A stretch of DNA of 64,000 nt from Bdellovibrio bacteriovorus (GTDB lineage: Bacteria > Bdellovibrionota > Bdellovibrionia > Bdellovibrionales > Bdellovibrionaceae): assembly GCF_002208115.1 (NCBI RefSeq), contig NZ_CP020946.1, positions 248,001-312,000 of the forward strand, given 5' to 3'. Positions 1 to 64,000 of the stretch are shown here, piece after piece. The notes under the pieces are model-generated. The model was not told where the DNA came from. It saw only the letters and a program-made list of their open reading frames with translations, and did not search any database. The position numbers and the translations under genes were made by a program. Positions within the stretch are counted from its first letter, which is position 1. Each line of letters begins with the position of its first letter.

Positions 1-248
1 CGGGAACGCTCTACGACTTCATGATAGATGGTTTTGTTTTCCCAGTTGGTTCCGTCAGGTCCATGCATGGTGTAAGCCCAGTGGCCGCCGGGGCGCAGGT
101 CCTTGCTGTGAGTGGTGATTGTGAATCCTCGCGGACCCCACCACTTGGCGACTTGATCAGGGTCCGTCCAGGCATCCCACACGGCCTTCACCGGAGCATC
201 GTAGATTCTGGTAATTTTAATTTCGTTGGATTTACTTTTTGCGGCCAT
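1..248 (-). CDS. SRPBCC/AHSA1-family protein (C-terminus beyond window edge)
   Basis: Reading the minus strand from the ATG at 248 gives an open frame to base 1 with no stop, so the gene is cut by the window edge. The visible 82 residues carry the AHSA1-type start of an SRPBCC domain: an ITRIYDAP strand, then a VWDAWTDPDQVAKWWGP helix and a GFTITTH strand. These small helix-grip proteins bind hydrophobic ligands; the ligand here is unknown. Its start overlaps the 3' end of the upstream ArsR gene by 17 bases, so the two are an operon and probably translationally coupled. ArsR plus SRPBCC is a recurrent pair in bacteria. Confidence 0.85.
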   Translation of the reverse strand, partial: MAAKSKSNEIKITRIYDAPVKAVWDAWTDPDQVAKWWGPRGFTITTHSKDLRPGGHWAYTMHGPDGTNWENKTIYHEVVERS

Positions 249-597
249 GTTTTTTCCCTTTCGGTTTTTCTTTCACAGTGACGGTTTTTAAGTAGGCATC
301 TAAGCGATCAAGGCTTTCTTCCCAGAAGACCCGGTATTGCTCCATCCAGTCGGCGACATCTTTTAAGCCGTCGCCATTCAATTTGCAGGGGCGCCACTGG
401 GCCTCTTTGGATTTCGTAATCAGGCCCGCTTTTTCCAGGACCTTCAGATGTTTGGTGACAGCAGGCAGGCTCATTTCCTTTAGAAATGGCTTTGCCAAAT
501 CCGATACATTGGCTTCACCTTTTGAAAGCTGAGCCAGCATCGCCCGGCGGGTCGGGTCGGCAAGGGCGGCAAAGGTCAGGCTAAGATGGTCTTGCAT
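232..597 (-). CDS. ArsR-family winged-helix repressor
   Basis: A 121-residue protein with the compact ArsR fold: FAALADPTRRAMLAQL at residues 9-24, then a helix-turn-helix with recognition helix SLPAVTKHLKVLEKAGLI at about 43-60, then a wing (WRPCKL). There is no clear metal-binding cysteine pair of the ArsR/SmtB type, so it probably senses something other than arsenic. This subgroup usually pairs with SRPBCC proteins, as here. An AGGTG ribosome site lies four bases before the ATG. An inverted repeat upstream (616-631) is a likely operator for self-regulation. The tail is lysine-rich (KEKPKGKKHGRKK). Confidence 0.88.
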   Translation of the reverse strand: MQDHLSLTFAALADPTRRAMLAQLSKGEANVSDLAKPFLKEMSLPAVTKHLKVLEKAGLITKSKEAQWRPCKLNGDGLKDVADWMEQYRVFWEESLDRLDAYLKTVTVKEKPKGKKHGRKK

Positions 598-615
598 AAT
601 ACACCTATCGGTTAA

Positions 616-631
616 TTAACTAATAAGTTAA
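616..631. promoter_or_regulatory. Candidate ArsR operator
   Basis: Perfect inverted repeat TTAAC-N6-GTTAA in an AT-rich stretch about 20 bases upstream of the ArsR start. Position and symmetry fit a dimeric winged-helix repressor that controls its own operon. Binding is inferred, not shown. Confidence 0.45.
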
Positions 632-746
632 ATATAAACCTCTGGAAAGGGTCTGTCAAATTTAGCCTTAAACCAAGTGATTTCAGTAAGTTATAAATAT
701 CACAAAAACGCGTGGCAAAGGCCCTGGTCTGTAATAGAACACAGCC

Positions 747-2090
747 ATGGTGAAAGTTTCCCGAATCCTGCATGCTGGTTACGTCTTTGAGTGCGAGGGC
801 ACGCGTGTGGCCTTTGATACGATCTTTGAAAATCCCTTCAGTCGTAATTGCCATGCATTTCCTGCGGTGGAATTTGATAAGGAGCAGATTCGGGATCTGA
901 AATTTTCCGCCGTTTTTATTTCACACTATCATGACGACCACTGTTCTTTGGACAGCTTGAACCTGCTGGATCGAAGCACGCCGATATACATGTACTGTGT
1001 TTTTGACGAGATCTTTGATTGGATTCGACAACTTGGGTTCACGAACGTGAACTCTTTGGCGCTGAATGTGCCAGTCAAGATCGGGGAATTTGAAATCATC
1101 CCGCGCCGGGCTTTGGATGCGGATGTGGATTCGTTGTTTCAGATCAAGGCCAAAGGTTTAAACATTCTGAATGTCGTGGATTCCTGGATTGACTACGACA
1201 CTTTGGATTTGTTGCGTGCCCAAGGTCCCTGGGACCTGATTATGTGGCCTTTTCAGACCATGCGGGAAATTGAAGTCATCGCCCCCAGAAGTGCGGCCCC
1301 GTCCGATGGTTTGATCCCAAAAGAATGGGCCGAACAGCTTAAGGCACTTAATCCCCGTTTTGTGATCCCAAGCTCTTGTCAGTTTTCGATGGAAAGCTGG
1401 TCTTGGTATAATCATGCCTTTTTCCCTGTGTCCTATGCCGGATTTCAAAAGCAGCTAAAGGACCTTTTGCCACAAGCGCAGGTGGTCCGCTTGAATCCGT
1501 CCTGCAGTGTAATACTGAATGGGGAAGGTGTGAGCCCGGCCGCGGCGCTGCCTTGGATTAAACCAGTGGGACCGCAGGATGTTGACTATGACTATCAGCC
1601 GAAACTGGTTCCGCCTAAAACCGCAGAAATCGCCAAGCGCTTTCCGGCTCTGACGGCGGAACAATTCCGCCGTGTGATTGAATACTGCCAGTCAGACCTT
1701 TTGGAAAAGTACCGTTCAATGGGTCCCCCGGAAGATGTCTATTTCGAAAATCCTCGTCTGTGGCGACTTTCCGTTTTTGATCACCAAGGTCAGGGTCAGG
1801 AATTCTTGTATCAGGTCCACGGGGCCGAGATCGAAACGCGGACCGCTGCCACCGAAGACATTGGCTGGACGACGGAAGTGTCTCTTTACAAGCTGCATGC
1901 GGCCTTGCAGGCAGGCGAGACCCTGACATCCATGTACATGCGGATTAACGATTATGATTTTGCACCCGAACTAAGTTCCGCTGTGGCTGAAGTGGACGTC
2001 GTGGAAGATCCGCTGGTGCGCTGCCTGTTCAACGGTGTCTTTGGGGCTTACCAACTGGCACAACTTCGTCGTCTGACAGGATGTCAGTGA
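747..2090 (+). CDS. Metallo-beta-lactamase-fold hydrolase
   Basis: A 447-residue cytosolic protein without a signal peptide. The N-terminal half has the MBL metal-binding motif H60-x-H62-x-D64-H65 (SHYHDDHC) after a typical beta-strand (KFSAVFIS), followed by further MBL-like segments (NVVDSW, DLIMWPF, VIPSSCQF). The last ~170 residues (from about PQDVDYDYQPK) do not look like MBL fold and may form a separate domain. UlaG-like or related metal-dependent hydrolases are the nearest description; the substrate is unknown. The start is uncertain: a GTG follows the ATG directly and no strong ribosome site is visible. The gene is divergent from the ArsR operon and appears monocistronic. Confidence 0.75.
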   Translation: MVKVSRILHAGYVFECEGTRVAFDTIFENPFSRNCHAFPAVEFDKEQIRDLKFSAVFISHYHDDHCSLDSLNLLDRSTPIYMYCVFDEIFDWIRQLGFTNVNSLALNVPVKIGEFEIIPRRALDADVDSLFQIKAKGLNILNVVDSWIDYDTLDLLRAQGPWDLIMWPFQTMREIEVIAPRSAAPSDGLIPKEWAEQLKALNPRFVIPSSCQFSMESWSWYNHAFFPVSYAGFQKQLKDLLPQAQVVRLNPSCSVILNGEGVSPAAALPWIKPVGPQDVDYDYQPKLVPPKTAEIAKRFPALTAEQFRRVIEYCQSDLLEKYRSMGPPEDVYFENPRLWRLSVFDHQGQGQEFLYQVHGAEIETRTAATEDIGWTTEVSLYKLHAALQAGETLTSMYMRINDYDFAPELSSAVAEVDVVEDPLVRCLFNGVFGAYQLAQLRRLTGCQ

Positions 2091-2150
2091 ACAGAGCTTT
2101 AATCCGTTCTATCCATTGACTGATGTTTACAGCAATTCTAAAACTGATAT

Positions 2151-3119
2151 GTGCTTAAACGTCTGATAACCTCTTTTATTTTTTTGCTGGCGCTGCAACC
2201 CTGTTGGGGTGGTCCGCTGGGAACCATTCCAACAATTGAAGAAGACAATCTGCGACTGATCTTCGATTTTCGATCGGACCTTTGGTCTTCGCCCTACACC
2301 TACAAAGATTCACCCGTGCGAATCGTGGGTGGAGACATCCGAATTCCCATTTATAAAAGCGAAACCTGGAGCGCATCAGCCCGCATATTCGACGAGAACC
2401 TTCAGTTGGGCCGGGCCCAGTTCAATCTTGGTGGAGAAAACATCTTCATTGGAACCGCCCTGCAGAATCAGGGCATGGGCTTTGGTGTGCGAAAAGTTTT
2501 CGCCAGCGGCAGCATGATGAGTGTTTTTGCCTCTTATGCCACCGCGAGCGATGTTCCCTGGGGTGCCCCACGCAATGACTACTTTGACGGGACGATTTCC
2601 TACCGAATGGTGACAGGCAAAGACTATCATTGGATCTTTGCGGTGAATCAGTCGGACAATCGTGGGATTTACAATGGCATGCCGTATCCGTTCATTGGGG
2701 TGGTCCAGGATATCTGGCCGGGCTTTCGTTTCAGTTTGGGGCTGCCTTTCCTGATGCTGGAATGGGGGGCTGGTGAAGAGTGGGTGACAAACTTCAGCCT
2801 GACTCCATTTGGCGTTAGATTGGCTACCAGCAAGCAGATGGATCATGGCTTCGTCTTCCAGGCCAGGACTGCACTGACGGTGCGGTCCTATATGTTTGAC
2901 ACTCGCAAAGACAACGCCGACCGCTTGTATTATCAAGAGATATTCGCCGAAGGAGCGTTGAAAAAGTTCGTGACCCCTCAGACCGGTATTTCTTTTGCTT
3001 TGGGGGCGGCGGTGGATCGTCGTTTGTATGAATCCGAACGTATTTATGTTCCAAATTCGAAAGTGACCACGATCAAAAATGACTTCTATGGCCGTCTGGG
3101 CGTGGAGTTCAGATTATGA
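2151..3119 (+). CDS. Exported protein, probable outer-membrane beta-barrel type
   Basis: A 322-residue protein starting with GTG, with a signal peptide (LKRLITSFIFLLALQPCWG). The mature part has alternating, aromatic-rich beta segments (YTYKDSPVRIVGG, WSASARIFDENL, FIGTALQNQGMGFGV) and ends in GRLGVEFRL, the terminal pattern of an outer-membrane beta-barrel. No named family was recognised. The stop overlaps the next start by four bases (ATGA), so it heads a three-gene operon with a phosphoesterase lipoprotein and another small exported beta-rich protein. Confidence 0.65.
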   Translation: MLKRLITSFIFLLALQPCWGGPLGTIPTIEEDNLRLIFDFRSDLWSSPYTYKDSPVRIVGGDIRIPIYKSETWSASARIFDENLQLGRAQFNLGGENIFIGTALQNQGMGFGVRKVFASGSMMSVFASYATASDVPWGAPRNDYFDGTISYRMVTGKDYHWIFAVNQSDNRGIYNGMPYPFIGVVQDIWPGFRFSLGLPFLMLEWGAGEEWVTNFSLTPFGVRLATSKQMDHGFVFQARTALTVRSYMFDTRKDNADRLYYQEIFAEGALKKFVTPQTGISFALGAAVDRRLYESERIYVPNSKVTTIKNDFYGRLGVEFRL

Positions 3120-3928
3120 TGAAGTGGGCATTCTATCTTTCCGCATTTGTCCTGACCAGTTCCTGCGCGCCGTTCGTGGATTCACCTTTTTCTGACAATC
3201 TGCTGCGCCCTGAGCGTAATTTGAACGAAGTCGCCATCAGCCGCTTGGGGGACATCGAGGGCGACGGAGTCATTCGCATCGGTGTTTACTCTGATTCGCA
3301 TCAGAACTACAAGGCTACGGACAAAATGGCCTATCAGATGAATCAGGCCACCGATCTTGATTTTGTAGCAGGTTTGGGGGATTTCACCAACTCTGCCTAC
3401 AACCTGGAATACGATGAATTTATGGAAGCCATCGGGCGCCTGGATCAGATCAATATCAATGCGGTGGGAAATCACGATTCCATCGGGGCAGGCCCGGAGC
3501 TTTATCGCAAGGCTTTTGGCAAATCGAATTTCTATTTCGAGTCCGCGACCTACAGATATATCTTCTTCAATTCCAACAACCTGGAAAACCCGGCTGAATT
3601 CGATCCGCGGTGGCTTAAGGACCGGGTGGATGAAACCGGCAAGAACATCATGATCTTTTCGCATGTGCAGTTGCGCGATAACGAGCGCTATTTCAACGAC
3701 GATGCCACGATTCTGGGTTATGTGATCGAACACCCCAGAGTGAAGGTGATTTTTAATGGTCACAACCACGTCTATGATCTGTCGAAAGATCACGACACCA
3801 TCATGATGCAATGTGGGCGTGTTGCAGGGGATGATGGCACCCATTGGCTGACGATCACCGTGCAGGGCGGACAGTTCTGTGTGAAACGTATGGATACAGG
3901 AGTCACCACATGCGAAAACATCAAGTAG
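3116..3928 (+). CDS. Calcineurin-like metallophosphoesterase lipoprotein
   Basis: A 270-residue protein with a lipoprotein signal (MMKWAFYLSAFVLTSSCAP), giving a lipidated Cys near residue 17. The dimetal phosphoesterase blocks appear in order: D-x-H in VYSDSHQN, GLGDFTN, GNHDS, an FSH segment and NGHNH. These are the usual metal and phosphate ligands of calcineurin-like enzymes, so catalysis is probable; the phosphorylated substrate (nucleotide, lipid or sugar) cannot be told. The export signal puts it in the periplasm or anchored to a membrane. It overlaps both neighbours (4 bases upstream, 19 downstream). Confidence 0.85.
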   Translation: MMKWAFYLSAFVLTSSCAPFVDSPFSDNLLRPERNLNEVAISRLGDIEGDGVIRIGVYSDSHQNYKATDKMAYQMNQATDLDFVAGLGDFTNSAYNLEYDEFMEAIGRLDQININAVGNHDSIGAGPELYRKAFGKSNFYFESATYRYIFFNSNNLENPAEFDPRWLKDRVDETGKNIMIFSHVQLRDNERYFNDDATILGYVIEHPRVKVIFNGHNHVYDLSKDHDTIMMQCGRVAGDDGTHWLTITVQGGQFCVKRMDTGVTTCENIK

Positions 3929-4446
3929 GTCTTTTCGTGGCGATGTTGCTGCTGGGTCTTTCGGCGCAAGCCGGAGACTGGCGTGCGGTTGTGGAGCGAG
4001 CAGGCTTCATGGGTACAGTGGCGGCGGGCTTTAGTTACGAGTGGGAGCCTGAACATGCGGTGGATCTGTCCCTGGGGGCTTACCCGCTGGATGATCAGAC
4101 CTATTACCAGACAAATTTTGTCTATCGGTATTCCCGCTGGACCAGTCCGGTGGGGGAGGACATGTGGCGGCCGCTGCAGTTTGGCTTCTTCATGGCGTAC
4201 TCTCTGGATCAGGAGCATTACTTTATGAAGTCCCCGGATAAGTATCCGTATCCGGAATACTATGACTGGACCGCTCTTCGTTATGGACTGGAGTTTGGAA
4301 CAACTTACACCTTTATGCCCAGCCGAATCGGGCTGGCTTATCGCATTCGTATTTTTGATAATGGGGTGATTGCGTTGTTCAATAATTCCAATCGCGACCT
4401 GCAGTATTACGTGTCTTCAGGATTCTCGCTTCAGTATTTGTTTTAG
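3910..4446 (+). CDS. Small exported beta-rich protein
   Basis: 178 residues from the ATG at 3910, chosen because it opens a clean signal peptide (MRKHQVGLFVAMLLLGLSAQAG); the frame is open further upstream but without export character. The mature part is rich in aromatic residues with beta-strand periodicity (YYQTNFVYRYSRW, LEFGTTYTFMP) and ends YYVSSGFSLQYLF, with a C-terminal Phe typical of outer-membrane barrels. At about 155 mature residues it could form a small eight-strand barrel. Third gene of the envelope operon; starts inside the 3' end of the phosphoesterase gene. Confidence 0.65.
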   Translation: MRKHQVGLFVAMLLLGLSAQAGDWRAVVERAGFMGTVAAGFSYEWEPEHAVDLSLGAYPLDDQTYYQTNFVYRYSRWTSPVGEDMWRPLQFGFFMAYSLDQEHYFMKSPDKYPYPEYYDWTALRYGLEFGTTYTFMPSRIGLAYRIRIFDNGVIALFNNSNRDLQYYVSSGFSLQYLF

Positions 4447-4451
4447 AAAGT

Positions 4452-4486
4452 GGCTGAAAGGTTGACAGATTTTTTGTCTTTCAGCC
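4452..4486. other. Inverted repeat downstream of the envelope operon
   Basis: A nine-base inverted repeat (GGCTGAAAG / CTTTCAGCC) around a 17-base T-rich spacer, six bases past the operon's last stop. It may act in transcript ending or stability, but it lacks the T-run of a classical terminator. Confidence 0.35.
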
Positions 4487-4592
4487 GGGACGTCCTGTTT
4501 AAAAACGAGATTCGCACGCAATGCCACGATCCGATTGAGAATTAATCCTTTTCACGAAAAAAATTTGTCAGAATGGATCCAGGAGATTCCTC

Positions 4593-5483
4593 ATGGATCA
4601 AAGAGCCGCGCCAGTTCTGGGCGCCATAGATGACTGCATCGAAAAGTTCGCCGCAGAAAGAAAGCAGCACATTGCCCCCTTCATTGAAAAGCATTTTTCC
4701 GTGTCTGAAACAATCCGGATTCAGAAAAGGCATCTGCCTCTGGATCTGCTGTTAAGTCCGGTGAATGCCCTCTGGTCGATTCCCTATCTGATGCTAAAAA
4801 AAGCTGTAGAGACTTCCGACAAAATGGGCTGGCCGGCGCTAAATCCTCTGATCGACATTCTTCCGGCAAGTTTTAAAACGGGCTATCAAAAGGACATCGA
4901 AAAGCTGATTGCAACAGAACTTGTGGGTGAAGACATCCTGATGGACTGTCTGCGCAAGGATGCCGTGCTGGGGCCGATGCTGGCGTCGGGGGCGGTTGAG
5001 CTGAATCAACGCAAGATCCGCAGTGAAGTGCTGAAAGAGATTGAAAAGTACACCTCCAGTCAGGCCATGATCAATGATATCTGCAGTTCTCTTCTGACTC
5101 TGGCGGCAGGATGGATTTATTTCGGAGACAAATCGCTGGGGGTCATGGGAATAGGAAGCAAGATTGCCCGTCAGATGGCCCGCGAAAAGGCGTCGTCGAA
5201 CTTTTTCCTGGGTGAAAAAGTGGGGTCGGTGTTTTATGGAGTTTTTCCTCCGGCGCCCACAAATACCCAGGTGGTGCTGGCGACTCTGGCGGTGGGAACA
5301 CTGCTGACGGCCTGCAGTTTGGTGGTCAGTGTTTTGAGTGACCCCGCCCGCAAACGTTTCGGCCTGCATGATAAAAAGCTTCATGCTCTGGTGGACAATC
5401 TGGAGGAAAGACTCTTTATTGCCTTAAAAAAAGACCTGAAGAGTCATATCCGCCAGTCTGCCCCCATGAAGCAGGCAAGTTGA
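4593..5483 (+). CDS. Hypothetical protein with two hydrophobic segments
   Basis: 296 residues starting at an ATG eight bases after GGAG. There is no signal peptide; the N-terminus is helical (CIEKFAAERKQHIAPFIEKHFS). Two stretches could enter a membrane: around SSLLTLAAGWIYFG and TQVVLATLAVGTLLTACSLVVSVLS. Between them lies a basic helix, and the C-terminus is helical and lysine-rich. The overall pattern resembles uncharacterised proteobacterial proteins, but no family with known function was recognised. It ends directly against the stop of the convergent CoA-binding gene. Confidence 0.7.
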   Translation: MDQRAAPVLGAIDDCIEKFAAERKQHIAPFIEKHFSVSETIRIQKRHLPLDLLLSPVNALWSIPYLMLKKAVETSDKMGWPALNPLIDILPASFKTGYQKDIEKLIATELVGEDILMDCLRKDAVLGPMLASGAVELNQRKIRSEVLKEIEKYTSSQAMINDICSSLLTLAAGWIYFGDKSLGVMGIGSKIARQMAREKASSNFFLGEKVGSVFYGVFPPAPTNTQVVLATLAVGTLLTACSLVVSVLSDPARKRFGLHDKKLHALVDNLEERLFIALKKDLKSHIRQSAPMKQAS

Positions 5484-5894
5484 TCAGAAGTATTTTTTAT
5501 GTTCGATGATCAGGCAGCGGTTGGAAACGACTTTGAGACCCGCTTTTTCAGCGCGGGCTTCCGCCTCGGGGTTGGTAATCCCCAACTGCAGCCATAACAC
5601 TTCCACTCCACCAACAGCCAAGGCTTCATCGACGACTTCGTCGATGCGGTCCGAACTGCGAAAGACATCCACAAACTTGCGATACTCCGCCGGAACTTCA
5701 GCAAGACTGTTATAGATTTTAAATCCTCCGGCTTCATGTTTTTTGGGGTAAGTTCCCACCATGTCCCAGCCATGGTCACGCATGTAAGCCGGAACATAGT
5801 GGCTGGCTTTCGTGGCATCAGGGCTTAGACCATAGACGGAAAATTTTTTGTACTTTTCCAGCAGGGCTTTGAATTCGCTGTCTTTGACATTCAT
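5484..5894 (-). CDS. CoA-binding domain protein (YccU-like)
   Basis: 136 residues from the ATG at 5894, which sits behind a GAGGTG site. The protein is a single Rossmann-like CoA-binding domain: FSVYGLSPDATKASHYVPAYMRDHGWDMVGTYPK at the N-terminus, then a DVFRSSDRIDEVVDEAL helix and EVLWLQLGITNPEAEARAEKAGLKVVSNRC, the order seen in the small YccU family. These resemble the CoA-binding part of succinyl-CoA synthetase; the physiological role is unsettled. The frame extends about 30 residues upstream of the chosen start, but that stretch looks non-coding. Confidence 0.85.
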   Translation of the reverse strand: MNVKDSEFKALLEKYKKFSVYGLSPDATKASHYVPAYMRDHGWDMVGTYPKKHEAGGFKIYNSLAEVPAEYRKFVDVFRSSDRIDEVVDEALAVGGVEVLWLQLGITNPEAEARAEKAGLKVVSNRCLIIEHKKYF

Positions 5895-6087
5895 TAGGGC
5901 ACCTCGGGTTGTATCCATTATGTTCAGCGAGCGACGCTTTAAGTTCAAGCATTCAGAGGGAATTTCGTGCAATAACAGCATGCAATCTCTGTGCGTACTT
6001 TGTTTTAATCAAACATCTTGATTAAGTTTATCGATTTTTAAAATGAACTGCCCTGAGCTACATTGGATTTATCAGGAGGCAGAAAAT

Positions 6088-6363
6088 ATGAAATGTCCAA
6101 ACTGTAAAGAACCAAATCTGGTGATCTCTGAACGCAAAGGGATTGAAATTGACTATTGCCCTGAGTGCCGCGGCATCTGGCTGGATCGCGGCGAGCTTGA
6201 TAAGATCATCGAAAGATCCGCAGAATACGAGGCGGCTCCAAAACGCGAAGAGGTTGTTCAACATCAACAACCCCCTCAATATCAGCAGCAGCATCAGCAG
6301 CCCTATCAGTATCAGAAACCTTACAAACGCAGAAAATCATTCCTGGAAGAACTGTTCGACTAG
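6088..6363 (+). CDS. TFIIB-type zinc-ribbon protein
   Basis: 91 residues. The ATG at 6088 is fixed by an AGGAGG site at 6074-6079. Residues 1-45 form a zf-TFIIB zinc ribbon: CPNC at the start and CPEC before RGIWLDRGELDKII, which is diagnostic of the family. A glutamine/tyrosine-rich linker follows (many QQ and YQ pairs, residues about 60-80) and a basic tail (KPYKRRKSFLEELFD). Proteins of this type are widespread and of unknown function, possibly nucleic-acid or protein binding. The stop overlaps the stop of the convergent MFS gene by three bases. Confidence 0.85.
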   Translation: MKCPNCKEPNLVISERKGIEIDYCPECRGIWLDRGELDKIIERSAEYEAAPKREEVVQHQQPPQYQQQHQQPYQYQKPYKRRKSFLEELFD

Positions 6364-7550
6364 GACTTCTTTTCCGTAAGGAAGTAAGCAAAGGCGAGGG
6401 CTGGCATCAGGAACCCCACCCACGATGTCAGCTCCCAGCCGCCACGGGCATACGCCCACGCACCCAGTGTAGATCCCACCGCTCCTCCCACAAAAATCGT
6501 CGCGATAAAGAGTCCGTTCAAACGACTGCGGTATTCCGCATTTAGTGAGAAAATCGCTCTTTGACCCATCACCAGGTTGGCGGTGATGCCTGCATCCAGC
6601 AGGATTGCGGAAATCACCAGCGCGGCCAATGAAGCCGTAGAACCACCGTCAAAGAAGTGACTTAACAAAAATGAAAAGGCCGAAACCGTCATGGCAATCA
6701 TGGTCGCTATGCGGCTGTGACCTTTGTCGGCGGCTTTACCGGCAATGGGTGCAATCACCGCTCCGGAAACTCCGACCAATGCAAAGATCGCAATGGCTGA
6801 CTGGGACAGGTTGAACTTCGGCCCGGCCAGCAGCAGGGGACTTGCGGTCCAGAACAGACAGAATGCTCCAAACATAAAGGCCTGATAGGCGCCACGACGG
6901 CGGACCACCGGTGTTTCAACAAACAGTCTTCCCATGGATTTCAGCAGATCAAAATAGTGGATGTTTTTATTCTCGGGATGACGTTCCGGCATCACTTTAT
7001 AAAGAATGATGGCAAGGACCGTCATCAGTGCGGCAGACAGAACAAAAACCGCATGCCACGAAAATAAATCCGTCAGCAGGCTTGAGACCGGACGGGACAG
7101 CATAATCCCGATCATCAATCCGCTCATCAGGCTGCCAACGACCTGACCTCGTTTTACTTCCGGGGCAAAGTGCGCCGTGTAGGGCACAAGAATTTGCACG
7201 GTCGAAGCCCCAAGTCCGGTGGCGAACGCGGCGATAAAGTAAGGCGTCAGTTGCGAGGCAAACGCCAGGCCCAGAACACCCAGTACTGCAATCCCAATCA
7301 TGGTCAGAACCAGACGGCGATTTTCGATGATGTCACCCAAAGGCACAATCAGCAAAACTCCCAGTCCATATCCGATCTGAGTAAGGGTCACGACAAGACC
7401 GGCAGCGCTGGGATCCAGTCCCAAAGCCTGACTGATCATGGCGGTGATGGGTTGAGCATAATATAAGTTGGCAACAATGATTCCGACGGCAGCCATCAGA
7501 AGCAGGACCAACCCGCGAGTTAAAGTCGGGTGTACAGTGTCCGTTTTCAT
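6360..7550 (-). CDS. MFS transporter
   Basis: 396 residues from the ATG at 7550, with about 12 hydrophobic helices. The loop between helices 2 and 3 has GDIIENRRLVL, a variant of the MFS signature G-D-x-x-x-x-R-R, and the second half repeats the pattern (GKAADKGHSRIATM). It resembles small-molecule efflux permeases of the arabinose-efflux/YnfM type; the substrate is unknown. It shares an intergenic region of about 200 bases with the divergent aldo/keto reductase. Confidence 0.85.
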   Translation of the reverse strand: MKTDTVHPTLTRGLVLLLMAAVGIIVANLYYAQPITAMISQALGLDPSAAGLVVTLTQIGYGLGVLLIVPLGDIIENRRLVLTMIGIAVLGVLGLAFASQLTPYFIAAFATGLGASTVQILVPYTAHFAPEVKRGQVVGSLMSGLMIGIMLSRPVSSLLTDLFSWHAVFVLSAALMTVLAIILYKVMPERHPENKNIHYFDLLKSMGRLFVETPVVRRRGAYQAFMFGAFCLFWTASPLLLAGPKFNLSQSAIAIFALVGVSGAVIAPIAGKAADKGHSRIATMIAMTVSAFSFLLSHFFDGGSTASLAALVISAILLDAGITANLVMGQRAIFSLNAEYRSRLNGLFIATIFVGGAVGSTLGAWAYARGGWELTSWVGFLMPALAFAYFLTEKKS

Positions 7551-7747
7551 ATTTCCGAAGCTACGCCTGTCTATGCGATTGCGCAAGGTCAGTGATGAAA
7601 GCCGACTTGTGCTCGGTATTCACTAAGGATTGCTAAATGGATTATTGATTTCAAGTCAAAGATCAATTGCGGTTTTAGGTCTGAATCAGCAACAGTGAAA
7701 ATGTTAGATTAGCCTTATCAAAACGTATCTTTGATGAGGAGAACTCT

Positions 7748-8536
7748 ATGAAAATGCCACAAATCGGACTTGGAACCTTTCGCTTAAAAGGCGCCGACGC
7801 CGAAAACTCAGTAAGAATGGGACTGGAGCTGGGCTATCGCCATATCGACACGGCTCAGATCTATGACAATGAAACCGAAGTGGGGAAGGTGCTGACAGAA
7901 AGCGGGATACCCCGCGCTGACGTGTTTTTGACCACCAAAATCTGGACAGAGAATCTGTCCAAAGCAAGTCTGATTCCAAGCTTGAAGGAAAGTCTTCAGA
8001 AGCTGCAAACAGACTATGTGGATTTGGTGTTGATTCACTGGCCATCTCCGGAAGGAAAAGTTCCCTTGGCCGAGACTTTGGAAGCCCTGATGCAGGCAAA
8101 GTCCCTGGGGTTGAGCAAAGAGATCGGGGTTTCCAACTTCCCGATCAGTGAAATGAAGAAGGCTGTTGAAATTGTCGGGGCCAAGAACATATTCACCAAT
8201 CAGATCGAGGTTCATCCGTATCTGCAAAACCGAAAGCTGGTTGATTACCTGCAGTCGGTGGGTGTGACCGTAACGGCCTATATGCCGCTGGCTTATGGGA
8301 AAGTCATGAAAGATGAAACACTGCTGAAGATCGCAAGCCGACATGGAATGACACCGGCGGATGTGGTTTTGTCCTGGCTGATGGATCAGGAAATGGTGGT
8401 CATTCCCTCTTCGACCAAAAAACAGAATCTGCAGGCACGCCGGGGGCTTTTGACTGCGGAAGAAAAAGAACTGATTGCCAGCCTGAACTCGGGGGAACGA
8501 CTGGCGAATCCGGCTTTTGCGCCGGCGTGGGATTAA
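7748..8536 (+). CDS. Aldo/keto reductase
   Basis: 262 residues, the usual length for the DkgA/DkgB type. The catalytic tetrad is complete: D34 and Y39 in HIDTAQIYDNE, K64 in LTTKIW and H97 in LIHWPSP. The C-terminal NADPH-binding motif is present (VVIPSSTKKQNL). It should reduce carbonyls (methylglyoxal, keto sugars or other aldehydes) with NADPH in the cytosol. A GAGGAG site precedes the ATG. Monocistronic, divergent from the MFS transporter and convergent with the SRPBCC/VOC pair. Confidence 0.92.
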   Translation: MKMPQIGLGTFRLKGADAENSVRMGLELGYRHIDTAQIYDNETEVGKVLTESGIPRADVFLTTKIWTENLSKASLIPSLKESLQKLQTDYVDLVLIHWPSPEGKVPLAETLEALMQAKSLGLSKEIGVSNFPISEMKKAVEIVGAKNIFTNQIEVHPYLQNRKLVDYLQSVGVTVTAYMPLAYGKVMKDETLLKIASRHGMTPADVVLSWLMDQEMVVIPSSTKKQNLQARRGLLTAEEKELIASLNSGERLANPAFAPAWD

Positions 8537-8554
8537 TGCGGGTTCTTGCCTCGC

Positions 8555-9028
8555 TTACATGATCCGCAAAAGATCTTCCAGGCGGTTGTAGCTTTCGCTA
8601 AGTCCGCGGTGCATGCCTGACTGTAAAACCATATCTCGCGCAGTTTTGGATTCGTAGCGCAAGACCACCGTGTGCAGCGTGGTTTTGCCGTCTTCGGTCA
8701 GCGAAAGGTCATTCAGGCCCTCACCCGGATACCAGGGCTCATCGAAGAGCTCGGTGGTTTGCAGATGGTCGGGGCGGTGAATCTCTTTTACCACTCCGTG
8801 CATTCCCATTTCGCGGCCGTCCTCGTGGCGCCACAAATAGTGGTATTGGCCTCCGGGATGGGGATCCAGAGTGCAAACGGGCAGGGTCCATCCTTCCGGG
8901 CCCAGCAGCCAGCGTTTCAAATATTCCGGTTTCGTGTAGGCATCAAAGATTTTTTCTTTAGAGGCTTTGAATGTGCGGGTGATGACGATATTGCGGTCAC
9001 CTGCGGGTACGACTTTTAAATCGTTCAT
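8555..9028 (-). CDS. SRPBCC/AHSA1-family protein
   Basis: 157 residues spanning a full AHSA1-type SRPBCC domain: VITRTFKASKEKIFDAYTKPEYLKRWLLGPEGW at the start, a central LDPHPGGQYHYLWRHEDGREMGMHGVV, and the C-terminal helix (DMVLQSGMHRGLSESYNRLEDLLRIM). Such proteins form a hydrophobic cavity; the ligand is unknown. It is the second gene of a short operon behind a VOC-family protein (8 bases apart), next to a divergent operon that contains another SRPBCC protein. Confidence 0.88.
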   Translation of the reverse strand: MNDLKVVPAGDRNIVITRTFKASKEKIFDAYTKPEYLKRWLLGPEGWTLPVCTLDPHPGGQYHYLWRHEDGREMGMHGVVKEIHRPDHLQTTELFDEPWYPGEGLNDLSLTEDGKTTLHTVVLRYESKTARDMVLQSGMHRGLSESYNRLEDLLRIM

Positions 9029-9036
9029 GCGTCCTC

Positions 9037-9441
9037 CTATTTTGGCGGCTCTTCTCCAGAATAGCTGACAATCTCCCAGACATGTCCGTCCAGATCCTCA
9101 AAACTGCGGCTGTACATAAAACCATAGTCCGTGGGCGGCCGTGGGGACAGGCCTCCGGCTTTTTTGGCTTTGTCGATCAGCGCTTCCACCTGTTCTTTTG
9201 AATCGACGGAAAAGCAGGTAATGACTTCAATGTTCTTACGGGCATCCATGATGGTTTTGTCGGTGAAAGTCTGGAAGAAGTTTTCATCCAGAAGCATGGC
9301 GAAGATATCTTTTCCCATGACCATGCAGGCGGCGCTGTCGTTGGTGAACTTCATGTTGTATTCAAAACCCAGCTTGCTGAAGAACTCCATGGATCTTTTC
9401 AGATTCTTGACAGGAAGATTCACGTAGATTTGCTTAACCAT
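9037..9441 (-). CDS. VOC-family (glyoxalase-like) protein
   Basis: 134 residues from the ATG at 9441 (GGAG just upstream). It has the paired beta-alpha-beta-beta-beta layout of the vicinal-oxygen-chelate fold: IYVNLPVKNLKRSMEFFSKLGFEYN at the start and FEDLDGHVWEIVSY at the end. The ending with D-x-D-G-H-x-W-E matches lactoylglutathione-lyase-like proteins. It belongs to the subgroup often found beside SRPBCC and DUF1428 genes, as here. Substrate unknown. Confidence 0.88.
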   Translation of the reverse strand: MVKQIYVNLPVKNLKRSMEFFSKLGFEYNMKFTNDSAACMVMGKDIFAMLLDENFFQTFTDKTIMDARKNIEVITCFSVDSKEQVEALIDKAKKAGGLSPRPPTDYGFMYSRSFEDLDGHVWEIVSYSGEEPPK

Positions 9442-9547
9442 GCATTTCTCCTTCCAGAACGGGCCTGGTTCCATATATTGTTATTAACGTGGCAATAAGT
9501 CTCAAGTGACGATGAAGGAATACATAGAAACATAACGGAGGAATCAC

Positions 9548-9907
9548 ATGGCAAAATACGTAGATGGATTTGTACTGACTGTTCCCAAGAAAAACATGGC
9601 ACAGTATCGCAAGATGGCGATGCAGGCCTCAAAAATCTTTTTGAAGTACGGGGCGCTGGAATACAAAGAATGTGTCGGCGATGACATGAATATCGAATGG
9701 GCGCTGCCATTTCCTAAGCTGACCAAGGCAAAATCCGATGAAGTGATTGTGTTTTCATGGATCACCTACAAATCCCGTGCGGCTCGGGACCGTGCGAACA
9801 AGGCCATGATGAATGATCCGAAGATGAAGGACATGCAGCCGGATAAAATGCCATTTGATATGAAGCGCATGGCCTACGGCGGCTTCAAAACGATCGTGGA
9901 TAAATAG
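9548..9907 (+). CDS. DUF1428 (YbaA-like) protein
   Basis: 119 residues; the whole length matches the DUF1428 pattern (YVDGFVLTVPKKNMAQYRKMA, ALEYKECVGDD, VIVFSWITYKSRAARDRANKAMMNDPKM, FDMKRMAYGGFKTIV). This is a dimeric alpha/beta-barrel family like E. coli YbaA, with no assigned reaction. A GGAG site precedes the ATG. First gene of a three-gene operon with an SRPBCC protein and a DoxX-like membrane protein. Confidence 0.9.
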   Translation: MAKYVDGFVLTVPKKNMAQYRKMAMQASKIFLKYGALEYKECVGDDMNIEWALPFPKLTKAKSDEVIVFSWITYKSRAARDRANKAMMNDPKMKDMQPDKMPFDMKRMAYGGFKTIVDK

Positions 9908-9920
9908 GTTCGGAAAGTCT

Positions 9921-10466
9921 ATGAAAACGTTTGGAATAATAGTTGGTTCCCTGGTGGCATTGATTCTGGTGCTGGGACTTCTGGCACCCAAGGACTTTAA
10001 GGTCAGCCGTGACATCATTATCGATAGGCCCCAGTCTGAAGTTTACGCCTATGTGAAACAACTGAAGAATCAGAACCTGTGGAATGCCTGGTTTCTGAAA
10101 GACCCCAAAGTTAAGATGGAATACCAAGGCGAGGACGGGACCATCGGTTTTGTCGCTTCCTGGGAAAGCGCGATGAAAGAGGTCGGAGTGGGTGAGCAGG
10201 AGATCAAAGGTCTTTCTGAAAACACTCGCGTGGACACCGAGATCCGTTTTAAGATCCCGATGGAAGCCAGCTTTGATTCTTACGTGACCACGGAGGCTGT
10301 GGACGCCGGTCAGACCCGCGTCACCATGGGAATGCATGATGAGATGTCCATCCCCATGAATGTGATGAGCTTCCTGTTTAACAAGATTTTTGGCGGCGAA
10401 GACCATATCATCCGGGACATGGATCAGAGTCTGATAAATTTGAAAACACAGCTTGAGCAGAAATAA
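9921..10466 (+). CDS. Membrane-anchored SRPBCC-family protein
   Basis: 181 residues: one N-terminal hydrophobic helix (FGIIVGSLVALILVLGLLAP) followed by an SRPBCC (polyketide-cyclase-like) domain (FKVSRDIIIDRPQSEVYAYVKQLKNQNLWNAWFLKDP, then a long C-terminal helix with MDQSLINLKTQLEQ). The anchor means the ligand-binding domain sits against a membrane, most simply on the periplasmic face. Middle gene of the DUF1428/SRPBCC/DoxX operon, 13 bases after the first gene. Confidence 0.85.
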   Translation: MKTFGIIVGSLVALILVLGLLAPKDFKVSRDIIIDRPQSEVYAYVKQLKNQNLWNAWFLKDPKVKMEYQGEDGTIGFVASWESAMKEVGVGEQEIKGLSENTRVDTEIRFKIPMEASFDSYVTTEAVDAGQTRVTMGMHDEMSIPMNVMSFLFNKIFGGEDHIIRDMDQSLINLKTQLEQK

Positions 10467-10480
10467 GGAGAGAGAGTTTT

Positions 10481-10870
10481 ATGCGATCTAAATTGGCAAC
10501 AGGTTCCCGTTATTTACTGGGTTTGATTTACTTTGTTTTTGGATTGAACGGCTTTTTGCAGTTCATTCCCGCACCACCAACAATGCCAGAAGGGGCGATG
10601 GCCTTTATGGGGGGGATGATGGCGGCGCCTTATTTTTTCCCGGTATTGAAAGGCACGGAAGTGATCTGTGGAGCTTTGCTGCTGAGTGGATTTGCGGTCC
10701 CGCTGGCTTTGGTGATTCTGGCGCCAATCACTTTGCAGATTTTCCTTTTCCATTCCTTCCTTACGCCGGGTCTTGAGAATGTCATCATGCCTGTGGTGAT
10801 GATAGCCCTGCATGTACTGGCAGCCACTGGATACTGGAATCTTTATAAGCCATTGTTTAAAAGAGGCTGA
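10481..10870 (+). CDS. DoxX-like membrane protein
   Basis: 129 residues with four hydrophobic helices and a DoxX-type start (GSRYLLGLIYFVFGLNGFLQFIP). The central KGTEVICGALLLSGFAVPLALVILAPI corresponds to the conserved E-x-x-G-G/A-L segment of the family. Function unknown; DoxX-like proteins have been linked to redox stress. Last gene of the operon; its 3' end overlaps the convergent hybrid-kinase gene by 28 bases. A related protein is at 32919-33344. Confidence 0.85.
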   Translation: MRSKLATGSRYLLGLIYFVFGLNGFLQFIPAPPTMPEGAMAFMGGMMAAPYFFPVLKGTEVICGALLLSGFAVPLALVILAPITLQIFLFHSFLTPGLENVIMPVVMIALHVLAATGYWNLYKPLFKRG

Positions 10871-12912
10871 GGTCGTGGCGGGCTTTTTCCCGTCAGGCGC
10901 AGCACTTCTTTGACAATGCTTTTGATCGGACTGGGTTTGCTTAAATGCTGCTGGAAACCGGATTCCAGCGCTTTGCGAATGTCTTCGGTGCTGGTATACG
11001 CCGACAGGGCAATTGCCGGCAGGTGACGGTTTCGCGGGCCTTCCCAGTCCCGCAATGCCCGAATCAGTTCATATCCGTCCATCTCAGGCATGCCAATATC
11101 TGAAATCAGAATATCAAACTGACCTTCTTTTAACTGAGCCAAGGCTTGTTTCGGTAAAGACGTGTCAGTCACCAGAGCCCCTTCCCGCTGCAGCAGGCGT
11201 TTGATCAGCACCAACGTGTCCTCTGAGTCGTCCACCAAAAACACCCGCAGCCCCGACAATGATCCTTTTGCATCTTCGTCGATGAATTGCAGCTTTTCGG
11301 TGTTTCCACTTAAGTTCATTGCCGGAGCCTGCGTGGCTTCCATCGAAACCAGCGGCAACTGGAACCTGAAGGTCGCACCCCGGTTTTTTCCACCACTGCT
11401 GACTTCGATGCTGCCGCCGTGAAGTTCGGTCATATGTTTTGCAATCGAAAGGCCCAATCCCAGTCCCATGCGCTTGCGATTCATGCCGGAATCCTCCTGC
11501 CAGAACTTTTCAAACATATAGGGAAGATTTTCCGGTTCAATGCCCTGACCTGAGTCCTTCACTGAAACACTGAATTGCGAGTCGTACTTTTGGCAATCCA
11601 CGTGAATATGACCGCCATGAGGTGTGAACTTGATGGCGTTGGAAAGAAGATTCCACAGGATCTGGCGGAATCGATCCGGATCGACCACGGCAGGCGTTGC
11701 GGCTTCGCTGCAGGTGAATTGCAGTGAAATGCCCTTGGCATTGGCGGCGGTTTCAAGGGATTCCATCACGGATTGAATCAGCTCCTGTACAATCACTTTC
11801 TTCAGGCTTAATTTGGTCTTCCCGGTGGTGATGCGAGAAATTTCCAGCGTGTCGGAAACCAGGCGTATTTCGTGATTCAGATTTCGCTCAATGGCCTCCA
11901 GCGCATCGTGATATTCCCGTGACAGGGGATCTGAGCCTTTTAAAAGATCCAGGCCCCCTTTGATGATGTTCAGCGGGGTGCGCAGTTCATGGGACAGGGT
12001 CGCCAGAAAGTCATCTTTCTTTCTGTGGGCAGTGTGAAGCTGCTGAATCCGCTCTTCCAGCTCTTTGTGAAGGGCATTGCGGCTCATGGCGATGGAAAGA
12101 GTGTTCACCAGGGACTGGACGAAACGGACCTCCTCTTCGGAAAAGTGGCGGATGGACCTGTTCATCAGTAAAAGCAGGCCAAACTTCTGGTCTTTCTCAA
12201 GTCCCTGCACTGGAACAATCAGGCAGGAGTTAAAGCCCTCTTCCCGCAGGTCCCGGGTAGAAGATAGCTTCATCGCCAGATCTCCATCCAGCAAAAGTTT
12301 CGGCGTGCGCAGATTCCAAAAGCTGGACCGGGCGAATTCTTCTGACATTTTTTCTGAATCACGACGGATCATTTCGACAGCGGAAAGTTTCAGGCACTTC
12401 AGGGCGCTTTGCCTTAAGTGTTCGATCATCTGCTCGGGATAGGCCTCGGTCATGACAAATTTCGAGAAATCAAAAAGAATCTGCATCTGCTCGAACTGCT
12501 GTCGCATCAGCACTTCGGCGGATTTTCTTTCAATGGCGGCATAGATTCCGCGCACCATTGCTTCGGATGTCAGTTCCGACTTGCAAAGATAGTCCTGCGC
12601 ACCTTCGTGCACTTTTTTGAGGGCGAATTCCCGGTCTTCCAAGGCAGACAGGATGATGATTGGGGCATCCGGCAAAATGGCCTGCATACGGGGCAGGGTT
12701 TCATCCAGGTCACTGTCCGGCAAACGCAGGTCCAGCAACACCAAGTCATATCTTTTGGTGTCTATCAGTTGAAGAGCGGTCTTTAGCATCGCGGCGCGAT
12801 CCAGGGTGATTTCGGGAACGTCCTTCACACGGCGAATATAGCGCGAAATGATGAAGGCGTGTTCATCGTTGTCCTCCACCAGCAGAATATTCAGTGGCTT
12901 CAGGGGTGACAT
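10843..12912 (-). CDS. Hybrid sensor kinase: receiver-GAF-HisKA-HATPase-receiver
   Basis: 689 residues from the ATG at 12912 (AAGGAG upstream). Domain order: receiver (about 8-125; LLVEDND, LLDLRLPDSD), a GAF-like domain (about 140-290), a dimerisation domain with the phospho-His in SHELRTPLNIIKG, an HATPase domain (WNLLSNAIKFTP, DSGQGI, GLGLGLSIAK) and a C-terminal receiver (VFLVDDSEDT, ISDIGMPEMDGYE). No membrane segment, so it is a cytosolic kinase whose input is probably the first receiver. Its start overlaps the upstream receiver stop by one base (TGATG), making it the output end of a three-gene phosphorelay operon. Confidence 0.93.
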   Translation of the reverse strand: MSPLKPLNILLVEDNDEHAFIISRYIRRVKDVPEITLDRAAMLKTALQLIDTKRYDLVLLDLRLPDSDLDETLPRMQAILPDAPIIILSALEDREFALKKVHEGAQDYLCKSELTSEAMVRGIYAAIERKSAEVLMRQQFEQMQILFDFSKFVMTEAYPEQMIEHLRQSALKCLKLSAVEMIRRDSEKMSEEFARSSFWNLRTPKLLLDGDLAMKLSSTRDLREEGFNSCLIVPVQGLEKDQKFGLLLLMNRSIRHFSEEEVRFVQSLVNTLSIAMSRNALHKELEERIQQLHTAHRKKDDFLATLSHELRTPLNIIKGGLDLLKGSDPLSREYHDALEAIERNLNHEIRLVSDTLEISRITTGKTKLSLKKVIVQELIQSVMESLETAANAKGISLQFTCSEAATPAVVDPDRFRQILWNLLSNAIKFTPHGGHIHVDCQKYDSQFSVSVKDSGQGIEPENLPYMFEKFWQEDSGMNRKRMGLGLGLSIAKHMTELHGGSIEVSSGGKNRGATFRFQLPLVSMEATQAPAMNLSGNTEKLQFIDEDAKGSLSGLRVFLVDDSEDTLVLIKRLLQREGALVTDTSLPKQALAQLKEGQFDILISDIGMPEMDGYELIRALRDWEGPRNRHLPAIALSAYTSTEDIRKALESGFQQHLSKPSPIKSIVKEVLRLTGKSPPRPQPLLNNGL

Positions 12913-13382
12913 CACGGCTCCTTTTCGGCCTCGGGCTTGGAAATATTGCGATTCCAAACGCCCCAATAGGTGGCCATGCTTTCCACCATTTTCTTAAGAT
13001 CATCGGCTTGCAATGGCTTTACCAGATAACTATTGGCGTGCAGATCGTAGGCTTTCATTTTGTCGACTTCTGCATCTGAAGTGGTCAGCACGATGATGGG
13101 AATTTTGCGAAGCCGCGCGTCGTCTTTCACCTCGGAAAGAACTTCGTGTCCGTCAAGGCGGGGTAATTTCAGATCCAGCAGGATGATGTCCGGCTTTTCC
13201 CGGTGCTCATAGGGGGTCAGGCCGCGCAGATACTGAAGTGCCTGCACGCCGTCGCTGACGCGGTCCACTTTGTGGACGAAGGATTCTTTCTTCAGGTTTC
13301 TCATGACAATCAGGGCGTGATCATCGTTGTCTTCCACCAGAAGAATTCTTAAAGGGTGTTTGGCATCATGACTTGGCTGCAT
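12912..13382 (-). CDS. Stand-alone response regulator (receiver only)
   Basis: 156 residues from the ATG at 13382. A single receiver domain with the acidic pair in LLVEDNDDHA, the phospho-Asp in DIILLDLKLPRLDGHE, the Thr in IVLTTSDAE and the Lys in SYLVKPLQ. There is no output domain. It resembles the Rcp1-type receivers that shuttle phosphate from phytochrome-like kinases. The gene starts inside the 3' end of the PAS kinase (17-base overlap) and ends in the start codon of the hybrid kinase, so it likely links the two. Confidence 0.93.
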   Translation of the reverse strand: MQPSHDAKHPLRILLVEDNDDHALIVMRNLKKESFVHKVDRVSDGVQALQYLRGLTPYEHREKPDIILLDLKLPRLDGHEVLSEVKDDARLRKIPIIVLTTSDAEVDKMKAYDLHANSYLVKPLQADDLKKMVESMATYWGVWNRNISKPEAEKEP

Positions 13383-14499
13383 CGAAGACTCCTCGCTCGG
13401 TGAAGAATTTTGGGAAGGCCAGCCAGAATGTGGCTCCTTCATTTTCCCGCGATTCCACCCAGGCGCGCCCACCGTGCAGTTGCATGATTCTTTGCACGAT
13501 AGCCAGCCCCACGCCTGTTCCTTCTTTCGAGTTGTCCAGACGCTGAAACAGTCCAAATATTTTGCGATGATAGGCCGGGGCAATCCCCGGGCCGTTGTCC
13601 TTCACACCCACCAGCATTTCCGTGGGCGCATCCTTCGTCAGGATTTGGATTTGCGGATTGGGATTCTCGGTTCCGTATTTCAGGGCATTGGTGATCAGAT
13701 TCTCCATCACCTGATACAGGCGGCGACGGTCGCCGATCACTTTCGGGAGTTCGACGGGAACCTGCACATCTATTTTGCGGTCGCTGAAGCGGTTTGAGAA
13801 GTTTTCCAGAATTTCATTCAGGATGTCATTCATACTGACGTCACTTAGGTTCAGTTCCATGCGGCCGGCTCGGCTTAATTGCAGCAGATCGTTGATAAGT
13901 TCCTGCATGCGCTTGTGGGCTTTTTCCAGACGGTCGATGGAATCAGCGACATCATCCATGTTGCCGCTTTTAATATCTTCTTTGATGAATTCAATGAATG
14001 AAGAACTGGTCACCAGGGGTGATTTCAAGTCATGGGAAACCGTGTATACGAATTGTTCCATCTCCTGATTCTTCTGCTGAAGCTCATCATAGGCGTGTTT
14101 CAGACGGGTTTCGATCGTCTTTCTTTCCGTGATGTCGACGATGGAAGCAATCGCATAGTTGCTGTTGTCGATAGTAATGTGGTTCAGTCCGATTTCCACC
14201 GGAATTTCTTTACCATCCTTGCAAAGTCCGCTGAGATCACGCCCCGCCCCCATCTGGCGTTTGGCCGGGTTTTGCATGAAGCTTTCGCGATGTTTGGGAT
14301 GGTTGTGCCGCGACCCCATCGGTACCAGTCGTTCTATCGCCGAACCCTTGAGTTCGCCGGGATTGTATCCGAACATTTTTTCCATCTCTGCGTTGCACAG
14401 GACGATGAATCCGGCTTTGTTCACCATGACGATACCTGTGGGCAAAGACTCGATGATGGTTTTAAACCGGTTCTCATGCTCGAAGGCTACAGTTTCCAC
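13366..14499 (-). CDS. PAS-domain sensor histidine kinase
   Basis: 377 residues from a GTG at 14499 that lies just after a GGGGG site; the frame opens further upstream to 14571 (another GTG) but without a ribosome site. Domains: PAS (about 5-120; FKTIIESLPTGIVMVNKAGFI, MFGYNPGELKG), then a dimerisation domain with phospho-His in TVSHDLKSPLVTS, then HATPase (MENLITNALKYG, DNGPGI, GTGVGLAIVQ). No membrane helix, so the signal is cytosolic. Layout and partner receiver resemble bacteriophytochrome-type relays, but no chromophore domain is present. Confidence 0.9.
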   Translation of the reverse strand: METVAFEHENRFKTIIESLPTGIVMVNKAGFIVLCNAEMEKMFGYNPGELKGSAIERLVPMGSRHNHPKHRESFMQNPAKRQMGAGRDLSGLCKDGKEIPVEIGLNHITIDNSNYAIASIVDITERKTIETRLKHAYDELQQKNQEMEQFVYTVSHDLKSPLVTSSSFIEFIKEDIKSGNMDDVADSIDRLEKAHKRMQELINDLLQLSRAGRMELNLSDVSMNDILNEILENFSNRFSDRKIDVQVPVELPKVIGDRRRLYQVMENLITNALKYGTENPNPQIQILTKDAPTEMLVGVKDNGPGIAPAYHRKIFGLFQRLDNSKEGTGVGLAIVQRIMQLHGGRAWVESRENEGATFWLAFPKFFTERGVFDAAKS

Positions 14500-14718
14500 A
14501 CATCCCCCTTTATTCCTAAGCACAATTTCAGTTTGTTTAGGCAAAAATGCGGACGCAATATGTTTAATCACAAGTGTGTTTTCACAGTGGATTTTTCTTT
14601 AGCACCACTTAGCGGTTCATTTTAGCAAAGCACGCGAATCAACTTTCTCTTTCGTTTAATTTCGCTACCTTCTGGCTGTGAAAGAATTTTCACCAACGCA
14701 GGATTCAAGGAGGATGAT

Positions 14719-15642
14719 ATGCGTTTCTCGAAGTTAATTCTGACTTTGTTTTTAGTCACAGCCACATCACTGACAGCAAAAGGCTTCGTGATGACAGATG
14801 CGCAATACGCGCCCTTGCACGATGACCCACAACCCCCGGGATGGTCCGCCTGGACAAGCGTTGGCGGGGTGGGCACTTCAGATCCCGCCAGTTGCTCCCG
14901 CAGCAACTTCCGCACGGATCTGTTCGTGCGTGGTACAGACAATGCTCTTTGGTATCGTCACTGGAACGGATCCAGTTGGGGTTCTTGGACGTCGCTGGGG
15001 GGTTTCCTGACGTCTTCACCCGCGGCGGCTTGCTGGGGCCCCAACCGCATTGATGTCTTCGTGCGTGGCGGAGACAACGCTCTTTGGCAGCGCACGTTCC
15101 GTCACGGAGTGTGGCAACCGTGGGTGTCGCTTGGTGGCTTTCTGACTTCGGGCCCAGCCGCGGCCACGTGGTCGGGGGGACGTCTTGATGTGTTCGTTCG
15201 CGGTGGTGACAACGCCCTCTGGCATAAGTGGTTCACTGGGGGAGCTTGGTCTGGATGGGAGTCGCTGGGAGGAGTGCTGACGTCAGATCCTGCTGCGGTC
15301 TCTTGGTCCAGCGGACGGATTGATGTGTTTGTGCGAGGAACAGACAACGCCCTTTGGCACATCTGGTATTGGGGAGGCTGGTCCGGATGGGAATCCCTGG
15401 GCGGAGTTTTAACTTCGTCACCGGGGGTTTCATCATGGGGTAATGGCCGTCTTGATGTGTATGTACGGGGAACTGACAATGCCCTCTGGCACAAGTGGTA
15501 CAGCGGCGGCTGGTCCGCTTGGGAATCTTTAGGAGGCGTTTTAACCTCCGGGCCGGATGCCACATCATCTGCGCGAAATCGAACGCTGGTGTTTGTAAAA
15601 GGCACGGACAACGCGATTTGGTATCGATCGTGGAAACAGTAG
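14719..15642 (+). CDS. Secreted PLL-like lectin-type beta-propeller (six repeats)
   Basis: 307 residues with a signal peptide (RFSKLILTLFLVTATSLTAKG) behind an AGGAGG site. From residue 42 to the end there are six copies of a ~45-residue repeat: W-x-x-W-x-S-L-G-G near the start, a T-S-x-P segment, then D-V-F-V-R-G-x-D-N-A-L-W. The pattern is that of the Photorhabdus PLL-type fucose-binding lectins (known members are seven-bladed). Each repeat should form one blade, so this one would be six-bladed. The mature protein is outside the cytoplasm and could bind glycans on the cell's own or a prey surface. Sugar specificity is inference. Confidence 0.8.
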   Translation: MRFSKLILTLFLVTATSLTAKGFVMTDAQYAPLHDDPQPPGWSAWTSVGGVGTSDPASCSRSNFRTDLFVRGTDNALWYRHWNGSSWGSWTSLGGFLTSSPAAACWGPNRIDVFVRGGDNALWQRTFRHGVWQPWVSLGGFLTSGPAAATWSGGRLDVFVRGGDNALWHKWFTGGAWSGWESLGGVLTSDPAAVSWSSGRIDVFVRGTDNALWHIWYWGGWSGWESLGGVLTSSPGVSSWGNGRLDVYVRGTDNALWHKWYSGGWSAWESLGGVLTSGPDATSSARNRTLVFVKGTDNAIWYRSWKQ

Positions 15643-15652
15643 AAATAAAAAG

Positions 15653-15680
15653 GCCGGGTTTTTAGACCCGGCTTTTTCTT
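15653..15680. terminator. Bidirectional terminator between lectin and AbgT genes
   Basis: Seven-base GC-rich stem (GCCGGGT / ACCCGGC, 15653-15659 and 15666-15672) with a six-base loop. T-rich runs follow on both sides: TTTTTCTTT on the plus strand, and the complement of AAATAAAAA on the minus. It can end both convergent transcripts. Confidence 0.9.
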
Positions 15681-17224
15681 TATTGTCCTGGCATCACATA
15701 GAGCAGATTTGCTCCCGGTCCCAGTGGCAGCTTCAGGCCGATCCACGCAAACAGCAACAACGACCAGAAGATCGTAAAGGCGATCGAGTACGGCAGCATC
15801 AGGGCGATCAAAGTTCCCAGGCGTGCTTTGGGCTCATACTTGTTCGCAAATGCCAGAATCAGCGGGAAGTACGGCATCAATGGCGAGATAATATTCACGA
15901 CGGAATCCGCCACACGGTAAGAAGCTTGCGTTAGTTCCGGCGCAATTCCCAGCAGCATGAACATCGGCACAAACACCGGAGCCATCAGGGCCCATTTCGC
16001 TGAAGCACTTCCCAGGAACAGATCCACCACGCAAGTCAGAATGATGAAGCCAATCATCAGCGGGATGGCGCTTAAGTTCATATCCTTCAGAAGTTCAGAG
16101 CCCTTCACCGCCAGAATCAATCCAACGTTCGAGGAGTTGAACAAAGCAATAAACTGCGCGGCAAAGAAGACCATGACCAGATACGGAGCCATCGTTGCCA
16201 TGGCGTCTTGCATGGCGCTGGTGACGTCAGTTTGGGATTTGAAGGTTTTTGCCGCAAAGCCATAGACCACACCAGTGGAGGCGGCAAGGAAGAACACCAT
16301 CGGGATGATGCCCTTTAAAAACGGCGAATCCAACAAAGAGCCATTGGCAGGATTTCTTAAGAAGCCAGTTTCAGGGACTGTGCCCCACAAAACCAGCAGA
16401 GCGAAGATCGCAAACACAACGCCGGCCCACAGCAGACCCTTTCTTTCGTAGGCATTCAAAGACTCTGGAGCCGTGCGCTCGGCTGCACCTTTGTATTCAC
16501 CCAAAAACGGCAGCGTGATCTTTTTGGCCACAAGAGTTCCCACACCAATGATGAGCACAGAGGAAACTGACATAAAGTACCAGTTTACCACCGGAGTGAC
16601 GGTGTAAGCAGGATCGATGATTCGCGCGGCTTCCTGAGAAAGACCTGAAAGCACAGTGTCGGCCACACTCAGCATGAAGTTGGCTGCAAAACCCCCAGAC
16701 ACCCCGGCAAAACAAATTGCCAGACCAGCCAGAGGGTTCAGACCCGCACTATGAAAGGCCATCGCTGAAAGGGGAATCAACAGCACATAGCCGATGTCTC
16801 CGGCGGTGTGGGACATGATTCCGGCCAACAGCACCGCGGGCACCAGAAGCTGACGCGGGGACTTGATCACCAGCAGGCGCAGCAAAGCGCCCAGCAATCC
16901 ACTTTTTTCTGTCAGACTGAAACCCAGCATCGCCACCAGCACCGTTCCTAGGGGAGCAAAGCCGGTGAAGTTTTTCAGCATGTCAGTCAGAACCATGTGC
17001 AGGCCCGATACGGAAAGAAGGTTCACCGCAGTGATGCTTTCTTTTTTGACCGGATGAATGGCCTCAACGCCCGAACCACTGATGACCGCCGACAGCAGAA
17101 CCACCAGAATTGTTAATAACAGGAACATCAAAGCCGGTTGTGGCAGGGCGTTCCCCGCGCGTTCGACCTTTAGCAGAAAGCGATACAACGGTCCGGACTC
17201 TACAGTATTATCAGTACTCGACAT
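15680..17224 (-). CDS. AbgT-family transporter
   Basis: 514 residues with about 11-13 hydrophobic helices, the AbgT length. Family features include LKVERAGNALPQPALMFLLLTI at the N-terminus, GLHMVLTDMLKNFTGFAPLGTVLVAMLGF, the SHTAGDIGYVLLIPLSA hairpin region, and the C-terminal ASAKWALMAPVFVPMFMLLG and VVNIISPLMPYFPLIL. AbgT proteins move p-aminobenzoyl-glutamate inwards or, in some characterised members, sulfonamides outwards. No abgA/abgB hydrolase genes lie nearby. Monocistronic. Confidence 0.92.
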   Translation of the reverse strand: MSSTDNTVESGPLYRFLLKVERAGNALPQPALMFLLLTILVVLLSAVISGSGVEAIHPVKKESITAVNLLSVSGLHMVLTDMLKNFTGFAPLGTVLVAMLGFSLTEKSGLLGALLRLLVIKSPRQLLVPAVLLAGIMSHTAGDIGYVLLIPLSAMAFHSAGLNPLAGLAICFAGVSGGFAANFMLSVADTVLSGLSQEAARIIDPAYTVTPVVNWYFMSVSSVLIIGVGTLVAKKITLPFLGEYKGAAERTAPESLNAYERKGLLWAGVVFAIFALLVLWGTVPETGFLRNPANGSLLDSPFLKGIIPMVFFLAASTGVVYGFAAKTFKSQTDVTSAMQDAMATMAPYLVMVFFAAQFIALFNSSNVGLILAVKGSELLKDMNLSAIPLMIGFIILTCVVDLFLGSASAKWALMAPVFVPMFMLLGIAPELTQASYRVADSVVNIISPLMPYFPLILAFANKYEPKARLGTLIALMLPYSIAFTIFWSLLLFAWIGLKLPLGPGANLLYVMPGQ

Positions 17225-17304
17225 GTGAAAATTTCCCCCTCAGGCGAATATCTTTTAATATTTGTAAGTACTTGTCACATATTAAAGACAAAGTAAGATG
17301 AGTT

Positions 17305-17664
17305 ATGAGCGAAGTATTTTCAGAGAAGGTTCTTAAACTGATCAAAAAGATCCCGGCAGGGAAAGTGGCCACCTATGGCCAGATTGCGGCCTTGGCGGGA
17401 AAGCCTCAGGGATCCCGTGCTGTGGCGTGGTTGCTGCACTCGTGTTCGGAAAGTCATGATCTGCCCTGGCAGCGGGTGTTGAACTCGAAAGGAAAGATTT
17501 CATTTCCGCCGGGGACGAAGTCCTATCGGCAGCAGAAAAAGCTTTTGGTTTCCGAGGGCGTGCGCTTCGGCGAGGGTGACGTGATCGAGATGTCGCTTTT
17601 TCAGTGGAAGAAAAAACCGGTATCTGCGAAAGTTTCTGCCAAGAAGCCACGGATGTTTTCGTAA
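17305..17664 (+). CDS. Alkyltransferase-like DNA repair protein (ATL)
   Basis: 119 residues with the O6-alkylguanine-DNA methyltransferase fold: IPAGKVATYGQIAALAG (helix-turn-helix entry with Y24) and the arginine finger R38 in GSRAVAWLL. The active-site PCHRV becomes P54-W55-Q56-R57-V58, so the acceptor cysteine is replaced by Trp. That is the hallmark of ATL proteins, which bind and flip alkylated guanine without repairing it and pass the lesion to nucleotide-excision repair. A lysine-rich tail follows. Read as functional, not as a broken methyltransferase, because length and all other core residues are intact. Confidence 0.92.
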   Translation: MSEVFSEKVLKLIKKIPAGKVATYGQIAALAGKPQGSRAVAWLLHSCSESHDLPWQRVLNSKGKISFPPGTKSYRQQKKLLVSEGVRFGEGDVIEMSLFQWKKKPVSAKVSAKKPRMFS

Positions 17665-17669
17665 TAAGT

Positions 17670-17699
17670 TATTTCGGAGTGTCCTATTTCGGAGTGTCC
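17670..17699. repeat. 15-bp tandem direct repeat
   Basis: Two perfect head-to-tail copies of TATTTCGGAGTGTCC directly after the ATL stop codon, just before that gene's terminator hairpin. Probably a recent slippage duplication, with no known function. Confidence 0.85.
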
Positions 17700-17703
17700 T
17701 CGC

Positions 17704-17740
17704 AAAATCCGCTCTGGTAGCGGGTTTTCAGTTTGTTTGT
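17704..17740 (+). terminator. Terminator of the ATL gene
   Basis: Ten-pair stem AAAATCCGCT / AGCGGGTTTT (one G-U pair, five-base loop) at 17704-17728, followed by a T-rich tail (CAGTTTGTTTGTTTG). Confidence 0.75.
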
Positions 17741-17823
17741 TTGCGCCTCTTTGGTCTTAATTAGGTCTGGAAACTGGGCTAAGGGTCTTTTCAGTTACAG
17801 CGCTGTTAACTAAGACTCAGGCA

Positions 17824-18606
17824 ATGACAAAATACACAAACTTAAAAAGTGTCTTAAAGTCCTCGAATGAAAGTAAATTTCCCATTCGGTTTTTGCTGGT
17901 CTTGGCGGGTTTTTCCCTCGTGGTAGGATGTGCTGGTGCCTCTGGAGATGGGGAATGGGCTTCTGGAAATCCCGACAGCGCTCAAGGAGGCGTAACACCA
18001 GAGCCGGAAGTCCCAGAAGTCACGACACCACCATTGGCGGGGTTGTATTTTTCTTTCAAACCCGGCACCCAGACGCTGGCCTATGGCTTGGGTAAAACCT
18101 GGGATGGCTGTGACAAAGAAGCGATCGTTCGTGGCGGTTATGACAGCGACACGAAATGTGGTAACGGCACGGTGTTGCCTGCGTATGCTGAACATTTGAA
18201 TAAACACTTTTTTGGCTGCGTGGAAAAAGGTTCTTTGGCGGCGGGGTATTCTCAACCGGACCGGGTGTTCATCCGTCACTGGGGAACTTATGTGAATCGC
18301 AACGCAAGAAATTCAAGCAGTCTCAGCATGCATGCCTATGCCCGTGCGATTGATATCGTGAAGTTTATTATTTATGACCGCACCGGCAAAGCAACCTCTG
18401 TCAGCACTCATGTGCGGGACTTTAAAGGGACGACGGCAAAGTTTTATAATGCTTTCCGCCAGTGCTGGAAGGACACGATGCCGTCGAAGTGTCGACCGGG
18501 GCAGCGGGAATACAGCGGCTCGATTGGTATTCCTGGGTCAGAACTGGGCGGGAACAGTTTGCACAACGACCATATTCATCTCTCATTTCCATTCTGTGCG
18601 GGGTAA
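17824..18606 (+). CDS. Extensin-like / M15-fold lipoprotein
   Basis: 260 residues with a lipoprotein signal ending FLLVLAGFSLVVGCAG (Cys about 39). A proline- and glutamate-rich linker (PEPEVPEVTTPP) leads to a C-terminal domain with SSLSMHAYARAIDIVKF and NSLHNDHIHLSFPFCAG. The H-x-x-A-R-A-I-D and D-H-I-H elements match the zinc-binding core of extensin-like C-terminal and D-Ala-D-Ala peptidase (M15) folds. A peptidoglycan-directed role is likely but not proven. It has many cysteines, probably disulfide-bonded. Forms an operon with the next gene three bases downstream. Confidence 0.8.
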   Translation: MTKYTNLKSVLKSSNESKFPIRFLLVLAGFSLVVGCAGASGDGEWASGNPDSAQGGVTPEPEVPEVTTPPLAGLYFSFKPGTQTLAYGLGKTWDGCDKEAIVRGGYDSDTKCGNGTVLPAYAEHLNKHFFGCVEKGSLAAGYSQPDRVFIRHWGTYVNRNARNSSSLSMHAYARAIDIVKFIIYDRTGKATSVSTHVRDFKGTTAKFYNAFRQCWKDTMPSKCRPGQREYSGSIGIPGSELGGNSLHNDHIHLSFPFCAG

Positions 18607-18609
18607 CTT

Positions 18610-19044
18610 ATGAAAAAAATGATTTATACTTGGATGACTTTAATGGGGATCTCTTTGACGGCTATGGCGGCCACCGATGTGGTGGGCGAAAAGACTGTGG
18701 ATCTAAAAGGGGGCGGCCAGGCCATGGTCACGACTCGCAAAGTCGGCGACAAGCTGGGTAAACCCTATACCATGGAGCTTCGCGTGAACTGCCAGGGCGG
18801 ACGTATCGCATGGCAGGAGCTTCCGGTGAAGGATCAGGAGTCCGTCTGTGACGTGAAACCCCAATCGGCGAAACTGTCTGAAGATGGTAAAAACATCGTG
18901 GTTTTGATTCGGGAGACAGATGCTGATGAATTCAACCGTCTTTCCAAGCAGACTCCGGCGGGAATCCTGGGCGAAGTGGAGCCGCAGTGTAAAAAAGAAG
19001 CGGCCGAGTTCAAGTTCCCGGTGGAAAGTTATTGTTTGCGCTAG
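18610..19044 (+). CDS. Small secreted protein of unknown function
   Basis: 144 residues with a signal peptide (MKKMIYTWMTLMGISLTAMAA). The mature part is beta-rich with four cysteines (VNCQGG, ESVCDV, EPQCKK, ESYCLR), likely two disulfides in the periplasm. No family recognised. The three-base gap to the extensin-like lipoprotein upstream implies co-expression. Confidence 0.75.
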   Translation: MKKMIYTWMTLMGISLTAMAATDVVGEKTVDLKGGGQAMVTTRKVGDKLGKPYTMELRVNCQGGRIAWQELPVKDQESVCDVKPQSAKLSEDGKNIVVLIRETDADEFNRLSKQTPAGILGEVEPQCKKEAAEFKFPVESYCLR

Positions 19045-19085
19045 TTCCAGTCGAATCTGCCCCGAAGCTGTGATAGTTTGGGGGC

Positions 19086-19565
19086 ATGAGTTCAACTTGT
19101 TGTGTATGCCAAAAGCCCAAAGCCACGCTTCAGTGTGGCTGTTGCAAAGAAGCGGTCTGTAAGAACTGTGCGCAGTTTCTGGAAGAGGGCCGCTTTTCCT
19201 TTATGACCAAGGTTCCGGAAATGCTTTCTCATGGAGCTTACTGCACCCCTTGTTTTGATTTCAAAGTGATGCCTGAAGTGGATGCCTACGATGCGGATGT
19301 AAAGGCCGCGCGTAACATCGCGGTCTTTTTCAAGGATCAATCCAAAGAGACTCGTCTGATGAAACGCACTGAAAAGCCGTTTAAGATTGTGGACTGCGAG
19401 GATCGTGACGAGACTTTGCTGCGACTGGCGTATTTTGCGGTTCAGGCGAAGTTTAATGCGATCATCGATGTGGAAATCACCTCCAGGAAAGTTCGCAATG
19501 GCGCTTATCAGACTCATCTTTGGAGTGGTACGGCCATTCCCACGAACTATACGGCCCGCCGTTAG
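19086..19565 (+). CDS. Cys-rich zinc-binding domain plus YbjQ-like domain
   Basis: 159 residues, no signal peptide. The first ~55 residues hold cysteines paired as CCVC, CGCC, CKNC and YCTPC, a probable two-zinc finger of B-box/HIT-like spacing. The C-terminal half (ARNIAVFFKD to the end) ends with LRLAYFAVQAKFNAIIDVEITSRKVRNGAYQTHLWSGTAIP, which resembles YbjQ/DUF74-type small oligomeric proteins. The combination of the two is unusual to me. Function unknown; possibly metal binding. Confidence 0.7.
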   Translation: MSSTCCVCQKPKATLQCGCCKEAVCKNCAQFLEEGRFSFMTKVPEMLSHGAYCTPCFDFKVMPEVDAYDADVKAARNIAVFFKDQSKETRLMKRTEKPFKIVDCEDRDETLLRLAYFAVQAKFNAIIDVEITSRKVRNGAYQTHLWSGTAIPTNYTARR

Positions 19566-19630
19566 GAAATGCATAGCCCCGTCCTGGTTTGAACGGGGCC
19601 CTTGCCCGGAACGCTCCATCACAACGTGCT

Positions 19631-20278
19631 CTATTGAACTGTAATCCACACATTGGCTTTGCCATAACTTCGCACCAGACGGTTGAAGACGTATCCGTTG
19701 TCCGGGTGCATGCGTATGCAACCGTGCGAAGCGCGCGTTCCTAGCTTAGACCAGTTGCCCTGAGGGGTGCCATGCAGGGCAAATCCTCCGGTGATAAAGA
19801 CGGCATAAGGCATGTTACCTAGCCCCTTATAATCGCCACCGGGAAACTTGCTGGAGCTGTAGCGGTCATAAATGCGACCATTGGGATGTCTGTCAAAGTT
19901 GGGCGTTCCATAGCCGGCCATGCCGGTGGATACCAGCCATGATCCTCGCAGTGAACCGTTCACATACAAGTACATTCGCTGACTGGATTTCACCACCTGT
20001 GCCCAGACCGCACAGGTATTGCGAGTGCAGCCACCAAAGATGTTGACCAGTTCATCAAGATAAGTTTCTGGAAGGTGAGCCGATTGTCCGGTTTCTTCTT
20101 CATAAATTTTATCGAATTGTTCCAGCACTTGTTCGATGTTTGGGTCAAAGGGGTTGATCTCATCGATCACTGTGGGACTGCGTTTTTGCATTGTTTCGGT
20201 GGGCTCTGCCTGGGCAGTATTCACTGTCAAAAACAGCAGAGCAGCGATGGCTCCTGTTATTTGTTGTAGAGTTCTCAT
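19631..20278 (-). CDS. L,D-transpeptidase (YkuD domain), exported
   Basis: 215 residues. The ATG at 20278 has GAGGTG four bases before it and opens a signal peptide (RTLQQITGAIAALLFLTVNTAQA). The C-terminal YkuD domain has the His of FALHGTP and the catalytic S-H-G-C-I-R-M motif with C187. The enzyme would cross-link peptidoglycan stems or attach proteins to them in the periplasm. Residues 25-80 (acidic, ESTM...EQVLEQFDKIYEEE) are a linker. Bdellovibrio uses L,D-transpeptidases to edit its own and prey walls; that role here is inference. Confidence 0.92.
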   Translation of the reverse strand: MRTLQQITGAIAALLFLTVNTAQAEPTETMQKRSPTVIDEINPFDPNIEQVLEQFDKIYEEETGQSAHLPETYLDELVNIFGGCTRNTCAVWAQVVKSSQRMYLYVNGSLRGSWLVSTGMAGYGTPNFDRHPNGRIYDRYSSSKFPGGDYKGLGNMPYAVFITGGFALHGTPQGNWSKLGTRASHGCIRMHPDNGYVFNRLVRSYGKANVWITVQ

Positions 20279-20472
20279 GCCACACCTCATTGGTTAGAGA
20301 GTTGGGATTTGTCCTCATTGTACTTTGTGGGGGCAAAAAATTGGTAATTTCCGTACAAGCATGGACGGATGACAGAGATATTTTCAGAGGGACAGACAGA
20401 CGAAGGGAACCTTCATGCAAGTTCAGAAAGAGAACGACACAGAGGTCTGGTGTGAAGGATGGGGACAGAATG

Positions 20473-20502
20473 TGAGCATGTTGAATCTCTTCAACATGCT
20501 CA
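20473..20502. other. Perfect 13-bp hairpin downstream of the DUF1993 gene
   Basis: TGAGCATGTTGAA / TTCAACATGCTCA with a TCTC tetraloop, 12 bases past the DUF1993 stop on the minus strand. No T-run follows, so it is not a classical intrinsic terminator; it may protect an mRNA 3' end or be a protein-binding palindrome. Confidence 0.6.
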
Positions 20503-20513
20503 TTAGCAGCCGG

Positions 20514-21020
20514 CTAGGACTTAAATGGCAAAGCGCCCAGGAAGTCTTTTTTACCAATCTCGACGCCATTGTGACGAAGGATGGAATAAGCTGTGGTGAC
20601 ATGGAAATAGATGTTCGGAATCGCGTGATGCAAAACATAATCTTCGCCAGTCAGATATTTTCCTTCCCAGCGCGGTTGGCTGATGTGCTTTTTATCTGCA
20701 CCCTCAAAGTCCTTGGCGGAGACGGACTCAAGGAAGGCAATCGTGCTTTCAATGCGCGTCTTTAGTTCCGGCAAAGTTTTTTCCGTGTCGGGGTGGGAAG
20801 GCGCTTCTTTGCCTGTCAGGCGAGCCACACCCAGTTTCGCCGTGTCACAGGCGATCTGAATCTGACGAGTCAGCGGAAACTGATCCGGCGCCAGACGGGA
20901 GTTCAGCAGAACCTCGACGTCAAACTTTTTTGTCTCGGCCAGGTGGGCGCCTTTGTCCAGAATGGCAGAAAGATTTTTAAGGGTTTTGATAAAAGGGGGA
21001 ACAGTCATTTCGTAAAGCAT
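20514..21020 (-). CDS. DUF1993 family protein
   Basis: 168 residues from the ATG at 21020, directly after a GGAGG site; the longer upstream frame lacks coding character. It matches DUF1993 over its length: YEMTVPPFIKTLKNLSAILDKGAHLAETKKFD, LLNSRLAPDQFPLTRQIQIACDTAKLGVARLTG, a helical TRIESTIAFLESV, and YVLHHAIPNIYFHVTTAYSILRHNGVEIGKKDFLG. The histidines suggest a DinB-like four-helix metal-binding fold. Cytosolic, function unknown, divergent from the DTW gene. Confidence 0.9.
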   Translation of the reverse strand: MLYEMTVPPFIKTLKNLSAILDKGAHLAETKKFDVEVLLNSRLAPDQFPLTRQIQIACDTAKLGVARLTGKEAPSHPDTEKTLPELKTRIESTIAFLESVSAKDFEGADKKHISQPRWEGKYLTGEDYVLHHAIPNIYFHVTTAYSILRHNGVEIGKKDFLGALPFKS

Positions 21021-21123
21021 GGAAACCTCCGGTGAACAGTGCAGAAGAATTAGAGCAGAGGCTTTTCCCAGTGACAAGTTTCCTGTGCAGGTTAGACTCA
21101 AGTTTGAAACGGGAGTCAGGCGT

Positions 21124-21855
21124 TTGGATTTAAAGCAGTACCAGGAGCGTAAAACACAGCAGCAGAGCGGTCCTGCCATGAGACCCCTGTGTTATTCCTG
21201 TCTGCAGCCCGGAAAAGCCTGCTATTGCCATGCCATTCAAAGATTTGATCCTGGAATCAGCTTTGTCCTGTTGATTCATCCCATTGAAGTGCGCCGGCGT
21301 ATTGCCACCGGGCGTATGACGTCGCTATGTCTGGATAATTCTCATCTTATTTCGGGTCAGGACTTCAGTGAAAATTCACAGGTGAATGCGCTGATCAAGG
21401 ATCCGGCAAATCACTGTGTGATTTTGTATCCGGGGCCGGATTCCAGTGACCTGTCGGTGATGAATCAGACGGCGCGCAACAGCCTGGTGCCGGATGGAAA
21501 AAGGCTGACGGTGTTTGTGATTGATGGCACCTGGGCCACGGCAAAAAAGATGATGCGTGAAAGCCGCAACCTGCACGCGCTTCCCAAGATCTGTTTTTCC
21601 CCTGATAAGCCCTCGGGCTTTCGCGTGCGCAAGCAGCCCAAGGAATTGTGTTATTCCACCATCGAGGCCGTTCATCAGACGATTGATCTTTTAGGTGGGG
21701 CGTTGGGTTTGGATCTGACCCGACGACGTCCGCATGACAACCTGCTGGACGTCTTTGATCTGATGGTGGAGCGTCAGTTGCTTCACCTGCGCCATGCGGA
21801 AGAAATTCACGGGCCTTTCAATTCACGTGATCTCAAGGCCCGTCACAGTCGTTAG
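21124..21855 (+). CDS. DTW-domain tRNA-uridine aminocarboxypropyltransferase
   Basis: 243 residues from a TTG at 21124 behind GGGAG; the ATG at 21178 (225 residues) is the alternative. Cysteines CYSC and CYC near the start form the usual zinc site. The family's DTW region reads VIDGTWATAKKMMRES. Homologues (E. coli TapT, formerly YfiP) transfer the 3-amino-3-carboxypropyl group of SAM to uridine in tRNA, making acp3U47. An HPIEVRRRIATGRMT segment is the other conserved block. Cytosolic; overlaps nothing and converges with the ABC-F gene. Confidence 0.85.
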   Translation: MDLKQYQERKTQQQSGPAMRPLCYSCLQPGKACYCHAIQRFDPGISFVLLIHPIEVRRRIATGRMTSLCLDNSHLISGQDFSENSQVNALIKDPANHCVILYPGPDSSDLSVMNQTARNSLVPDGKRLTVFVIDGTWATAKKMMRESRNLHALPKICFSPDKPSGFRVRKQPKELCYSTIEAVHQTIDLLGGALGLDLTRRRPHDNLLDVFDLMVERQLLHLRHAEEIHGPFNSRDLKARHSR

Positions 21856-23447
21856 TGAGTCACTTGCTTGGAAGCCAGGTACTCTTCGTAAGTGATGTGA
21901 TTGTCGTAAACCACACCCTGATCGATTTCGATAATTCTGTTGGCCACGGTTTGAATCAGCTCATGGTCATGGGAGGTGAAGATCACTGTTCCCTTGAAAC
22001 GGCTCAAGCCTTCATTGACCGCCGTGATGCTTTCCAGATCCAGGTGATTCGTGGGTCCATCCAGAATCAGAATGTTCGCACCTGACAGCATCAGTTTAGA
22101 GAACATGCAGCGAACCTTTTCGCCCCCGGAAAGAACTTTCGGCTGTTTCAGTGCATCTGTGCCGCCGAAAAGCATTTTCCCAAGAAATCCGCGCAGGAAG
22201 GTTTCGTCTTTTTCCGTGGAGTACGGGCGCAACCAGTCCACCAGGGTTTCCTCATCACCATTGAAATAGCGGGAGTTGTCTGTCGGGAAGTAGCCGACGG
22301 AGGTTGTGATACCCCAGTTGTAAGTTCCGGAATCCGCCTGCATTTCACCGGCGATGATTTCCAAAAGCAGGGTCTTTGCCAGGTCATTGCGGCCCAGAAG
22401 TGCGACCTTGTCGCCTTTTTTTAAAGTGAAGCTGAGGTTTTTAAGCAGCGTTTCGCCTTCCCATGTTTTGGTCAGCTTATCCACGACCAGAACGTCGTTC
22501 CCCAGTTCGCGCTTGATATCAAAACCGATAAACGGTTTTTTACGGGAAGAAGCCGGCAGATCGACGAACTCGAGCTTTTCCAGTTGTTTCTGACGGGAGG
22601 AAGCCTGACGGGATTTCGAGGCGTTGGCGCTGAAACGGGCGATGAAGGCTTTCAGCTCTTCAGCCTTGTCAGAGCTTTTTTTGTTCTGATCTTCGCGCAG
22701 GCGCTGATTCAGCTCGCTGGCTTGTCTCCAGAAGTCATAGTTACCGGTATAGGTGGTCACTTTGCCAAAGTCGATATCGGCAATGTGAGAGCAGACTTTG
22801 TTCAGGAAATGACGATCGTGCGAAATAACGATGACGGTGTTTTCAAAGTTCAGCAGGAACTCTTCCAGCCACTGGATCGCATAGATGTCCAGGTGATTCG
22901 TCGGCTCATCCAGCAAAAGAATGTCCGGGCGCCCAAACAGAGCCTGCGCCAGAAGGACCTTTACTTTTTCGCCGCCATTAAGCTCCTTCATCAGCTTGCC
23001 GTGCATCTCTTCCGGAATCGCCAGGCCGGCCAGCATCACGGCCGCTTCGGATTCAGCCTCCCAGCCGTTAAGTTCTGCGAACTCAGTCTCAAGTTCGGAA
23101 GCGCGCACGCCGTCAGCCTCAGAAAAATCCGGTTTTGCATAAAGAGCGTCTTTTTCTTCCATCACCTTGTACAGGCGCTCGTTCCCCATAAGAACGGTTT
23201 TAAGCACCGGGTATTCATCATAGGCATAGTGATCCTGTTTCAGGATTGAAAGGCGCTGATCCGCACCGATGATCACTTCGCCGGTGTTGGGTTCGATTTC
23301 TTTGGAAAGGATTTTCAGGAATGTCGATTTTCCAGCCCCGTTGGCGCCAATCAGGCCATAGCAGTTGCCGGGGGTGAATTTGACGTTCACTTCTTCGAAG
23401 AGTTTTTTGCCGCCAAAACGCAGACTTACATTATTCGTGCTGATCAT
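21852..23447 (-). CDS. ABC-F ATPase with degenerate second nucleotide-binding domain
   Basis: 531 residues from the ATG at 23447, the length of E. coli YbiT. NBD1 is complete: GANGAGKST, LNGGEKVKV, LLLDEPTNHLD, SHDRHFLN. A charged linker (about 240-310) follows. NBD2 is altered: the P-loop reads GRNDLAKT, and the Walker B block reads LILDGPTNHLD, with Gly instead of the catalytic Glu, though LSGGEKVRCMF is kept. ABC-F proteins work on the ribosome (E site) rather than as transporters. The stop lies within four bases of the convergent DTW gene's stop. Confidence 0.9.
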   Translation of the reverse strand: MISTNNVSLRFGGKKLFEEVNVKFTPGNCYGLIGANGAGKSTFLKILSKEIEPNTGEVIIGADQRLSILKQDHYAYDEYPVLKTVLMGNERLYKVMEEKDALYAKPDFSEADGVRASELETEFAELNGWEAESEAAVMLAGLAIPEEMHGKLMKELNGGEKVKVLLAQALFGRPDILLLDEPTNHLDIYAIQWLEEFLLNFENTVIVISHDRHFLNKVCSHIADIDFGKVTTYTGNYDFWRQASELNQRLREDQNKKSSDKAEELKAFIARFSANASKSRQASSRQKQLEKLEFVDLPASSRKKPFIGFDIKRELGNDVLVVDKLTKTWEGETLLKNLSFTLKKGDKVALLGRNDLAKTLLLEIIAGEMQADSGTYNWGITTSVGYFPTDNSRYFNGDEETLVDWLRPYSTEKDETFLRGFLGKMLFGGTDALKQPKVLSGGEKVRCMFSKLMLSGANILILDGPTNHLDLESITAVNEGLSRFKGTVIFTSHDHELIQTVANRIIEIDQGVVYDNHITYEEYLASKQVTH

Positions 23448-23627
23448 CGGAAGGGTCCTTTTGAAAGCTGTTTTTTTACGTGTTTCAGGCGGGAAACGCA
23501 ACCCTTTCCGGGGCCGAAGCCCGCCCTTGGAAAAATCTCCCGGTGAAAAAGGCTGGCCGTGTGCTCTGGGCTTGAAAATAGGGGGGCTTGGCGGCTTAAT
23601 AAATGAATTATGTTTGTAGGAGGACTT

Positions 23628-24350
23628 ATGAAGTTTGCAGCATTGTTGGCCCTGTTTATCAGTCCCTTGGCTTTGGCCGCCGAGACCGAAGTGAAAGAGT
23701 TTGATGCGAAAACCATTCACAGTTTCGATATCGAGAACCTGAACGGAAATATCAAAATTGAGGGGGGTCACGAGGAGAAGATCGTGATCACGGCTGAAAA
23801 GACCGATTTCACCAAATCCTGCCGTCTGGAAATCAAACAAAAAGGCGCGGACCTGGATGTGAAAGTTTCCCGCAAAGGCGTATTCAAAAAGTCGGACTGC
23901 ACCACCCATTTCACCGTCCTTTTGCCAAAAGTGATTGAGCTGGAATTGAAATCGGGCTCGGGCAATATCGCCATCACCGGCACTAAAGGGGATATCGATT
24001 TTAAAATCGGCAACGGCCAGGTGACGATTGATGCCGACGTTCACGAACTGGATGGTTCAGCGGGGAATGCGGATATCAATGTGAAGTCCCTGACCGGTAA
24101 AACCGAGCTGAAAATGGGCTCAGGCACGGTGAAGGCCGCTTATGCCGCTTTGCCTGCCACGGGTGAGTTTGAAATCAAATCCGGCAGCGGGAATGTGGAG
24201 CTGACTTTGCCAGCCGATGCCAAGATTCAGACAAGCTTCATCTCTGTTGGCGGAAAAATGACCAACGAAGTGGGCGACACGCCGAATGCGGGATTCAAAG
24301 TGAAACTGAAATCGGGCGCCGCCAACCTGCATATCAAGAAGGCGCTTTAA
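23628..24350 (+). CDS. Exported DUF4097-like beta-helical protein
   Basis: 240 residues; the ATG at 23628 follows TAGGAGG and opens a signal peptide (KFAALLALFISPLALA). The mature part is a repetitive right-handed beta pattern with short G-x-G turns (LNGNIKIEGGHEEKIVIT, SGSGNIAITGTKGDIDFKIGNGQVTIDADVHELDGSAGNADINV, MGSGTVKAAY, KSGSGNVELTLP), typical of DUF4097 putative-adhesin domains. Location periplasmic or surface. Role unknown. Followed 6 bases later by the DUF4287/SRPBCC gene. Confidence 0.8.
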   Translation: MKFAALLALFISPLALAAETEVKEFDAKTIHSFDIENLNGNIKIEGGHEEKIVITAEKTDFTKSCRLEIKQKGADLDVKVSRKGVFKKSDCTTHFTVLLPKVIELELKSGSGNIAITGTKGDIDFKIGNGQVTIDADVHELDGSAGNADINVKSLTGKTELKMGSGTVKAAYAALPATGEFEIKSGSGNVELTLPADAKIQTSFISVGGKMTNEVGDTPNAGFKVKLKSGAANLHIKKAL

Positions 24351-24356
24351 TCAGCC

Positions 24357-25019
24357 ATGGCCAAAAGAGCACCCGTCGTTATCGAGGTTTTAAACAAAGT
24401 CACAGCCGCATCCGTGGAAAAACACACGGGCAAAAACTGGGATCAGTGGATCAAAATTCTGAATGAGCAAGGTGCAAAAAATCTTTCCCACAAAGAGATT
24501 GTGGCTTTGCTGGGAAAGAGGACTTTCAAGATGAAAGAGTGGTGGCGCCAGATTGTGACTTCGGGTTACGAGGTTCATATTGGCCGCCGTCAGGAAGGCC
24601 GCAATCAAAAAGGTGAACTGTCGGCCACGGTCAGCCGAACTTTCTATATCAGTGCCGACAAACTTTGGAAGCTTCTGGAATCCGCCGAAGGCCAGGCCGT
24701 CTGGTTAAAGCCATTGTCGTACTTCAAGTTCAAGGCCAAGAATGTTTTTGAAACCGAAGACGGCTATTTTGGGGAAATCCGCACGATGAAAGAGGGTGAA
24801 CGCCTGCGCATGAGCTGGCAGGATCCCGAGTGGCACAAGCCCACGATTGTGCAGGTCTATGTGATGGGCCGGGAAGAGAACAAATCCATGCTGGCCTTCA
24901 TGCATGACGGCATCAAAGACACCCGTTCCAAAGCGGCAATTCGAGAGCGCTGGAATGAAGCCGTCAACGCCCTGTCAGAGATGACGCCCGCGGCCCCAGT
25001 CAGAAAAAAGAAATCCTAA
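24357..25019 (+). CDS. DUF4287-SRPBCC fusion protein
   Basis: 220 residues with two domains: an N-terminal DUF4287 (TGKNWDQWIKILNEQGAKNLSHKEIVALLGK ... MKEWWRQIVTSGYEVHIGRRQEGRNQKG), then an AHSA1-type SRPBCC domain (VSRTFYISADKLWKLLESAEGQAVWL to RERWNEAVNALSEM). The pairing is known in other bacteria. Function unassigned; a small-molecule binding or stress role is plausible. It has no signal peptide although the gene before it is exported, so co-transcription may be incidental. The stop overlaps the convergent lipoprotein gene. Confidence 0.85.
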   Translation: MAKRAPVVIEVLNKVTAASVEKHTGKNWDQWIKILNEQGAKNLSHKEIVALLGKRTFKMKEWWRQIVTSGYEVHIGRRQEGRNQKGELSATVSRTFYISADKLWKLLESAEGQAVWLKPLSYFKFKAKNVFETEDGYFGEIRTMKEGERLRMSWQDPEWHKPTIVQVYVMGREENKSMLAFMHDGIKDTRSKAAIRERWNEAVNALSEMTPAAPVRKKKS

Positions 25020-26770
25020 CGAACAGTCACGTTCGTGCGATCCGTAATATATTTCAGCAGTGTTTCACGGCTGATGCCGCGTTCTTTCAACGGGCCCTGG
25101 GTGCTGATGTGCCCGGTTTCTTTGATCCAGCTTTTCACGGTTGAAAGTGTCGATTTGGAAGTCGGAACAAATCCCGCCGCCAAATCCAGGCAGATCCCCC
25201 GGGCCGCGCCGGCCTTGGGTGAATAGTCGTGGGATACAAAGATCCCGTTGTAGCGCCATTTGTTGTCGCGATCGATGTCAGGATAGACTTTACGGTTTAA
25301 TTGCGCCCACACATCGCAGTACTCGGCATTGTTCATGTCCGAGCGCAACTGATAAGCAAAAGTCTGCACGGAATCCAGAATCCAGTCCGTCAATTCCGGC
25401 TGCAGGGCCGTTGCTAATTCGGAGCGGAGCTTTGTAAATTTCAAGGTACTGACACGAAGTTTTGGATCGAACAGGGCCTGGGGCACCAAGTCCGGATAGC
25501 GGGATCCGTTTTGTTTCGCCCAGATTTGCGTCGCTTCATAGTTCACGCAGGAATCAAAGAATGACACCGGCATATGACCCAGCAAAGTCTGATAGAAAGG
25601 CTGACGGCACGCTTTCAGAACGCGCTCTTTGTCGGTGTTGGTCAGGCCGTCGTCGCGGTCGATCTCTTTTTGGAATTTTTTTGAAACGCCGGTGTCACCG
25701 CAGTTTTTACTGGAGGTGTATTCCTGTCCGTCGTGCACCAGATACTTGATCAGGTTGTACTTTTCTGCGGATTTTTTCTTCAGCAGATTCGGACTAAAGC
25801 GGTAGGCCGTCACGCTTTCGGCGAAATCTTCAAAAGGGTTCGATTCGCCATAGCGGGAAACGAAAGGGTGACCCTGCAGGGCTTTTTTCTTTTCAACTTC
25901 AAAGCCGCCGGCTTTGGATTCTTTCCAGTTGCTCAGTTCCAGCCATGTCACGGAACGATCATAGTCTGAAAACTGATTGTCCGAATGGTTGTGGGCGATT
26001 TCGTGATAAAGCGTGTACTGACGCATGATCGAGGACTGTTCAGACCAGGAATCGAAAAGTTCGATTGAGGCATTGGCCAGAACTTTCCCGCCGTCATTGC
26101 CGTAAGAGGCCCGGGTGTAGCCGCGTTTGAACTTGATCAGTTGTTTGTTGAATCCAAATGGCAGTTGGTCCGGTTTCACCAGTTCGAAAGTGCGAATGAC
26201 ATCGGCGATCTCGCCAGCGGTGAAAAGGGAGGCGCTGGTAAATGAATAAGGCGAGGTGTTCACATCGAACCTGTCCATCAGGTAAAGCATCTGCGGACCA
26301 ACATCTGCGCCGAAAATCTTTTGAGCCGCGCAAAGAGCCTTGTCACAGCCGGGCCCGATTTTAAACTCTTTCTGAAAGTCCTTGATCACTTTTTCCGGAG
26401 ACGCGCTTTCGCGTCCCAAAGTCAGCAGACGGCTGAAGGCCAGAACCAGATGGGGGCGTTCATTGTTCAGGACAACCCCCGCGACCTCGTGGGTGCCGGC
26501 TTCATAGCCGTCTTCGACGGGAAGATTTTTATAGTAGCGCTGAATTTCTTCGGTGGTGACGGGCAGCTTTAAACGGCACACAGCGGACTTGACCTGGCGT
26601 TCGTTGGCGGCCCACCAGTCAAGTTCTTCAGCGGCTGGCGTTCGTTTGTGGGGAGGAAGAGGCACGACCTTGTCTGTCAGGAGTGAACTTTCATTCACCG
26701 GTGTTTTGGTCAGATGAGTGCATGCGGAAAGTACAAAAACGGCTGCCAAAATCAGGCGGGATAAAAACAA
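25016..26770 (-). CDS. Zincin-like lipoprotein (HExxH)
   Basis: 584 residues from a TTG at 26770, six bases after GAGGAG. A lipoprotein signal (FLSRLILAAVFVLSACTHL) gives a lipidated Cys17. Around residue 256 is YTLYHEIAHNHSDN, an H-E-x-x-H zinc motif with a nearby D/N-rich stretch, so a metallopeptidase activity is possible. The rest, with paired cysteines (CDKALC, SSKNCGDTG, DSCVNY, EYCDVW), is not a family I recognise. Likely anchored on the periplasmic side of a membrane. It has no close operon partner. Confidence 0.7.
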   Translation of the reverse strand: MFLSRLILAAVFVLSACTHLTKTPVNESSLLTDKVVPLPPHKRTPAAEELDWWAANERQVKSAVCRLKLPVTTEEIQRYYKNLPVEDGYEAGTHEVAGVVLNNERPHLVLAFSRLLTLGRESASPEKVIKDFQKEFKIGPGCDKALCAAQKIFGADVGPQMLYLMDRFDVNTSPYSFTSASLFTAGEIADVIRTFELVKPDQLPFGFNKQLIKFKRGYTRASYGNDGGKVLANASIELFDSWSEQSSIMRQYTLYHEIAHNHSDNQFSDYDRSVTWLELSNWKESKAGGFEVEKKKALQGHPFVSRYGESNPFEDFAESVTAYRFSPNLLKKKSAEKYNLIKYLVHDGQEYTSSKNCGDTGVSKKFQKEIDRDDGLTNTDKERVLKACRQPFYQTLLGHMPVSFFDSCVNYEATQIWAKQNGSRYPDLVPQALFDPKLRVSTLKFTKLRSELATALQPELTDWILDSVQTFAYQLRSDMNNAEYCDVWAQLNRKVYPDIDRDNKWRYNGIFVSHDYSPKAGAARGICLDLAAGFVPTSKSTLSTVKSWIKETGHISTQGPLKERGISRETLLKYITDRTNVTVR

Positions 26771-26885
26771 GCGTAACTCCTCAGAAGTAGATCCAATATT
26801 GTCTTTTCGGAGAAGGTCCGAAGGGCTTAACAGCGCCCTTCAGAAATCTCAAATTAACACAGGACTTTCAGAGAGGAATTCGCGA

Positions 26886-27404
26886 TTAGAAACTTTCGAA
26901 GGTGCCTTTTTCGCGATTCTTGCGAACCTGAGGCACATTGAACACCTGGTTGTGGAAGGAAATGTAGAATCCCGGTTGCAGAAGTTTAGCTGACAGCAGG
27001 GCTTCGGTGACATTCTGAGCGGCATCGCTGTCGTCAAAACCCATTGGGATCATGGCGCCAGTGAAGACCACAGGAACTTTCGGTGTGCCGATTTCTTTAA
27101 AGCAGTGTTCGGCAGAAACGTGCATGGTGTCGGTTCCATGCAGAACGACGATCGGGCTTCCACGCTGCATTTGATCTTTGACCGTGGCAGAAATCAGGGC
27201 GCGGTCCTCATCTGTCATGTACAGGGAGTCTTTGCTCAGCAGGGGATACACCATGATATTGGTGTACGGCAGACGCATCTTGGAAAGAATGCGGTTTTTA
27301 ATGCTGGTGCCTCTGTTTTCCAGAGATCCATCGAACTCATTATAAGTTTTTTCGATGGTGCCACCGGTGGTGATAATGATGACGTCTTGAATAGCTGTGC
27401 CCAT
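26886..27404 (-). CDS. Single-domain L-asparaginase-like protein
   Basis: 172 residues from the ATG at 27404. It has the N-terminal asparaginase domain only: ITTGGTIEKTYNE (nucleophile Thr, probably T13), VVLHGTDTMHVSAE (second Thr-Asp motif) and VVFTGAMIPMGFDDSDAAQNVTEALL. Full-length type I/II enzymes are ~330 residues with a second domain, which is absent here. Stand-alone versions of this length occur in other proteobacteria, so it is probably not a fragment. The real substrate is uncertain. Divergent from a VOC gene. Confidence 0.85.
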   Translation of the reverse strand: MGTAIQDVIIITTGGTIEKTYNEFDGSLENRGTSIKNRILSKMRLPYTNIMVYPLLSKDSLYMTDEDRALISATVKDQMQRGSPIVVLHGTDTMHVSAEHCFKEIGTPKVPVVFTGAMIPMGFDDSDAAQNVTEALLSAKLLQPGFYISFHNQVFNVPQVRKNREKGTFESF

Positions 27405-27510
27405 GGTCCGAGATCCTATGTCAACTTTCGGAGGCTGGCAAGAAAAGCAAGAAAGCGGATGCTCGCGGAAAAGGCCCTGTGTTAGCATCTGAGTGCAAGC
27501 GAGGTGGATT

Positions 27511-27936
27511 ATGGAAGCACGACTGACGATGATCACGCTGGGCGTTCAAAACCTGGCAGTATCCCGCGAATTCTATGAAAAGGGACTGAAGTGGCCCGTT
27601 TCATCAGCAAGCAATGAAAACGTGGTCTTCCTGCGCACCGGCGGAGTGGTTTTGGCACTGTTTCCTTCCGAGGAGCTGGCAAAAGACGCCGGTGTCGATC
27701 CGCAGGGCAGTGGCTTTCGGGATTTCACCATCGCGCACAATGTGAACAGCAAAGAGGAAGTGGCCAGAGTGCTGGCACAGGCTGAAAAAGCCGGAGGCCG
27801 CATAATTAAACCTGCCCAGGATGTGTTCTGGGGAGGTCATAGTGGATACTTTGAAGATCCGGATCGTTTCCTGTGGGAAGTGGCGTGGAATCCTATGGCG
27901 CCACTGAACGAAAAAGGCGAGATGCAACTGCCTTAG
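27511..27936 (+). CDS. VOC-family (glyoxalase-like) protein
   Basis: 141 residues from the ATG at 27511 after GAGGTGG. The VOC fold is clear: LTMITLGVQNLAVSREFYEKGLKWPV at the start, VVFLRTGGVVLALFPSEELAKDAG, and the C-terminal GGHSGYFEDPDRFLWEVAWNP. The ending E-V-A-W-N-P places it in the lactoylglutathione-lyase-like subgroup of unknown substrate. Divergent from the asparaginase-like gene, so the two share a promoter region of about 100 bases. Confidence 0.9.
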   Translation: MEARLTMITLGVQNLAVSREFYEKGLKWPVSSASNENVVFLRTGGVVLALFPSEELAKDAGVDPQGSGFRDFTIAHNVNSKEEVARVLAQAEKAGGRIIKPAQDVFWGGHSGYFEDPDRFLWEVAWNPMAPLNEKGEMQLP

Positions 27937-27949
27937 TTCGCCTGCTGTC

Positions 27950-28429
27950 CTACCAGATATTGATAATGTCGTATTCGCGAATCTGAGGGCCGTTTTCGAC
28001 AACGGCCACGCCGCCGACCTTCTGATCCAGAAGTGCTTCGCCCAAAGGGCTGTTCGGTGTGACCACCTGAATGTTCTTTCCTTCAAACTGCACATTGACG
28101 CCGCCGCCTTTGGCAAGAATGAAGAAGAAGCTGGTTTTGCCGTTATGCTCAACTTCGATGACCGCCGAAGACGAAATGCCGTCGTTGGGTCCGAAGTCAC
28201 GCACCGACAGGTGTTTTAGCAGCAACAAAACCTCTTCAATGTCGGCAATGCGCTTGGCTTGTCCACGCGCCAGATAAGAAGCCTCAAGGCCACGGGTGTC
28301 GTATTCGTTTTCAGCTTTGCTTTCTTCATTGGTGGCCGCATCGATAGTAGCTTTAACAGCCTCTTTAAGAGCAGTCATGTCCGCGACAAGTTGTGTGCGA
28401 ATGGCTTCAATCAGTTTCTTTTTATCCAA
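27950..28429 (-). CDS. GreA/GreB-type transcription-factor-like protein
   Basis: 159 residues from a TTG at 28429 behind AGGTG. The N-terminal half is helical and highly charged (TNEESKAENEYDTRGLEASYLARGQAKRIADIEEVLLLLKHL), like the Gre coiled coil or its relatives. The C-terminal half has the FKBP-like Gre domain with the signature NSPLGEALLDQKVGG. It may bind RNA polymerase; whether it has the acidic coiled-coil tip needed for transcript cleavage cannot be judged by eye. It lies downstream of hsp20, separated by a terminator. Confidence 0.8.
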   Translation of the reverse strand: MDKKKLIEAIRTQLVADMTALKEAVKATIDAATNEESKAENEYDTRGLEASYLARGQAKRIADIEEVLLLLKHLSVRDFGPNDGISSSAVIEVEHNGKTSFFFILAKGGGVNVQFEGKNIQVVTPNSPLGEALLDQKVGGVAVVENGPQIREYDIINIW

Positions 28430-28488
28430 GGGACACCTCTGTCGTCAGTATCGTCTTTTGTGTGGACACAGGCAATCGATAAAATAGA

Positions 28489-28517
28489 AGAGGGCTTGAC
28501 GGGGAATCAAGCCCTCT
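28489..28517 (-). terminator. Terminator of the hsp20 transcript
   Basis: Eleven-pair stem AGAGGGCTTGA / TCAAGCCCTCT with a seven-base loop, followed on the minus strand by a U-rich tail (TCTATTTTAT). It ends the hsp20 operon before the Gre-like gene. Confidence 0.85.
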
Positions 28518-28534
28518 GAGGGAAGGAAGAAGGA

Positions 28535-29026
28535 TTAGTGGGACGAAGATGCGGACTTGTTGTCTTCGGCTGCGGAGCTTTTGGCTGCTAACAGCTTGTC
28601 GAAGAAACCCCCTTTTTGAGTTTGAATTTCAATTCTTTGGGCTTTCGCCACCGGAGCTTTCGGCAGATAAATGCTGAGAACTCCGTCTTCGTGATGGGCT
28701 TCAATTTTTGCGCCATCGACGGTGTCGGGAACGGTGAAGCTGCGACTGAAAGTGCTTAACACTTTTTCATCACGCTTTCGTTCGCCTGAGATGGTCAGAA
28801 GATTTCCGTTCATCTCGATTTGAATGTTTTCTTTTTTGAATCCAGGCAGATCAACACTCAGTAAGTAATGATCTTCGGATTCGGCCACTTCACATGTGGG
28901 TTTAAATAGACGCTCCTGATTCTCGGTGAAGGGGACCGCTGCAAGATTTTCAAACATACGATCCATCTCTTCAAAGATATTGGATGTCATTCTGCGAGTG
29001 GGCCAATAAGGTGTAATCAGTCTCAT
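28535..29026 (-). CDS. Hsp20/alpha-crystallin small heat-shock protein
   Basis: 163 residues. The alpha-crystallin domain spans about 43-140: PTCEVAESEDHYLLSVDLPGFKKENIQIEMNGNLLTISGERKRDEK and the signature DGVLSIYLPKAPV. A short N-terminal arm (MTSNIFEEMDRMFENL) precedes it, and a C-terminal R-I-E-I motif provides oligomer contacts. It holds unfolding proteins in the cytosol. The ribosome site (AAAGGAGGT) lies within the end of the preceding 58-codon gene, whose TAA overlaps this ATG (TAATG), so translation is coupled. Confidence 0.95.
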   Translation of the reverse strand: MRLITPYWPTRRMTSNIFEEMDRMFENLAAVPFTENQERLFKPTCEVAESEDHYLLSVDLPGFKKENIQIEMNGNLLTISGERKRDEKVLSTFSRSFTVPDTVDGAKIEAHHEDGVLSIYLPKAPVAKAQRIEIQTQKGGFFDKLLAAKSSAAEDNKSASSSH

Positions 29027-29202
29027 TATAAACCTCCTTTGCAGGTTTCGTTCTTACACTCTAACGATGTGGTGGCTTGTGCGACTGTCAAGTTCGGGGG
29101 ATCAAAAATTTTTGCGCCAACCACAACCAAAGCTGTCAGATAAAGTGCAATCAGAAGTTCTTTAATAAGATGTTTTATTGAAAAAGAATCGGTTCGTCTC
29201 AT
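29026..29202 (-). CDS. 58-residue membrane peptide, translationally coupled to hsp20
   Basis: Small gene from the ATG at 29202, with AAAGGAGG about nine bases upstream. Sequence features: a basic start (MRRTDSFSIKHLIKE), one transmembrane helix (LLIALYLTALVVVGAKIF) and an outer tail with two cysteines (SLECKNETCKGGL). The last codons encode the hsp20 ribosome site. No family recognised. It could target or sense the envelope under heat stress, or serve as a leader for hsp20 translation. Coding status rests on the good ribosome site, the TM helix and the overlap. Confidence 0.65.
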   Translation of the reverse strand: MRRTDSFSIKHLIKELLIALYLTALVVVGAKIFDPPNLTVAQATTSLECKNETCKGGL

Positions 29203-29260
29203 GACCAACAACCTCCTTTCGTGGGTCAAAAAGAGGAACTTCAAATCAGTTTGTTGCCAT

Positions 29261-29290
29261 AAATCTGGGTCCGATATTTTTGTTGTCAAG
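29261..29290 (-). promoter_or_regulatory. Candidate sigma-32-like heat-shock promoter
   Basis: On the minus strand, CTTGACA at 29290-29284, then a 14-base spacer, then CCCAGATTT at 29269-29261. This resembles the sigma-32 consensus (CTTGAAA, 13-15 bases, CCCCATnT). It lies about 60 bases upstream of the peptide/hsp20 operon. Confidence 0.5.
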
Positions 29291-29373
29291 CTGCGTGCAA
29301 GTGCTTGTTATTTGTCAATAATTTTAGGACTCTGGATGAACGTGTTAGGATGGATCTATCTGTGAGGTCGAAT

Positions 29374-30744
29374 GTGAAGGTGGCAATTGCCGGAGCCAGC
29401 GGTTTTGTTGGCAAGGCCCTGATCCAGGAACTGCAAGGACATCATGAAATCGTTGCGCTTAGCCGGTCCAGTAAAAAGGATTCGGCTGCTGGCATCGAGT
29501 GGCGGTCCTGTGATCTGTTCAGTCTGCTGGATGCGGAAAAAGCTTTGGAGGGCTGTGACGTTGCCGTTTATCTTGTGCATTCCATGCGCCCCTCGGCCCA
29601 ACTGACTCAAGGGACCTTTGAAGACTTTGATTTGATTGTCGCGGATAACTTTGTGCGTGCCGCAGAAACCTGCGGAGTCAAACGCATCTTCTATCTGGGT
29701 GGCATGTGCCCTGAAAATTCTCAAGAAATGTCCCGGCACCTGCACAGCCGTCAAGAGGTTGAAGGTGTTTTTAAAACCAGTCGCATCCCCGCAACAATTC
29801 TGCGGGCGGCAGTGATACTGGGGCCTGAGGGTTCATCCTTTCATATAATGACCCGCTTGGTGGACCGATTGCCAGCCATGGTCTGTCCAAAATGGACCAG
29901 TACGCAAAGCCAGCCGGTGGCCTTAAAGGATGTTGTGCGAAGTCTGCGCTACTGTATTGAAACCGCAGAAACCCAGAATCATATTTATGATATCGGCGGT
30001 CCGGATGTGATCAGCTATCTTGATATGATGAAGATGATCGCGCGCATGCAGGGGCTTAAGCGGGCGCTGTTGCCAATTCCCCTTTTAAGCCCGCGACTGT
30101 CCACCTTATGGGTGTGCCTTGTGACTGGCGCCCCGAAAGCCCTGGTGGCACCTTTGGTGGAAGGATTGCGATCCACCTTGCTGGTCAGTGACAAGCGTCG
30201 ACTGAATATTCCGGGATACAAGTTCATGCCGGTAGCTGAAGCGCTAGAAGAGGCGCTTTCTGAATTTACAGAAAAGAAGACGCCGCTGGCATTTCAAAAA
30301 AGCCCCCTGGGCAGCTATGAAGTGCGCTCTGTGCAAAGGCTGCTGATTCCGGAAGGGGTCACTGCGGATGAGGTGGCGCGTGCTTACATGGAATTCTTAC
30401 CCAGCATGCGACCAGGCCTGATGAAGGTGGAAGTCAACGGACGCTGGGTGAACTTCTGCTGGAGTTTTCCGTATGTGCGCCTTTTAATTCTGGAGTATTC
30501 TCCTGAAAGAAGCTGGTCGCATCGTCAGTTGTTTTATGTGCGCGGGGGACTGCTGGCGCAAAAAACAGTGCGGGGGCGCCTGGAGTTCAGGGAAACCCTG
30601 GGTGGAAAGGCTGTTATCGCAGCCATTCACGAGTTCAAACCCCGTATGCCGTGGTTCTTGTACCGGTGGACCCAGGCATTGTTTCATATCTGGGTTATGC
30701 GTCAGTTCGGACTTTACTTGAATCGACCCAAGTCAGCGCGTTAG
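29374..30744 (+). CDS. NAD(P)-binding atypical SDR fused to DUF2867
   Basis: 456 residues from a GTG at 29374, six bases after GAGG; upstream starts lack a ribosome site. N-terminal Rossmann fold: KVAIAGASGFVGKALIQEL (G-x-x-G-x-x-G), then VAVYLVHSM, VKRIFYLGG and a region typical of NmrA/atypical SDR proteins. The C-terminal part (about 310-456: YEVRSVQRLLIPEGVTADEV ... WSHRQLFYVRGGLLAQ ... GRLEFRETL) matches DUF2867. This is a known two-domain architecture of unknown substrate. Followed 22 bases later by a TM2 protein. Confidence 0.85.
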   Translation: MKVAIAGASGFVGKALIQELQGHHEIVALSRSSKKDSAAGIEWRSCDLFSLLDAEKALEGCDVAVYLVHSMRPSAQLTQGTFEDFDLIVADNFVRAAETCGVKRIFYLGGMCPENSQEMSRHLHSRQEVEGVFKTSRIPATILRAAVILGPEGSSFHIMTRLVDRLPAMVCPKWTSTQSQPVALKDVVRSLRYCIETAETQNHIYDIGGPDVISYLDMMKMIARMQGLKRALLPIPLLSPRLSTLWVCLVTGAPKALVAPLVEGLRSTLLVSDKRRLNIPGYKFMPVAEALEEALSEFTEKKTPLAFQKSPLGSYEVRSVQRLLIPEGVTADEVARAYMEFLPSMRPGLMKVEVNGRWVNFCWSFPYVRLLILEYSPERSWSHRQLFYVRGGLLAQKTVRGRLEFRETLGGKAVIAAIHEFKPRMPWFLYRWTQALFHIWVMRQFGLYLNRPKSAR

Positions 30745-30766
30745 TCTTAAGTGCAAGGAGGCCCGC

Positions 30767-31162
30767 ATGGCCAAATCAGATCATTCCAGCTTTATCGGTT
30801 ATATTCTTTGGATTTTTGGTTTCATGGGCGCACACCGTTTTTATTTCGGCAAATCCATCACCGGGACCATCTGGTTTTTCACCTTCGGCCTGGCGGGCAT
30901 TGGCTGGCTGATTGATATTTTTCTGATCCCAAGCATGAGCCGCAGTGCCCAGCGCAGTTATCGCAGTGGACGTGTGGACTATAACGTCAGCTGGATTCTG
31001 CTGACGTTCCTGGGAATCTTTGGTGTGCACCGATTCTATATGGGCAAATGGCTGTCAGGTTTGATCTGGCTTTGTACCGGCGGTCTTTTCCTGATCGGTT
31101 ACTTGTATGACTATTGGACTTTGAATGAGCAGATTTCCGACGTGAACCGCGAGGCGGCTTAA
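30767..31162 (+). CDS. Double TM2-domain membrane protein
   Basis: 131 residues made of two TM2 units in tandem. Unit 1: FIGYILWIFGFMGAHRFYFGKSITGTIWFFTFGLAGIGWLIDIF. Unit 2: SWILLTFLGIFGVHRFYMGKWLSGLIWLCTGGLFLIGYLYDYW. Each has the G-x-x-G-x-H-R-F-Y-x-G-K motif and two helices, so the protein has four. Bacterial TM2 proteins are of unknown function. The last 108 bases overlap the 3' end of the convergent glycosyltransferase gene. AGGAGG lies upstream of the ATG. Confidence 0.9.
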   Translation: MAKSDHSSFIGYILWIFGFMGAHRFYFGKSITGTIWFFTFGLAGIGWLIDIFLIPSMSRSAQRSYRSGRVDYNVSWILLTFLGIFGVHRFYMGKWLSGLIWLCTGGLFLIGYLYDYWTLNEQISDVNREAA

Positions 31163-32866
31163 CCACGCAGCCCCCAGCGATCCCCAGCTGATCAAAAGCG
31201 CATCAAAGGGAACGCGGAAACGGTTTTCCGATTTAAAGAACCACACCGTCAAAAACAGCGAAAGCATCAGAAGAATTGTCGCTTTGTTAAAGGGTTCTTC
31301 TGACTTTCGCAGCACCAACAGACCCAGTAGGGTCAGTGGCAGCATGGCATAATAGAAAAAACTTTCCCAAGGATAGTAAAGTTCCTTGGTGGGGTTTGAA
31401 ATGATCGGCCACAGTGGATTTCCCCACGCCAGATAGTAGATATATCTCATACTTGAAACCAGCACGGCCGGATTTTTAGCCACACACTTCAGACCTTCCT
31501 TCCAGAAATAGGCCTGATTGGTGAAAGGCTGATCCCACTGTTTGAATGTTCGTTCGTTGGTAAAGTGAAACAGCGGAGACATCCAGCGCGCGCCAGACGA
31601 ATCGGCGTTGTCTTTGGACGGGCATTTGCCTTCGATAAAGTTTAAAGCCCCGGCCGTGGGTCCCAGCTGGGGTTTGCCATAGTGTTTCCACGTCCAAGCC
31701 ATGTGGGGAACCACGATCAGCAGGCAGCCGATGGCCATCACCGTCACTTTTATAAATGCGCGCGTAAAGTGATGGCGTTCACGGTAAAGCAGCCACAGGC
31801 CCAGAATCGGAATAAAGAACGCATGATTGCCCTTGAAATAAAACGCCACGGCCAGAAGAAGCCCCATAAGGAAATAGCCGGACAGCTTTTCATTTTTAAA
31901 GGTCTTCATCATCAGCCACAGGAACAGCGTGATTAAAAAGGCATAGGCATTTTCCGCCATGTGGAATGTCGCAAATCCGGCAAGGGGAATATAGGTTGCG
32001 GAAATAAGAGCCGAGAAAGCCCCCGCCAAAGCGCCAAAGCGTTCCCGTACCATCAGATAAATTAAGACGACTGTTCCCCAGGACAAAAACACCTGGGACC
32101 AGTTGAAAAGCTCAAAACCGCCAAGCTGACGCAGCCACAGACTCCACAATGTGAAGCCGGCAGGCTGGAAAAGCTGGCTCAGGGTGTATTCACCGCGCAT
32201 GATTTCCTCGCCGCGGTGAAAGTATCCTGCCATGTCCGAAAACAGACTGAATTCCGGAGGGGCTTTTATAAACACCAGCCAAAAACGGAATAAGAAGGCG
32301 CCGCCTAGAACAGCGGCGATGAAAGCCCGTTCAGCCAGAGGCACCGGCAGCTTCGTCATAAGCATCATCATCAAAGAGACCACAACCAGTGCCAGGCCCA
32401 GGGCCACGGGAAGATCGGTCCAGTCTTTTTCAAGCAGGACACCGTAGCTGTCGCCCTTGGTGCTACCGGCAAAGTGCCAGGTGGTTTCTTTGGCAAGGCT
32501 TGCACCCGTGTTGTTTAATTTGAATCCGGCCAAGTTATCACAGCGGGTGTTTAGATCCGTGGGTAAGTTCCAGTCGCCGTGCTGAGTGCTCATCTCATGC
32601 ACGCAGTTCATGGTGCGAAGCTTAAGATGTTTCAAAGGATAGATCATCGGGGTGGTGGTGAACTTAACCCAGTAAAGGCCTTCGCGTTCGGGATTCATGT
32701 CCTGAAACTGAAAGCTCGCCAGGGAGTCCTGAACGGTGTTTAGATCCGGTTTGATGATTTCAATATTGTGGGCGCGAGGAGTCAGCAGAAACAGCCAGCT
32801 CATTGCCAGAGTGAAAAGGACAAGGCCCAGGCCGAAGAATACGTTGGATTTCAAAGAGTTTTTCAT
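31055..32866 (-). CDS. GT39-like membrane glycosyltransferase (PMT family)
   Basis: 603 residues with one N-terminal helix (VFFGLGLVLFTLAMSWLFLLT), a ~100-residue soluble insert and then about ten helices. The first periplasmic loop after helix 2 carries PPEFSLFSDMAGYFHRGEEIM; its acidic pair fits the catalytic loop of GT39/PMT and ArnT-type enzymes, which use polyprenyl-linked sugars on the periplasmic side. LMVRERFGALAGAFSALISATYIPLA and related segments follow the usual pattern. Acceptor (protein, lipid A or glycan) unknown. Its last 36 codons are antisense to the TM2 gene. Confidence 0.75.
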   Translation of the reverse strand: MKNSLKSNVFFGLGLVLFTLAMSWLFLLTPRAHNIEIIKPDLNTVQDSLASFQFQDMNPEREGLYWVKFTTTPMIYPLKHLKLRTMNCVHEMSTQHGDWNLPTDLNTRCDNLAGFKLNNTGASLAKETTWHFAGSTKGDSYGVLLEKDWTDLPVALGLALVVVSLMMMLMTKLPVPLAERAFIAAVLGGAFLFRFWLVFIKAPPEFSLFSDMAGYFHRGEEIMRGEYTLSQLFQPAGFTLWSLWLRQLGGFELFNWSQVFLSWGTVVLIYLMVRERFGALAGAFSALISATYIPLAGFATFHMAENAYAFLITLFLWLMMKTFKNEKLSGYFLMGLLLAVAFYFKGNHAFFIPILGLWLLYRERHHFTRAFIKVTVMAIGCLLIVVPHMAWTWKHYGKPQLGPTAGALNFIEGKCPSKDNADSSGARWMSPLFHFTNERTFKQWDQPFTNQAYFWKEGLKCVAKNPAVLVSSMRYIYYLAWGNPLWPIISNPTKELYYPWESFFYYAMLPLTLLGLLVLRKSEEPFNKATILLMLSLFLTVWFFKSENRFRVPFDALLISWGSLGAAWLSRLAVHVGNLLIQSPIVIQVTDQEKTAGTKPDQT

Positions 32867-32918
32867 GGCTGGGGACTTTCTACTGAAAGGAACTCCCTGC
32901 CTTCAAGTTACGAAACCC

Positions 32919-33344
32919 TTAGTGAACAAGTCGTAATAGAGACGTGTTGTGGAAAAAGACCAACAACAAATACGGCAGGGTGGTGGTCACCAGCACGCCC
33001 CAGGGTTTTGGGTTGTGCAGGATATGCAGGCCTGAAATTACGAAAATCAAGGGGGCGAACACCACCAGCGTGGCCGGAACCGCGAAATTCAGCAGAAGAA
33101 CGGCGCCACCGATGATCTCCATTAATTTGACCGTGGGCATGATAAAGCGGGTTTCAAGGCAGGCATTCACAAAGGCATCGATCTTGGGATCTGAAGGTGG
33201 AATCTTCACCCAGTGGAAGAAGCCGTTCAGGCCCCAGAAAAACATTTGCAGTCCAAAAATCCACCGGCAGACAATCTCGATGTATTCAATCATGCTGTCA
33301 GTGTAGCGGAAGGGTCCGGGCAGATCAATGCGGGATTCTTGCAT
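32919..33344 (-). CDS. DoxX-like membrane protein
   Basis: 141 residues from the ATG at 33344 (a second ATG at 33293 is possible; ribosome sites are weak for both). Four helices with the DoxX pattern: IVCRWIFGLQMFFWGLNGFFHWVKIPP, then MPTVKLMEIIGGAVLLLNFAVPATLVVFAPLIFVISGLHIL. It is related in pattern to the DoxX-like protein at 10481-10870. Function unknown. Its 5' end lies 80-130 bases from the divergent methyltransferase. Confidence 0.8.
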   Translation of the reverse strand: MQESRIDLPGPFRYTDSMIEYIEIVCRWIFGLQMFFWGLNGFFHWVKIPPSDPKIDAFVNACLETRFIMPTVKLMEIIGGAVLLLNFAVPATLVVFAPLIFVISGLHILHNPKPWGVLVTTTLPYLLLVFFHNTSLLRLVH

Positions 33345-33423
33345 GATTCTTACCACTGGACTTCGCCAAACCTCCAATTGCCATGAACCCCTTGATAGCT
33401 TTGGAAAAGACAGGGAGGTCGAT

Positions 33424-34197
33424 GTGGATATGGAATTGGCGAAGGTGGATCGCGAGATTATTAACAACGAAGCTTATGATCATCTCGCGGACCGCTGGTA
33501 CGAGGCGCAGGATGACCCTATCGCTCTTTTGCGCAACCAACACAAAGTGGAAATGCCGTGGATATTGGAAGCCATCCGCCGCAACATTGGTTACAAAGCC
33601 GAAATTCTGGATATGGGCTGTGGCGCGGGCTTTCTGGCAAATGATCTTGCGGCGGCCGGGCATAAGGTGACTGGAATTGATCTTTCCACCTCCAGTCTGA
33701 AGGTGGCGGAATCTCGTGATCTCACCCATTCAGTGCACTATCGGCAAGGGGACGTCTATCAGGTTCCTTTTGCCAACGAAAGCTTCGATGTGGTGGCGGC
33801 GATGGATTTGCTGGAGCATGTGTCTGATCCGCAACGGGTGATCGCCGAAGCCTCGCGGGTGCTGCGTCCGGGCGGGCTGTTCTTCTTTAACACCTTCAAC
33901 AAAAATCCCCTGGCGTGGCTGGTGGTAATTAAGGGCATGGAGTGGTTCGTAAAGAACACACCCAATGATTATCACGTGTACTCACTTTTCATTGAGCCGA
34001 AAAAATTGAAACTGTGGCTGGAGGATTTTAGCCTGGATACCACTGAAATTCGTGGTATTCGTCCGGTGTTCGCTCAAAAAGCGCTGTGGCAGTTGATTCG
34101 CACCGGTGTCGTACCGAAAGATTTTAAGTTCACATTTTCACGGGCGCCTTTGATTGCGTACACGGGCTTTGCGAAGAAGTCGCGGGGATTCAATTGA
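33424..34197 (+). CDS. UbiG-like SAM-dependent methyltransferase
   Basis: 257 residues from a GTG at 33424 five bases after GGGAGG (the ATG at 33430 is an alternative). SAM-binding motif I is EILDMGCGAGFLANDLAAAG, motif II is GHKVTGIDLS and motif IV is FDVVAAMDLLEHVSDPQ; the start (VDREIINNEAYDHLADRWYEAQDDPIALLRNQHKVEMPWI) is like UbiG, the O-methyltransferase of ubiquinone synthesis. Whether it acts on ubiquinone or menaquinone-type precursors, or on another small molecule, is not settled by sequence alone. Cytosolic. Confidence 0.85.
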   Translation: MDMELAKVDREIINNEAYDHLADRWYEAQDDPIALLRNQHKVEMPWILEAIRRNIGYKAEILDMGCGAGFLANDLAAAGHKVTGIDLSTSSLKVAESRDLTHSVHYRQGDVYQVPFANESFDVVAAMDLLEHVSDPQRVIAEASRVLRPGGLFFFNTFNKNPLAWLVVIKGMEWFVKNTPNDYHVYSLFIEPKKLKLWLEDFSLDTTEIRGIRPVFAQKALWQLIRTGVVPKDFKFTFSRAPLIAYTGFAKKSRGFN

Positions 34198-34248
34198 TTA
34201 ACAAAAAGCAACTTGAGGAGCGATAAACAAAGGAATATAGATTTCGAC

Positions 34249-34758
34249 ATGAACGTTTCCACTCTTCTTAGATATTGCGGCTTGCTCTTGGTGGGCATGA
34301 TGGCGGGCAGCTCCTTCGCCTTTGTTTTGGGTATGGGCCCGGCGATGGAGCAACTGTCGATCACTTCCTATATGGAATTCCACCGCTCGATGGAAACTCC
34401 GTTCAATATTTTCAGTCCATTGATCTATCTGCTGGCTATCGCAACTTTGGTGGCTAGTCTTTTTCAAATCCGCCAGTCGTGGAAGTCGATGGAGTTTCTT
34501 CTGATCGTGTTTGCGCTTTTGTGTGTGGTGGACGAGCTTCTGATGACCCGTTTTGGAAATCTGCCTTTGAATCACGTCATCAGTCAGTGGGATTTGATCG
34601 CTCCGCCACCGGATTGGATGGAGATCCGCTCTCAGTGGCTGCGTTTCATGTACATCCGCAGTGCTTTGCTGGTGTCAGGATTCGCACTGCTTTTGGCGTC
34701 GACGTTCTTTATGAAACGGTCTCCGGCTTCCCCACAAGATGTCTTTGCTGTCGCTTAG
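34249..34758 (+). CDS. DUF1772-like four-helix membrane protein
   Basis: 169 residues from the ATG at 34249. Four hydrophobic helices: LLRYCGLLLVGMMAGSSFAFVLG, FSPLIYLLAIATLVASLFQI, MEFLLIVFALLCVVDELLMT and YIRSALLVSGFALLLAS. The arrangement with E-F-H-R-S in loop 1 and R-x-x-W-x-R-F/M-x-x-I-R before the last helix resembles DUF1772 (anthrone-oxygenase-like) proteins. Reaction unknown. It follows the methyltransferase by 51 bases and overlaps the radical SAM gene's 3' end by 50 bases. Confidence 0.75.
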   Translation: MNVSTLLRYCGLLLVGMMAGSSFAFVLGMGPAMEQLSITSYMEFHRSMETPFNIFSPLIYLLAIATLVASLFQIRQSWKSMEFLLIVFALLCVVDELLMTRFGNLPLNHVISQWDLIAPPPDWMEIRSQWLRFMYIRSALLVSGFALLLASTFFMKRSPASPQDVFAVA

Positions 34759-36280
34759 GCAGATTGATTCGGTTTGATCCATCTCCAGATATCTTCTGAT
34801 TTTTTTCTTCGCCCTTTTTCAGGAAGCGCGGGATTTCTTTTTTTCCCGTGGCCAGATAATCTTCGGCCAGCAGGTCCTTGGCTTTTTCTTCCGGCCAATG
34901 CTGGCTTTCAGTCAGGTACACCAATGCCGATTCAAACAGGTTCAGTTGGGAAATACCGTGGGATTGGGCATGGCGCTTGGACATAAAGTCGTTGAAGTCA
35001 TAGAACTGCCAGAAGAAGGACTTGTGTTCCTGCTCCTGCGCTTTTTCTTTCAGACTTTCGACGAACTTTTTGAACGTTCCGCTGTTGGCGTAAAGGTCCC
35101 AGTACTTGGCAAAACGATTCATCACCTGCAGGGTCGCAAAATCCATGGATTTGGTGCGCAGGATCTGGAACGGAGGATGATTGGAATAAACCATCTCCCA
35201 TTCCATGTCGTGGCGGGCGATCGGGGCGCCTTTCAGGCGCTTCAAAATGCCCACCTGGATTTCGTCCGGACGAAGTTCCGCCAAAGTATCAAACCCACGC
35301 GCAAAGCTGTGAATGTCTTCACCAGGCAGACCCACGATCAGATCGGCATGAGTGTGCACGCCGGTTTCTGAAGCCAGGAAGCGGAAATTGTCTTTTACTT
35401 TTTCCAGGTCATTTCTGCGGCTGACCAAGCGAGCCACATCGGTGTTCCAGGTCTGGATGCCAATTTCAAACTGCAGGGCTCCGGCCGGGAACTTTTTGAT
35501 TAATTCTCTGATTTCGGTCGGCAGGCGGTCCGGCACCATCTCAAAATGCAGGAACAGTCCCAAGTGCACTCGCTCCAGGAAGAATTCCAAAATCTGGGTG
35601 CAGGTGGTGGGACTTAAATTGAAAGTGCGGTCGATGAACTTAAACTGACGGGCTCCTCGGTCCATCAATTTCTGCATGTCCGCCAAAAATGCCGGGACGT
35701 CAAAGTTTCGAACCGCTTTGTCCAGGGACGACAGGCAGTATTCACAGCGGTACGGACAGCCCCGGGACACCTCGACATACAAAACCCGGTTCTGAATATC
35801 TTCGTCAGAGTAAAATTCATAAGGGGTTTTGATGGTTTTAATATCCGGCAGGATGTTGGTGACAAACTTTTGGGCCGGCAGTGTTCCGTCAGTCAGGAAG
35901 TTTTTGCAGAAGTCGCGGAACAGGAAGTCCGCCTCGCCTTTGATGGTGAAATCTGCGATTTGGCAAATCGGATTGGTTTCGGCTTCATGGCTTACTTCAG
36001 GTCCTCCAAGAACAACCAGGGTCTCCGGGCTGATTCTTTTTAGCAGGGACACCAGTTCCAAGGACTCCTGGGCATTCCAGATGTACACCCCCAAACCAAT
36101 AATTCTTGGTTTCTGGCGCAGAAGAATTTCAGCAATATCGCGGGGATCCCTGGCGATCGTGAACTCCATGATTTGAGCGCGATTTTGCAGCTCTTCAAGA
36201 TTGGCGTACAGATAACGCAGTCCGAATGAACTGTGTTGATAGGTGGAGTTCAGGGTCACAAGCAAAATGTCTGTCGTCAT
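34709..36280 (-). CDS. B12-binding-domain radical SAM protein (DUF4080 type)
   Basis: 523 residues. N-terminal cobalamin-binding-like Rossmann domain (ILLVTLNSTYQHSSFGLRYLYANLEEL, IIGLGVYIWNAQESLEL, LVVLGGPEVSHE). Then a radical SAM core with the 4Fe-4S motif C-x3-C-x2-C in SRGCPYRCEYCLSS, typical FIDRTFNLSP and DLIVGLPGEDIHSF elements, and a C-terminal DUF4080-type part (YYDFNDF ... LFESALVYL). Such enzymes methylate or rearrange unreactive carbons. The substrate is unknown. The C-terminus is basic (KRQQRHLVGKPETVS). Confidence 0.85.
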   Translation of the reverse strand: MTTDILLVTLNSTYQHSSFGLRYLYANLEELQNRAQIMEFTIARDPRDIAEILLRQKPRIIGLGVYIWNAQESLELVSLLKRISPETLVVLGGPEVSHEAETNPICQIADFTIKGEADFLFRDFCKNFLTDGTLPAQKFVTNILPDIKTIKTPYEFYSDEDIQNRVLYVEVSRGCPYRCEYCLSSLDKAVRNFDVPAFLADMQKLMDRGARQFKFIDRTFNLSPTTCTQILEFFLERVHLGLFLHFEMVPDRLPTEIRELIKKFPAGALQFEIGIQTWNTDVARLVSRRNDLEKVKDNFRFLASETGVHTHADLIVGLPGEDIHSFARGFDTLAELRPDEIQVGILKRLKGAPIARHDMEWEMVYSNHPPFQILRTKSMDFATLQVMNRFAKYWDLYANSGTFKKFVESLKEKAQEQEHKSFFWQFYDFNDFMSKRHAQSHGISQLNLFESALVYLTESQHWPEEKAKDLLAEDYLATGKKEIPRFLKKGEEKNQKISGDGSNRINLPKRQQRHLVGKPETVS

Positions 36281-36389
36281 AGGGGGCTATCCTAATGCAT
36301 GTTGAAAAAATAAGCGAATTGTCTTTGCCAACATGAGGACAATTTAGCTACCATTACTTTGCGGTAATGCTTTTTTCAAAGGATTGAAA

Positions 36390-37625
36390 ATGATGAAAAC
36401 TGCCACGATGGCTTTTGTGACGTTGGTTGCTATGACGGCAACAGCGCATGTGCCTACGCTAGAAAATTTTGAAACCAAACCTATTCTGGCGGATCTTAAG
36501 GACTTGCGCGCCCTGAACATCCCGGTATTGGCAAAAGATGAACGCATCGAAGTCGGTTACGCAATCGTGACCCCGTTGATGCAACAAAGAATTCAAGAAC
36601 GCTCCCACCAAGTGGGTAAATGCGGCGGCTTTGAAGATCTGAGTTTGGATATGCATATCCAGGGCACAGGCTTTAACAGCATTTTGGATAGTCTTGCGGC
36701 TATTCAGGAAAAGAACGCCCTTTATGAGCGCGCTCCATTTGCAGCTTTGGCTCTGGAGAAAAACGGCCTCATCGAATCTGCGATGACCGAAGTCAGTGAA
36801 GAAAACCTGCGCAGCTATGTGACCTGGCTTTCCTCCTTCCCAAGCCGCAGCAACCGTGATGCGGATCCAAACCGTCACGTGGTGGAAATGAAAACCCGTC
36901 TGGAAGCCATGCTGGCGGAAGCGACAATCCCTTACGAGATTTCTGAAATCAGCCACACCTCCACCAAACAAAGAACTTTGAAAGTTCGTCTGGTCGGCAG
37001 CGAGCGTCCCAGCGAGATCGTCGTGCTGGGTGGTCACCTTGATTCCATCAATCAAAGCTGGGGCGGAGGCAAGACGGCGCCGGGTGCTGATGACAACGCT
37101 TCCGGTTCTGCGAATCTGATTGAAGCTTTGCGCATCATGATGACCAAGGCTCAGCCAAAGCGCACGGTGGAGTTCTTCTGGTACGCGGGTGAAGAATCCG
37201 GCCTGTTGGGTTCAGCTGAAATTGCCAAACAATACAAAGCTGAGAAAAAAGACGTGGTCGCGGTTCTGCAACTGGATATGACGTTGTTCGCGGGTTCCGG
37301 GGAACTGGTTATCGGCAGCATGACGGATTTCACCAGCGCTTGGCTGCGCGATTACCTGAAGGCGGCGAATGAGACTTACATCCATGCACGCATCGTTGAT
37401 GACAAGTGCGGATATGGTTGCAGTGACCATGCTTCATGGAATCGTCAGGGTTATCCCGCAGTGATGCCGTTTGAAGCGACCTTCAGCAAAAGCAACAAGA
37501 ACATTCACACCACGCGAGATGTGATTTCTCCAGAATCCAACTTCAAACACTCGGCTGCGTACACGAAAATCGCCCTGGTGATTGGAATGGATCTGGCTAA
37601 TTCAACAGCAAGACAGCCTTACTAG
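36390..37625 (+). CDS. Secreted M28-family aminopeptidase
   Basis: 411 residues from the ATG at 36390 (AAGGA upstream). Signal peptide MMKTATMAFVTLVAMTATAH. After a ~140-residue prodomain, the M28 catalytic domain has the dizinc ligands H and D in VVLGGHLDSINQSW and PGADDNASGSANLIEAL, the catalytic and ligand Glu pair in FFWYAGEESGLLGS, VLQLDMT and the last His in CSDHASWNRQGYP. The two Cys in DKCGYGC probably form a disulfide, as in Vibrio/Aeromonas leucyl aminopeptidase. It should remove N-terminal residues from peptides outside the cytoplasm. Confidence 0.93.
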   Translation: MMKTATMAFVTLVAMTATAHVPTLENFETKPILADLKDLRALNIPVLAKDERIEVGYAIVTPLMQQRIQERSHQVGKCGGFEDLSLDMHIQGTGFNSILDSLAAIQEKNALYERAPFAALALEKNGLIESAMTEVSEENLRSYVTWLSSFPSRSNRDADPNRHVVEMKTRLEAMLAEATIPYEISEISHTSTKQRTLKVRLVGSERPSEIVVLGGHLDSINQSWGGGKTAPGADDNASGSANLIEALRIMMTKAQPKRTVEFFWYAGEESGLLGSAEIAKQYKAEKKDVVAVLQLDMTLFAGSGELVIGSMTDFTSAWLRDYLKAANETYIHARIVDDKCGYGCSDHASWNRQGYPAVMPFEATFSKSNKNIHTTRDVISPESNFKHSAAYTKIALVIGMDLANSTARQPY

Positions 37626-37651
37626 CTGGTAGCTGAAAATTGAAATTGAAA

Positions 37652-37676
37652 GGGAGCCTGCTGGCTCCCTTTTTTT
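37652..37676. terminator. Terminator between the M28 peptidase and LysR genes
   Basis: Seven-pair stem GGGAGCC / GGCTCCC with a TGCT loop and a run of seven T on the plus strand. It ends the peptidase transcript; the opposing LysR gene ends three bases away. Confidence 0.92.
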
Positions 37677-37678
37677 AT

Positions 37679-38599
37679 CTAAATCTTCTCCAGACGTTTG
37701 ATGGTCTTTTTCAGATCCTGAATTGTTTCATCTTCTTTTTCATCTTTTCTGCCCAGTAAGTACAAGGTGTGTTTCCAGTAGCCGGCTTTGGGACCCAGCA
37801 GGGTCAGGATACCGGATTGGACTTCGTCCATCACATAAGGCACCGGCAGGAATCCCACGCCGGCGCCGTCAACGATGGCTCGGCCCACGACGGACATGAT
37901 GTCACTTTCAAAGACGACTTTTTTGCGGGCGCGGATTTCTTGAAAGAACAGATCCGTTTCATGGCGCAGTTTCATTTTGTACGATGGAATGATCAGTCCC
38001 CACGGAACCGCATTCAGAAACTCCACGGCCGATGTGTTTCTGGAGGTGCGGATTTTTCTTTCTTTCAGGTTCTTCGTGGACACCATCAGGTTTACCGGCA
38101 TTTCGGCGGTGGCAAGTTCGGTGACATCGTCGGCATAGATGGGTTTGTTCGTCAGCAGCAGGTCGATTTCCCGGCTGCGCAGTTGTGTGACCAGGGCATC
38201 AGAAGGGGCCGAGCTGACGAAAAATATTTTCTCCACACCGCGCTTTTGTTCGCGAATCAAAGGTGCCAGCAAGTCGGCGATGAAAGGACGTTCCACCTGA
38301 TCGCTGACGCCGATACGGATGCGCTGACTTTGTTTTTCTGTCGGACTTTTCAGGGACTCGGCAAAGTCGGCGGCGACATCGAACATTTTTTTACAGTAAG
38401 CAAACGTGCGTTCACCCTCTGGAGTTAAGTGAAGATTTCTTCCGCGTTTTTCGAAAAGCTTCTGATCGATGGAAGATTCAAGCACTTTGATCTGTGAACT
38501 GAGCGAGGGCTGACTGATATGCAGGTATTTGGCAGCATTGCTGACTCCACCCAGCCGGGCGGTTACATAAAAGTAGTACAGGTGATTGTAGTTAAACAT
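37679..38599 (-). CDS. LysR-family regulator (NhaR-like)
   Basis: 306 residues. Winged HTH at 1-65: FNYNHLYYFYVTARLGGVSNAAKYLHISQPSLSSQIKVLESSIDQKLFEKRGRNLHLTPEGE, with the aromatic Y-N-H-L-Y-Y-F start found in NhaR. The effector domain (RIRIGVSDQVERPFIADLLAP ... GAGVGFLPVPYV) is complete. NhaR responds to sodium and alkaline pH in enterobacteria; the signal here is unknown. It is divergent from the HPF/BON operon across a 207-base AT-rich region with an inverted repeat, so it may control those genes. Confidence 0.92.
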   Translation of the reverse strand: MFNYNHLYYFYVTARLGGVSNAAKYLHISQPSLSSQIKVLESSIDQKLFEKRGRNLHLTPEGERTFAYCKKMFDVAADFAESLKSPTEKQSQRIRIGVSDQVERPFIADLLAPLIREQKRGVEKIFFVSSAPSDALVTQLRSREIDLLLTNKPIYADDVTELATAEMPVNLMVSTKNLKERKIRTSRNTSAVEFLNAVPWGLIIPSYKMKLRHETDLFFQEIRARKKVVFESDIMSVVGRAIVDGAGVGFLPVPYVMDEVQSGILTLLGPKAGYWKHTLYLLGRKDEKEDETIQDLKKTIKRLEKI

Positions 38600-38711
38600 G
38601 ATACTAGACCTCCTAATAACATGGCTTTTTTGGAGCCCTTTTGGAACTGGTCTTTCGCTGCGAAACTGTAAGTGATGATCTCTACAGCGAATTTCTAAAC
38701 AGGACCCCTTT

Positions 38712-38757
38712 AATATATAACTTTAACCACCTAATTATGTCTTCTAAATTATATATT
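38712..38757. promoter_or_regulatory. AT-rich divergent regulatory region with inverted repeat
   Basis: Nine-base inverted repeat AATATATAA / TTATATATT (38712-38720 and 38749-38757) in the region between the LysR gene and the HPF-like gene. Placement fits a LysR-controlled divergent promoter; binding is inferred. Confidence 0.35.
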
Positions 38758-38806
38758 TAACGAAATTGTCGATATGAACGATAATAGTCTCAAGAAGGAG
38801 GTAGAT

Positions 38807-39184
38807 ATGCAAACAGACATCTACTACAGAGACATCACTAAAACTGAAAATCTCGAATCTTACTTGTTGGAAACAGTCGAAGGGGCTGTGGGAGATTTCT
38901 TCAAGTATGACAGTGGTGCTCACCTCACAGTGCGGGTGGAAACCGATCGACATCGATCGCAGACTCGCAAACCCAGTTACGTGTGTGAGGTCATCTTGAA
39001 ACCATCTCGCTCGAAAACAGTGATCAAAGTGGTCAAACGAGACGAGAATTTCAAGCGATGTGTAGCTAAGACCGTATCTGCTTTAAAAGGCGTTCTTAGC
39101 AAACGTTCCTCCCGTAAATCCCAGCATCGTCGTAATGATCCGATGTTGGAATTCCAACCTATGCCACTCGAAGGGGTGGCATAA
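38807..39184 (+). CDS. HPF/RaiA-like ribosome-associated domain protein
   Basis: 125 residues; the ATG at 38807 is set by AAGGAGG six bases upstream. The fold pattern of ribosome hibernation factors is visible: QTDIYYRDITKTENLESYLLETVEGAVGDFF, HLTVRVETDRHRSQTRKPSYVCEVILKPSRSKTVIKVVKRDENFKRCVAKTVSALKGVLSKR. It is strongly basic with a K/R-rich tail, suiting rRNA binding. It lacks the long C-terminal dimerisation domain of long HPF. Probably acts in resting attack-phase cells or stress. First gene of an operon with a BON-domain protein. Confidence 0.75.
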   Translation: MQTDIYYRDITKTENLESYLLETVEGAVGDFFKYDSGAHLTVRVETDRHRSQTRKPSYVCEVILKPSRSKTVIKVVKRDENFKRCVAKTVSALKGVLSKRSSRKSQHRRNDPMLEFQPMPLEGVA

Positions 39185-39225
39185 CCCAAAAGAATTAAGA
39201 CCCGTCAGAGGCAAGGAGCAGCTTT

Positions 39226-39783
39226 ATGAAAACTCATCTTCTGAAAAACCAAAGTGACGGCGAACTGGGTCGCAAGATCCGGGACCGCATCAAATGGGAC
39301 AAAAGAGTGAGCTTGGCTGATCTGGATATCGTCATTCGTGACGGCGTGATTGTGGTCAGTGGATTTGTCGACACATCTTACAAGAAAAATGCCGCTTTGG
39401 AGGTCATCTCTGAGACGGAAGGAGTGTGGACGATCGAAGACCGTATCGTCGTTCCCGCGGATTACTACCGCTCAGACGAGGAAATCCAGAGTATCCTGGA
39501 GGCTCAGATCGATGACATGATCAAGATCGGCGGAGAGCACATCGAGGTGGTCGTCAAAGATGCCGTGGTCAGACTGGAAGGGGAGGTTTTCCGTCCACGT
39601 CTGAAAGCAATGGCCGTTGGCGCTGCCTGGGAGCTTTCCGGTGTTCATGACGTTGTTAACGCCATTGAAATCAAAGAGCCGCCAAGACGGGTTCCCATGA
39701 CTGTAGGTTTTGAATTTGAAGTGCTGTTCCCTTTAAACAAGGGGACAGAGATCCTCGAGGACAAACTAAAGGAGGTCTCTTGA
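39226..39783 (+). CDS. Double BON-domain cytoplasmic protein
   Basis: 185 residues with two BON domains: residues about 12-80 (LGRKIRDRIKWDKRVSLADLDIVIRDGVIVVSGFVDTSYKKNAALEVISETEGVWTIEDRIVV) and 85-150 (EEIQSILEAQIDDMIKIGGEHIEVVVKDAVVRLEGEVFRPRLKAMAVGAAWELSGVHDVVNAIEI). BON domains bind membranes or lipids, usually in exported proteins such as OsmY, but no signal peptide is present here. The gene follows the HPF-like gene by 41 bases. Confidence 0.88.
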   Translation: MKTHLLKNQSDGELGRKIRDRIKWDKRVSLADLDIVIRDGVIVVSGFVDTSYKKNAALEVISETEGVWTIEDRIVVPADYYRSDEEIQSILEAQIDDMIKIGGEHIEVVVKDAVVRLEGEVFRPRLKAMAVGAAWELSGVHDVVNAIEIKEPPRRVPMTVGFEFEVLFPLNKGTEILEDKLKEVS

Positions 39784-39833
39784 TGAAAGTAGACACAACA
39801 TAATGTGCGGTCCTTTTCCCATCCCTCCATGTG

Positions 39834-39867
39834 CAGGCGTCTGATTCAGACGCCTGTCATTTTTTTA
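39834..39867 (+). terminator. Terminator of the HPF/BON operon
   Basis: Nine-pair stem CAGGCGTCT / AGACGCCTG (39834-39842 and 39848-39856) with a GATTC loop, followed by TCATTTTTTT. Confidence 0.9.
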
Positions 39868-39880
39868 TGCCGAATCGGTT

Positions 39881-40756
39881 TTAGAACAGATAGCGCAGTT
39901 GAGCCGCTGCCGTGAACATATTGTACTTTTCCAGATTGCGGTCGCTTTGGTTCATGACGGTCGCGAGTCCTGCTGTGGGAATAAATTCCAGTCTTTCAGC
40001 CACGGGCATGCGGGCGCTGAAGTTTGCATAGAACATTTCAAGATCATCATCGATAGTTCCGGTAACTGAATCAGAGCTGAAGCTGCGGCTGTAAGTGCGC
40101 GCATAAGTCAGGCTGAAGTTCGGGTGACTTTCGCCTTCGATTTCGCCGAAGAACGAGAATCGAACCTGACTGCCCCCTTTGACTTTGCCCGAGTCAGAGA
40201 AAACGCCGACGTCAACATCCGCGTCTCCCTCCATGGCGATGTCATAGGCTGCGATGGCGCCCAGGGTGAAGTCCACAAGCTTTTGCACATAGCCCGCGGC
40301 CAACGTAACCGTGGTTTGCCCGGTGCTGGCGCTGAATTTGGCGTCATTGGTGTTGAATTCGTACTTTTCGCTGGGGAACGAGACTCCGGCTTCCAGATAG
40401 ACTGTTCCGCTTTCAGTATCCAGATTTCCTTTATAGCTGATGTCGATGTTACCGAAGTCTTGAGTTTCTCCGCTGCCAGAAAGACCGGCTTTGGAAAAGT
40501 TGGAATCATTTTTCAGATAGTAAGTTTCAACACCCACAGCATGATGGGTGGTGATGCCGTAAAAATAAGAAACAGGAATCACAAACTGATTGGAAGTCGC
40601 TGATCCGCCCAGATCGGCTTCGGCCGAGACGTGAGAGTATGAAATGCCGCCTTTCAGCTCGTTTTGTCCGGCTTTAGGGGTCAGGGTTTGCAGCGTTTGG
40701 GTCAAAGCAAATGCAGAGGCAGGCAACAGCGAAAGCAGCAGAATCAGGGATTTCAT
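39881..40756 (-). CDS. Outer-membrane beta-barrel-type protein
   Basis: 291 residues from the ATG at 40756 (AAGGA upstream). Signal peptide MKSLILLLSLLPASAFA. The mature protein alternates polar and aromatic residues throughout (ELKGGISYSHVSAEADLGG, SNQFVIPVSYFYGITTHHAVGVETYYL, IDISYKGNLDTESGTVYLEAGVSFPSEKYEF, NFSLTYARTYSRSF) and ends AAQLRYLF, a classical C-terminal barrel signature. Roughly 12-14 strands. Cargo or function unknown; it resembles MetA-pathway-type phenol degradation channels only in general pattern. Confidence 0.8.
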   Translation of the reverse strand: MKSLILLLSLLPASAFALTQTLQTLTPKAGQNELKGGISYSHVSAEADLGGSATSNQFVIPVSYFYGITTHHAVGVETYYLKNDSNFSKAGLSGSGETQDFGNIDISYKGNLDTESGTVYLEAGVSFPSEKYEFNTNDAKFSASTGQTTVTLAAGYVQKLVDFTLGAIAAYDIAMEGDADVDVGVFSDSGKVKGGSQVRFSFFGEIEGESHPNFSLTYARTYSRSFSSDSVTGTIDDDLEMFYANFSARMPVAERLEFIPTAGLATVMNQSDRNLEKYNMFTAAAQLRYLF

Positions 40757-40980
40757 GAACATCCTTTCATTTGCTTTCATTGTGGCCTTGGGCAGACCTC
40801 AGTGTACAGACAAATGTTTATGGGCGTTCGCATCTTTGGTTTCGGGCGGCGCCATTTGACAAAGCTTGATTCGGCCGCTGGCTTTTGCTGACGCATCAGA
40901 AAATCGACGGATGTCCTTGGCCTGGGCGGTGGAAAAAGACAATAATGCTGAAAGAGTGTGAACTGGCGGGAAGTAAAAGC

Positions 40981-41550
40981 ATGAAAAAAGTTTTGATCTT
41001 AAATGGCAGTCCGACGGGGGACAAAGGCAACTGTGCTCAGTGGATCAAGGGGCTGGTGAAGATCTTTGGGAAGCAAGCCGAAGTGGAAGTTGTGCATCTG
41101 GCGAAAACCTCTTATGGGCCGACCTTGAAAAAGAAGCTAGAATCGGCTTCGGGTCTGTTTTTTGTGACGGGGACCTACTGGGATTCCTGGGGAAGTCCGC
41201 TGCAAAAGCTGCTGGAGGATATGACTGAACTGGAAGGTTCTGCCGCCTTCATGGGAAAGCCCGCGGCTGTCTTTGTGCTGATGCACTCAGTGGGTGGAAA
41301 AGGTGTGTTGTCCCGTCTGCAGGGGGCTTTGTCGACGATGGGCTTTTTGATCCCCCCGATGAGCGGCATGGTCTATTCCCTGGTTTCAGACATTGCCCTG
41401 AAAAGTCCGAGCTCTCACGCCAAGGACTTCTGGCAAAAAGAGGACGCCGAACTGATTGTGGAAAATTTCCTGAAAGCCTGCGATCTGCAGGTGACTTGGA
41501 CCACCTGGCCCGTCGACAAAAAAGACCCTCGTCGCAAGTGGCTTAAGTAA
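40981..41550 (+). CDS. Flavodoxin-like NAD(P)H-dependent oxidoreductase
   Basis: 189 residues from the ATG at 40981. A flavodoxin-fold FMN-binding start (KKVLILNGSPTGDKGNCAQWIKGLVKIFG), FFVTGTYWDSWGSPLQKLLEDMTEL (the second FMN loop) and VFVLMHSVGGKGVLSRLQGALSTMGFLIPP. It probably reduces quinones, nitro compounds or iron chelates with FMN. Cytosolic. An upstream ATG (40945) without a good site is possible. Divergent from the barrel protein gene. Confidence 0.8.
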   Translation: MKKVLILNGSPTGDKGNCAQWIKGLVKIFGKQAEVEVVHLAKTSYGPTLKKKLESASGLFFVTGTYWDSWGSPLQKLLEDMTELEGSAAFMGKPAAVFVLMHSVGGKGVLSRLQGALSTMGFLIPPMSGMVYSLVSDIALKSPSSHAKDFWQKEDAELIVENFLKACDLQVTWTTWPVDKKDPRRKWLK

Positions 41551-41621
41551 TCTGATCAGCTTTTGGTCGCTGTGAACTATTTACCCGGTCCGCGGGGGAT
41601 AGCGGCGCTCAGAGGGAACTG

Positions 41622-41645
41622 AGGGGGCTTTCGGGCCCCTTTGTA
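41622..41645 (+). terminator. Weak terminator after the flavodoxin-like gene
   Basis: GC-rich imperfect hairpin around AGGGGGC / GGGCCCCT with a short TTTC loop and the tail TTTGTATT. One bulged base makes it less certain than the other terminators here. Confidence 0.45.
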
Positions 41646-41674
41646 TTGGCACTTATCTTGTATTGCGTGCGGGT

Positions 41675-42448
41675 ATGCGCGCGTTGATTTCATTCATCAT
41701 TTTGGCTTTCAGTTTTCAATCCCTTGCGGGGTTTGACGACGTCATTCCTGAAAAACGAGTGGTGTTCAATCCGGTTGTCAGCACCTCCGCCCGCACCTTG
41801 CCGCAGTGGCAGTTCGGTTATCAGCGGGCCGGTGGCGCCAACGTCAATTCCCACATGTTGACGAATGCTTTGAGCATGGGTGTATTGCCTCGTCTGGAAA
41901 TCGGTACGGTTCCCATGTTCTATGCCACGGCATCCGGCAGCCGCAATTACACCGTTAAAGGTAACTTCTATCGTGGTGAGAACTTTGACTGGGCGGCTTC
42001 ATTCACCGAAACACGTTTCCGGTCTGAAGTGAAGAAGGAAGGCAAAGTTGTCGAAAGACCGGATCTGGTTTTGCGTTCGACCCAACTGGGATTCAACTAT
42101 CGTCCCGACTGGAATGAAAACGTGACGATGTCGCCGTTTATCACTCAGGTGTGCGGGCACATCGATTCCACCAACGGTTTGATTTTCGTTTATTCGCTGA
42201 AGTGCGAGGCAGAGTACGGTCTGGATATTCAGTATCAGATCAAAGATCGTGAATGGATCACGTTGGCTTACGGTCATTTGCGTGAAGCAGGCCTTTCGCC
42301 TTACGAGCAGATGAATACTGGGGTGGGTCTGGCCTGGTCGCAACTTCGCCCGAAAGAAATGTTCTCGCGCCCGTCGGTCGGCGTCTACTACACTCCCGAC
42401 ACCCAAGACACCCTCTTCCTTCTTTCCACCACCTTCTTCGAACTCTAA
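41675..42448 (+). CDS. Exported beta-rich protein, probably outer membrane
   Basis: 257 residues from the ATG at 41675, the first with a signal peptide (MRALISFIILAFSFQSLAG). Beta-strand periodicity with many aromatic residues (LPQWQFGYQRAGGANVNSHMLTNALSMGVLPRLEIGTVPMFYAT, LGFNYRPDWNENVTMSPFITQ) and a C-terminal strand LFLLSTTFFEL point to an outer-membrane location. No named family recognised. Two cysteines (QVCGH, SLKCEAE) are close enough for a disulfide. The stop is embedded in a repeat that recurs at the right window edge. Confidence 0.7.
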   Translation: MRALISFIILAFSFQSLAGFDDVIPEKRVVFNPVVSTSARTLPQWQFGYQRAGGANVNSHMLTNALSMGVLPRLEIGTVPMFYATASGSRNYTVKGNFYRGENFDWAASFTETRFRSEVKKEGKVVERPDLVLRSTQLGFNYRPDWNENVTMSPFITQVCGHIDSTNGLIFVYSLKCEAEYGLDIQYQIKDREWITLAYGHLREAGLSPYEQMNTGVGLAWSQLRPKEMFSRPSVGVYYTPDTQDTLFLLSTTFFEL

Positions 42449-42464
42449 AAGGTACCTGCTTACT
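42447..42464. repeat. GGTACC-containing dispersed repeat, copy 1
   Basis: The 18-base sequence AAAAGGTACCTGCTTACT, immediately at the stop of the barrel-type gene. The same 18 bases occur at 63983-64000, where the window ends, so the true repeat may be longer. Its first 11 bases recur inverted at 42594-42604. Confidence 0.75.
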
Positions 42465-42497
42465 TTTTCCGAAGCGTCGCTTCATTTTGGCCATAAA

Positions 42498-42540
42498 AAA
42501 AGGAACTGCTGATGAAGGCAGTTCCTTTTCTTGTTTTTGT
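42498..42540. terminator. Bidirectional terminator between the barrel-type gene and sodB
   Basis: Twelve-pair perfect stem AAAAGGAACTGC / GCAGTTCCTTTT (42498-42509, 42518-42529) with an eight-base loop. T-rich on the plus side (CTTGTTTTT), and a seven-A run precedes it, giving U7 on the minus strand. Confidence 0.9.
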
Positions 42541-42560
42541 GGTGCTCTGCTTATGCAAAA

Positions 42561-42593
42561 CTGCGGTGGGCCCCCCTGTGGAGGGTGCCGCAG
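42561..42593. repeat. REP-like palindrome with flanking inverted GGTACC
   Basis: An imperfect hairpin with outer arms CTGCGG (42561-42566) and CCGCAG (42588-42593) and a G/C-rich interior (GGGCCCCCC...GAGGG). It is followed at once by AGGTACCTTTT (42594-42604), the reverse complement of the start of the repeat at 42447. Size and GC-rich stem suit a REP-type intergenic element. Confidence 0.5.
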
Positions 42594-42606
42594 AGGTACC
42601 TTTTGG

Positions 42607-43227
42607 TTATGTCATGGACTTGGTCAGGTCACGAACTTTTTTGGAAGCGAAGTTTTCGGAAACGAAGTTCCAGTTTACTTGCGCCCAGAAAGTCTCAAGA
42701 TATTTTGCACGAAGATTTCTGTAATCAACGTAGTAAGCGTGCTCCCAAACGTCAGCAACCAACAATGGAGTTGGACCGTTGTTAGTGAACGGAACCGCTG
42801 CGTTGGAAGTGGAAACCAAAGACAATTTACCAGCAGCATCCATGCACAACCAGATCCAGCCGGAACCGAATGTTTTAACGCCGCCATCTACGAACTTTGC
42901 TTTCAATTCATCCATGGAACCGAAATCACGAGTGATCGCAGCAGAAAGTTCTGCAGACGGTTGGCCGCCCTGACCCGCCGGGCTCATGCCGAACCAGAAG
43001 AAGGTGTGGTTCCATGCCTGAGCGGCGTTGTTGAAGATGCCACCAGAGGAAGTCAAAGTGATCTCTTCCAGGGATTTACCTTTCAGGGATGCATCTGTTT
43101 CCATGAATTTGTTCAGATTGTCGATGTAAGCTTTGTGGTGCTTGTCGTAGTGGTAAGTCATTTGTTCTTCGTTGAACAATGGAGCAATACCGGTTTTCGC
43201 GTAGGGAAGATTTGGAAGTTTGAACAT
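42607..43227 (-). CDS. sodB: Iron superoxide dismutase
   Basis: 206 residues. Fe/Mn-SOD signatures: the metal His in MTYHYDKHHKAYIDNLN, AAQAWNHTFFWFGMSP, and the C-terminal ligands D and H in LLVADVWEHAYYVDYRN. The NNAAQAWNHTFFW and GSGWIWL pattern is of the iron type, although cambialistic use cannot be excluded by eye. No signal peptide, so cytosolic: it converts superoxide to peroxide and oxygen. GGAGG lies just before the ATG. Monocistronic with its own bidirectional terminator. Confidence 0.95.
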   Translation of the reverse strand: MFKLPNLPYAKTGIAPLFNEEQMTYHYDKHHKAYIDNLNKFMETDASLKGKSLEEITLTSSGGIFNNAAQAWNHTFFWFGMSPAGQGGQPSAELSAAITRDFGSMDELKAKFVDGGVKTFGSGWIWLCMDAAGKLSLVSTSNAAVPFTNNGPTPLLVADVWEHAYYVDYRNLRAKYLETFWAQVNWNFVSENFASKKVRDLTKSMT

Positions 43228-43292
43228 TACGCCTCCTGTTTTGTTTAGTTTTCTAAATGAAACTATAATGAAAACAGGAGGCGGTCTATCAA

Positions 43293-44579
43293 TTAAGCGT
43301 TATCGCCAAGCATTGTTTTGACGAAAGTAGGAAGGCTGAAGGCCGCAGTGTGCAGGTCTTCATTGTAGTACTTAAGACCTTTGTCCTGAGCGAACTTGGC
43401 CGCGTGGTCTTTGTTGAAGTCTTTCGCCGGATTTTTGGATCCTTTCACAGCAACCTGCAAGCTCCACATGCCCGACGGATAAGTCGTCGCATGGAACAGC
43501 ATGGTGTGAACGCTTTGTTTGCCGAAGATGCCCTTCAGGCAATGATTCAATTCAACGAAAGTGCCTTCATGGAACATCGGGGATTCACCTTGAGTGATCA
43601 CCAAGCCGCCGTCTTTCAATGCGTTTTTACAGTTGTTGTAGAATTCCGCAGTGAAAAGGCCTTTCGCCGGACCCACCGGGTCAGAACCATCCACGATGAT
43701 CACATCGTAAGAATTCGGAGCCGCGTCTTTCACAAACTGGATGCCGTCACCGATAATAAGATTCAATTTCGGGTTGTTGAATTCGCAAGCGATGTTTGGC
43801 AAGTGCTCTTTGGAAGCACGAACCACCGCTTCGTCGATTTCAACCATGGTCACATTGTCCACGTTATATTTGAACAATTCACGGATGGTACCGCCGTCGC
43901 CGCCACCGATAACCAATACGTTTTTCGCATTGCCGTGAGTCTGCATCACAGGGTGAGTGATCATTTCGTGATAGTGGTATTCATCACGCTCAGTGCACAT
44001 CACCATGTTGTTGATCGCCAGGAATTTCCCGTGAGAATAGGAATCCAAAACGCGCACGCGCTGGAACGGATTTGTTTCATCAAACAAAACATCGCCCGTG
44101 TAACGCAAAGAAAGCGCCTGGTTTTCGTCTTTGTCGGTGAACCAGACATTGCGATCGATCTGATGACCTTTGGAAAGATCGAAAGACGGTTTTTCGCGCA
44201 TGATCTTAGGCTGGAAGTCGGACTTCTGGATGACGTGCAAAGAGCCGCGATTCATCTCCAAAGCCGAATAGTTCGCCTGGAAAGCTTTTTTCAGGTGTTC
44301 AAAAGAAACCCAAGGATCCACTGAATCACCGCAGGTGAACAGATCCACGGCCGCATAACGATATTCAGGCCAAGTATGAATAGCCAAATGGCTTTCCTGA
44401 ATAACTACCACACCGCTTACACCCCATGGGGAGAAGTGGTGGAAAGTGGAGTTGATGACTGTCGCACCAGCAATCTGCGCCGCTTCGACCATGCTTCTTT
44501 CGATGATGGAAACGTCGTTCAGAACTTCTGCGTTACATCCACTGAACTCAACCAAAATATGACGACCTAAAGCTTTCAA
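43293..44579 (-). CDS. SpeD-SpeE fusion: S-adenosylmethionine decarboxylase / spermidine synthase
   Basis: 428 residues from a TTG at 44579, eight bases after GGAGG; the frame continues to 44594 (also TTG). Residues 1-125 are a class 1 AdoMetDC ([48 protein letters not shown]) with the pyruvoyl-forming Ser63 and the pocket HTWPEY. The rest is spermidine synthase: [37 protein letters not shown] (decarboxylated-SAM binding) and [19 protein letters not shown]. One polypeptide both makes decarboxylated SAM and transfers the aminopropyl group to putrescine. Confidence 0.95.
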
Positions 44580-44681
44580 TTCCCTGTCCTCCAACGGCCC
44601 CTGAAAAGTGGCCTTAATAAGTAAAATTTAGGGGGTTCTAGGGTGTTTTTACCTGGGGGGCAAGGTATTTTTGGCCCCAAA

Positions 44682-44706
44682 TGGGAAAAGGGGCCGTTTG
44701 GCCCCT
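44682..44706 (-). terminator. Terminator of the RlmK-like gene
   Basis: Seven-pair stem AGGGGCC / GGCCCCT with a four-base loop (44689-44706), overlapping the stop codon and followed on the minus strand by UUUUCCC. Confidence 0.8.
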
Positions 44707-45622
44707 AGTTGCTTCTGATCTCGAAACAGTTGTGTATTTTTTTGTCGTGGAAGTCCTGGGGGATGCTGTCGGTGGTGATTTCCTTCACCTTGTATTTGGC
44801 CAGCAGCGCCGGGGAGATTTTAAATTTTCGCTTGTTGTTCGAGAAATAGAGTATTCCCTCTGGTCGCAGCATATTCATGCAGCTTTCCACCAGGAACTCC
44901 TGGTCCCTTTCGACTTCGAAGCTTTCGTCCATCTTTTTTGAGTTCGAGAAGGTCGGTGGATCCAGGAAGATCACGTCGAAAGTGTTCGGCAATTTTGTTG
45001 TGCGCAACCAATCCAGGACGTCGGCGTTGATAAAGGCGTGTTGGGCCGGATCCAGATTGTTCAGTTGAAAATTGTCCTGAGCCCAGCGCAGATAAGTCTG
45101 GGACATGTCCACGCTGGTGGTGTGGGCGCCACCCAAAGCCGCAAAAACGCTGACTGAGCCCGTATAACAGAACAGATTCAGGAACTTTTTGTCCTTGACG
45201 GATTTAAACACCTTTTGGCGCATCGGGCGGTGATCCAGGAACAGGCCGGTGTCCAGATAGTCGTACAGGTTTACTTTCAGCAGCGCCTGGGATTCGCGCA
45301 CGACAAAGGTTTCCTCTTTGGCGTCGAGCTTTTCGTATTGTTTCAGGCCTTCCTGGCGCTCCCGCTTTTTGATCACGATTTTGCTGTCGTCGCATTTAAA
45401 AAGGGCTTTCAGGGCTTCTTGCACGTGAGGCAGGTGGTTTTTCTCCACATCGCGCAGGTCGCTTTTGTCGTAGATCAGGAAGTGATCTTTGTAGATGTCG
45501 ACGATATAAGGGTATTCCGGAATATCCCGGTCATACAGACGGTACGCCTCGATTTGGGCGCGTTCAGCCCAGCTTTTCAGTTTTTTGTAGTTCTTTTCAA
45601 GACGGTTTTTGATCATGTCCAT
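44705..45622 (-). CDS. RlmK-like 23S rRNA methyltransferase
   Basis: 305 residues. The N-terminus (KNRLEKNYKKLKSWAERAQIEAYRLYDRDIPEYPYIVDIYKD) matches the RlmK half of E. coli RlmKL, which makes m7G2069 in 23S rRNA. The SAM site is in FLNLFCYTGSVSVFAALGGAHTTSVDMS, and the catalytic block is FDVIFLDPPTFSNSK. The RlmL half (THUMP domain plus m2G methylase) is missing, so this is a stand-alone RlmK. Divergent from the deaminase gene with only 46 bases between starts. Confidence 0.88.
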   Translation of the reverse strand: MDMIKNRLEKNYKKLKSWAERAQIEAYRLYDRDIPEYPYIVDIYKDHFLIYDKSDLRDVEKNHLPHVQEALKALFKCDDSKIVIKKRERQEGLKQYEKLDAKEETFVVRESQALLKVNLYDYLDTGLFLDHRPMRQKVFKSVKDKKFLNLFCYTGSVSVFAALGGAHTTSVDMSQTYLRWAQDNFQLNNLDPAQHAFINADVLDWLRTTKLPNTFDVIFLDPPTFSNSKKMDESFEVERDQEFLVESCMNMLRPEGILYFSNNKRKFKISPALLAKYKVKEITTDSIPQDFHDKKIHNCFEIRSN

Positions 45623-45644
45623 GGGGGCTTTTTAGACAATTTAA

Positions 45645-48075
<2,431 letters not shown>

Positions 48076-48244
48076 GACATAAGTGTATCTACAGTCATGT
48101 TTATTAATAAAATTACAAAATTCCCTGGGGATTAAAGTTTTGTAATTACGCTATGAGTCCTGCGCTTCGACAGACAATAATTTTCAGAATGATGATGAAT
48201 GATTGAATTTCACTGCAGCTTAACAAGCGTTTTCTGCTGAAATC

Positions 48245-48667
48245 TTATGGCCATTGGTTTTCAAGCAAATTTTTGCGTGCCTCCAAGGCATTGCGAATTC
48301 CAACTGTGCAGGAATTGGAAAGCTGACGGCTGTTGTCTTTCAAACAACGCAAGATGCGTCCCTCGCCCGGTTTAAGCATATCGCAAAACTGCAGCAGATC
48401 GTTGTTGCAGGCGCGGCGAAGCTCCACCATCAGCTGATGGACTCGTTGGCTGCGCTGACGGCAGTCCGTGGTCAGTTTGTCTTTGTGATCTTCCAGACAT
48501 TTCAAAAAGTTTCCGCCGCCAGGTTCAACATCCTGGCAATAGCGATTTAAATCTGCGCGGCAGGGATCCAGGGCGGTTTTTTCCGTCTGGGCCAGAGCTT
48601 CAATAGAGAATATGAAAATCAGCGTAAAGATCAGGGTCAGCACGCCGACGATGAAACGATTTTCCAT
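48245..48667 (-). CDS. Exported Cys-rich GLG1-repeat protein
   Basis: 140 residues from the ATG at 48667, eight bases after GGAGG. Signal peptide RFIVGVLTLIFTLIFIFSIEALAQ. The mature protein has two cysteine-rich units of the GLG1 (Golgi apparatus protein 1) repeat: CRADLNRYCQDVEPGGGNFLKCLEDHKDKLTTDCR and CNNDLLQFCDMLKPGEGRILRCLKDNSRQLSNSC, each with four regularly spaced Cys. The repeat is best known in animals but also occurs in bacteria. Extracytoplasmic; function unknown. Confidence 0.85.
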   Translation of the reverse strand: MENRFIVGVLTLIFTLIFIFSIEALAQTEKTALDPCRADLNRYCQDVEPGGGNFLKCLEDHKDKLTTDCRQRSQRVHQLMVELRRACNNDLLQFCDMLKPGEGRILRCLKDNSRQLSNSCTVGIRNALEARKNLLENQWP

Positions 48668-48742
48668 AGGCGAAACCTCCGGAGTGATCAATGCCATCCA
48701 GTGAAGTGGTTTATTCAGTTTTGAAAGGGGAGATTTTTTTTG

Positions 48743-48778
48743 AAGAGCCCTCTCTGAGGAGAAGTATGGAGGGCTCTT
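48743..48778. other. Perfect 10-bp hairpin between two small secreted-protein genes
   Basis: AAGAGCCCTC / GAGGGCTCTT with a 16-base loop, 33 bases past the FN3-type gene's stop. On the minus strand the following bases are A-rich rather than U-rich, so it is not a canonical terminator for that gene. Confidence 0.45.
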
Positions 48779-48810
48779 GAGAAACTTAGAACGAGAAAAC
48801 TAAGGACGTG

Positions 48811-49287
48811 TTACTTTGCAGCCGGTGTTTCGAACATGGACATTGCAAAGAAGGACTTGCGGAATGTGCTCCAGTTTGTGGATTTCACCGCCGCGACTCT
48901 CCAGAAGTAATGTTTGCCAGCTTCCAGACCTGTGGCTTCGAAAGTAGTGCCTTTAACAGCGTATTCGTTTGCCACCAACCATTTGAAGTTAGGATCTGTA
49001 GCCACTTGAACATGGTACTCGTCCGCTCCAGCAACGGATTTCCAAGTCAGAGTTGTTTTATCAGCTTTAACGGAAGTGTAATATGCCGGGCTTACAAGCT
49101 CTGGTTTAGCCGGAACTTCGTTTTTCGCAGGATCCGCTTTTGGCTGTGGGAACAAAGAGTTCATTTTTTCGGTCAAACCACCGTGGCCGGCGCCGTGACC
49201 ACCACCACCATGAGCCTCTTCAGCCAAAGAAGCAGAAGCAAGAGTCAAAGTCATAGCGAACGCGAATAGAGATACCAAGATCTTCAT
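48811..49287 (-). CDS. Exported fibronectin-III-like protein
   Basis: 158 residues. Signal peptide KILVSLFAFAMTLTLASASLA, then a histidine/glycine-rich spacer (HGGGGHGAGHGG). From residue 62 to ~150 is one fibronectin type III-like domain: PELVSPAYYTSVKADKTTLTWKSVAGADEYHVQVATDPNF and TTFEATGLEAGKHYFWRVAAVKSTNWSTFRKSFF. The His-rich stretch could bind metal. Periplasmic or outer surface. No partner in the operon. Confidence 0.8.
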   Translation of the reverse strand: MKILVSLFAFAMTLTLASASLAEEAHGGGGHGAGHGGLTEKMNSLFPQPKADPAKNEVPAKPELVSPAYYTSVKADKTTLTWKSVAGADEYHVQVATDPNFKWLVANEYAVKGTTFEATGLEAGKHYFWRVAAVKSTNWSTFRKSFFAMSMFETPAAK

Positions 49288-49350
49288 GATTTAATCCTTT
49301 TGTAAACGATGCTTAGAAAGTAAAATAAAACCGGGATTAAGAAAACCTTC

Positions 49351-49378
49351 TTGCACGAAATGCTGGACGGTGTTAGAA
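49351..49378 (+). promoter_or_regulatory. Sigma-70-type promoter of rnpB
   Basis: TTGCAC (49351-49356), 16-base spacer, then TTAGAA (49373-49378). The predicted start is about seven bases later, which coincides with the 5' arm of the rnpB P1 helix at 49386. Confidence 0.7.
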
Positions 49379-49383
49379 ATCCC

Positions 49384-49768
49384 CACGGTTTTGCGGATGA
49401 TTGCTCTAATAATGCTCTAAATTCCTGAAATTAGAGAGGAAAGTCCGGACTCCATATGGCAGCGCAAGGGGTAACGCCCCTCTACAGTAATGTAAGGAAC
49501 AGTGGAACAGAGAGAATGTCCAGGGCATTGAGCCAGACACCGGGAACGGGAGGGTCTGGGGAGCTGCTGGAGTGAAAACAGCCAAACTCTGCGCGGAGCA
49601 AGATCAAATAGGGTGACACTAGTAGGGCGGCCAGCCCGTAGTCACCGGGTAAGATCGCTTGAGGGTGTCAGTAATGCCACTCCCAGAGGAATGATCATCC
49701 ACGATTATCGGGTAAATTATGGGACCTGGTAGTTTGGACAGAATCCGGCTTATAGCAAAACCGAGATC
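49384..49768 (+). ncRNA. rnpB: RNase P RNA, class A
   Basis: The catalytic RNA that trims the 5' leader of pre-tRNA. Conserved blocks appear in order: GAGGAAAGTCCGGAC (from 49435), AGCGCAAGGGGTAACGCCC, GGAACAGAGAG-type segment, CTGCGCGGAGCAAGATCAAATAGG-like P8-J region, AGATCGCTTGAGG, GTAATGCC, AGAGGAATGATCATC and ACAGAATCCGGCTTA near the 3' end. The ends are set by a nine-base P1 helix: CGGTTTTGC at 49386-49394 pairs with GCAAAACCG at 49755-49763. Total about 385 nucleotides, the normal size. Confidence 0.96.
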
Positions 49769-49859
49769 CCGCCTTCTTTATATAGACAACTCTGCAAGTT
49801 TTGCAAAACTTGAGAGTTTTCGTGCCCTTAGGATCCCTATTTGGGCTAAATTCCCCGCC

Positions 49860-51173
49860 ATGAAAACACTGTTGTTTGTCCTGATCATGGCTGCAGGCTT
49901 GGCTGCACAGGCGCAAGTTTCTTTGAACATTCCTTCTGAATCGACTTACGAGTCAGGCAAATCCCTTTGTCAGAAAACCTATGCGTCTTTGATCGCCCAC
50001 GAAAAAGGGTTCTATGTCCGCGTCCCGGTGGACTATTCCCGCCCGGAACGGGGTATGACCGAGGTTTACTCTTATTTCCACCGCGGCTTTGATCCCAGCA
50101 AAGAAACCATGATTTATTTCACCGGCGGACCCGGGCAAACCTCGCATTGGGGCCTGTTCCGCAATCCGATGCCTTACAATGTTCTGATCATGGAGCACCG
50201 GGGGATTGGCTGTTCGCGCCCGGACACCCGCGCGATGTTCCTGGATCCGTCTTATTATTCCTCTGAAAATGTCGCTCGTGACGCCGAAGTGGTTCGTCAG
50301 CATCTGATGATCAATCAATGGACTGTGTATGGAATTTCTTACGGCACGGTTCCGGCGACGATGTATGCTTCGCTTTTCCCGCAAAGCACCCGCGCGGCGA
50401 TTTTGGAAGGTGTGGTCTATGACGGGGGCCTGCAGTTGTGGGATGCGCCTCATCGCCGCAAGCTGGTGCAGAAGATGCTAAACTCTTTGTCGCCTTCGCT
50501 GATGGCACGGCTTGAAAGTGTGTCGACAGTTCATGGCATCCCCGACACCTGGATGTCACGTCAGGCGCGCACACAGTTGATGTACAACGATGGCGTGAAA
50601 AAACTGAAAGAGCGTCTGGAGCTTTTAACTGACGACAAAGTGTTTAAAGAATTTCTTACTGAAGTTCGCAAAAGTTATGAGCCGATCACTTATACTCCGC
50701 ACATTCTGTTTGCCTCTAATGACATCGCCTACATGATGATTTCCTGTCAGGAGCTGGGAATGGCGACGCCGGACATCAGCATCGAGGATTCTTTTATCAA
50801 GGGTCAACTGGTACGTAAGGTGGATACTGAATCGCTGAAACAATGCGCACGCCTTCGCGCCAAAGGCGACAAGACCTATCGAGCGGAAAACTATCCGGTG
50901 AAAGTGCCGGTCACATATTTCCAGGGATCTGACGACGGGGCGACCGCGGCTCCAGAGGGAATTCGTCATTACAAAAATGTTCCGGTGGGATTCAAGCAGC
51001 TGGCGATTCTGGTGCGTGGCGGGCACAATCCGAATCTGGAACTAATCCTGTACGAAAATCCACAACAGTTGCAGATTTTTGATTATGCGATGAAGGGTTT
51101 GCCAATTCCCAAGTCTCTTTATTCTGAAATGAAAAAAGCCAGCGGCCATTTCTGGGCTTACACTTCCAACTGA
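49860..51173 (+). CDS. Secreted S33-type alpha/beta-hydrolase (peptidase-like)
   Basis: 437 residues from the ATG at 49860, the start of a signal peptide (KTLLFVLIMAAGLAAQAQ). The alpha/beta-hydrolase core has the oxyanion motif YFTGGPGQTSHWG, the HRGIGCSRPD segment, the nucleophile elbow YGISYGTVPATMYASLFP with S160, an acid candidate in FQGSDDGAT and a His in VRGGHNPNL. This combination is typical of prolyl-aminopeptidase/TAP-like S33 enzymes. It likely acts on peptides outside the cytoplasm. The frame extends upstream into rnpB, which is not coding. Confidence 0.88.
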   Translation: MKTLLFVLIMAAGLAAQAQVSLNIPSESTYESGKSLCQKTYASLIAHEKGFYVRVPVDYSRPERGMTEVYSYFHRGFDPSKETMIYFTGGPGQTSHWGLFRNPMPYNVLIMEHRGIGCSRPDTRAMFLDPSYYSSENVARDAEVVRQHLMINQWTVYGISYGTVPATMYASLFPQSTRAAILEGVVYDGGLQLWDAPHRRKLVQKMLNSLSPSLMARLESVSTVHGIPDTWMSRQARTQLMYNDGVKKLKERLELLTDDKVFKEFLTEVRKSYEPITYTPHILFASNDIAYMMISCQELGMATPDISIEDSFIKGQLVRKVDTESLKQCARLRAKGDKTYRAENYPVKVPVTYFQGSDDGATAAPEGIRHYKNVPVGFKQLAILVRGGHNPNLELILYENPQQLQIFDYAMKGLPIPKSLYSEMKKASGHFWAYTSN

Positions 51174-51493
51174 AGTTGAATCAAAAAGAAAGCCCGCCTT
51201 CGTTCTGAGGGCGGACTTCCAACTCTCTGGATCTTCATTCCTAAAGATCCGTGTCTTGATAGAAATATGCGATTGCTTAAAGATAAGTTTACTAAGGTCA
51301 GTGGTGCTGACAATTCAAATGCTCAAATTACAGAGGTCTGGGTTCACCGTAGTCTTGGTGTTGCTAGGTCCAGTAGCCCAGTTTTGGTGTCTTTTCGCAC
51401 TGGTCCTCTGGACCAGATTTTGTGTCGCTAAACATCTTTAAAGCGAGAAGTTAGTACACCTCAGATAATCTGATTTGTATGGAGGGAAATCCC
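51174..51493. other. 320-base intergenic region
   Basis: No certain gene. It holds an imperfect hairpin (AAGCCCGCC / GGCGGACTT, about 51190-51217) just after the S33 gene, lacking a T-run. A 54-codon reading frame (51267-51431: MRLLKDKFTKVSGADNSNAQ...) starts with ATG but has no ribosome site and an unremarkable composition, so it is not called. The rest is AT-rich and probably contains the promoter of the following three-gene operon. Confidence 0.5.
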
Positions 51494-53077
51494 ATGCGTT
51501 TCGCTATAGTTCTGTTGTGTGCACTCACAGCATTTGTTGGCGCTTGTTCTTCGTTCAAATCTTCCACGGAAAGAACGCCAGCAGCGACCTATTATGTAGA
51601 TCCTCAATATTATGACCTGCAGGTTTTGATGGCGGAAGCTTTGGACTTCCGTGCGGCGGCCTTGCGCTTTGCTGATGAAAAAAAGCTGGGTCAAACGGGT
51701 GACGTGTCCTTGAGTCGTTCTGAGGGTGAATGGGTTCGCGCCATGGGCGCGAAGTATCTGGAAACACGCAAAAAACTGATGGATTTGGCGATCGCTGAAG
51801 GTGAGTACTTCGCGGGTAAAAATCAGGTGAAGTTGGCGCCGTATAAAGGCACCAAAGCCGAAAAGAAAGAACGCAATGTTCGCAAGGATACCTACGAAAC
51901 ATATAATGTTTTGAATGTGGATCCAAAAGATGCTCAGGGCGAAAAACAGATATTCCGCATGCAGATGGCTTTGGCTTCCGCATTGCTTCTGATGGACAAC
52001 TATCTGGTTGCCATCCAGCCATTCAACGAAAACTCTTCTTTGCGTTATGTTCTGAACTATGACGTTCCTCAAAAACGTGCATTGCAGGCGATTGCGGATT
52101 CCTATTCCTCCACACATCGTCGTGATCAGATCGAAGACGCAATCAAGTTCATCGACTCTGTGATGGCTTGGCGTCGCGCCAACGGTGAAAAAACCAGCCC
52201 GGAAGAAGCTCAGCTTTATACTCTGACTCAATCCAGTATCTGGTATCTTGCAGTTAAGAATGACAAGACCGGCACGGGCTTTAAAGATGCCATTGCGAAC
52301 CTGTGGAATCGTCTGACGTTGCGTGGAAAACGCGGCGTGCGTGCAGTGTCTTACGGGGTGAGCATGGGCTTTGGTAACATGGTCGGCCTGGTAGAAACCC
52401 GTAAGGGCTTCCTTTACAACATGTCTGAATCCGAAAAAGCGAATCTGATTGGCGAAATGAAACCTCTGGACATTCTGATGGAGAAAACTCCATTCCGTCT
52501 GACCGACAAGATGATCCCGGGCCACTATGGTCACGTGGCGATCTGGTTGGGCACTGAAGCACAGCTTAAAGACCTGCAGGTTTGGGACCAGATCCCGGCC
52601 AAAATTCAGGCGAAGATCCGCGCCGGTCACCGCATCGTGGAAGCTTTGCGCCCGGGTGTGGAACTGAACACATTGGAGCACTTCCTGAATATCGATGACT
52701 TTCTGGTGGTGCGTGACACTCGTTCCAATATCACGGATGAATATCGTCGCAAGGCCGTTTTGCAGGCGATTGCCCAGATCGGTAAAGAGTATGACTTCAA
52801 CTTCGACGTTCATACTCACACCCGTATCGTTTGTTCCGAGATCGCGTATGTGGTCTTTGGTGATGTGAAATGGCCTTTGGAGGAAACTCTGCGCCGTTAC
52901 ACCATCAGCCCGGATAACGTGGCTCAACTGGCGATCGGAAACCAGAGAACCTTTGAACCGGTGATCATGTATTACGACGGTAAGCGCGTTTACAAGGATT
53001 TGCCTTATTCTTTGGGTCTTTTGTTGAAAGCCGACGACCAACACTACGCTGAATTTAAAAAATTCCAGAATCTGTAG
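51494..53077 (+). CDS. Permuted papain-fold (YiiX/NlpC-P60-like) lipoprotein
   Basis: 527 residues from the ATG at 51494, set by GGAGGG upstream. Lipoprotein signal RFAIVLLCALTAFVGACSS. The first ~320 residues are helical and unassigned. The C-terminal domain has the order of circularly permuted NlpC/P60 (YiiX-like) enzymes: His first (GHYGHVAIWLG, H347) and the catalytic Cys later (HTHTRIVCSEIAYVVFG, C447), with YDFNFD between. The fold cleaves amide or ester bonds, in peptidoglycan or lipids. Membrane-anchored outside the cytoplasm. Heads an operon with a second lipoprotein and a phospholipase D. Confidence 0.82.
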   Translation: MRFAIVLLCALTAFVGACSSFKSSTERTPAATYYVDPQYYDLQVLMAEALDFRAAALRFADEKKLGQTGDVSLSRSEGEWVRAMGAKYLETRKKLMDLAIAEGEYFAGKNQVKLAPYKGTKAEKKERNVRKDTYETYNVLNVDPKDAQGEKQIFRMQMALASALLLMDNYLVAIQPFNENSSLRYVLNYDVPQKRALQAIADSYSSTHRRDQIEDAIKFIDSVMAWRRANGEKTSPEEAQLYTLTQSSIWYLAVKNDKTGTGFKDAIANLWNRLTLRGKRGVRAVSYGVSMGFGNMVGLVETRKGFLYNMSESEKANLIGEMKPLDILMEKTPFRLTDKMIPGHYGHVAIWLGTEAQLKDLQVWDQIPAKIQAKIRAGHRIVEALRPGVELNTLEHFLNIDDFLVVRDTRSNITDEYRRKAVLQAIAQIGKEYDFNFDVHTHTRIVCSEIAYVVFGDVKWPLEETLRRYTISPDNVAQLAIGNQRTFEPVIMYYDGKRVYKDLPYSLGLLLKADDQHYAEFKKFQNL

Positions 53078-53086
53078 GAAGTAATC

Positions 53087-54298
53087 ATGAAGATGACGAT
53101 GAAATCCGCTTTGATTGCCTGCACAGCCCTGATGGCTGTGCATTGCACCCATAAAGAGGTGCGTGAACCAGCCAGTGAAAAAAAGTACACGATCTCGGAT
53201 GGGCAGACTCAGGCATTGGCTGATCTGATCGGGGGGGATTCCCCTTTGAAGCCGTATCGTCATCCGATGAAGATTTCTTTCCACACCAATGGCGACCAAA
53301 AGTATCTTTCTGAAACGGCCCGCAAGGCTCTGAATCAAGCGATCATTGAAACGCTGGGTGTGGAAAATCCGGAACAGGGCCTGGCTAAACTGGCGGTAGG
53401 AAACCTGAAAGACGCGATGATCGAAAACTTTGTAAAGACCATGCGTATTTACAAGATCATCAACACCGGACTGCAGGTGGATCTGACTTTCCTGCCTCAG
53501 CCGAATCAAAAGAATGATTATGCGACCGAGTTGAACAGCAATCAACTGGTTCGCTTCAATGAAACCGGCGCATTGAGCTCCAAGTGGGATCAGTTGGAAA
53601 AGTCCACCGACACCGGCACTGTTTATAATAACTCAGTGTACATCCCGGCCACCCAAGGAAAGGCCGACTATATCGGTGGTACGGTGACCTTTTATGTTGA
53701 GATTCTGGATACCCGTCCCAAGTTCGGTCTGCCGAGCATCAAAAAGAACGGCGTCAAGGGCTTTGCCCGTTATCGCCGGTACTATCGCCTGAACCGCGAA
53801 GTGCAAAAGTCAGTAACCTGCGAAGGCTTCACACTGTCGGCTAAGAAGGCCGGTGCCGAAGTGCCGTTGTTCTACACGGTGGATCTGTATAAGAACTTCA
53901 GTCTGAAAGACATCATTCCGACGGAAGAAACCATCGAAGTCTTCCCGGGCCTCGTGGCCTCGAACAATGAGGGACGTTCTGAATTGATGCCGGATAAATA
54001 CGAAAAAACCGGCAAGTCCATTCCAACGGGTCAGTTCCTGGTGGAAAGTAAGAAGTCCTTTGTGGAAGAGATCAGCTTCAACCTGGAAAAGATCGTTTAC
54101 GACCTGAAAGAGAAAAAACTGGATCGCGATCGTTCCCGCGTCAAGCTGGTGGAATACTATTCTTCCCGTGATAACGACAATATGGCGAACGAGACCCAGG
54201 CGCTTTATTCTGCGCGCGTCCAGTACCTGAAAAAATGTGAGTCATCGATGGAGAAATTCCTGCATCTGGATGCTCTGGTGAACGGAGGTGTCCTGTGA
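53087..54298 (+). CDS. Exported lipoprotein-like protein of unknown function
   Basis: 403 residues. N-terminus MKMTMKSALIACTALMAVHCTHKE looks like a lipoprotein signal although the residue before Cys20 is His, which weakens the lipobox. The mature protein has no recognised fold; beta-rich middle (VYIPATQGKADYIGGTVTFYVEILDTRPKFG) and a helical, charged C-terminus (SARVQYLKKCESSMEKFLHLDALV). Nine bases after the papain-like gene, and its stop overlaps the phospholipase start (GTGA), so the three products are probably made in fixed ratio and work together. Confidence 0.75.
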   Translation: MKMTMKSALIACTALMAVHCTHKEVREPASEKKYTISDGQTQALADLIGGDSPLKPYRHPMKISFHTNGDQKYLSETARKALNQAIIETLGVENPEQGLAKLAVGNLKDAMIENFVKTMRIYKIINTGLQVDLTFLPQPNQKNDYATELNSNQLVRFNETGALSSKWDQLEKSTDTGTVYNNSVYIPATQGKADYIGGTVTFYVEILDTRPKFGLPSIKKNGVKGFARYRRYYRLNREVQKSVTCEGFTLSAKKAGAEVPLFYTVDLYKNFSLKDIIPTEETIEVFPGLVASNNEGRSELMPDKYEKTGKSIPTGQFLVESKKSFVEEISFNLEKIVYDLKEKKLDRDRSRVKLVEYYSSRDNDNMANETQALYSARVQYLKKCESSMEKFLHLDALVNGGVL

Positions 54299-56349
54299 AA
54301 AAGACCCTGTTGATTCTAAGTTCTGTGGTTTTTGCCTCCACTGCGGTGGCGCAAACGGCACAAGTGTCTTTGAAAGAGCGCATTGCTGCCATGGACTACT
54401 ATAAGAAAAATCATGACATGATGTTTGCGGCAGAAGCCTGCCGTCGTCCAGAGACTTTGCTTCAGGAAATCAAAAAGCTCCCGGCGTCCGAGCAGACCAA
54501 GGCTCGCGCTTTTGTGAAAGCCAATGATTCCATCGTGCCGGAAAAAATCCTGCTTCCTTTGGTTTATTGGAAGTTTGTGAAAAAGAATGCGGCAAATGAA
54601 GGCAAGGTGATGCAGTACTGGCTGCAGATGCGTTTGCAGGCCCTGCGTGACTATGCTGATAATCCTTTGGTTAAAGATAAAGCGGCTCAGAACGAAGCCC
54701 GCTCTTTGATGACCTCATGGGCTGGAGCTTCCAACTTGAGTCTGACCAGTCGCGAACTGACCGAAAATTTGCAAAAACGTTTCCCGCAGATGGACCCGTA
54801 CTCTTTGTCGGCGGGGGGCTTTGTCCCGGGCAACATTGTAGAGCTGGTCAGTCATAACGAGATATCTCCGGAAAGAATCCAATGGTTCAATGACCGCGTG
54901 ATCTTTGCCGGTGGGGTGCTTGATTTCAGTCAACCTTATATGAAGATGCCTTTGCACAAGGACGATGACGGACATCCGTCTTTCAAAGACCCAATGTTTG
55001 CAAAAATCCGTGACATGATCCTTTCCGCGAAAGAGTCGGTGTTCATTGATATCTTCCTTTTTGGCGGAACGATGGGTGGAACTTTGAGCAAGTTCCTGCT
55101 GGATCAAACAGTGGAAAAGAAGAAAGCCAATCCGAACTTCAAGGTGTTGTTGCTGCATGATTATGCCACAAACTACAACATGAAGGACGAGATGATGCCG
55201 ATCTTTAAGTATATTAAAGACCGTGCGGCAACCGATCCTGGTCTGAAGGGTTCTGTGTACCTGCTTCAGGCCAACATTCAGCGCCATCCTCCTGGGATTC
55301 CGTTCGGTATCACGAACCTGGTGCCGAAGACGGAAGAGACTTTCAAAGCCCTGGAAAAGCGCAACACTTACTACGAATCCAAGATCGATCATAGCAAGGT
55401 GATCGTGGTGGATCCCGAATCTGATGCGCCTCAGGCTTATTTTGGTTCCAAGAACTGGTCTGATCACAGTGGTGGCTATTACTATGATAATGCCCTTTAT
55501 GTGAAAGGCCCTGCCGCAGCGTTGGTTCAGGCCGCTTACTATGATGATGTCGAAGCGGCGTTGACGACAGATCCGAACGAAAGAAAATGGTTCTATTACA
55601 AGGAAGAGGGTTACGACAACGCAGCTTATCTTAAAAACCGTGATCAGATTCTGGCGTGGTTCCGCGTTGACAGAACTTCGTTCCCGGCCGTGGGAAATCA
55701 GTCTGTACGTCTGGCGGAAGCCAATGTGGATGGGAAAATCAAAGACACCCGCAACATGCTGGTGGATATGATTATGAAAGCCGAAAGCCACATCTATATG
55801 GAGCATCTGTTCATTTATGACAAGTACATCAACGATGCCCTGATGAAACGCAAGGCGCAGGTTCCGGGTTTGAAGATCCGCATTCTGGCTGACCACAACG
55901 GAAACTTCAGTTTGGGGGGATTGCCAAATACATTGTACTTGGATCAGTTGCTGCGTCATGGGGTTGAAGTTCGTGCCCGCCGCACTTTGGGTATCGAAGC
56001 GAAGTTCCCTAATGGAAAAACACAAGGCTATCACCAGGAAAATCACCGTAAGATTACTTCCGTTGATGGCAAAGTGATGCTGGTGGGTTCTTCGAACTTG
56101 AATCCGGACACTTTGCAGGGAAGTTTCCGTGAATTCGGAGCACAGTTGTTTGATCAGAAAGTCATCGGTGGCTTTGAAGAAGAATTCCTGGATGCGTGGA
56201 GTGACGACAAGCTTGTCGGTCCGTTCTATGAAGGTGAGCATCTGCAGTTGCAGGTGATGGGTAAAACCCTGTCGCCGGAACTAAGCCAGATCATCAATGA
56301 TCTGGGTTCCACGGTGCTAAGAGCCAAAGACGACATCGAAAAGCGTTAA
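54295..56349 (+). CDS. Exported phospholipase D-family enzyme (cardiolipin-synthase-like)
   Basis: 684 residues from a GTG six bases after GGAGG. Signal peptide KKTLLILSSVVFASTAVAQ. It has two complete HKD motifs: H366-S-K368-x4-D373 in KIDHSKVIVVDPES (followed by GSKNW) and H584-R-K586-x4-D591 in ENHRKITSVDGKVMLVGSSNLNPD. A helical domain of ~200 residues precedes the first. PLD enzymes cleave or transfer phosphodiesters of phospholipids, or act as nucleases. The signal peptide makes it periplasmic or secreted, unlike normal cardiolipin synthases. Last gene of the operon. Confidence 0.92.
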   Translation: MKKTLLILSSVVFASTAVAQTAQVSLKERIAAMDYYKKNHDMMFAAEACRRPETLLQEIKKLPASEQTKARAFVKANDSIVPEKILLPLVYWKFVKKNAANEGKVMQYWLQMRLQALRDYADNPLVKDKAAQNEARSLMTSWAGASNLSLTSRELTENLQKRFPQMDPYSLSAGGFVPGNIVELVSHNEISPERIQWFNDRVIFAGGVLDFSQPYMKMPLHKDDDGHPSFKDPMFAKIRDMILSAKESVFIDIFLFGGTMGGTLSKFLLDQTVEKKKANPNFKVLLLHDYATNYNMKDEMMPIFKYIKDRAATDPGLKGSVYLLQANIQRHPPGIPFGITNLVPKTEETFKALEKRNTYYESKIDHSKVIVVDPESDAPQAYFGSKNWSDHSGGYYYDNALYVKGPAAALVQAAYYDDVEAALTTDPNERKWFYYKEEGYDNAAYLKNRDQILAWFRVDRTSFPAVGNQSVRLAEANVDGKIKDTRNMLVDMIMKAESHIYMEHLFIYDKYINDALMKRKAQVPGLKIRILADHNGNFSLGGLPNTLYLDQLLRHGVEVRARRTLGIEAKFPNGKTQGYHQENHRKITSVDGKVMLVGSSNLNPDTLQGSFREFGAQLFDQKVIGGFEEEFLDAWSDDKLVGPFYEGEHLQLQVMGKTLSPELSQIINDLGSTVLRAKDDIEKR

Positions 56350-56355
56350 AACTAA

Positions 56356-56384
56356 AAAGGGCCTCAAAGGCCCTTTTTGTTTTT
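56356..56384 (+). terminator. Terminator of the papain/lipoprotein/phospholipase operon
   Basis: Nine-pair stem AAAGGGCCT / AGGCCCTTT with a three-base loop (56356-56376), followed by TTGTTTTT. Confidence 0.92.
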
Positions 56385-56409
56385 CGGACCTTGCGGTAAG
56401 ATCAGTGCC

Positions 56410-58203
56410 ATGGAAAAAATGGCTTGGAATCTTGAATCTGAATATCCGTCTTACAACTCTCCTGAATTTCAGGCTGAATTTGATCTGGTGAAATCCAAGG
56501 TTGATCAGCTTGAAAAGGACGTCAAATCCCTTAAGACTCCGTTTGAAAACGAAGTGGAAAAAATCCAGAAAATCTGGATCGACGTGGAAGCCACCCAGGT
56601 TTTGGTTGGTAATATGTCGACCTTCCTGAATTGTCATTTATCGGTGGACAGCACCCTGAACGAGGCGCAAGCCAAAAAGTCCGAGGTGATGGCGCTGAGT
56701 TCGCTTATGTGGCAGATCCTGATCCCGGTGGATAACTTCATGAAACGTTGTTCAGAGGAAACTCTGAACAAGATTCTTTCCCACCCGGAACTGACACCAG
56801 CAAAATTTGACTGGAGCCAGGAACGTACACAAAAACCTTTCATGCTTTCTGATGAAGAAGAAACTTTGTTGCAGGCACTTTCAATGCCGGGCTTGCATGC
56901 GTGGGGCGAGCTTTACACCAACTTGAGCGGCACCATGCGCTGTGAAATGAAATTCAAAGACCGCACAGAAACAGTGGGTCTTGCGAAGGCATCCGCATTG
57001 ATTCGCAGTCAGGATGAAGAAACCCGTCGTGTGGCGTGGACCTCCATTCAAAACGCATGGACCACGCACAAGGAAACAGCTTCATCGATTTTGAATGCCT
57101 TGGCTGGCTGGCGCCACGAGGTGATCAAGAAACGTTCTCAGGTGAAACCGGCGCACTATCTGGATCAGTCCCTGTTCTATAGCCGTATCACCCAAGAAAC
57201 TTTGGATGCGATGCTGACGGCTTGTTATGAAAACGTCGATATGTCCCGCCGTGCGAATCTGGCGATGGCAAAATTGATGGGTAAGAAAGCTTTGGACCCT
57301 TGGGATCTGCTGGCGCAGAGCCCGATTTCTGCTTCCAAAGCCGAGCGCAGCTATGAAGAAGGCCTGAACATGATCAAGGATGCCTTCGGTCAGGCTTCAC
57401 CGGACATGGCGCAGTTCGTGGACATGATGGCTGAAAAACACTGGATCGAAGCGCGTGTTCTTCCGAACAAACGCAACGGCGCTTATTGCACCGGCTTCCG
57501 CAAAAAACGTGAACCGCGCGTGTTTATGACCTACATGGGTTCTAATAGTGATATCTCCACCTTGGCTCACGAACTGGGGCATGCTTATCATTCATGGGTG
57601 ATGCGCGATATGCCAATTGCCGAGTGTGGGTACCCGATGACGTTGGCTGAAACGGCCAGTATTTTCTCGGAAACCCTTTTGCATGATGTGCTGTTGACCA
57701 ACTCCAAAACCCGTGAAGAAAAGATCGAATTTGCGTGGGGTGAGATGGAGCGTGCGACGGCATTCCTGCTGAATATCCCGGCTCGTTATGACTTTGAAAA
57801 AAGCTTCTATGAAATGCGTGAAAAGCGCACGGTCAGCGCCGATGAACTGAGCAAATTGACCGATGAGGCGTGGAGCAAGTGGTACGGCAGCACTTTAAGT
57901 GCGAACGACAAGATGTACTGGGCGACAAAGCTGCATTTCTCGATGTCCGGAATCAGCTTCTATAACTATCCGTACACGTTCGGTTACCTGTTCAGCATCA
58001 GTGTTTATGCCCGTCGTGAAGAGCTGGGTAAGGACTTCATGAAGACTTACGTCAACATCCTGCGCGACACCGGCCGCATGACGGCGGAAGATCTGGTGCA
58101 AAAGCACCTGGGCGAAGACATTCGCAAACCAGAGTTCTGGAGAAAATCCATCGCGGTCATTAATCGCAAAATTGAAGAATTCGAAAAACTCGCCCTTAGC
58201 TAG
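56410..58203 (+). CDS. M3-family oligoendopeptidase (PepF-like)
   Basis: 597 residues from the ATG at 56410. The zinc site is H387-E388-L-G-H391 (STLAHELGHAYHSWVM), with the third ligand Glu in MTLAETASIFSETLLHDVLL. The family's substrate-binding tail FYNYPYTFGYLFSISVYA is present. The N-terminal ~200 residues are the usual helical lid (FDLVKSKVDQLEKDVKSL ... HKETASSILNALAGWRHEVIKKR). It has no signal peptide, so it trims peptides in the cytosol, as would be needed after taking up prey peptides. Confidence 0.94.
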   Translation: MEKMAWNLESEYPSYNSPEFQAEFDLVKSKVDQLEKDVKSLKTPFENEVEKIQKIWIDVEATQVLVGNMSTFLNCHLSVDSTLNEAQAKKSEVMALSSLMWQILIPVDNFMKRCSEETLNKILSHPELTPAKFDWSQERTQKPFMLSDEEETLLQALSMPGLHAWGELYTNLSGTMRCEMKFKDRTETVGLAKASALIRSQDEETRRVAWTSIQNAWTTHKETASSILNALAGWRHEVIKKRSQVKPAHYLDQSLFYSRITQETLDAMLTACYENVDMSRRANLAMAKLMGKKALDPWDLLAQSPISASKAERSYEEGLNMIKDAFGQASPDMAQFVDMMAEKHWIEARVLPNKRNGAYCTGFRKKREPRVFMTYMGSNSDISTLAHELGHAYHSWVMRDMPIAECGYPMTLAETASIFSETLLHDVLLTNSKTREEKIEFAWGEMERATAFLLNIPARYDFEKSFYEMREKRTVSADELSKLTDEAWSKWYGSTLSANDKMYWATKLHFSMSGISFYNYPYTFGYLFSISVYARREELGKDFMKTYVNILRDTGRMTAEDLVQKHLGEDIRKPEFWRKSIAVINRKIEEFEKLALS

Positions 58204-58209
58204 GGCGAG
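58189..58209. other. Perfect palindrome across two convergent stop codons
   Basis: CTCGCCCT / AGGGCGAG (58189-58196, 58202-58209) with a five-base loop; it lies over the stop codons of both the M3 and the GNAT genes. No T-run on either side. Confidence 0.6.
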
Positions 58210-58765
58210 CTCTTAGATCCAGTGACATGGAAATATCATCGGTGAAAATTCCATCGGGTTGGCGATAAGCTTCGCGCAAATAGCCAACCTGCTGGAATCC
58301 CAGTTTTTTATACAGTTTGAACGCCGGTTGATTCGCACTCATCACGTTCAGTTCCAGAAAGCTCAGGCCTTCAATGCTTTGAGCGACTTCAATCAGACGA
58401 CGCAATAAAGCTTCGCCCAATCCCTGGCCGCGATAATCATGATGCACTGACATTCCCAAACCCGCGCGGTGCCCGCGTTTGCTGTCTTTGAACGCCACCA
58501 TGTTGGTGATGCCGATGATGCGGCCCTGGTGTTCAGCGATGATCAAAGCGCCTTTGGGATCTTCGTTGGCATCGGTAATCCACTTTGTTTGGGTTTCCAC
58601 GGTTTTCTTTGCTGCGGATTCCGGAGTGGTCAGAATGTAAGGGGACGTGGGCAGAATTTCCAGAAAGGCATTTAACAATGCCTCAGCCTCGCTGACCAAA
58701 GCAGGCCTCATAATGATGGAATCGCCGTTTTTCAGTTGAATGGTGCGGGCTTCATGCAATGCCAT
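58196..58765 (-). CDS. GNAT-family N-acetyltransferase
   Basis: 189 residues. The GNAT core is clear: GRIIGITNMVAFKDSKRGHRAGLGMSVHHDYRGQGLGEALLRRLIEVA, with the acetyl-CoA P-loop Q/R-x-x-G-x-G/A in YRGQGLGEAL, then LNVMSANQPAFKLYKKLGFQQVG. The acceptor (amino-acid, protein N-terminus or drug) is unknown. Its stop overlaps the M3 peptidase stop by eight bases. GGAGG precedes the ATG. Confidence 0.92.
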   Translation of the reverse strand: MALHEARTIQLKNGDSIIMRPALVSEAEALLNAFLEILPTSPYILTTPESAAKKTVETQTKWITDANEDPKGALIIAEHQGRIIGITNMVAFKDSKRGHRAGLGMSVHHDYRGQGLGEALLRRLIEVAQSIEGLSFLELNVMSANQPAFKLYKKLGFQQVGYLREAYRQPDGIFTDDISMSLDLRARPS

Positions 58766-58873
58766 TTGGACCTCCTTTGGTGATCTTTAAGATCGGCGAA
58801 AAGAGGCCGCAGGACAAATTAATAAATTTGATGGAGCCTCTAAGGAAAATGCATTCCCCAGAGGCTGTACGAT

Positions 58874-59500
58874 CTAGTGAGCCTGAGCAGAGGCGCGCAG
58901 TTTATCCAGCTTTTGAGCGGCGGGACGGCTGGTACAAAGTCCCATCCATTTGTTGATTTCAGGATAAGCAGACATGTCGAATTTCAGGGCGTATAGCAAG
59001 CCCGCCACCGACGCCACATTCAGATCCGCTACGGTGAAACGGTTGCCGACAAGGTAAGTCTTGCCTTTAAGGCCGGCTTCCAATGTGTTCAGATAAGTTG
59101 GCAGAACCTTTTTCGCGTCTTCGATGACTTTCGGATTTTTGAATTCATCCGGGACAAACAAAGCCTGAATCAGCCAGTTCACGGCAGGGGTTTGCAAGTC
59201 CACCAGGGCCCAGAAGCTCCATTGCATAATGTGGCCTTCTTCTTCCAGATTCTGCGGCGCCAGCGGGCTGTTGTGTTTTTTTGCCAGATAGTTGGTGATC
59301 GCCATGGATTCCCACAGTACGTATTCACCGTCGATAATTGCCGGGATTTTTCCGTTCGGATTGATCTTCAGATAGTCCGGGGACTTGTGCTGCTTTTCGC
59401 GCATGTTCAAGGGCACCTGTTCGTAAGGCAGGCCCAGCTCTTCAAGCATCCAGTAGCAGCGCCCGGCGCTGGACATTGGGGATCCGTAGATTTTAACCAT
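58874..59500 (-). CDS. Glutathione S-transferase
   Basis: 208 residues. Thioredoxin-like N-domain (KIYGSPMSSAGRCYWMLEELGLPYEQVPL, then NPNGKIPAIIDGEYVLWESMAITNYLAKKH, with the cis-Pro and the E-S glutathione pair) and the all-helical C-domain (FTVADLNVASVAGLLYALKFDMSAYPEI). The S-S-A/C-x-x-C-Y-W region gives Ser or Cys as possible catalytic residues. Conjugates or reduces substrates in the cytosol. Separate from the upstream ABC genes. Confidence 0.92.
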   Translation of the reverse strand: MVKIYGSPMSSAGRCYWMLEELGLPYEQVPLNMREKQHKSPDYLKINPNGKIPAIIDGEYVLWESMAITNYLAKKHNSPLAPQNLEEEGHIMQWSFWALVDLQTPAVNWLIQALFVPDEFKNPKVIEDAKKVLPTYLNTLEAGLKGKTYLVGNRFTVADLNVASVAGLLYALKFDMSAYPEINKWMGLCTSRPAAQKLDKLRASAQAH

Positions 59501-59512
59501 GTGAATGACTCC

Positions 59513-60310
59513 TTAGGAACTTGCGCTGGAATAAAAACGCAGGGCAAATTTCCAAAACTTGTTTGTTAGATAAATCAAAATTCCCGAAAGCACCACCACC
59601 CACGCAAACAGGGCGAAATCCGGCGGCTCCAAAAGAGCGCGGGCCGGAACGCTGGCAATCACACCTACCGGCAGGGCGGTCAACAGCATCCATTTGAACC
59701 ACGGAACATAGATCGAATCCGGGCGCATCCCCAGGCGATAGATCTGATACCAGATGAATTGCAGGTTTTCGGAACGGGCAAAGATCACCGCAGTCGAAGC
59801 CATAAAGAACCTCATGGCATACAACGCCACCAGTCCGCACGGAACCAGAAGCAGCAGCCAGAACAGGCGCAGCCACTCAAAATTAGAAAGCTGGATGATG
59901 CTGTAAATGAACCAACTGGAGGCAATAATCAGGTTGCCTATCATCGCGGTGGATGCTTTTTGCAGTGAAATCATGAACTGCGAATTAATGGGCTTTGCCA
60001 GCAGAAGATCCAGATCCCCTTTGCGCACTTTTTCTGAAAACTGATCCAGGTTCTCGGAAAGAATGATCATGTAAAGGCCGTCGACGACAAAAACCACACC
60101 CAGGAACACACGCATTTGTTCCAGATTCCAGTCGCCAATCTTGGGCGTATGACGGAACAAAACCTCAAACGTCATGATCTGCGCCAGATACCAGAAGATA
60201 TCTGTCGCAATGCGGGTGATAAAGTTCACCCGGTATTCCAGGTCCGCAATAAAGCTCGTGCGGAAGAGGGCGGCGTACAAAGACAGGTATTTCTTTAGCG
60301 TCTGAAACAT
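59513..60310 (-). CDS. ABC-2-type exporter membrane subunit (DUF990-like)
   Basis: 265 residues with six hydrophobic helices (FRTSFIADLEYRVNFITRIATDIFWYLAQIMTFEVLF at the start; LFAWVVVLSGILIYLTNKFWKFALRFYSSASS at the end). Its pattern of an amphipathic start (SLYAALFRTSFIADLEYRVN) is that of DUF990/ABC-2 permeases. It starts right after the stop of the other permease gene. The operon order is ATPase, permease, permease. Confidence 0.88.
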   Translation of the reverse strand: MFQTLKKYLSLYAALFRTSFIADLEYRVNFITRIATDIFWYLAQIMTFEVLFRHTPKIGDWNLEQMRVFLGVVFVVDGLYMIILSENLDQFSEKVRKGDLDLLLAKPINSQFMISLQKASTAMIGNLIIASSWFIYSIIQLSNFEWLRLFWLLLLVPCGLVALYAMRFFMASTAVIFARSENLQFIWYQIYRLGMRPDSIYVPWFKWMLLTALPVGVIASVPARALLEPPDFALFAWVVVLSGILIYLTNKFWKFALRFYSSASS

Positions 60311-61129
60311 TTAAGCCCCCGTTCCGGTGTACACGTTAACACCTTTTCGCCACAGCCAGGCGCCGATAAGATTCACCACGACGATGCCGACGGTGACAGA
60401 GGCGAAGGACTGCCAGACCGTGCCGATTTCCAGCCGTCCTGTCAGATATCCCACGGGAACATAAACCCCGGCACTGAAAGGCAGGGCAATCATGATGGAC
60501 TTCAGCGGTTCCGGCATCAGATCCAGCGGGAACAGTTCCCCGGTCATCAGCCACAAAGCCAGATTTTTCGCTCCGGTCACGGCATAGACCTTATTCAGGT
60601 AAAAGGCGCCGGCCGCGATCACAAAGCTGATCGAATGAACCAGAATCAGATAATAGAATTCCAAAGCGAATGCCAATGGCAGACGGTCAAACTTGGTCGG
60701 AAGATCAAAAATAAAGATCGCGATGAAAGGTACCAGCATCGACACCAGAGTGGTGATGAACTTGTATCCCATCAATTGCGAGAAATAGTATTCATAGAAA
60801 GTCATCGGGCGCACCAGCAGGCTGTTGATGCTTCCGGAATCAATTTCCTGAATCATACGGTATTCATACATCCAACTGGTGCAGATGCGCGCAAAGAACG
60901 CGCCCCACATCGCGTAGGCCAGATAATATTCGCGACCGAAGCCCGCAATTTCGGTGGCGCCCGCCCCTTTAAAGACGGCAAACCACAAAAGGATTTCAAT
61001 CCCCGTGGTCAGTGTTGGCTGAACAATCGCATCAACGAAGTAATTCAGCCGGTATTCAAGATTGGACAGAATCGCGAGCTTAGCGAACGCGAGATTCCGC
61101 TTCCAAAAAGCGGCGAATGACATCTTCAA
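60311..61129 (-). CDS. ABC-2-type exporter membrane subunit
   Basis: 272 residues from a TTG at 61129, six bases after GAGG (an ATG at 61123 is the alternative). Six helices, with KLAILSNLEYRLNYFVDAIVQPTLTTGIEILLWFAVF at the N-terminus, the same layout as its partner, so a heterodimeric pore is likely. Overlaps the ATPase gene by 50 bases, giving translational coupling. This type of exporter is annotated as viologen or multidrug exporter in some bacteria; the substrate here is unknown. Confidence 0.88.
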   Translation of the reverse strand: MKMSFAAFWKRNLAFAKLAILSNLEYRLNYFVDAIVQPTLTTGIEILLWFAVFKGAGATEIAGFGREYYLAYAMWGAFFARICTSWMYEYRMIQEIDSGSINSLLVRPMTFYEYYFSQLMGYKFITTLVSMLVPFIAIFIFDLPTKFDRLPLAFALEFYYLILVHSISFVIAAGAFYLNKVYAVTGAKNLALWLMTGELFPLDLMPEPLKSIMIALPFSAGVYVPVGYLTGRLEIGTVWQSFASVTVGIVVVNLIGAWLWRKGVNVYTGTGA

Positions 61130-61910
61130 AATCGACCTCTTCGTTTTCAGCCAGTTCAGTGTTGGATTTGGTTACGAACTCAGGAACCGTGCCCTGATAG
61201 ACGATGTTGCCTTTGCTGATAAGAAGCAACTTGTCAGCAAGCTTGGCGATATCGTCCATGTAGTGACTGGTCAGAATCACGGTTGGTTCTTTTTCTTTCA
61301 CGTACTGATCCAGGAACTCACGAATGGTCTCCTGGGCCACGATGTCCAGACCGATGGTTGGTTCATCCAGAAACAGAACTTTGGGTTCATGCAAAAGGGC
61401 TCCGATGATTTCCATTTTCATGCGCTCGCCCAAGCTCAGACGGCGAAGCTGTGTGTGCAGGACGTGCGTGCACTGAAGCATCTCGGCCAAATGGTCCACG
61501 CGCTTTCGGGCCTGTACCGGATCCAGATCATAAATACGCGCCAGCAAAGAATAAGAATCCGCCGGAGAAATATCCCACCACAGCTGATTTTTCTGCCCCA
61601 GCAGAATGCTGATCTGGCGCAGGAATTCGTTTTTGCGCTCCCACGGTCTGAAACCCAGGACCCGTGCATCACCACTGGTGGGAGTCACCAGGCCTGAAAG
61701 CATTTTCAGTAAAGTGGTTTTGCCGGCACCGTTGGCACCAACCAAGCCCACAATCTGGCCGGATTCAATTTTCAAAGTGGTTTTGTCCAAAGCAACTTTG
61801 GAGACATGCTTACGATTCACGAAGCCCTTCAGGGAATTGATAAATCCTTCGGGCTTCTGGTAAGTCTGATAGACGCGGGAAAGGTCGGTGGTTTCAATTA
61901 CGATCGCCAT
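61080..61910 (-). CDS. ABC exporter ATP-binding subunit (with N-terminal extension)
   Basis: 276 residues. Walker A GLVGANGAGKTTLLKML, the Q-loop region (LLGQKNQLWWDISP), signature LSLGERMKME, Walker B KVLFLDEPTIGLD and the switch His in ILTSHYMDDI. It has the ABC-2 (DrrA-like) form, with a YQKPEGFINSLKGFVNRKH extension typical of the class paired with DUF990 permeases. It drives the two permeases that follow. It begins an operon and is divergent from no close gene; a 22-base gap separates it from the next minus-strand gene. Confidence 0.93.
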   Translation of the reverse strand: MAIVIETTDLSRVYQTYQKPEGFINSLKGFVNRKHVSKVALDKTTLKIESGQIVGLVGANGAGKTTLLKMLSGLVTPTSGDARVLGFRPWERKNEFLRQISILLGQKNQLWWDISPADSYSLLARIYDLDPVQARKRVDHLAEMLQCTHVLHTQLRRLSLGERMKMEIIGALLHEPKVLFLDEPTIGLDIVAQETIREFLDQYVKEKEPTVILTSHYMDDIAKLADKLLLISKGNIVYQGTVPEFVTKSNTELAENEEVDFEDVIRRFLEAESRVR

Positions 61911-61932
61911 GTCGGCGACTATAACCTAGATC

Positions 61933-62463
61933 CTAGTCGTTGATAAAAGAAAACTCAGCGTAACGTTCTTCATCACTGAAGAATGTTTTTTGATCCGCAG
62001 ATACGTAGCTGCCTTCGATAATACGGCCTGCTTTGCAGTTTTTCAAAGACTCGCGTTTGCCGTTGTAGTCGCAGTCACCCACGTACCAGGCTTTTTCGGA
62101 ATACTTGATTTTGTAGCCGATCAGGCGGGCGCCTTTGTAGAACGCCAGAACTTCATCCAAACGAGTGCGGCCGGCAGCGTGATAATCGCCCTCTAGAATC
62201 GTGTCGCCCCAAACCTGAGCTTGCTCCACTGCGATGGCCTTCAGGTTGTCGCGGGTGGGATCGTTCAGTTTGTTCATGCGGGTTTTCTGGCTGTAAACGA
62301 TCTGGTGGGAATAGTTGGATTTGCACGGCTGGGTCTGGCAAGCGTGCTCGTAGTGAGCCGCTTCTTCGTAGAATTTGTCGCCGTTCGGGCCCATCTGATC
62401 AGCCATCGCCAAAGAGGAAACGAATAGCCCCAAAAGTGCTGTGACTGCAGTTTTCAAAGACAT
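61933..62463 (-). CDS. Small secreted protein of unknown function
   Basis: 176 residues with signal peptide SLKTAVTALLGLFVSSLAMA. Four cysteines (EHACQTQPCKSN, VGDCDYNG, LKNCKAG) probably form two disulfides. A helical middle (DPTRDNLKAIAVEQAQVWGDTILEGDYHAAGRTRLDEVLAF) precedes a beta-rich end. No family recognised. Closely upstream (22 bases) of the ABC ATPase gene, in the same direction, so possibly in its transcript. Confidence 0.75.
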   Translation of the reverse strand: MSLKTAVTALLGLFVSSLAMADQMGPNGDKFYEEAAHYEHACQTQPCKSNYSHQIVYSQKTRMNKLNDPTRDNLKAIAVEQAQVWGDTILEGDYHAAGRTRLDEVLAFYKGARLIGYKIKYSEKAWYVGDCDYNGKRESLKNCKAGRIIEGSYVSADQKTFFSDEERYAEFSFIND

Positions 62464-62590
62464 AGAAACCTCCTGTGAGGTGAATATGCTCCGAAATCGA
62501 GGAAACTTTTAATACATACAAAAGAACTTATTATACAAAAAATGAATCAACCGGAGGCCGACCGCGCATAACGAAGTCGGCCCGGGAAGG

Positions 62591-63397
62591 CTATTTCAGA
62601 CGGAACGAGGCCGAAAGGGGCTTGTGGTCCGAGGTTTCGATATTGTTGTGCAGGGTTGTGGAAGTGGCTTCCAGCCCGCGGACGTAGATGTGATCCAGTT
62701 TGAACCTGCGGTTGTCGTTGGCAAACGGCAGCTTCTTCATCTTGAGTTTTCCAAGGATTTCATCAAGATAGGCCAAGCGTTCGCCATTCCAGGAATTGAA
62801 GTCCCCGGCAAAAATCAGCGGACCGTCGTGTTTTTTCAGGAAAGCCGCGACCTGTTCGATCTGCTCGCGGTTGTGTTTGTTGGCCACGAAATTCAAACCG
62901 TGGATGTTCGCAACCCACAATGTGAACGGGCTGTTGGCGATGGCGTATTCGCTGACCAGCACCATTTTCGGGGTTTTGATCACGGGTTCGCGACCCGGGC
63001 TGCGCAGGAAGTGAACCATGGACGGGCGCGCGTAAGAGCCATTCATGACGCCGGTCTGATCGCCGTCTTTTTCCAGGAAACTTGTGGCAAAATCCCAGCA
63101 ATAGTTCTTCTGGCGCAGGATCACGTTCGGAACGTAAGAATCAATCATGCCTTCCTGAATCAGGATCAGATCGTTTTTGGGAACAAAATATTCAAAGTCG
63201 CGGGCCCAGCGGTCTTTGGCTTCGGCTTTTTTGATGTTCCACACGAACAGGTCAAAGTTGGACGGCAGAAACTCGTGCTGGCATTGGCCAAACTGAGTGT
63301 GAACGTCTTTGTCTGCGGGAATTTCGTTTTGCACCTCTTCGGCGAACGCGAATGAGGACACGGACAGGGTCAGCGCCAGGATCAATCCCTTGATCAT
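62591..63397 (-). CDS. Secreted endonuclease/exonuclease/phosphatase-family protein
   Basis: 268 residues from the ATG at 63397. Signal peptide MIKGLILALTLSVSSFAFA. The DNase I-like EEP fold reads FDLFVWNIKKA (Asn), LILIQEGMID (metal Glu), LWVANIHGLNF, LIFAGDFNSWNG (catalytic D-x-N), FKLDHIYVRG and TSDHKPLSASF (catalytic D-H), so all active-site elements are present. It could be a secreted nuclease or a phosphodiesterase of lipids such as sphingomyelinase; which one is open. Sits after the terminator of a GNAT gene. Confidence 0.87.
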   Translation of the reverse strand: MIKGLILALTLSVSSFAFAEEVQNEIPADKDVHTQFGQCQHEFLPSNFDLFVWNIKKAEAKDRWARDFEYFVPKNDLILIQEGMIDSYVPNVILRQKNYCWDFATSFLEKDGDQTGVMNGSYARPSMVHFLRSPGREPVIKTPKMVLVSEYAIANSPFTLWVANIHGLNFVANKHNREQIEQVAAFLKKHDGPLIFAGDFNSWNGERLAYLDEILGKLKMKKLPFANDNRRFKLDHIYVRGLEATSTTLHNNIETSDHKPLSASFRLK

Positions 63398-63416
63398 TTT
63401 TTGCTCCTTGCAAAAA

Positions 63417-63440
63417 AAGCCCCTCATCAGTGAAGGGCTT
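63417..63440 (-). terminator. Terminator of the GNAT gene
   Basis: Ten-pair stem AAGCCCCTCA / TGAAGGGCTT (63417-63426, 63431-63440) with one G-U pair in the minus-strand RNA and a seven-A run on the plus strand giving U7 after it. Confidence 0.85.
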
Positions 63441-63447
63441 TAGGATT

Positions 63448-63972
63448 TTAAACTTTCTTTTCAAGGACTGTGAACTGCAGTCCTTCGACTTTCGGAATTC
63501 CGAAGCGTTCATCACCGTAAGGGAACGGCTTGGTTTCCTTGGTGTTGCGGAAGCCATGCTTTTCGTACCACTTGATCAGCTCTGTGCGAACGGAAATCAC
63601 TGTCATGAAAATGGTAGTACAATCCCAGAATTGCGCAAGAGCCTCTGACTCATTGAGCAACAATTTTCCGAGTCCTTTCGACTGTAATTCAGGAGCCACG
63701 GTCAGCATGCCCAGATACATTTTTGAACCTTGTTTTTCGACGTGGACACAACCCAGAAGATCACCGTTGTCGTCATCTTCCGCCACCAAAATCACGGACT
63801 CTTCCTTGTCGATCAGTGCCTGAATGCCTTCAGCATCCACACGCTGTCCATCCAACAAGTCAGCCTCTGTCGTCCACCCTTGTTTGGAACTGTCCCCGCG
63901 ATAAGCGGAATTAACCAGTTCAACCAAATCTTCAATGTGACTATGATCAGCCTGAGTAAATTCAATATGCAT
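63448..63972 (-). CDS. GNAT-family N-acetyltransferase
   Basis: 174 residues from the ATG at 63972, with GGGGGA just upstream. GNAT core: LVELVNSAYRGDSSKQGWTTEADLLDGQRV at the start, GDLLGCVHVEKQGSKMYLGMLTVAPELQSKGLGKLLLNESEALA (acetyl-CoA loop Q-S-K-G-L-G-K) and VISVRTELIKWYEKHGFRNTKETKPFP. The W-T-T-E-A start segment is typical of a subgroup widespread in bacteria and fungi. Acceptor unknown. Last gene before the window edge. Confidence 0.92.
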   Translation of the reverse strand: MHIEFTQADHSHIEDLVELVNSAYRGDSSKQGWTTEADLLDGQRVDAEGIQALIDKEESVILVAEDDDNGDLLGCVHVEKQGSKMYLGMLTVAPELQSKGLGKLLLNESEALAQFWDCTTIFMTVISVRTELIKWYEKHGFRNTKETKPFPYGDERFGIPKVEGLQFTVLEKKV

Positions 63973-63982
63973 AGCTTCCCCC

Positions 63983-64000
63983 AAAAGGTACCTGCTTACT
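63983..64000. repeat. GGTACC-containing dispersed repeat, copy 2 (runs off the window)
   Basis: AAAAGGTACCTGCTTACT, identical over 18 bases to 42447-42464, starting 10 bases upstream of the GNAT start codon and cut by the window end. It may overlap that gene's promoter or mark a repeat that continues beyond. Confidence 0.75.

Follow-up and report, generated by a model that had tools for sequence, protein, structure and literature searches.

A conserved three-gene operon of lipid-acting families in Bdellovibrio bacteriovorus and its possible role in phospholipid processing

Our analysis of a 64,000-nucleotide stretch of Bdellovibrio bacteriovorus DNA (contig NZ_CP020946.1, positions 248,001 to 312,000; hereinafter the window) supports the conclusion that three adjacent genes form one conserved operon of lipid-acting families. 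They encode a lipoprotein with a permuted papain-like domain (hereinafter designated P1), a lipoprotein of no known family (P2) and an exported phospholipase D (PLD)-like protein (P3). To our knowledge, the enzymes by which Bdellovibrio handles the membrane lipids of its prey, with its own membranes nearby, are poorly defined; the operon offers two candidate enzymes for this task and, in P2, a new protein family whose pairing is strict. The first-pass annotation knew of no description of this set as a system, and our literature search for one likewise found no paper, as did a search on prey lipid use.

Architecture and conservation of the operon

All three reading frames lie where the first-pass annotation had placed them (Table 1), and the spacing within 10 bases that it had claimed corresponds to a 9-base gap between P1 and P2 and a 4-base overlap of the P2 stop with the P3 start. 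This gap, this overlap and the strong terminator past P3 argue that the three genes are one operon. The hairpin that separates P1 from the hydrolase gene upstream is weaker, and hairpins of this kind occur at 8 sites, compared with 7 expected in shuffles. An origin from a tRNA-borne island was rejected, as the vicinity of the operon is without tRNA, and an apparent repeat upstream of the operon proved to be the RNase P RNA 3' end.

Table 1 Features of the operon and its flanks, in positions of the window
Feature	Position	Strand	Description
Terminator-like hairpin, upstream hydrolase gene/P1 intergenic	51400..51416	+	weaker
P1 gene	51494..53077	+	lipoprotein with C92/YiiX permuted papain-like domain
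C92 catalytic domain of P1	52469..52933	+	Pfam range
P1 His347	52532-52534	+	invariant column, 21 homologues
P1 Glu383	52640-52642	+	invariant column, 21 homologues
P1 Tyr433	52790-52792	+	invariant column, 21 homologues
P1 Cys447	52832-52834	+	invariant column, 21 homologues
P2 gene	53087..54298	+	403-aa lipoprotein, no known family
P3 gene	54295..56349	+	exported two-HKD phospholipase D-like protein, GTG start
HKD1 of P3 (H366-D373)	55390-55413	+	HxKxxxxD motif
HKD2 of P3 (H584-D591)	56044-56067	+	HxKxxxxD motif
Intrinsic terminator 3' of P3	56353..56379	+	12-pair stem, then TTTTT

The first-pass annotation had tied its reading to conservation of the trio, which is what we find. Of 291 Bdellovibrionota genomes, 42 carry P2, which in 41 of these lies immediately 5' of P3, with the 4-base overlap kept at most loci; among the genomes surveyed P2 was never seen without P3. 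P1 adjoins the P2-P3 pair in 16 of the 42, spanning four families, and the recurrence of this gene order exceeds chance. A P1 homologue is present somewhere in the genome in 42/42 cases with P2 versus 59/249 without it (Fisher 5e-23, uncorrected for kinship). A genome-wide scan for P2 offered no conserved stretch, so P3 was used as the query instead. The catalytic residues of P1 and P3 are all retained across the phylum. Because the trio recurs in distantly related predators, it probably does function as a unit in membrane-lipid processing, perhaps on the lipids of prey. Linked and unlinked copies are interspersed in the P1 tree (at least 7 changes), so the tie of P1 to the set may be less close than that of P2. 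In 13 of the 21 genomes of the genus the trio is missing or broken, and several relatives, probable predators among them, are without it, indicating that it is not essential for predation. Near relatives with the trio, without it and with a decayed copy form a natural comparison set.

Gene fusions were also observed. One genome carries P1 and P2 within a single reading frame, and five relatives carry a C92-PLD fusion whose PLD half comes from a subfamily other than that of P3, suggesting that the pairing of C92 with PLD arose more than once. We rejected the interpretation of these fusions as P1 joined to P3 itself, the PLD half being nearer another lipoprotein PLD.

The three products

P1 carries a lipobox (VGAC, with Cys18 as the lipid-bearing residue, by sequence pattern), and its residues 326-480 match PF05708 in Pfam (E 1.3e-22, 81 bits against a cut-off of 27); the NCBIfam YiiX model matches far under its cut-off. 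His and Glu precede Cys, as in a permuted enzyme, and all four catalytic residues identified for the C92 family (PMC3142127) are kept. The predicted structure superimposes on YiiX (2if6; Z 14.6, rmsd 2.3, 147 residues) and BcPPNE (3kw0; Z 13.3), with the next, unrelated match at Z 7.2. The N-terminal region, helical and some 250 residues long (about 35-255), was assigned no fold, its best match (Z 7.2) being commonplace among helical bundles. Lipobox, Pfam match and fold thus bear out the initial description of P1 as a permuted NlpC/P60-type lipoprotein. The accompanying claim that the known members of the operon can act on lipids or wall is weakened as regards the wall: the YiiX pocket holds a fatty acid (PMC3142127), the pocket of permuted NlpC/P60 enzymes is hydrophobic and their substrates are lipids, with peptidoglycan not the target (PMC3142127, PMC12994826), and a toxin of this class converts PG and PE to lysolipids (PMC12994826). 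Since the permuted enzymes are lipid-acting, a wall-directed role of the operon is disfavoured.

P3 begins with a Sec-type signal (AVA/Q, by sequence pattern) and contains two HKD motifs, in line with its earlier description as a two-HKD phospholipase D with a signal peptide; H366, K368 and D373 of the first motif and H584, K586 and D591 of the second are invariant across 28 P3 sequences. PLDc_2 (E 3.1e-19) and PLDc both exceed their Pfam cut-offs, and the top matches in a PDB sequence search are phospholipase D. In NCBIfam, cardiolipin synthase ranks first at 2.4e-8, far under the cut-off, and the cardiolipin synthase models TIGR04265 and ClsB score 33.4 versus 290 and 26.8 versus 281 bits, so that neither cut-off is reached. 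An N-terminal region of about 230 residues is distinct and conserved, and the P3 family was seen in Bdellovibrionota and one MAG contig only.

In P2, Cys20 follows a hydrophobic stretch, with His at position -1. By simple pattern match, P1 and P2 have a lipobox both here and in every Bdellovibrio orthologue; Halobacteriovoraceae-type relatives of P2 have an N-terminal membrane-anchor-like segment in its place. The first-pass annotation assigned P2 to no known family, and searches of Pfam and NCBIfam with the single sequence or a profile, and of PDB sequences with P2 alone and as a profile, returned no match. The 29 P2 orthologues are likewise without a family match, known immunity families included, and phage relatives were looked for and none found. 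The fold search gave a best Foldseek E of 0.17 and a best Z of 5.0 from a model of pLDDT 69.9. A TULIP fold was not accepted, as the weak matches to such folds (Der f 7-type allergen Z 4.5, Takeout 3.9, LBP 3.8) are level with porins and unrelated chains. Within the genus, P2 evolves faster than its neighbours, with 54% identity versus 74-76% for P1 and P3.

Proposed function and competing explanations

We give about even credence to the proposal that the products of the operon form an exported phospholipid-processing unit, in which P3 acts on the head group, P1 on acyl bonds and P2 as the partner of P3. The proposal draws on the observed gene order, conservation, N-termini assigned by pattern as exported or lipidated, intact catalytic residues, fusions and a mapped P3 orthologue in bdelloplasts; the substrates, the role of P2 and the target membrane are its predicted part. 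P3 would be a phospholipase D-type hydrolase or phosphatidyl transferase released to the periplasm or beyond. Its pair of HKD motifs would form one active site directed at the phospholipid head-group phosphodiester. P1 is a putative member of the YiiX/LRAT-like thiol acyl-hydrolase/acyltransferase class, and because its Cys447-His347 pair is predicted to form an acyl-thioester, its targets would be fatty-acyl bonds in phospholipids or in products of these. P2 may be periplasmic, tethered to the membrane and dedicated to P3, whether as a folding partner, a self-protecting inhibitor or a lipid-presenting factor. Where predator and prey meet, the trio would take phospholipids apart or remodel them, most likely in prey membranes during and after invasion, with its control sited at the predator's own membrane. 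A more specific version is doubtful: a dedicated prey-phospholipid dismantling system of predatory Bdellovibrionota, wherein a secreted PLD, a tethered partner of a new family and a lipoprotein acyl hydrolase would attack from both ends and supply the predator with the freed acyl chains and head groups.

The link to prey comes from strain HD100, whose PLD loci fit Bd1257, Bd1516 and Bd3603; P3 maps to Bd3603, the HD100 protein being 96% identical. A 2024 study (PMC11003981) detected all three in empty bdelloplasts; its text does no more than list Bd3603 and leaves the operon, P1 and P2 unmentioned. The bdelloplast sample also contained proteins of broken predators (PMC11003981), so the detection of Bd3603 is no proof of secretion into prey. 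Upkeep of the predator's own envelope is a somewhat doubtful alternative, in which P1 and P2 would reside in the predator outer membrane and P3 in the periplasm, removing or rebuilding misplaced phospholipids (compare outer-membrane phospholipase A) or making special lipids (cardiolipin, for example), and prey would not be a target. The lipobox of P1 and the lipobox or anchor of P2 would indeed hold both on the predator, and cardiolipin synthase is the top NCBIfam match of P3 and is matched by the PLD halves of the C92-PLD fusions at 1e-27 to 1e-31, much better than by P3. However, an orthologue of P3 has been reported from empty bdelloplasts (PMC11003981), the range of the P3 family is narrower than general housekeeping would lead one to expect, and patchy occurrence within the genus speaks against a core envelope role. 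Prey membranes are the likelier target.

Two further readings refine the role of P2 and are compatible with the phospholipid-processing unit. That P2 is a LipH-like foldase or chaperone, needed before P3 exits the periplasm, is a tentative possibility with a precedent in LipA/LipH (PMC13381987). It accords with the obligatory pairing, the membrane tether and the synthesis of P3 directly after P2, but likeness of P2 to LipH in sequence or fold was not found. We know of no PLD enzyme that needs a LipH-type foldase. It is unlikely that P3, possibly with P1, is a lipase toxin against prey or competitors and P2 its tethered immunity protein: translational coupling, adjacency in 41/42 genomes, the fastest evolution of the three, periplasm-side tethering of P2 by differing means and the precedent of the PLD effector PldA with its adjacent immunity protein PA3488 (PMC9550806) are all consistent with this, whereas P3 ranks with the best-conserved members of the trio and has no fast-evolving or swapped part typical of polymorphic toxins, no orphan P2 was seen, and no known immunity family is linked to P2 by sequence. 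Quite unlikely is a lipoprotein-maturation operon with P1 as an LnsA- or Lnb-like N-acyltransferase or deacylase; LnsA and DUF4105/Lnb, both permuted NlpC/P60 relatives, do transfer acyl groups to lipoproteins (PMC7387801, PMC12994826), but P3 would be left unexplained. Replacement of Lnt by P1 was rejected as unneeded, since the genome encodes its own Lnt (229.5 bits against a curated cut-off of 132.9). Finally, digestion of prey nucleic acid by P3 as a secreted PLD-superfamily nuclease is highly improbable: weak matches to NucT profiles (2.6e-5) are surpassed by those to cardiolipin synthase and phospholipase D, P3 has two HKD motifs in one chain where NucT-type nucleases have one, and its partner comes from a lipid-acting family.

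Comparison with known systems

LipA/LipH (PMC13381987) parallels P3-P2 in that a lipid enzyme has an obligate periplasmic partner tethered to the membrane, though its proteins are unrelated to those of the trio and P2 has no detected LipH similarity. PldA (Tle5) and PA3488 (PMC9550806) likewise place a PLD beside a dedicated partner gene; by contrast, P3 has a Sec signal rather than T6SS delivery, and no similarity of P2 to immunity proteins was found. Streptomyces PLD (PDB 1f0i, 1v0r) and cardiolipin synthase (TIGR04265) have two HKD motifs per chain, as does P3, and the former is also exported. The sequence match of P3 to these proteins is centred mainly on the second HKD; P3 differs from both in its own N-terminal region, and all its matches are weak or under the family cut-off.

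Salmonella Tox-Act1 (PMC12994826) belongs to the same permuted NlpC/P60 class as P1, shares the Cys/His pair and hits membrane phospholipids in the periplasm, an activity predicted for P1; it is, however, an injected T6SS effector of another clade, while P1 is a lipoprotein on the YiiX side. The P1 C-terminal domain shares its fold and the Cys, His, Glu and Tyr equivalents with YiiX/BcPPNE (C92, PF05708; PMC3142127), a family in which many relatives also carry a lipobox; unlike these, P1 has an extra helical N-terminal region and sits in an operon with a PLD.

Organization and products of the operon

The first-pass annotation had placed and described the three genes correctly: P1 encodes a lipoprotein with a C92/YiiX permuted NlpC/P60 domain, P2 a 403-residue lipoprotein of no known family and P3 an exported two-HKD phospholipase D (PLD)-like protein. 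P1 and P2 are separated by 9 bases in the 3,769,537-base genome. The open reading frame (ORF) called from 49719 for the neighboring alpha/beta hydrolase overlaps the 3' end of an RNase P RNA, and the real start of the hydrolase is probably a later Met before MKTLLFVLIMAAGLAAQA.

Features of the operon, its surroundings and related fusions
Feature	Position	Strand	Remarks
RNase P RNA	49385-49768		RF00010, 209.7 bits; upstream of operon
P1	51494-53077	+	
P2	53087-54298	+	
P3	54295-56349	+	GTG start, 4 bases inside P2
12-pair hairpin with T run	56353-56379		3' of P3
C92-PLD fusions	L091:34-3030, L094:94-3069 (loci read)	-	~1000 residues; sister genus, same family

P1 carries a lipobox at Cys18, and its residues 326-480 match Peptidase_C92 in Pfam (PF05708; 81 bits, cut-off 27). 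The C-terminal part of its AlphaFold model (mean pLDDT 76, pTM 0.47) resembles E. coli YiiX (Z 14.6, rmsd 2.3, 147 residues), and the model also matches B. cereus BcPPNE (Z 13.3), the row after falling to Z 7.2; comparison of the model assigned no fold to the helical N-terminal region. His347, Glu383, Tyr433 and Cys447 show no variation across 21 homologues and fit, in permuted order, the four residues on which catalysis depends in this family (PMC3142127). A second C92-domain protein above the Pfam cut-off is encoded elsewhere in the same genome (G000:C1:823611-824003).

The two HKD motifs of P3, which also carries a Sec-type signal, are invariant in 28 sequences that are 49-96% identical to the protein. 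The curated profile nearest to P3 is that of cardiolipin synthase, yet the score lies far under its cut-off; the nearest solved sequences are secreted phospholipases D of Streptomyces.

P2 has no sequence match in Pfam, NCBIfam or PDB, and its family of 29 likewise has none in Pfam or PDB. A fold search with its model of middling quality (pLDDT 69.9, pTM 0.69) gave no convincing match; the rows include lipid-binding TULIP proteins at Z ~4, level with porins, and this modelled likeness is at most a lead. A lipobox is present in Bdellovibrio and family f16 and a hydrophobic anchor-like segment stands at the same place in most of family f17, making a predicted membrane tether the constant feature of P2. 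P2 also evolves faster than either neighbor: identity within the genus averages 54%, compared with 74% for P1 and 76% for P3.

Conservation, fusion and loss

P2 occurs in 42 of 291 Bdellovibrionota genomes and adjoins P3 on the same contig in 41 of them, the remaining genome (G050) carrying the two on separate contigs; the genes overlap by exactly 4 bases in most loci read. Sixteen of the 42 have P1 alongside too (7 Bdellovibrio, 4 f16, 2 f2 and 3 f17), bearing out the conservation of gene order in relatives, and the other 26 hold a P1 homologue elsewhere in the genome. A P1 homologue is thus found in 42/42 genomes with P2 and 59/249 without (Fisher 5e-23, relatedness ignored), and within the genus in 8/8 and 0/13, respectively. 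Linked and unlinked copies are mixed in the P1 tree (at least 7 changes); this leaves either an ancient trio that has frequently been split or repeated recruitment of P1. C92 lipoproteins are expanded in f17, with up to 6 per genome, mostly away from P2-P3. P2-P3 occupies a fixed neighborhood without P1 in many genomes of marine or Halobacteriovorax type (loci L108-L112 and L114), with genes for peptide deformylase, TrmO, GreA/GreB and a low-molecular-weight phosphatase upstream.

A P3 scan of 84,980 species returned 28 loci, 27 of which are titled as Bdellovibrionota-type (Bdellovibrio, Bacteriovorax, Halobacteriovorax, Oligoflexia and others). The exception, a 49% identical homologue on a MAG contig titled Lentisphaeria (JASLZG010000039), has no P2 within 10 kb upstream and reflects either mis-binning or transfer.

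In one genome (G074; loci L074 and L097), P1 is fused in frame with P2, giving ~920 residues in all. In genus g4 of the same family, five genomes carry a P1 homologue in a ~1000-residue frame, and Pfam reads two of these frames as C92 followed by a two-HKD PLD. Identity of this PLD half with P3 was rejected; it is a cardiolipin-synthase-like lipoprotein PLD. Because the two PLDs differ, C92 and PLD must have come together on at least two occasions, in an operon and in a fusion; such recurrence favors a common substrate or pathway.

Bdellovibrio bacteriovorus kdesi retains only the C-terminal half of P3 (residues 326-684, 87% identity; L113:10001-11077), which adjoins an M3 peptidase gene, and an RCC1-repeat gene occupies the expected place of P1 and P2 upstream, an arrangement that reads as a recent loss of the trio. 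In the relative G065 (UBA4095), an RNase P-like sequence directly precedes P2-P3, and a separate contig carries P1. In twelve further members of the genus, all three genes are missing or only distant PLD matches turn up. Given its absence or decay in these members of the genus, the trio is probably not needed for predation.

Putative substrate, target and relation to known systems

Permuted NlpC/P60 proteins have a hydrophobic pocket, and the crystal structure of YiiX contains a fatty acid (PMC3142127). Within the class, one enzyme cuts phosphatidylglycerol and phosphatidylethanolamine (PMC12994826) and further ones transfer acyl groups to lipoproteins (PMC7387801, PMC12994826). Since this class acts on lipids, wall hydrolysis, which the first-pass annotation had allowed beside lipid remodeling, is disfavored for the class to which P1 belongs. 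Sharing of the operon by this lipid-acting class and a phospholipase D points to phospholipid as the common denominator, where P3 would attack the head-group side and P1 the acyl side. P2, being always with P3 and tethered to the membrane, would most simply be P3's own partner; roles as foldase, inhibitor or lipid-presenting factor are about equally open.

Evidence on whether the membrane concerned is the prey's comes from the genome of B. bacteriovorus HD100 (G069), whose PLD-family proteins lie at 0.42, 0.65, 0.96, 1.19, 1.44, 2.30 and 3.50 Mb. The P3 orthologue (96% identity) is that at 3.50 Mb, the only one past 2.3 Mb, and locus-tag mapping fits Bd1257, Bd1516 and Bd3603 to the loci at 1.19, 1.44 and 3.50 Mb, with Bd3603 as the orthologue. 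In a 2024 study, mass spectrometry of empty bdelloplasts detected all three, and they were classed with the predatory proteins likely to be secreted (PMC11003981). As the sample also held broken-predator proteins (PMC11003981), the detection of Bd3603 is support for a link to predation, not proof. The main rival is upkeep of the bacterium's own envelope; we prefer the prey membrane as target because of the bdelloplast detection together with the restriction to Bdellovibrionota.

A literature search among open-licence papers found no description of the trio. The two enzymes come from superfamilies already known; what is new is the conserved operon, together with the P2 family and the repeated pairing of C92 with PLD.
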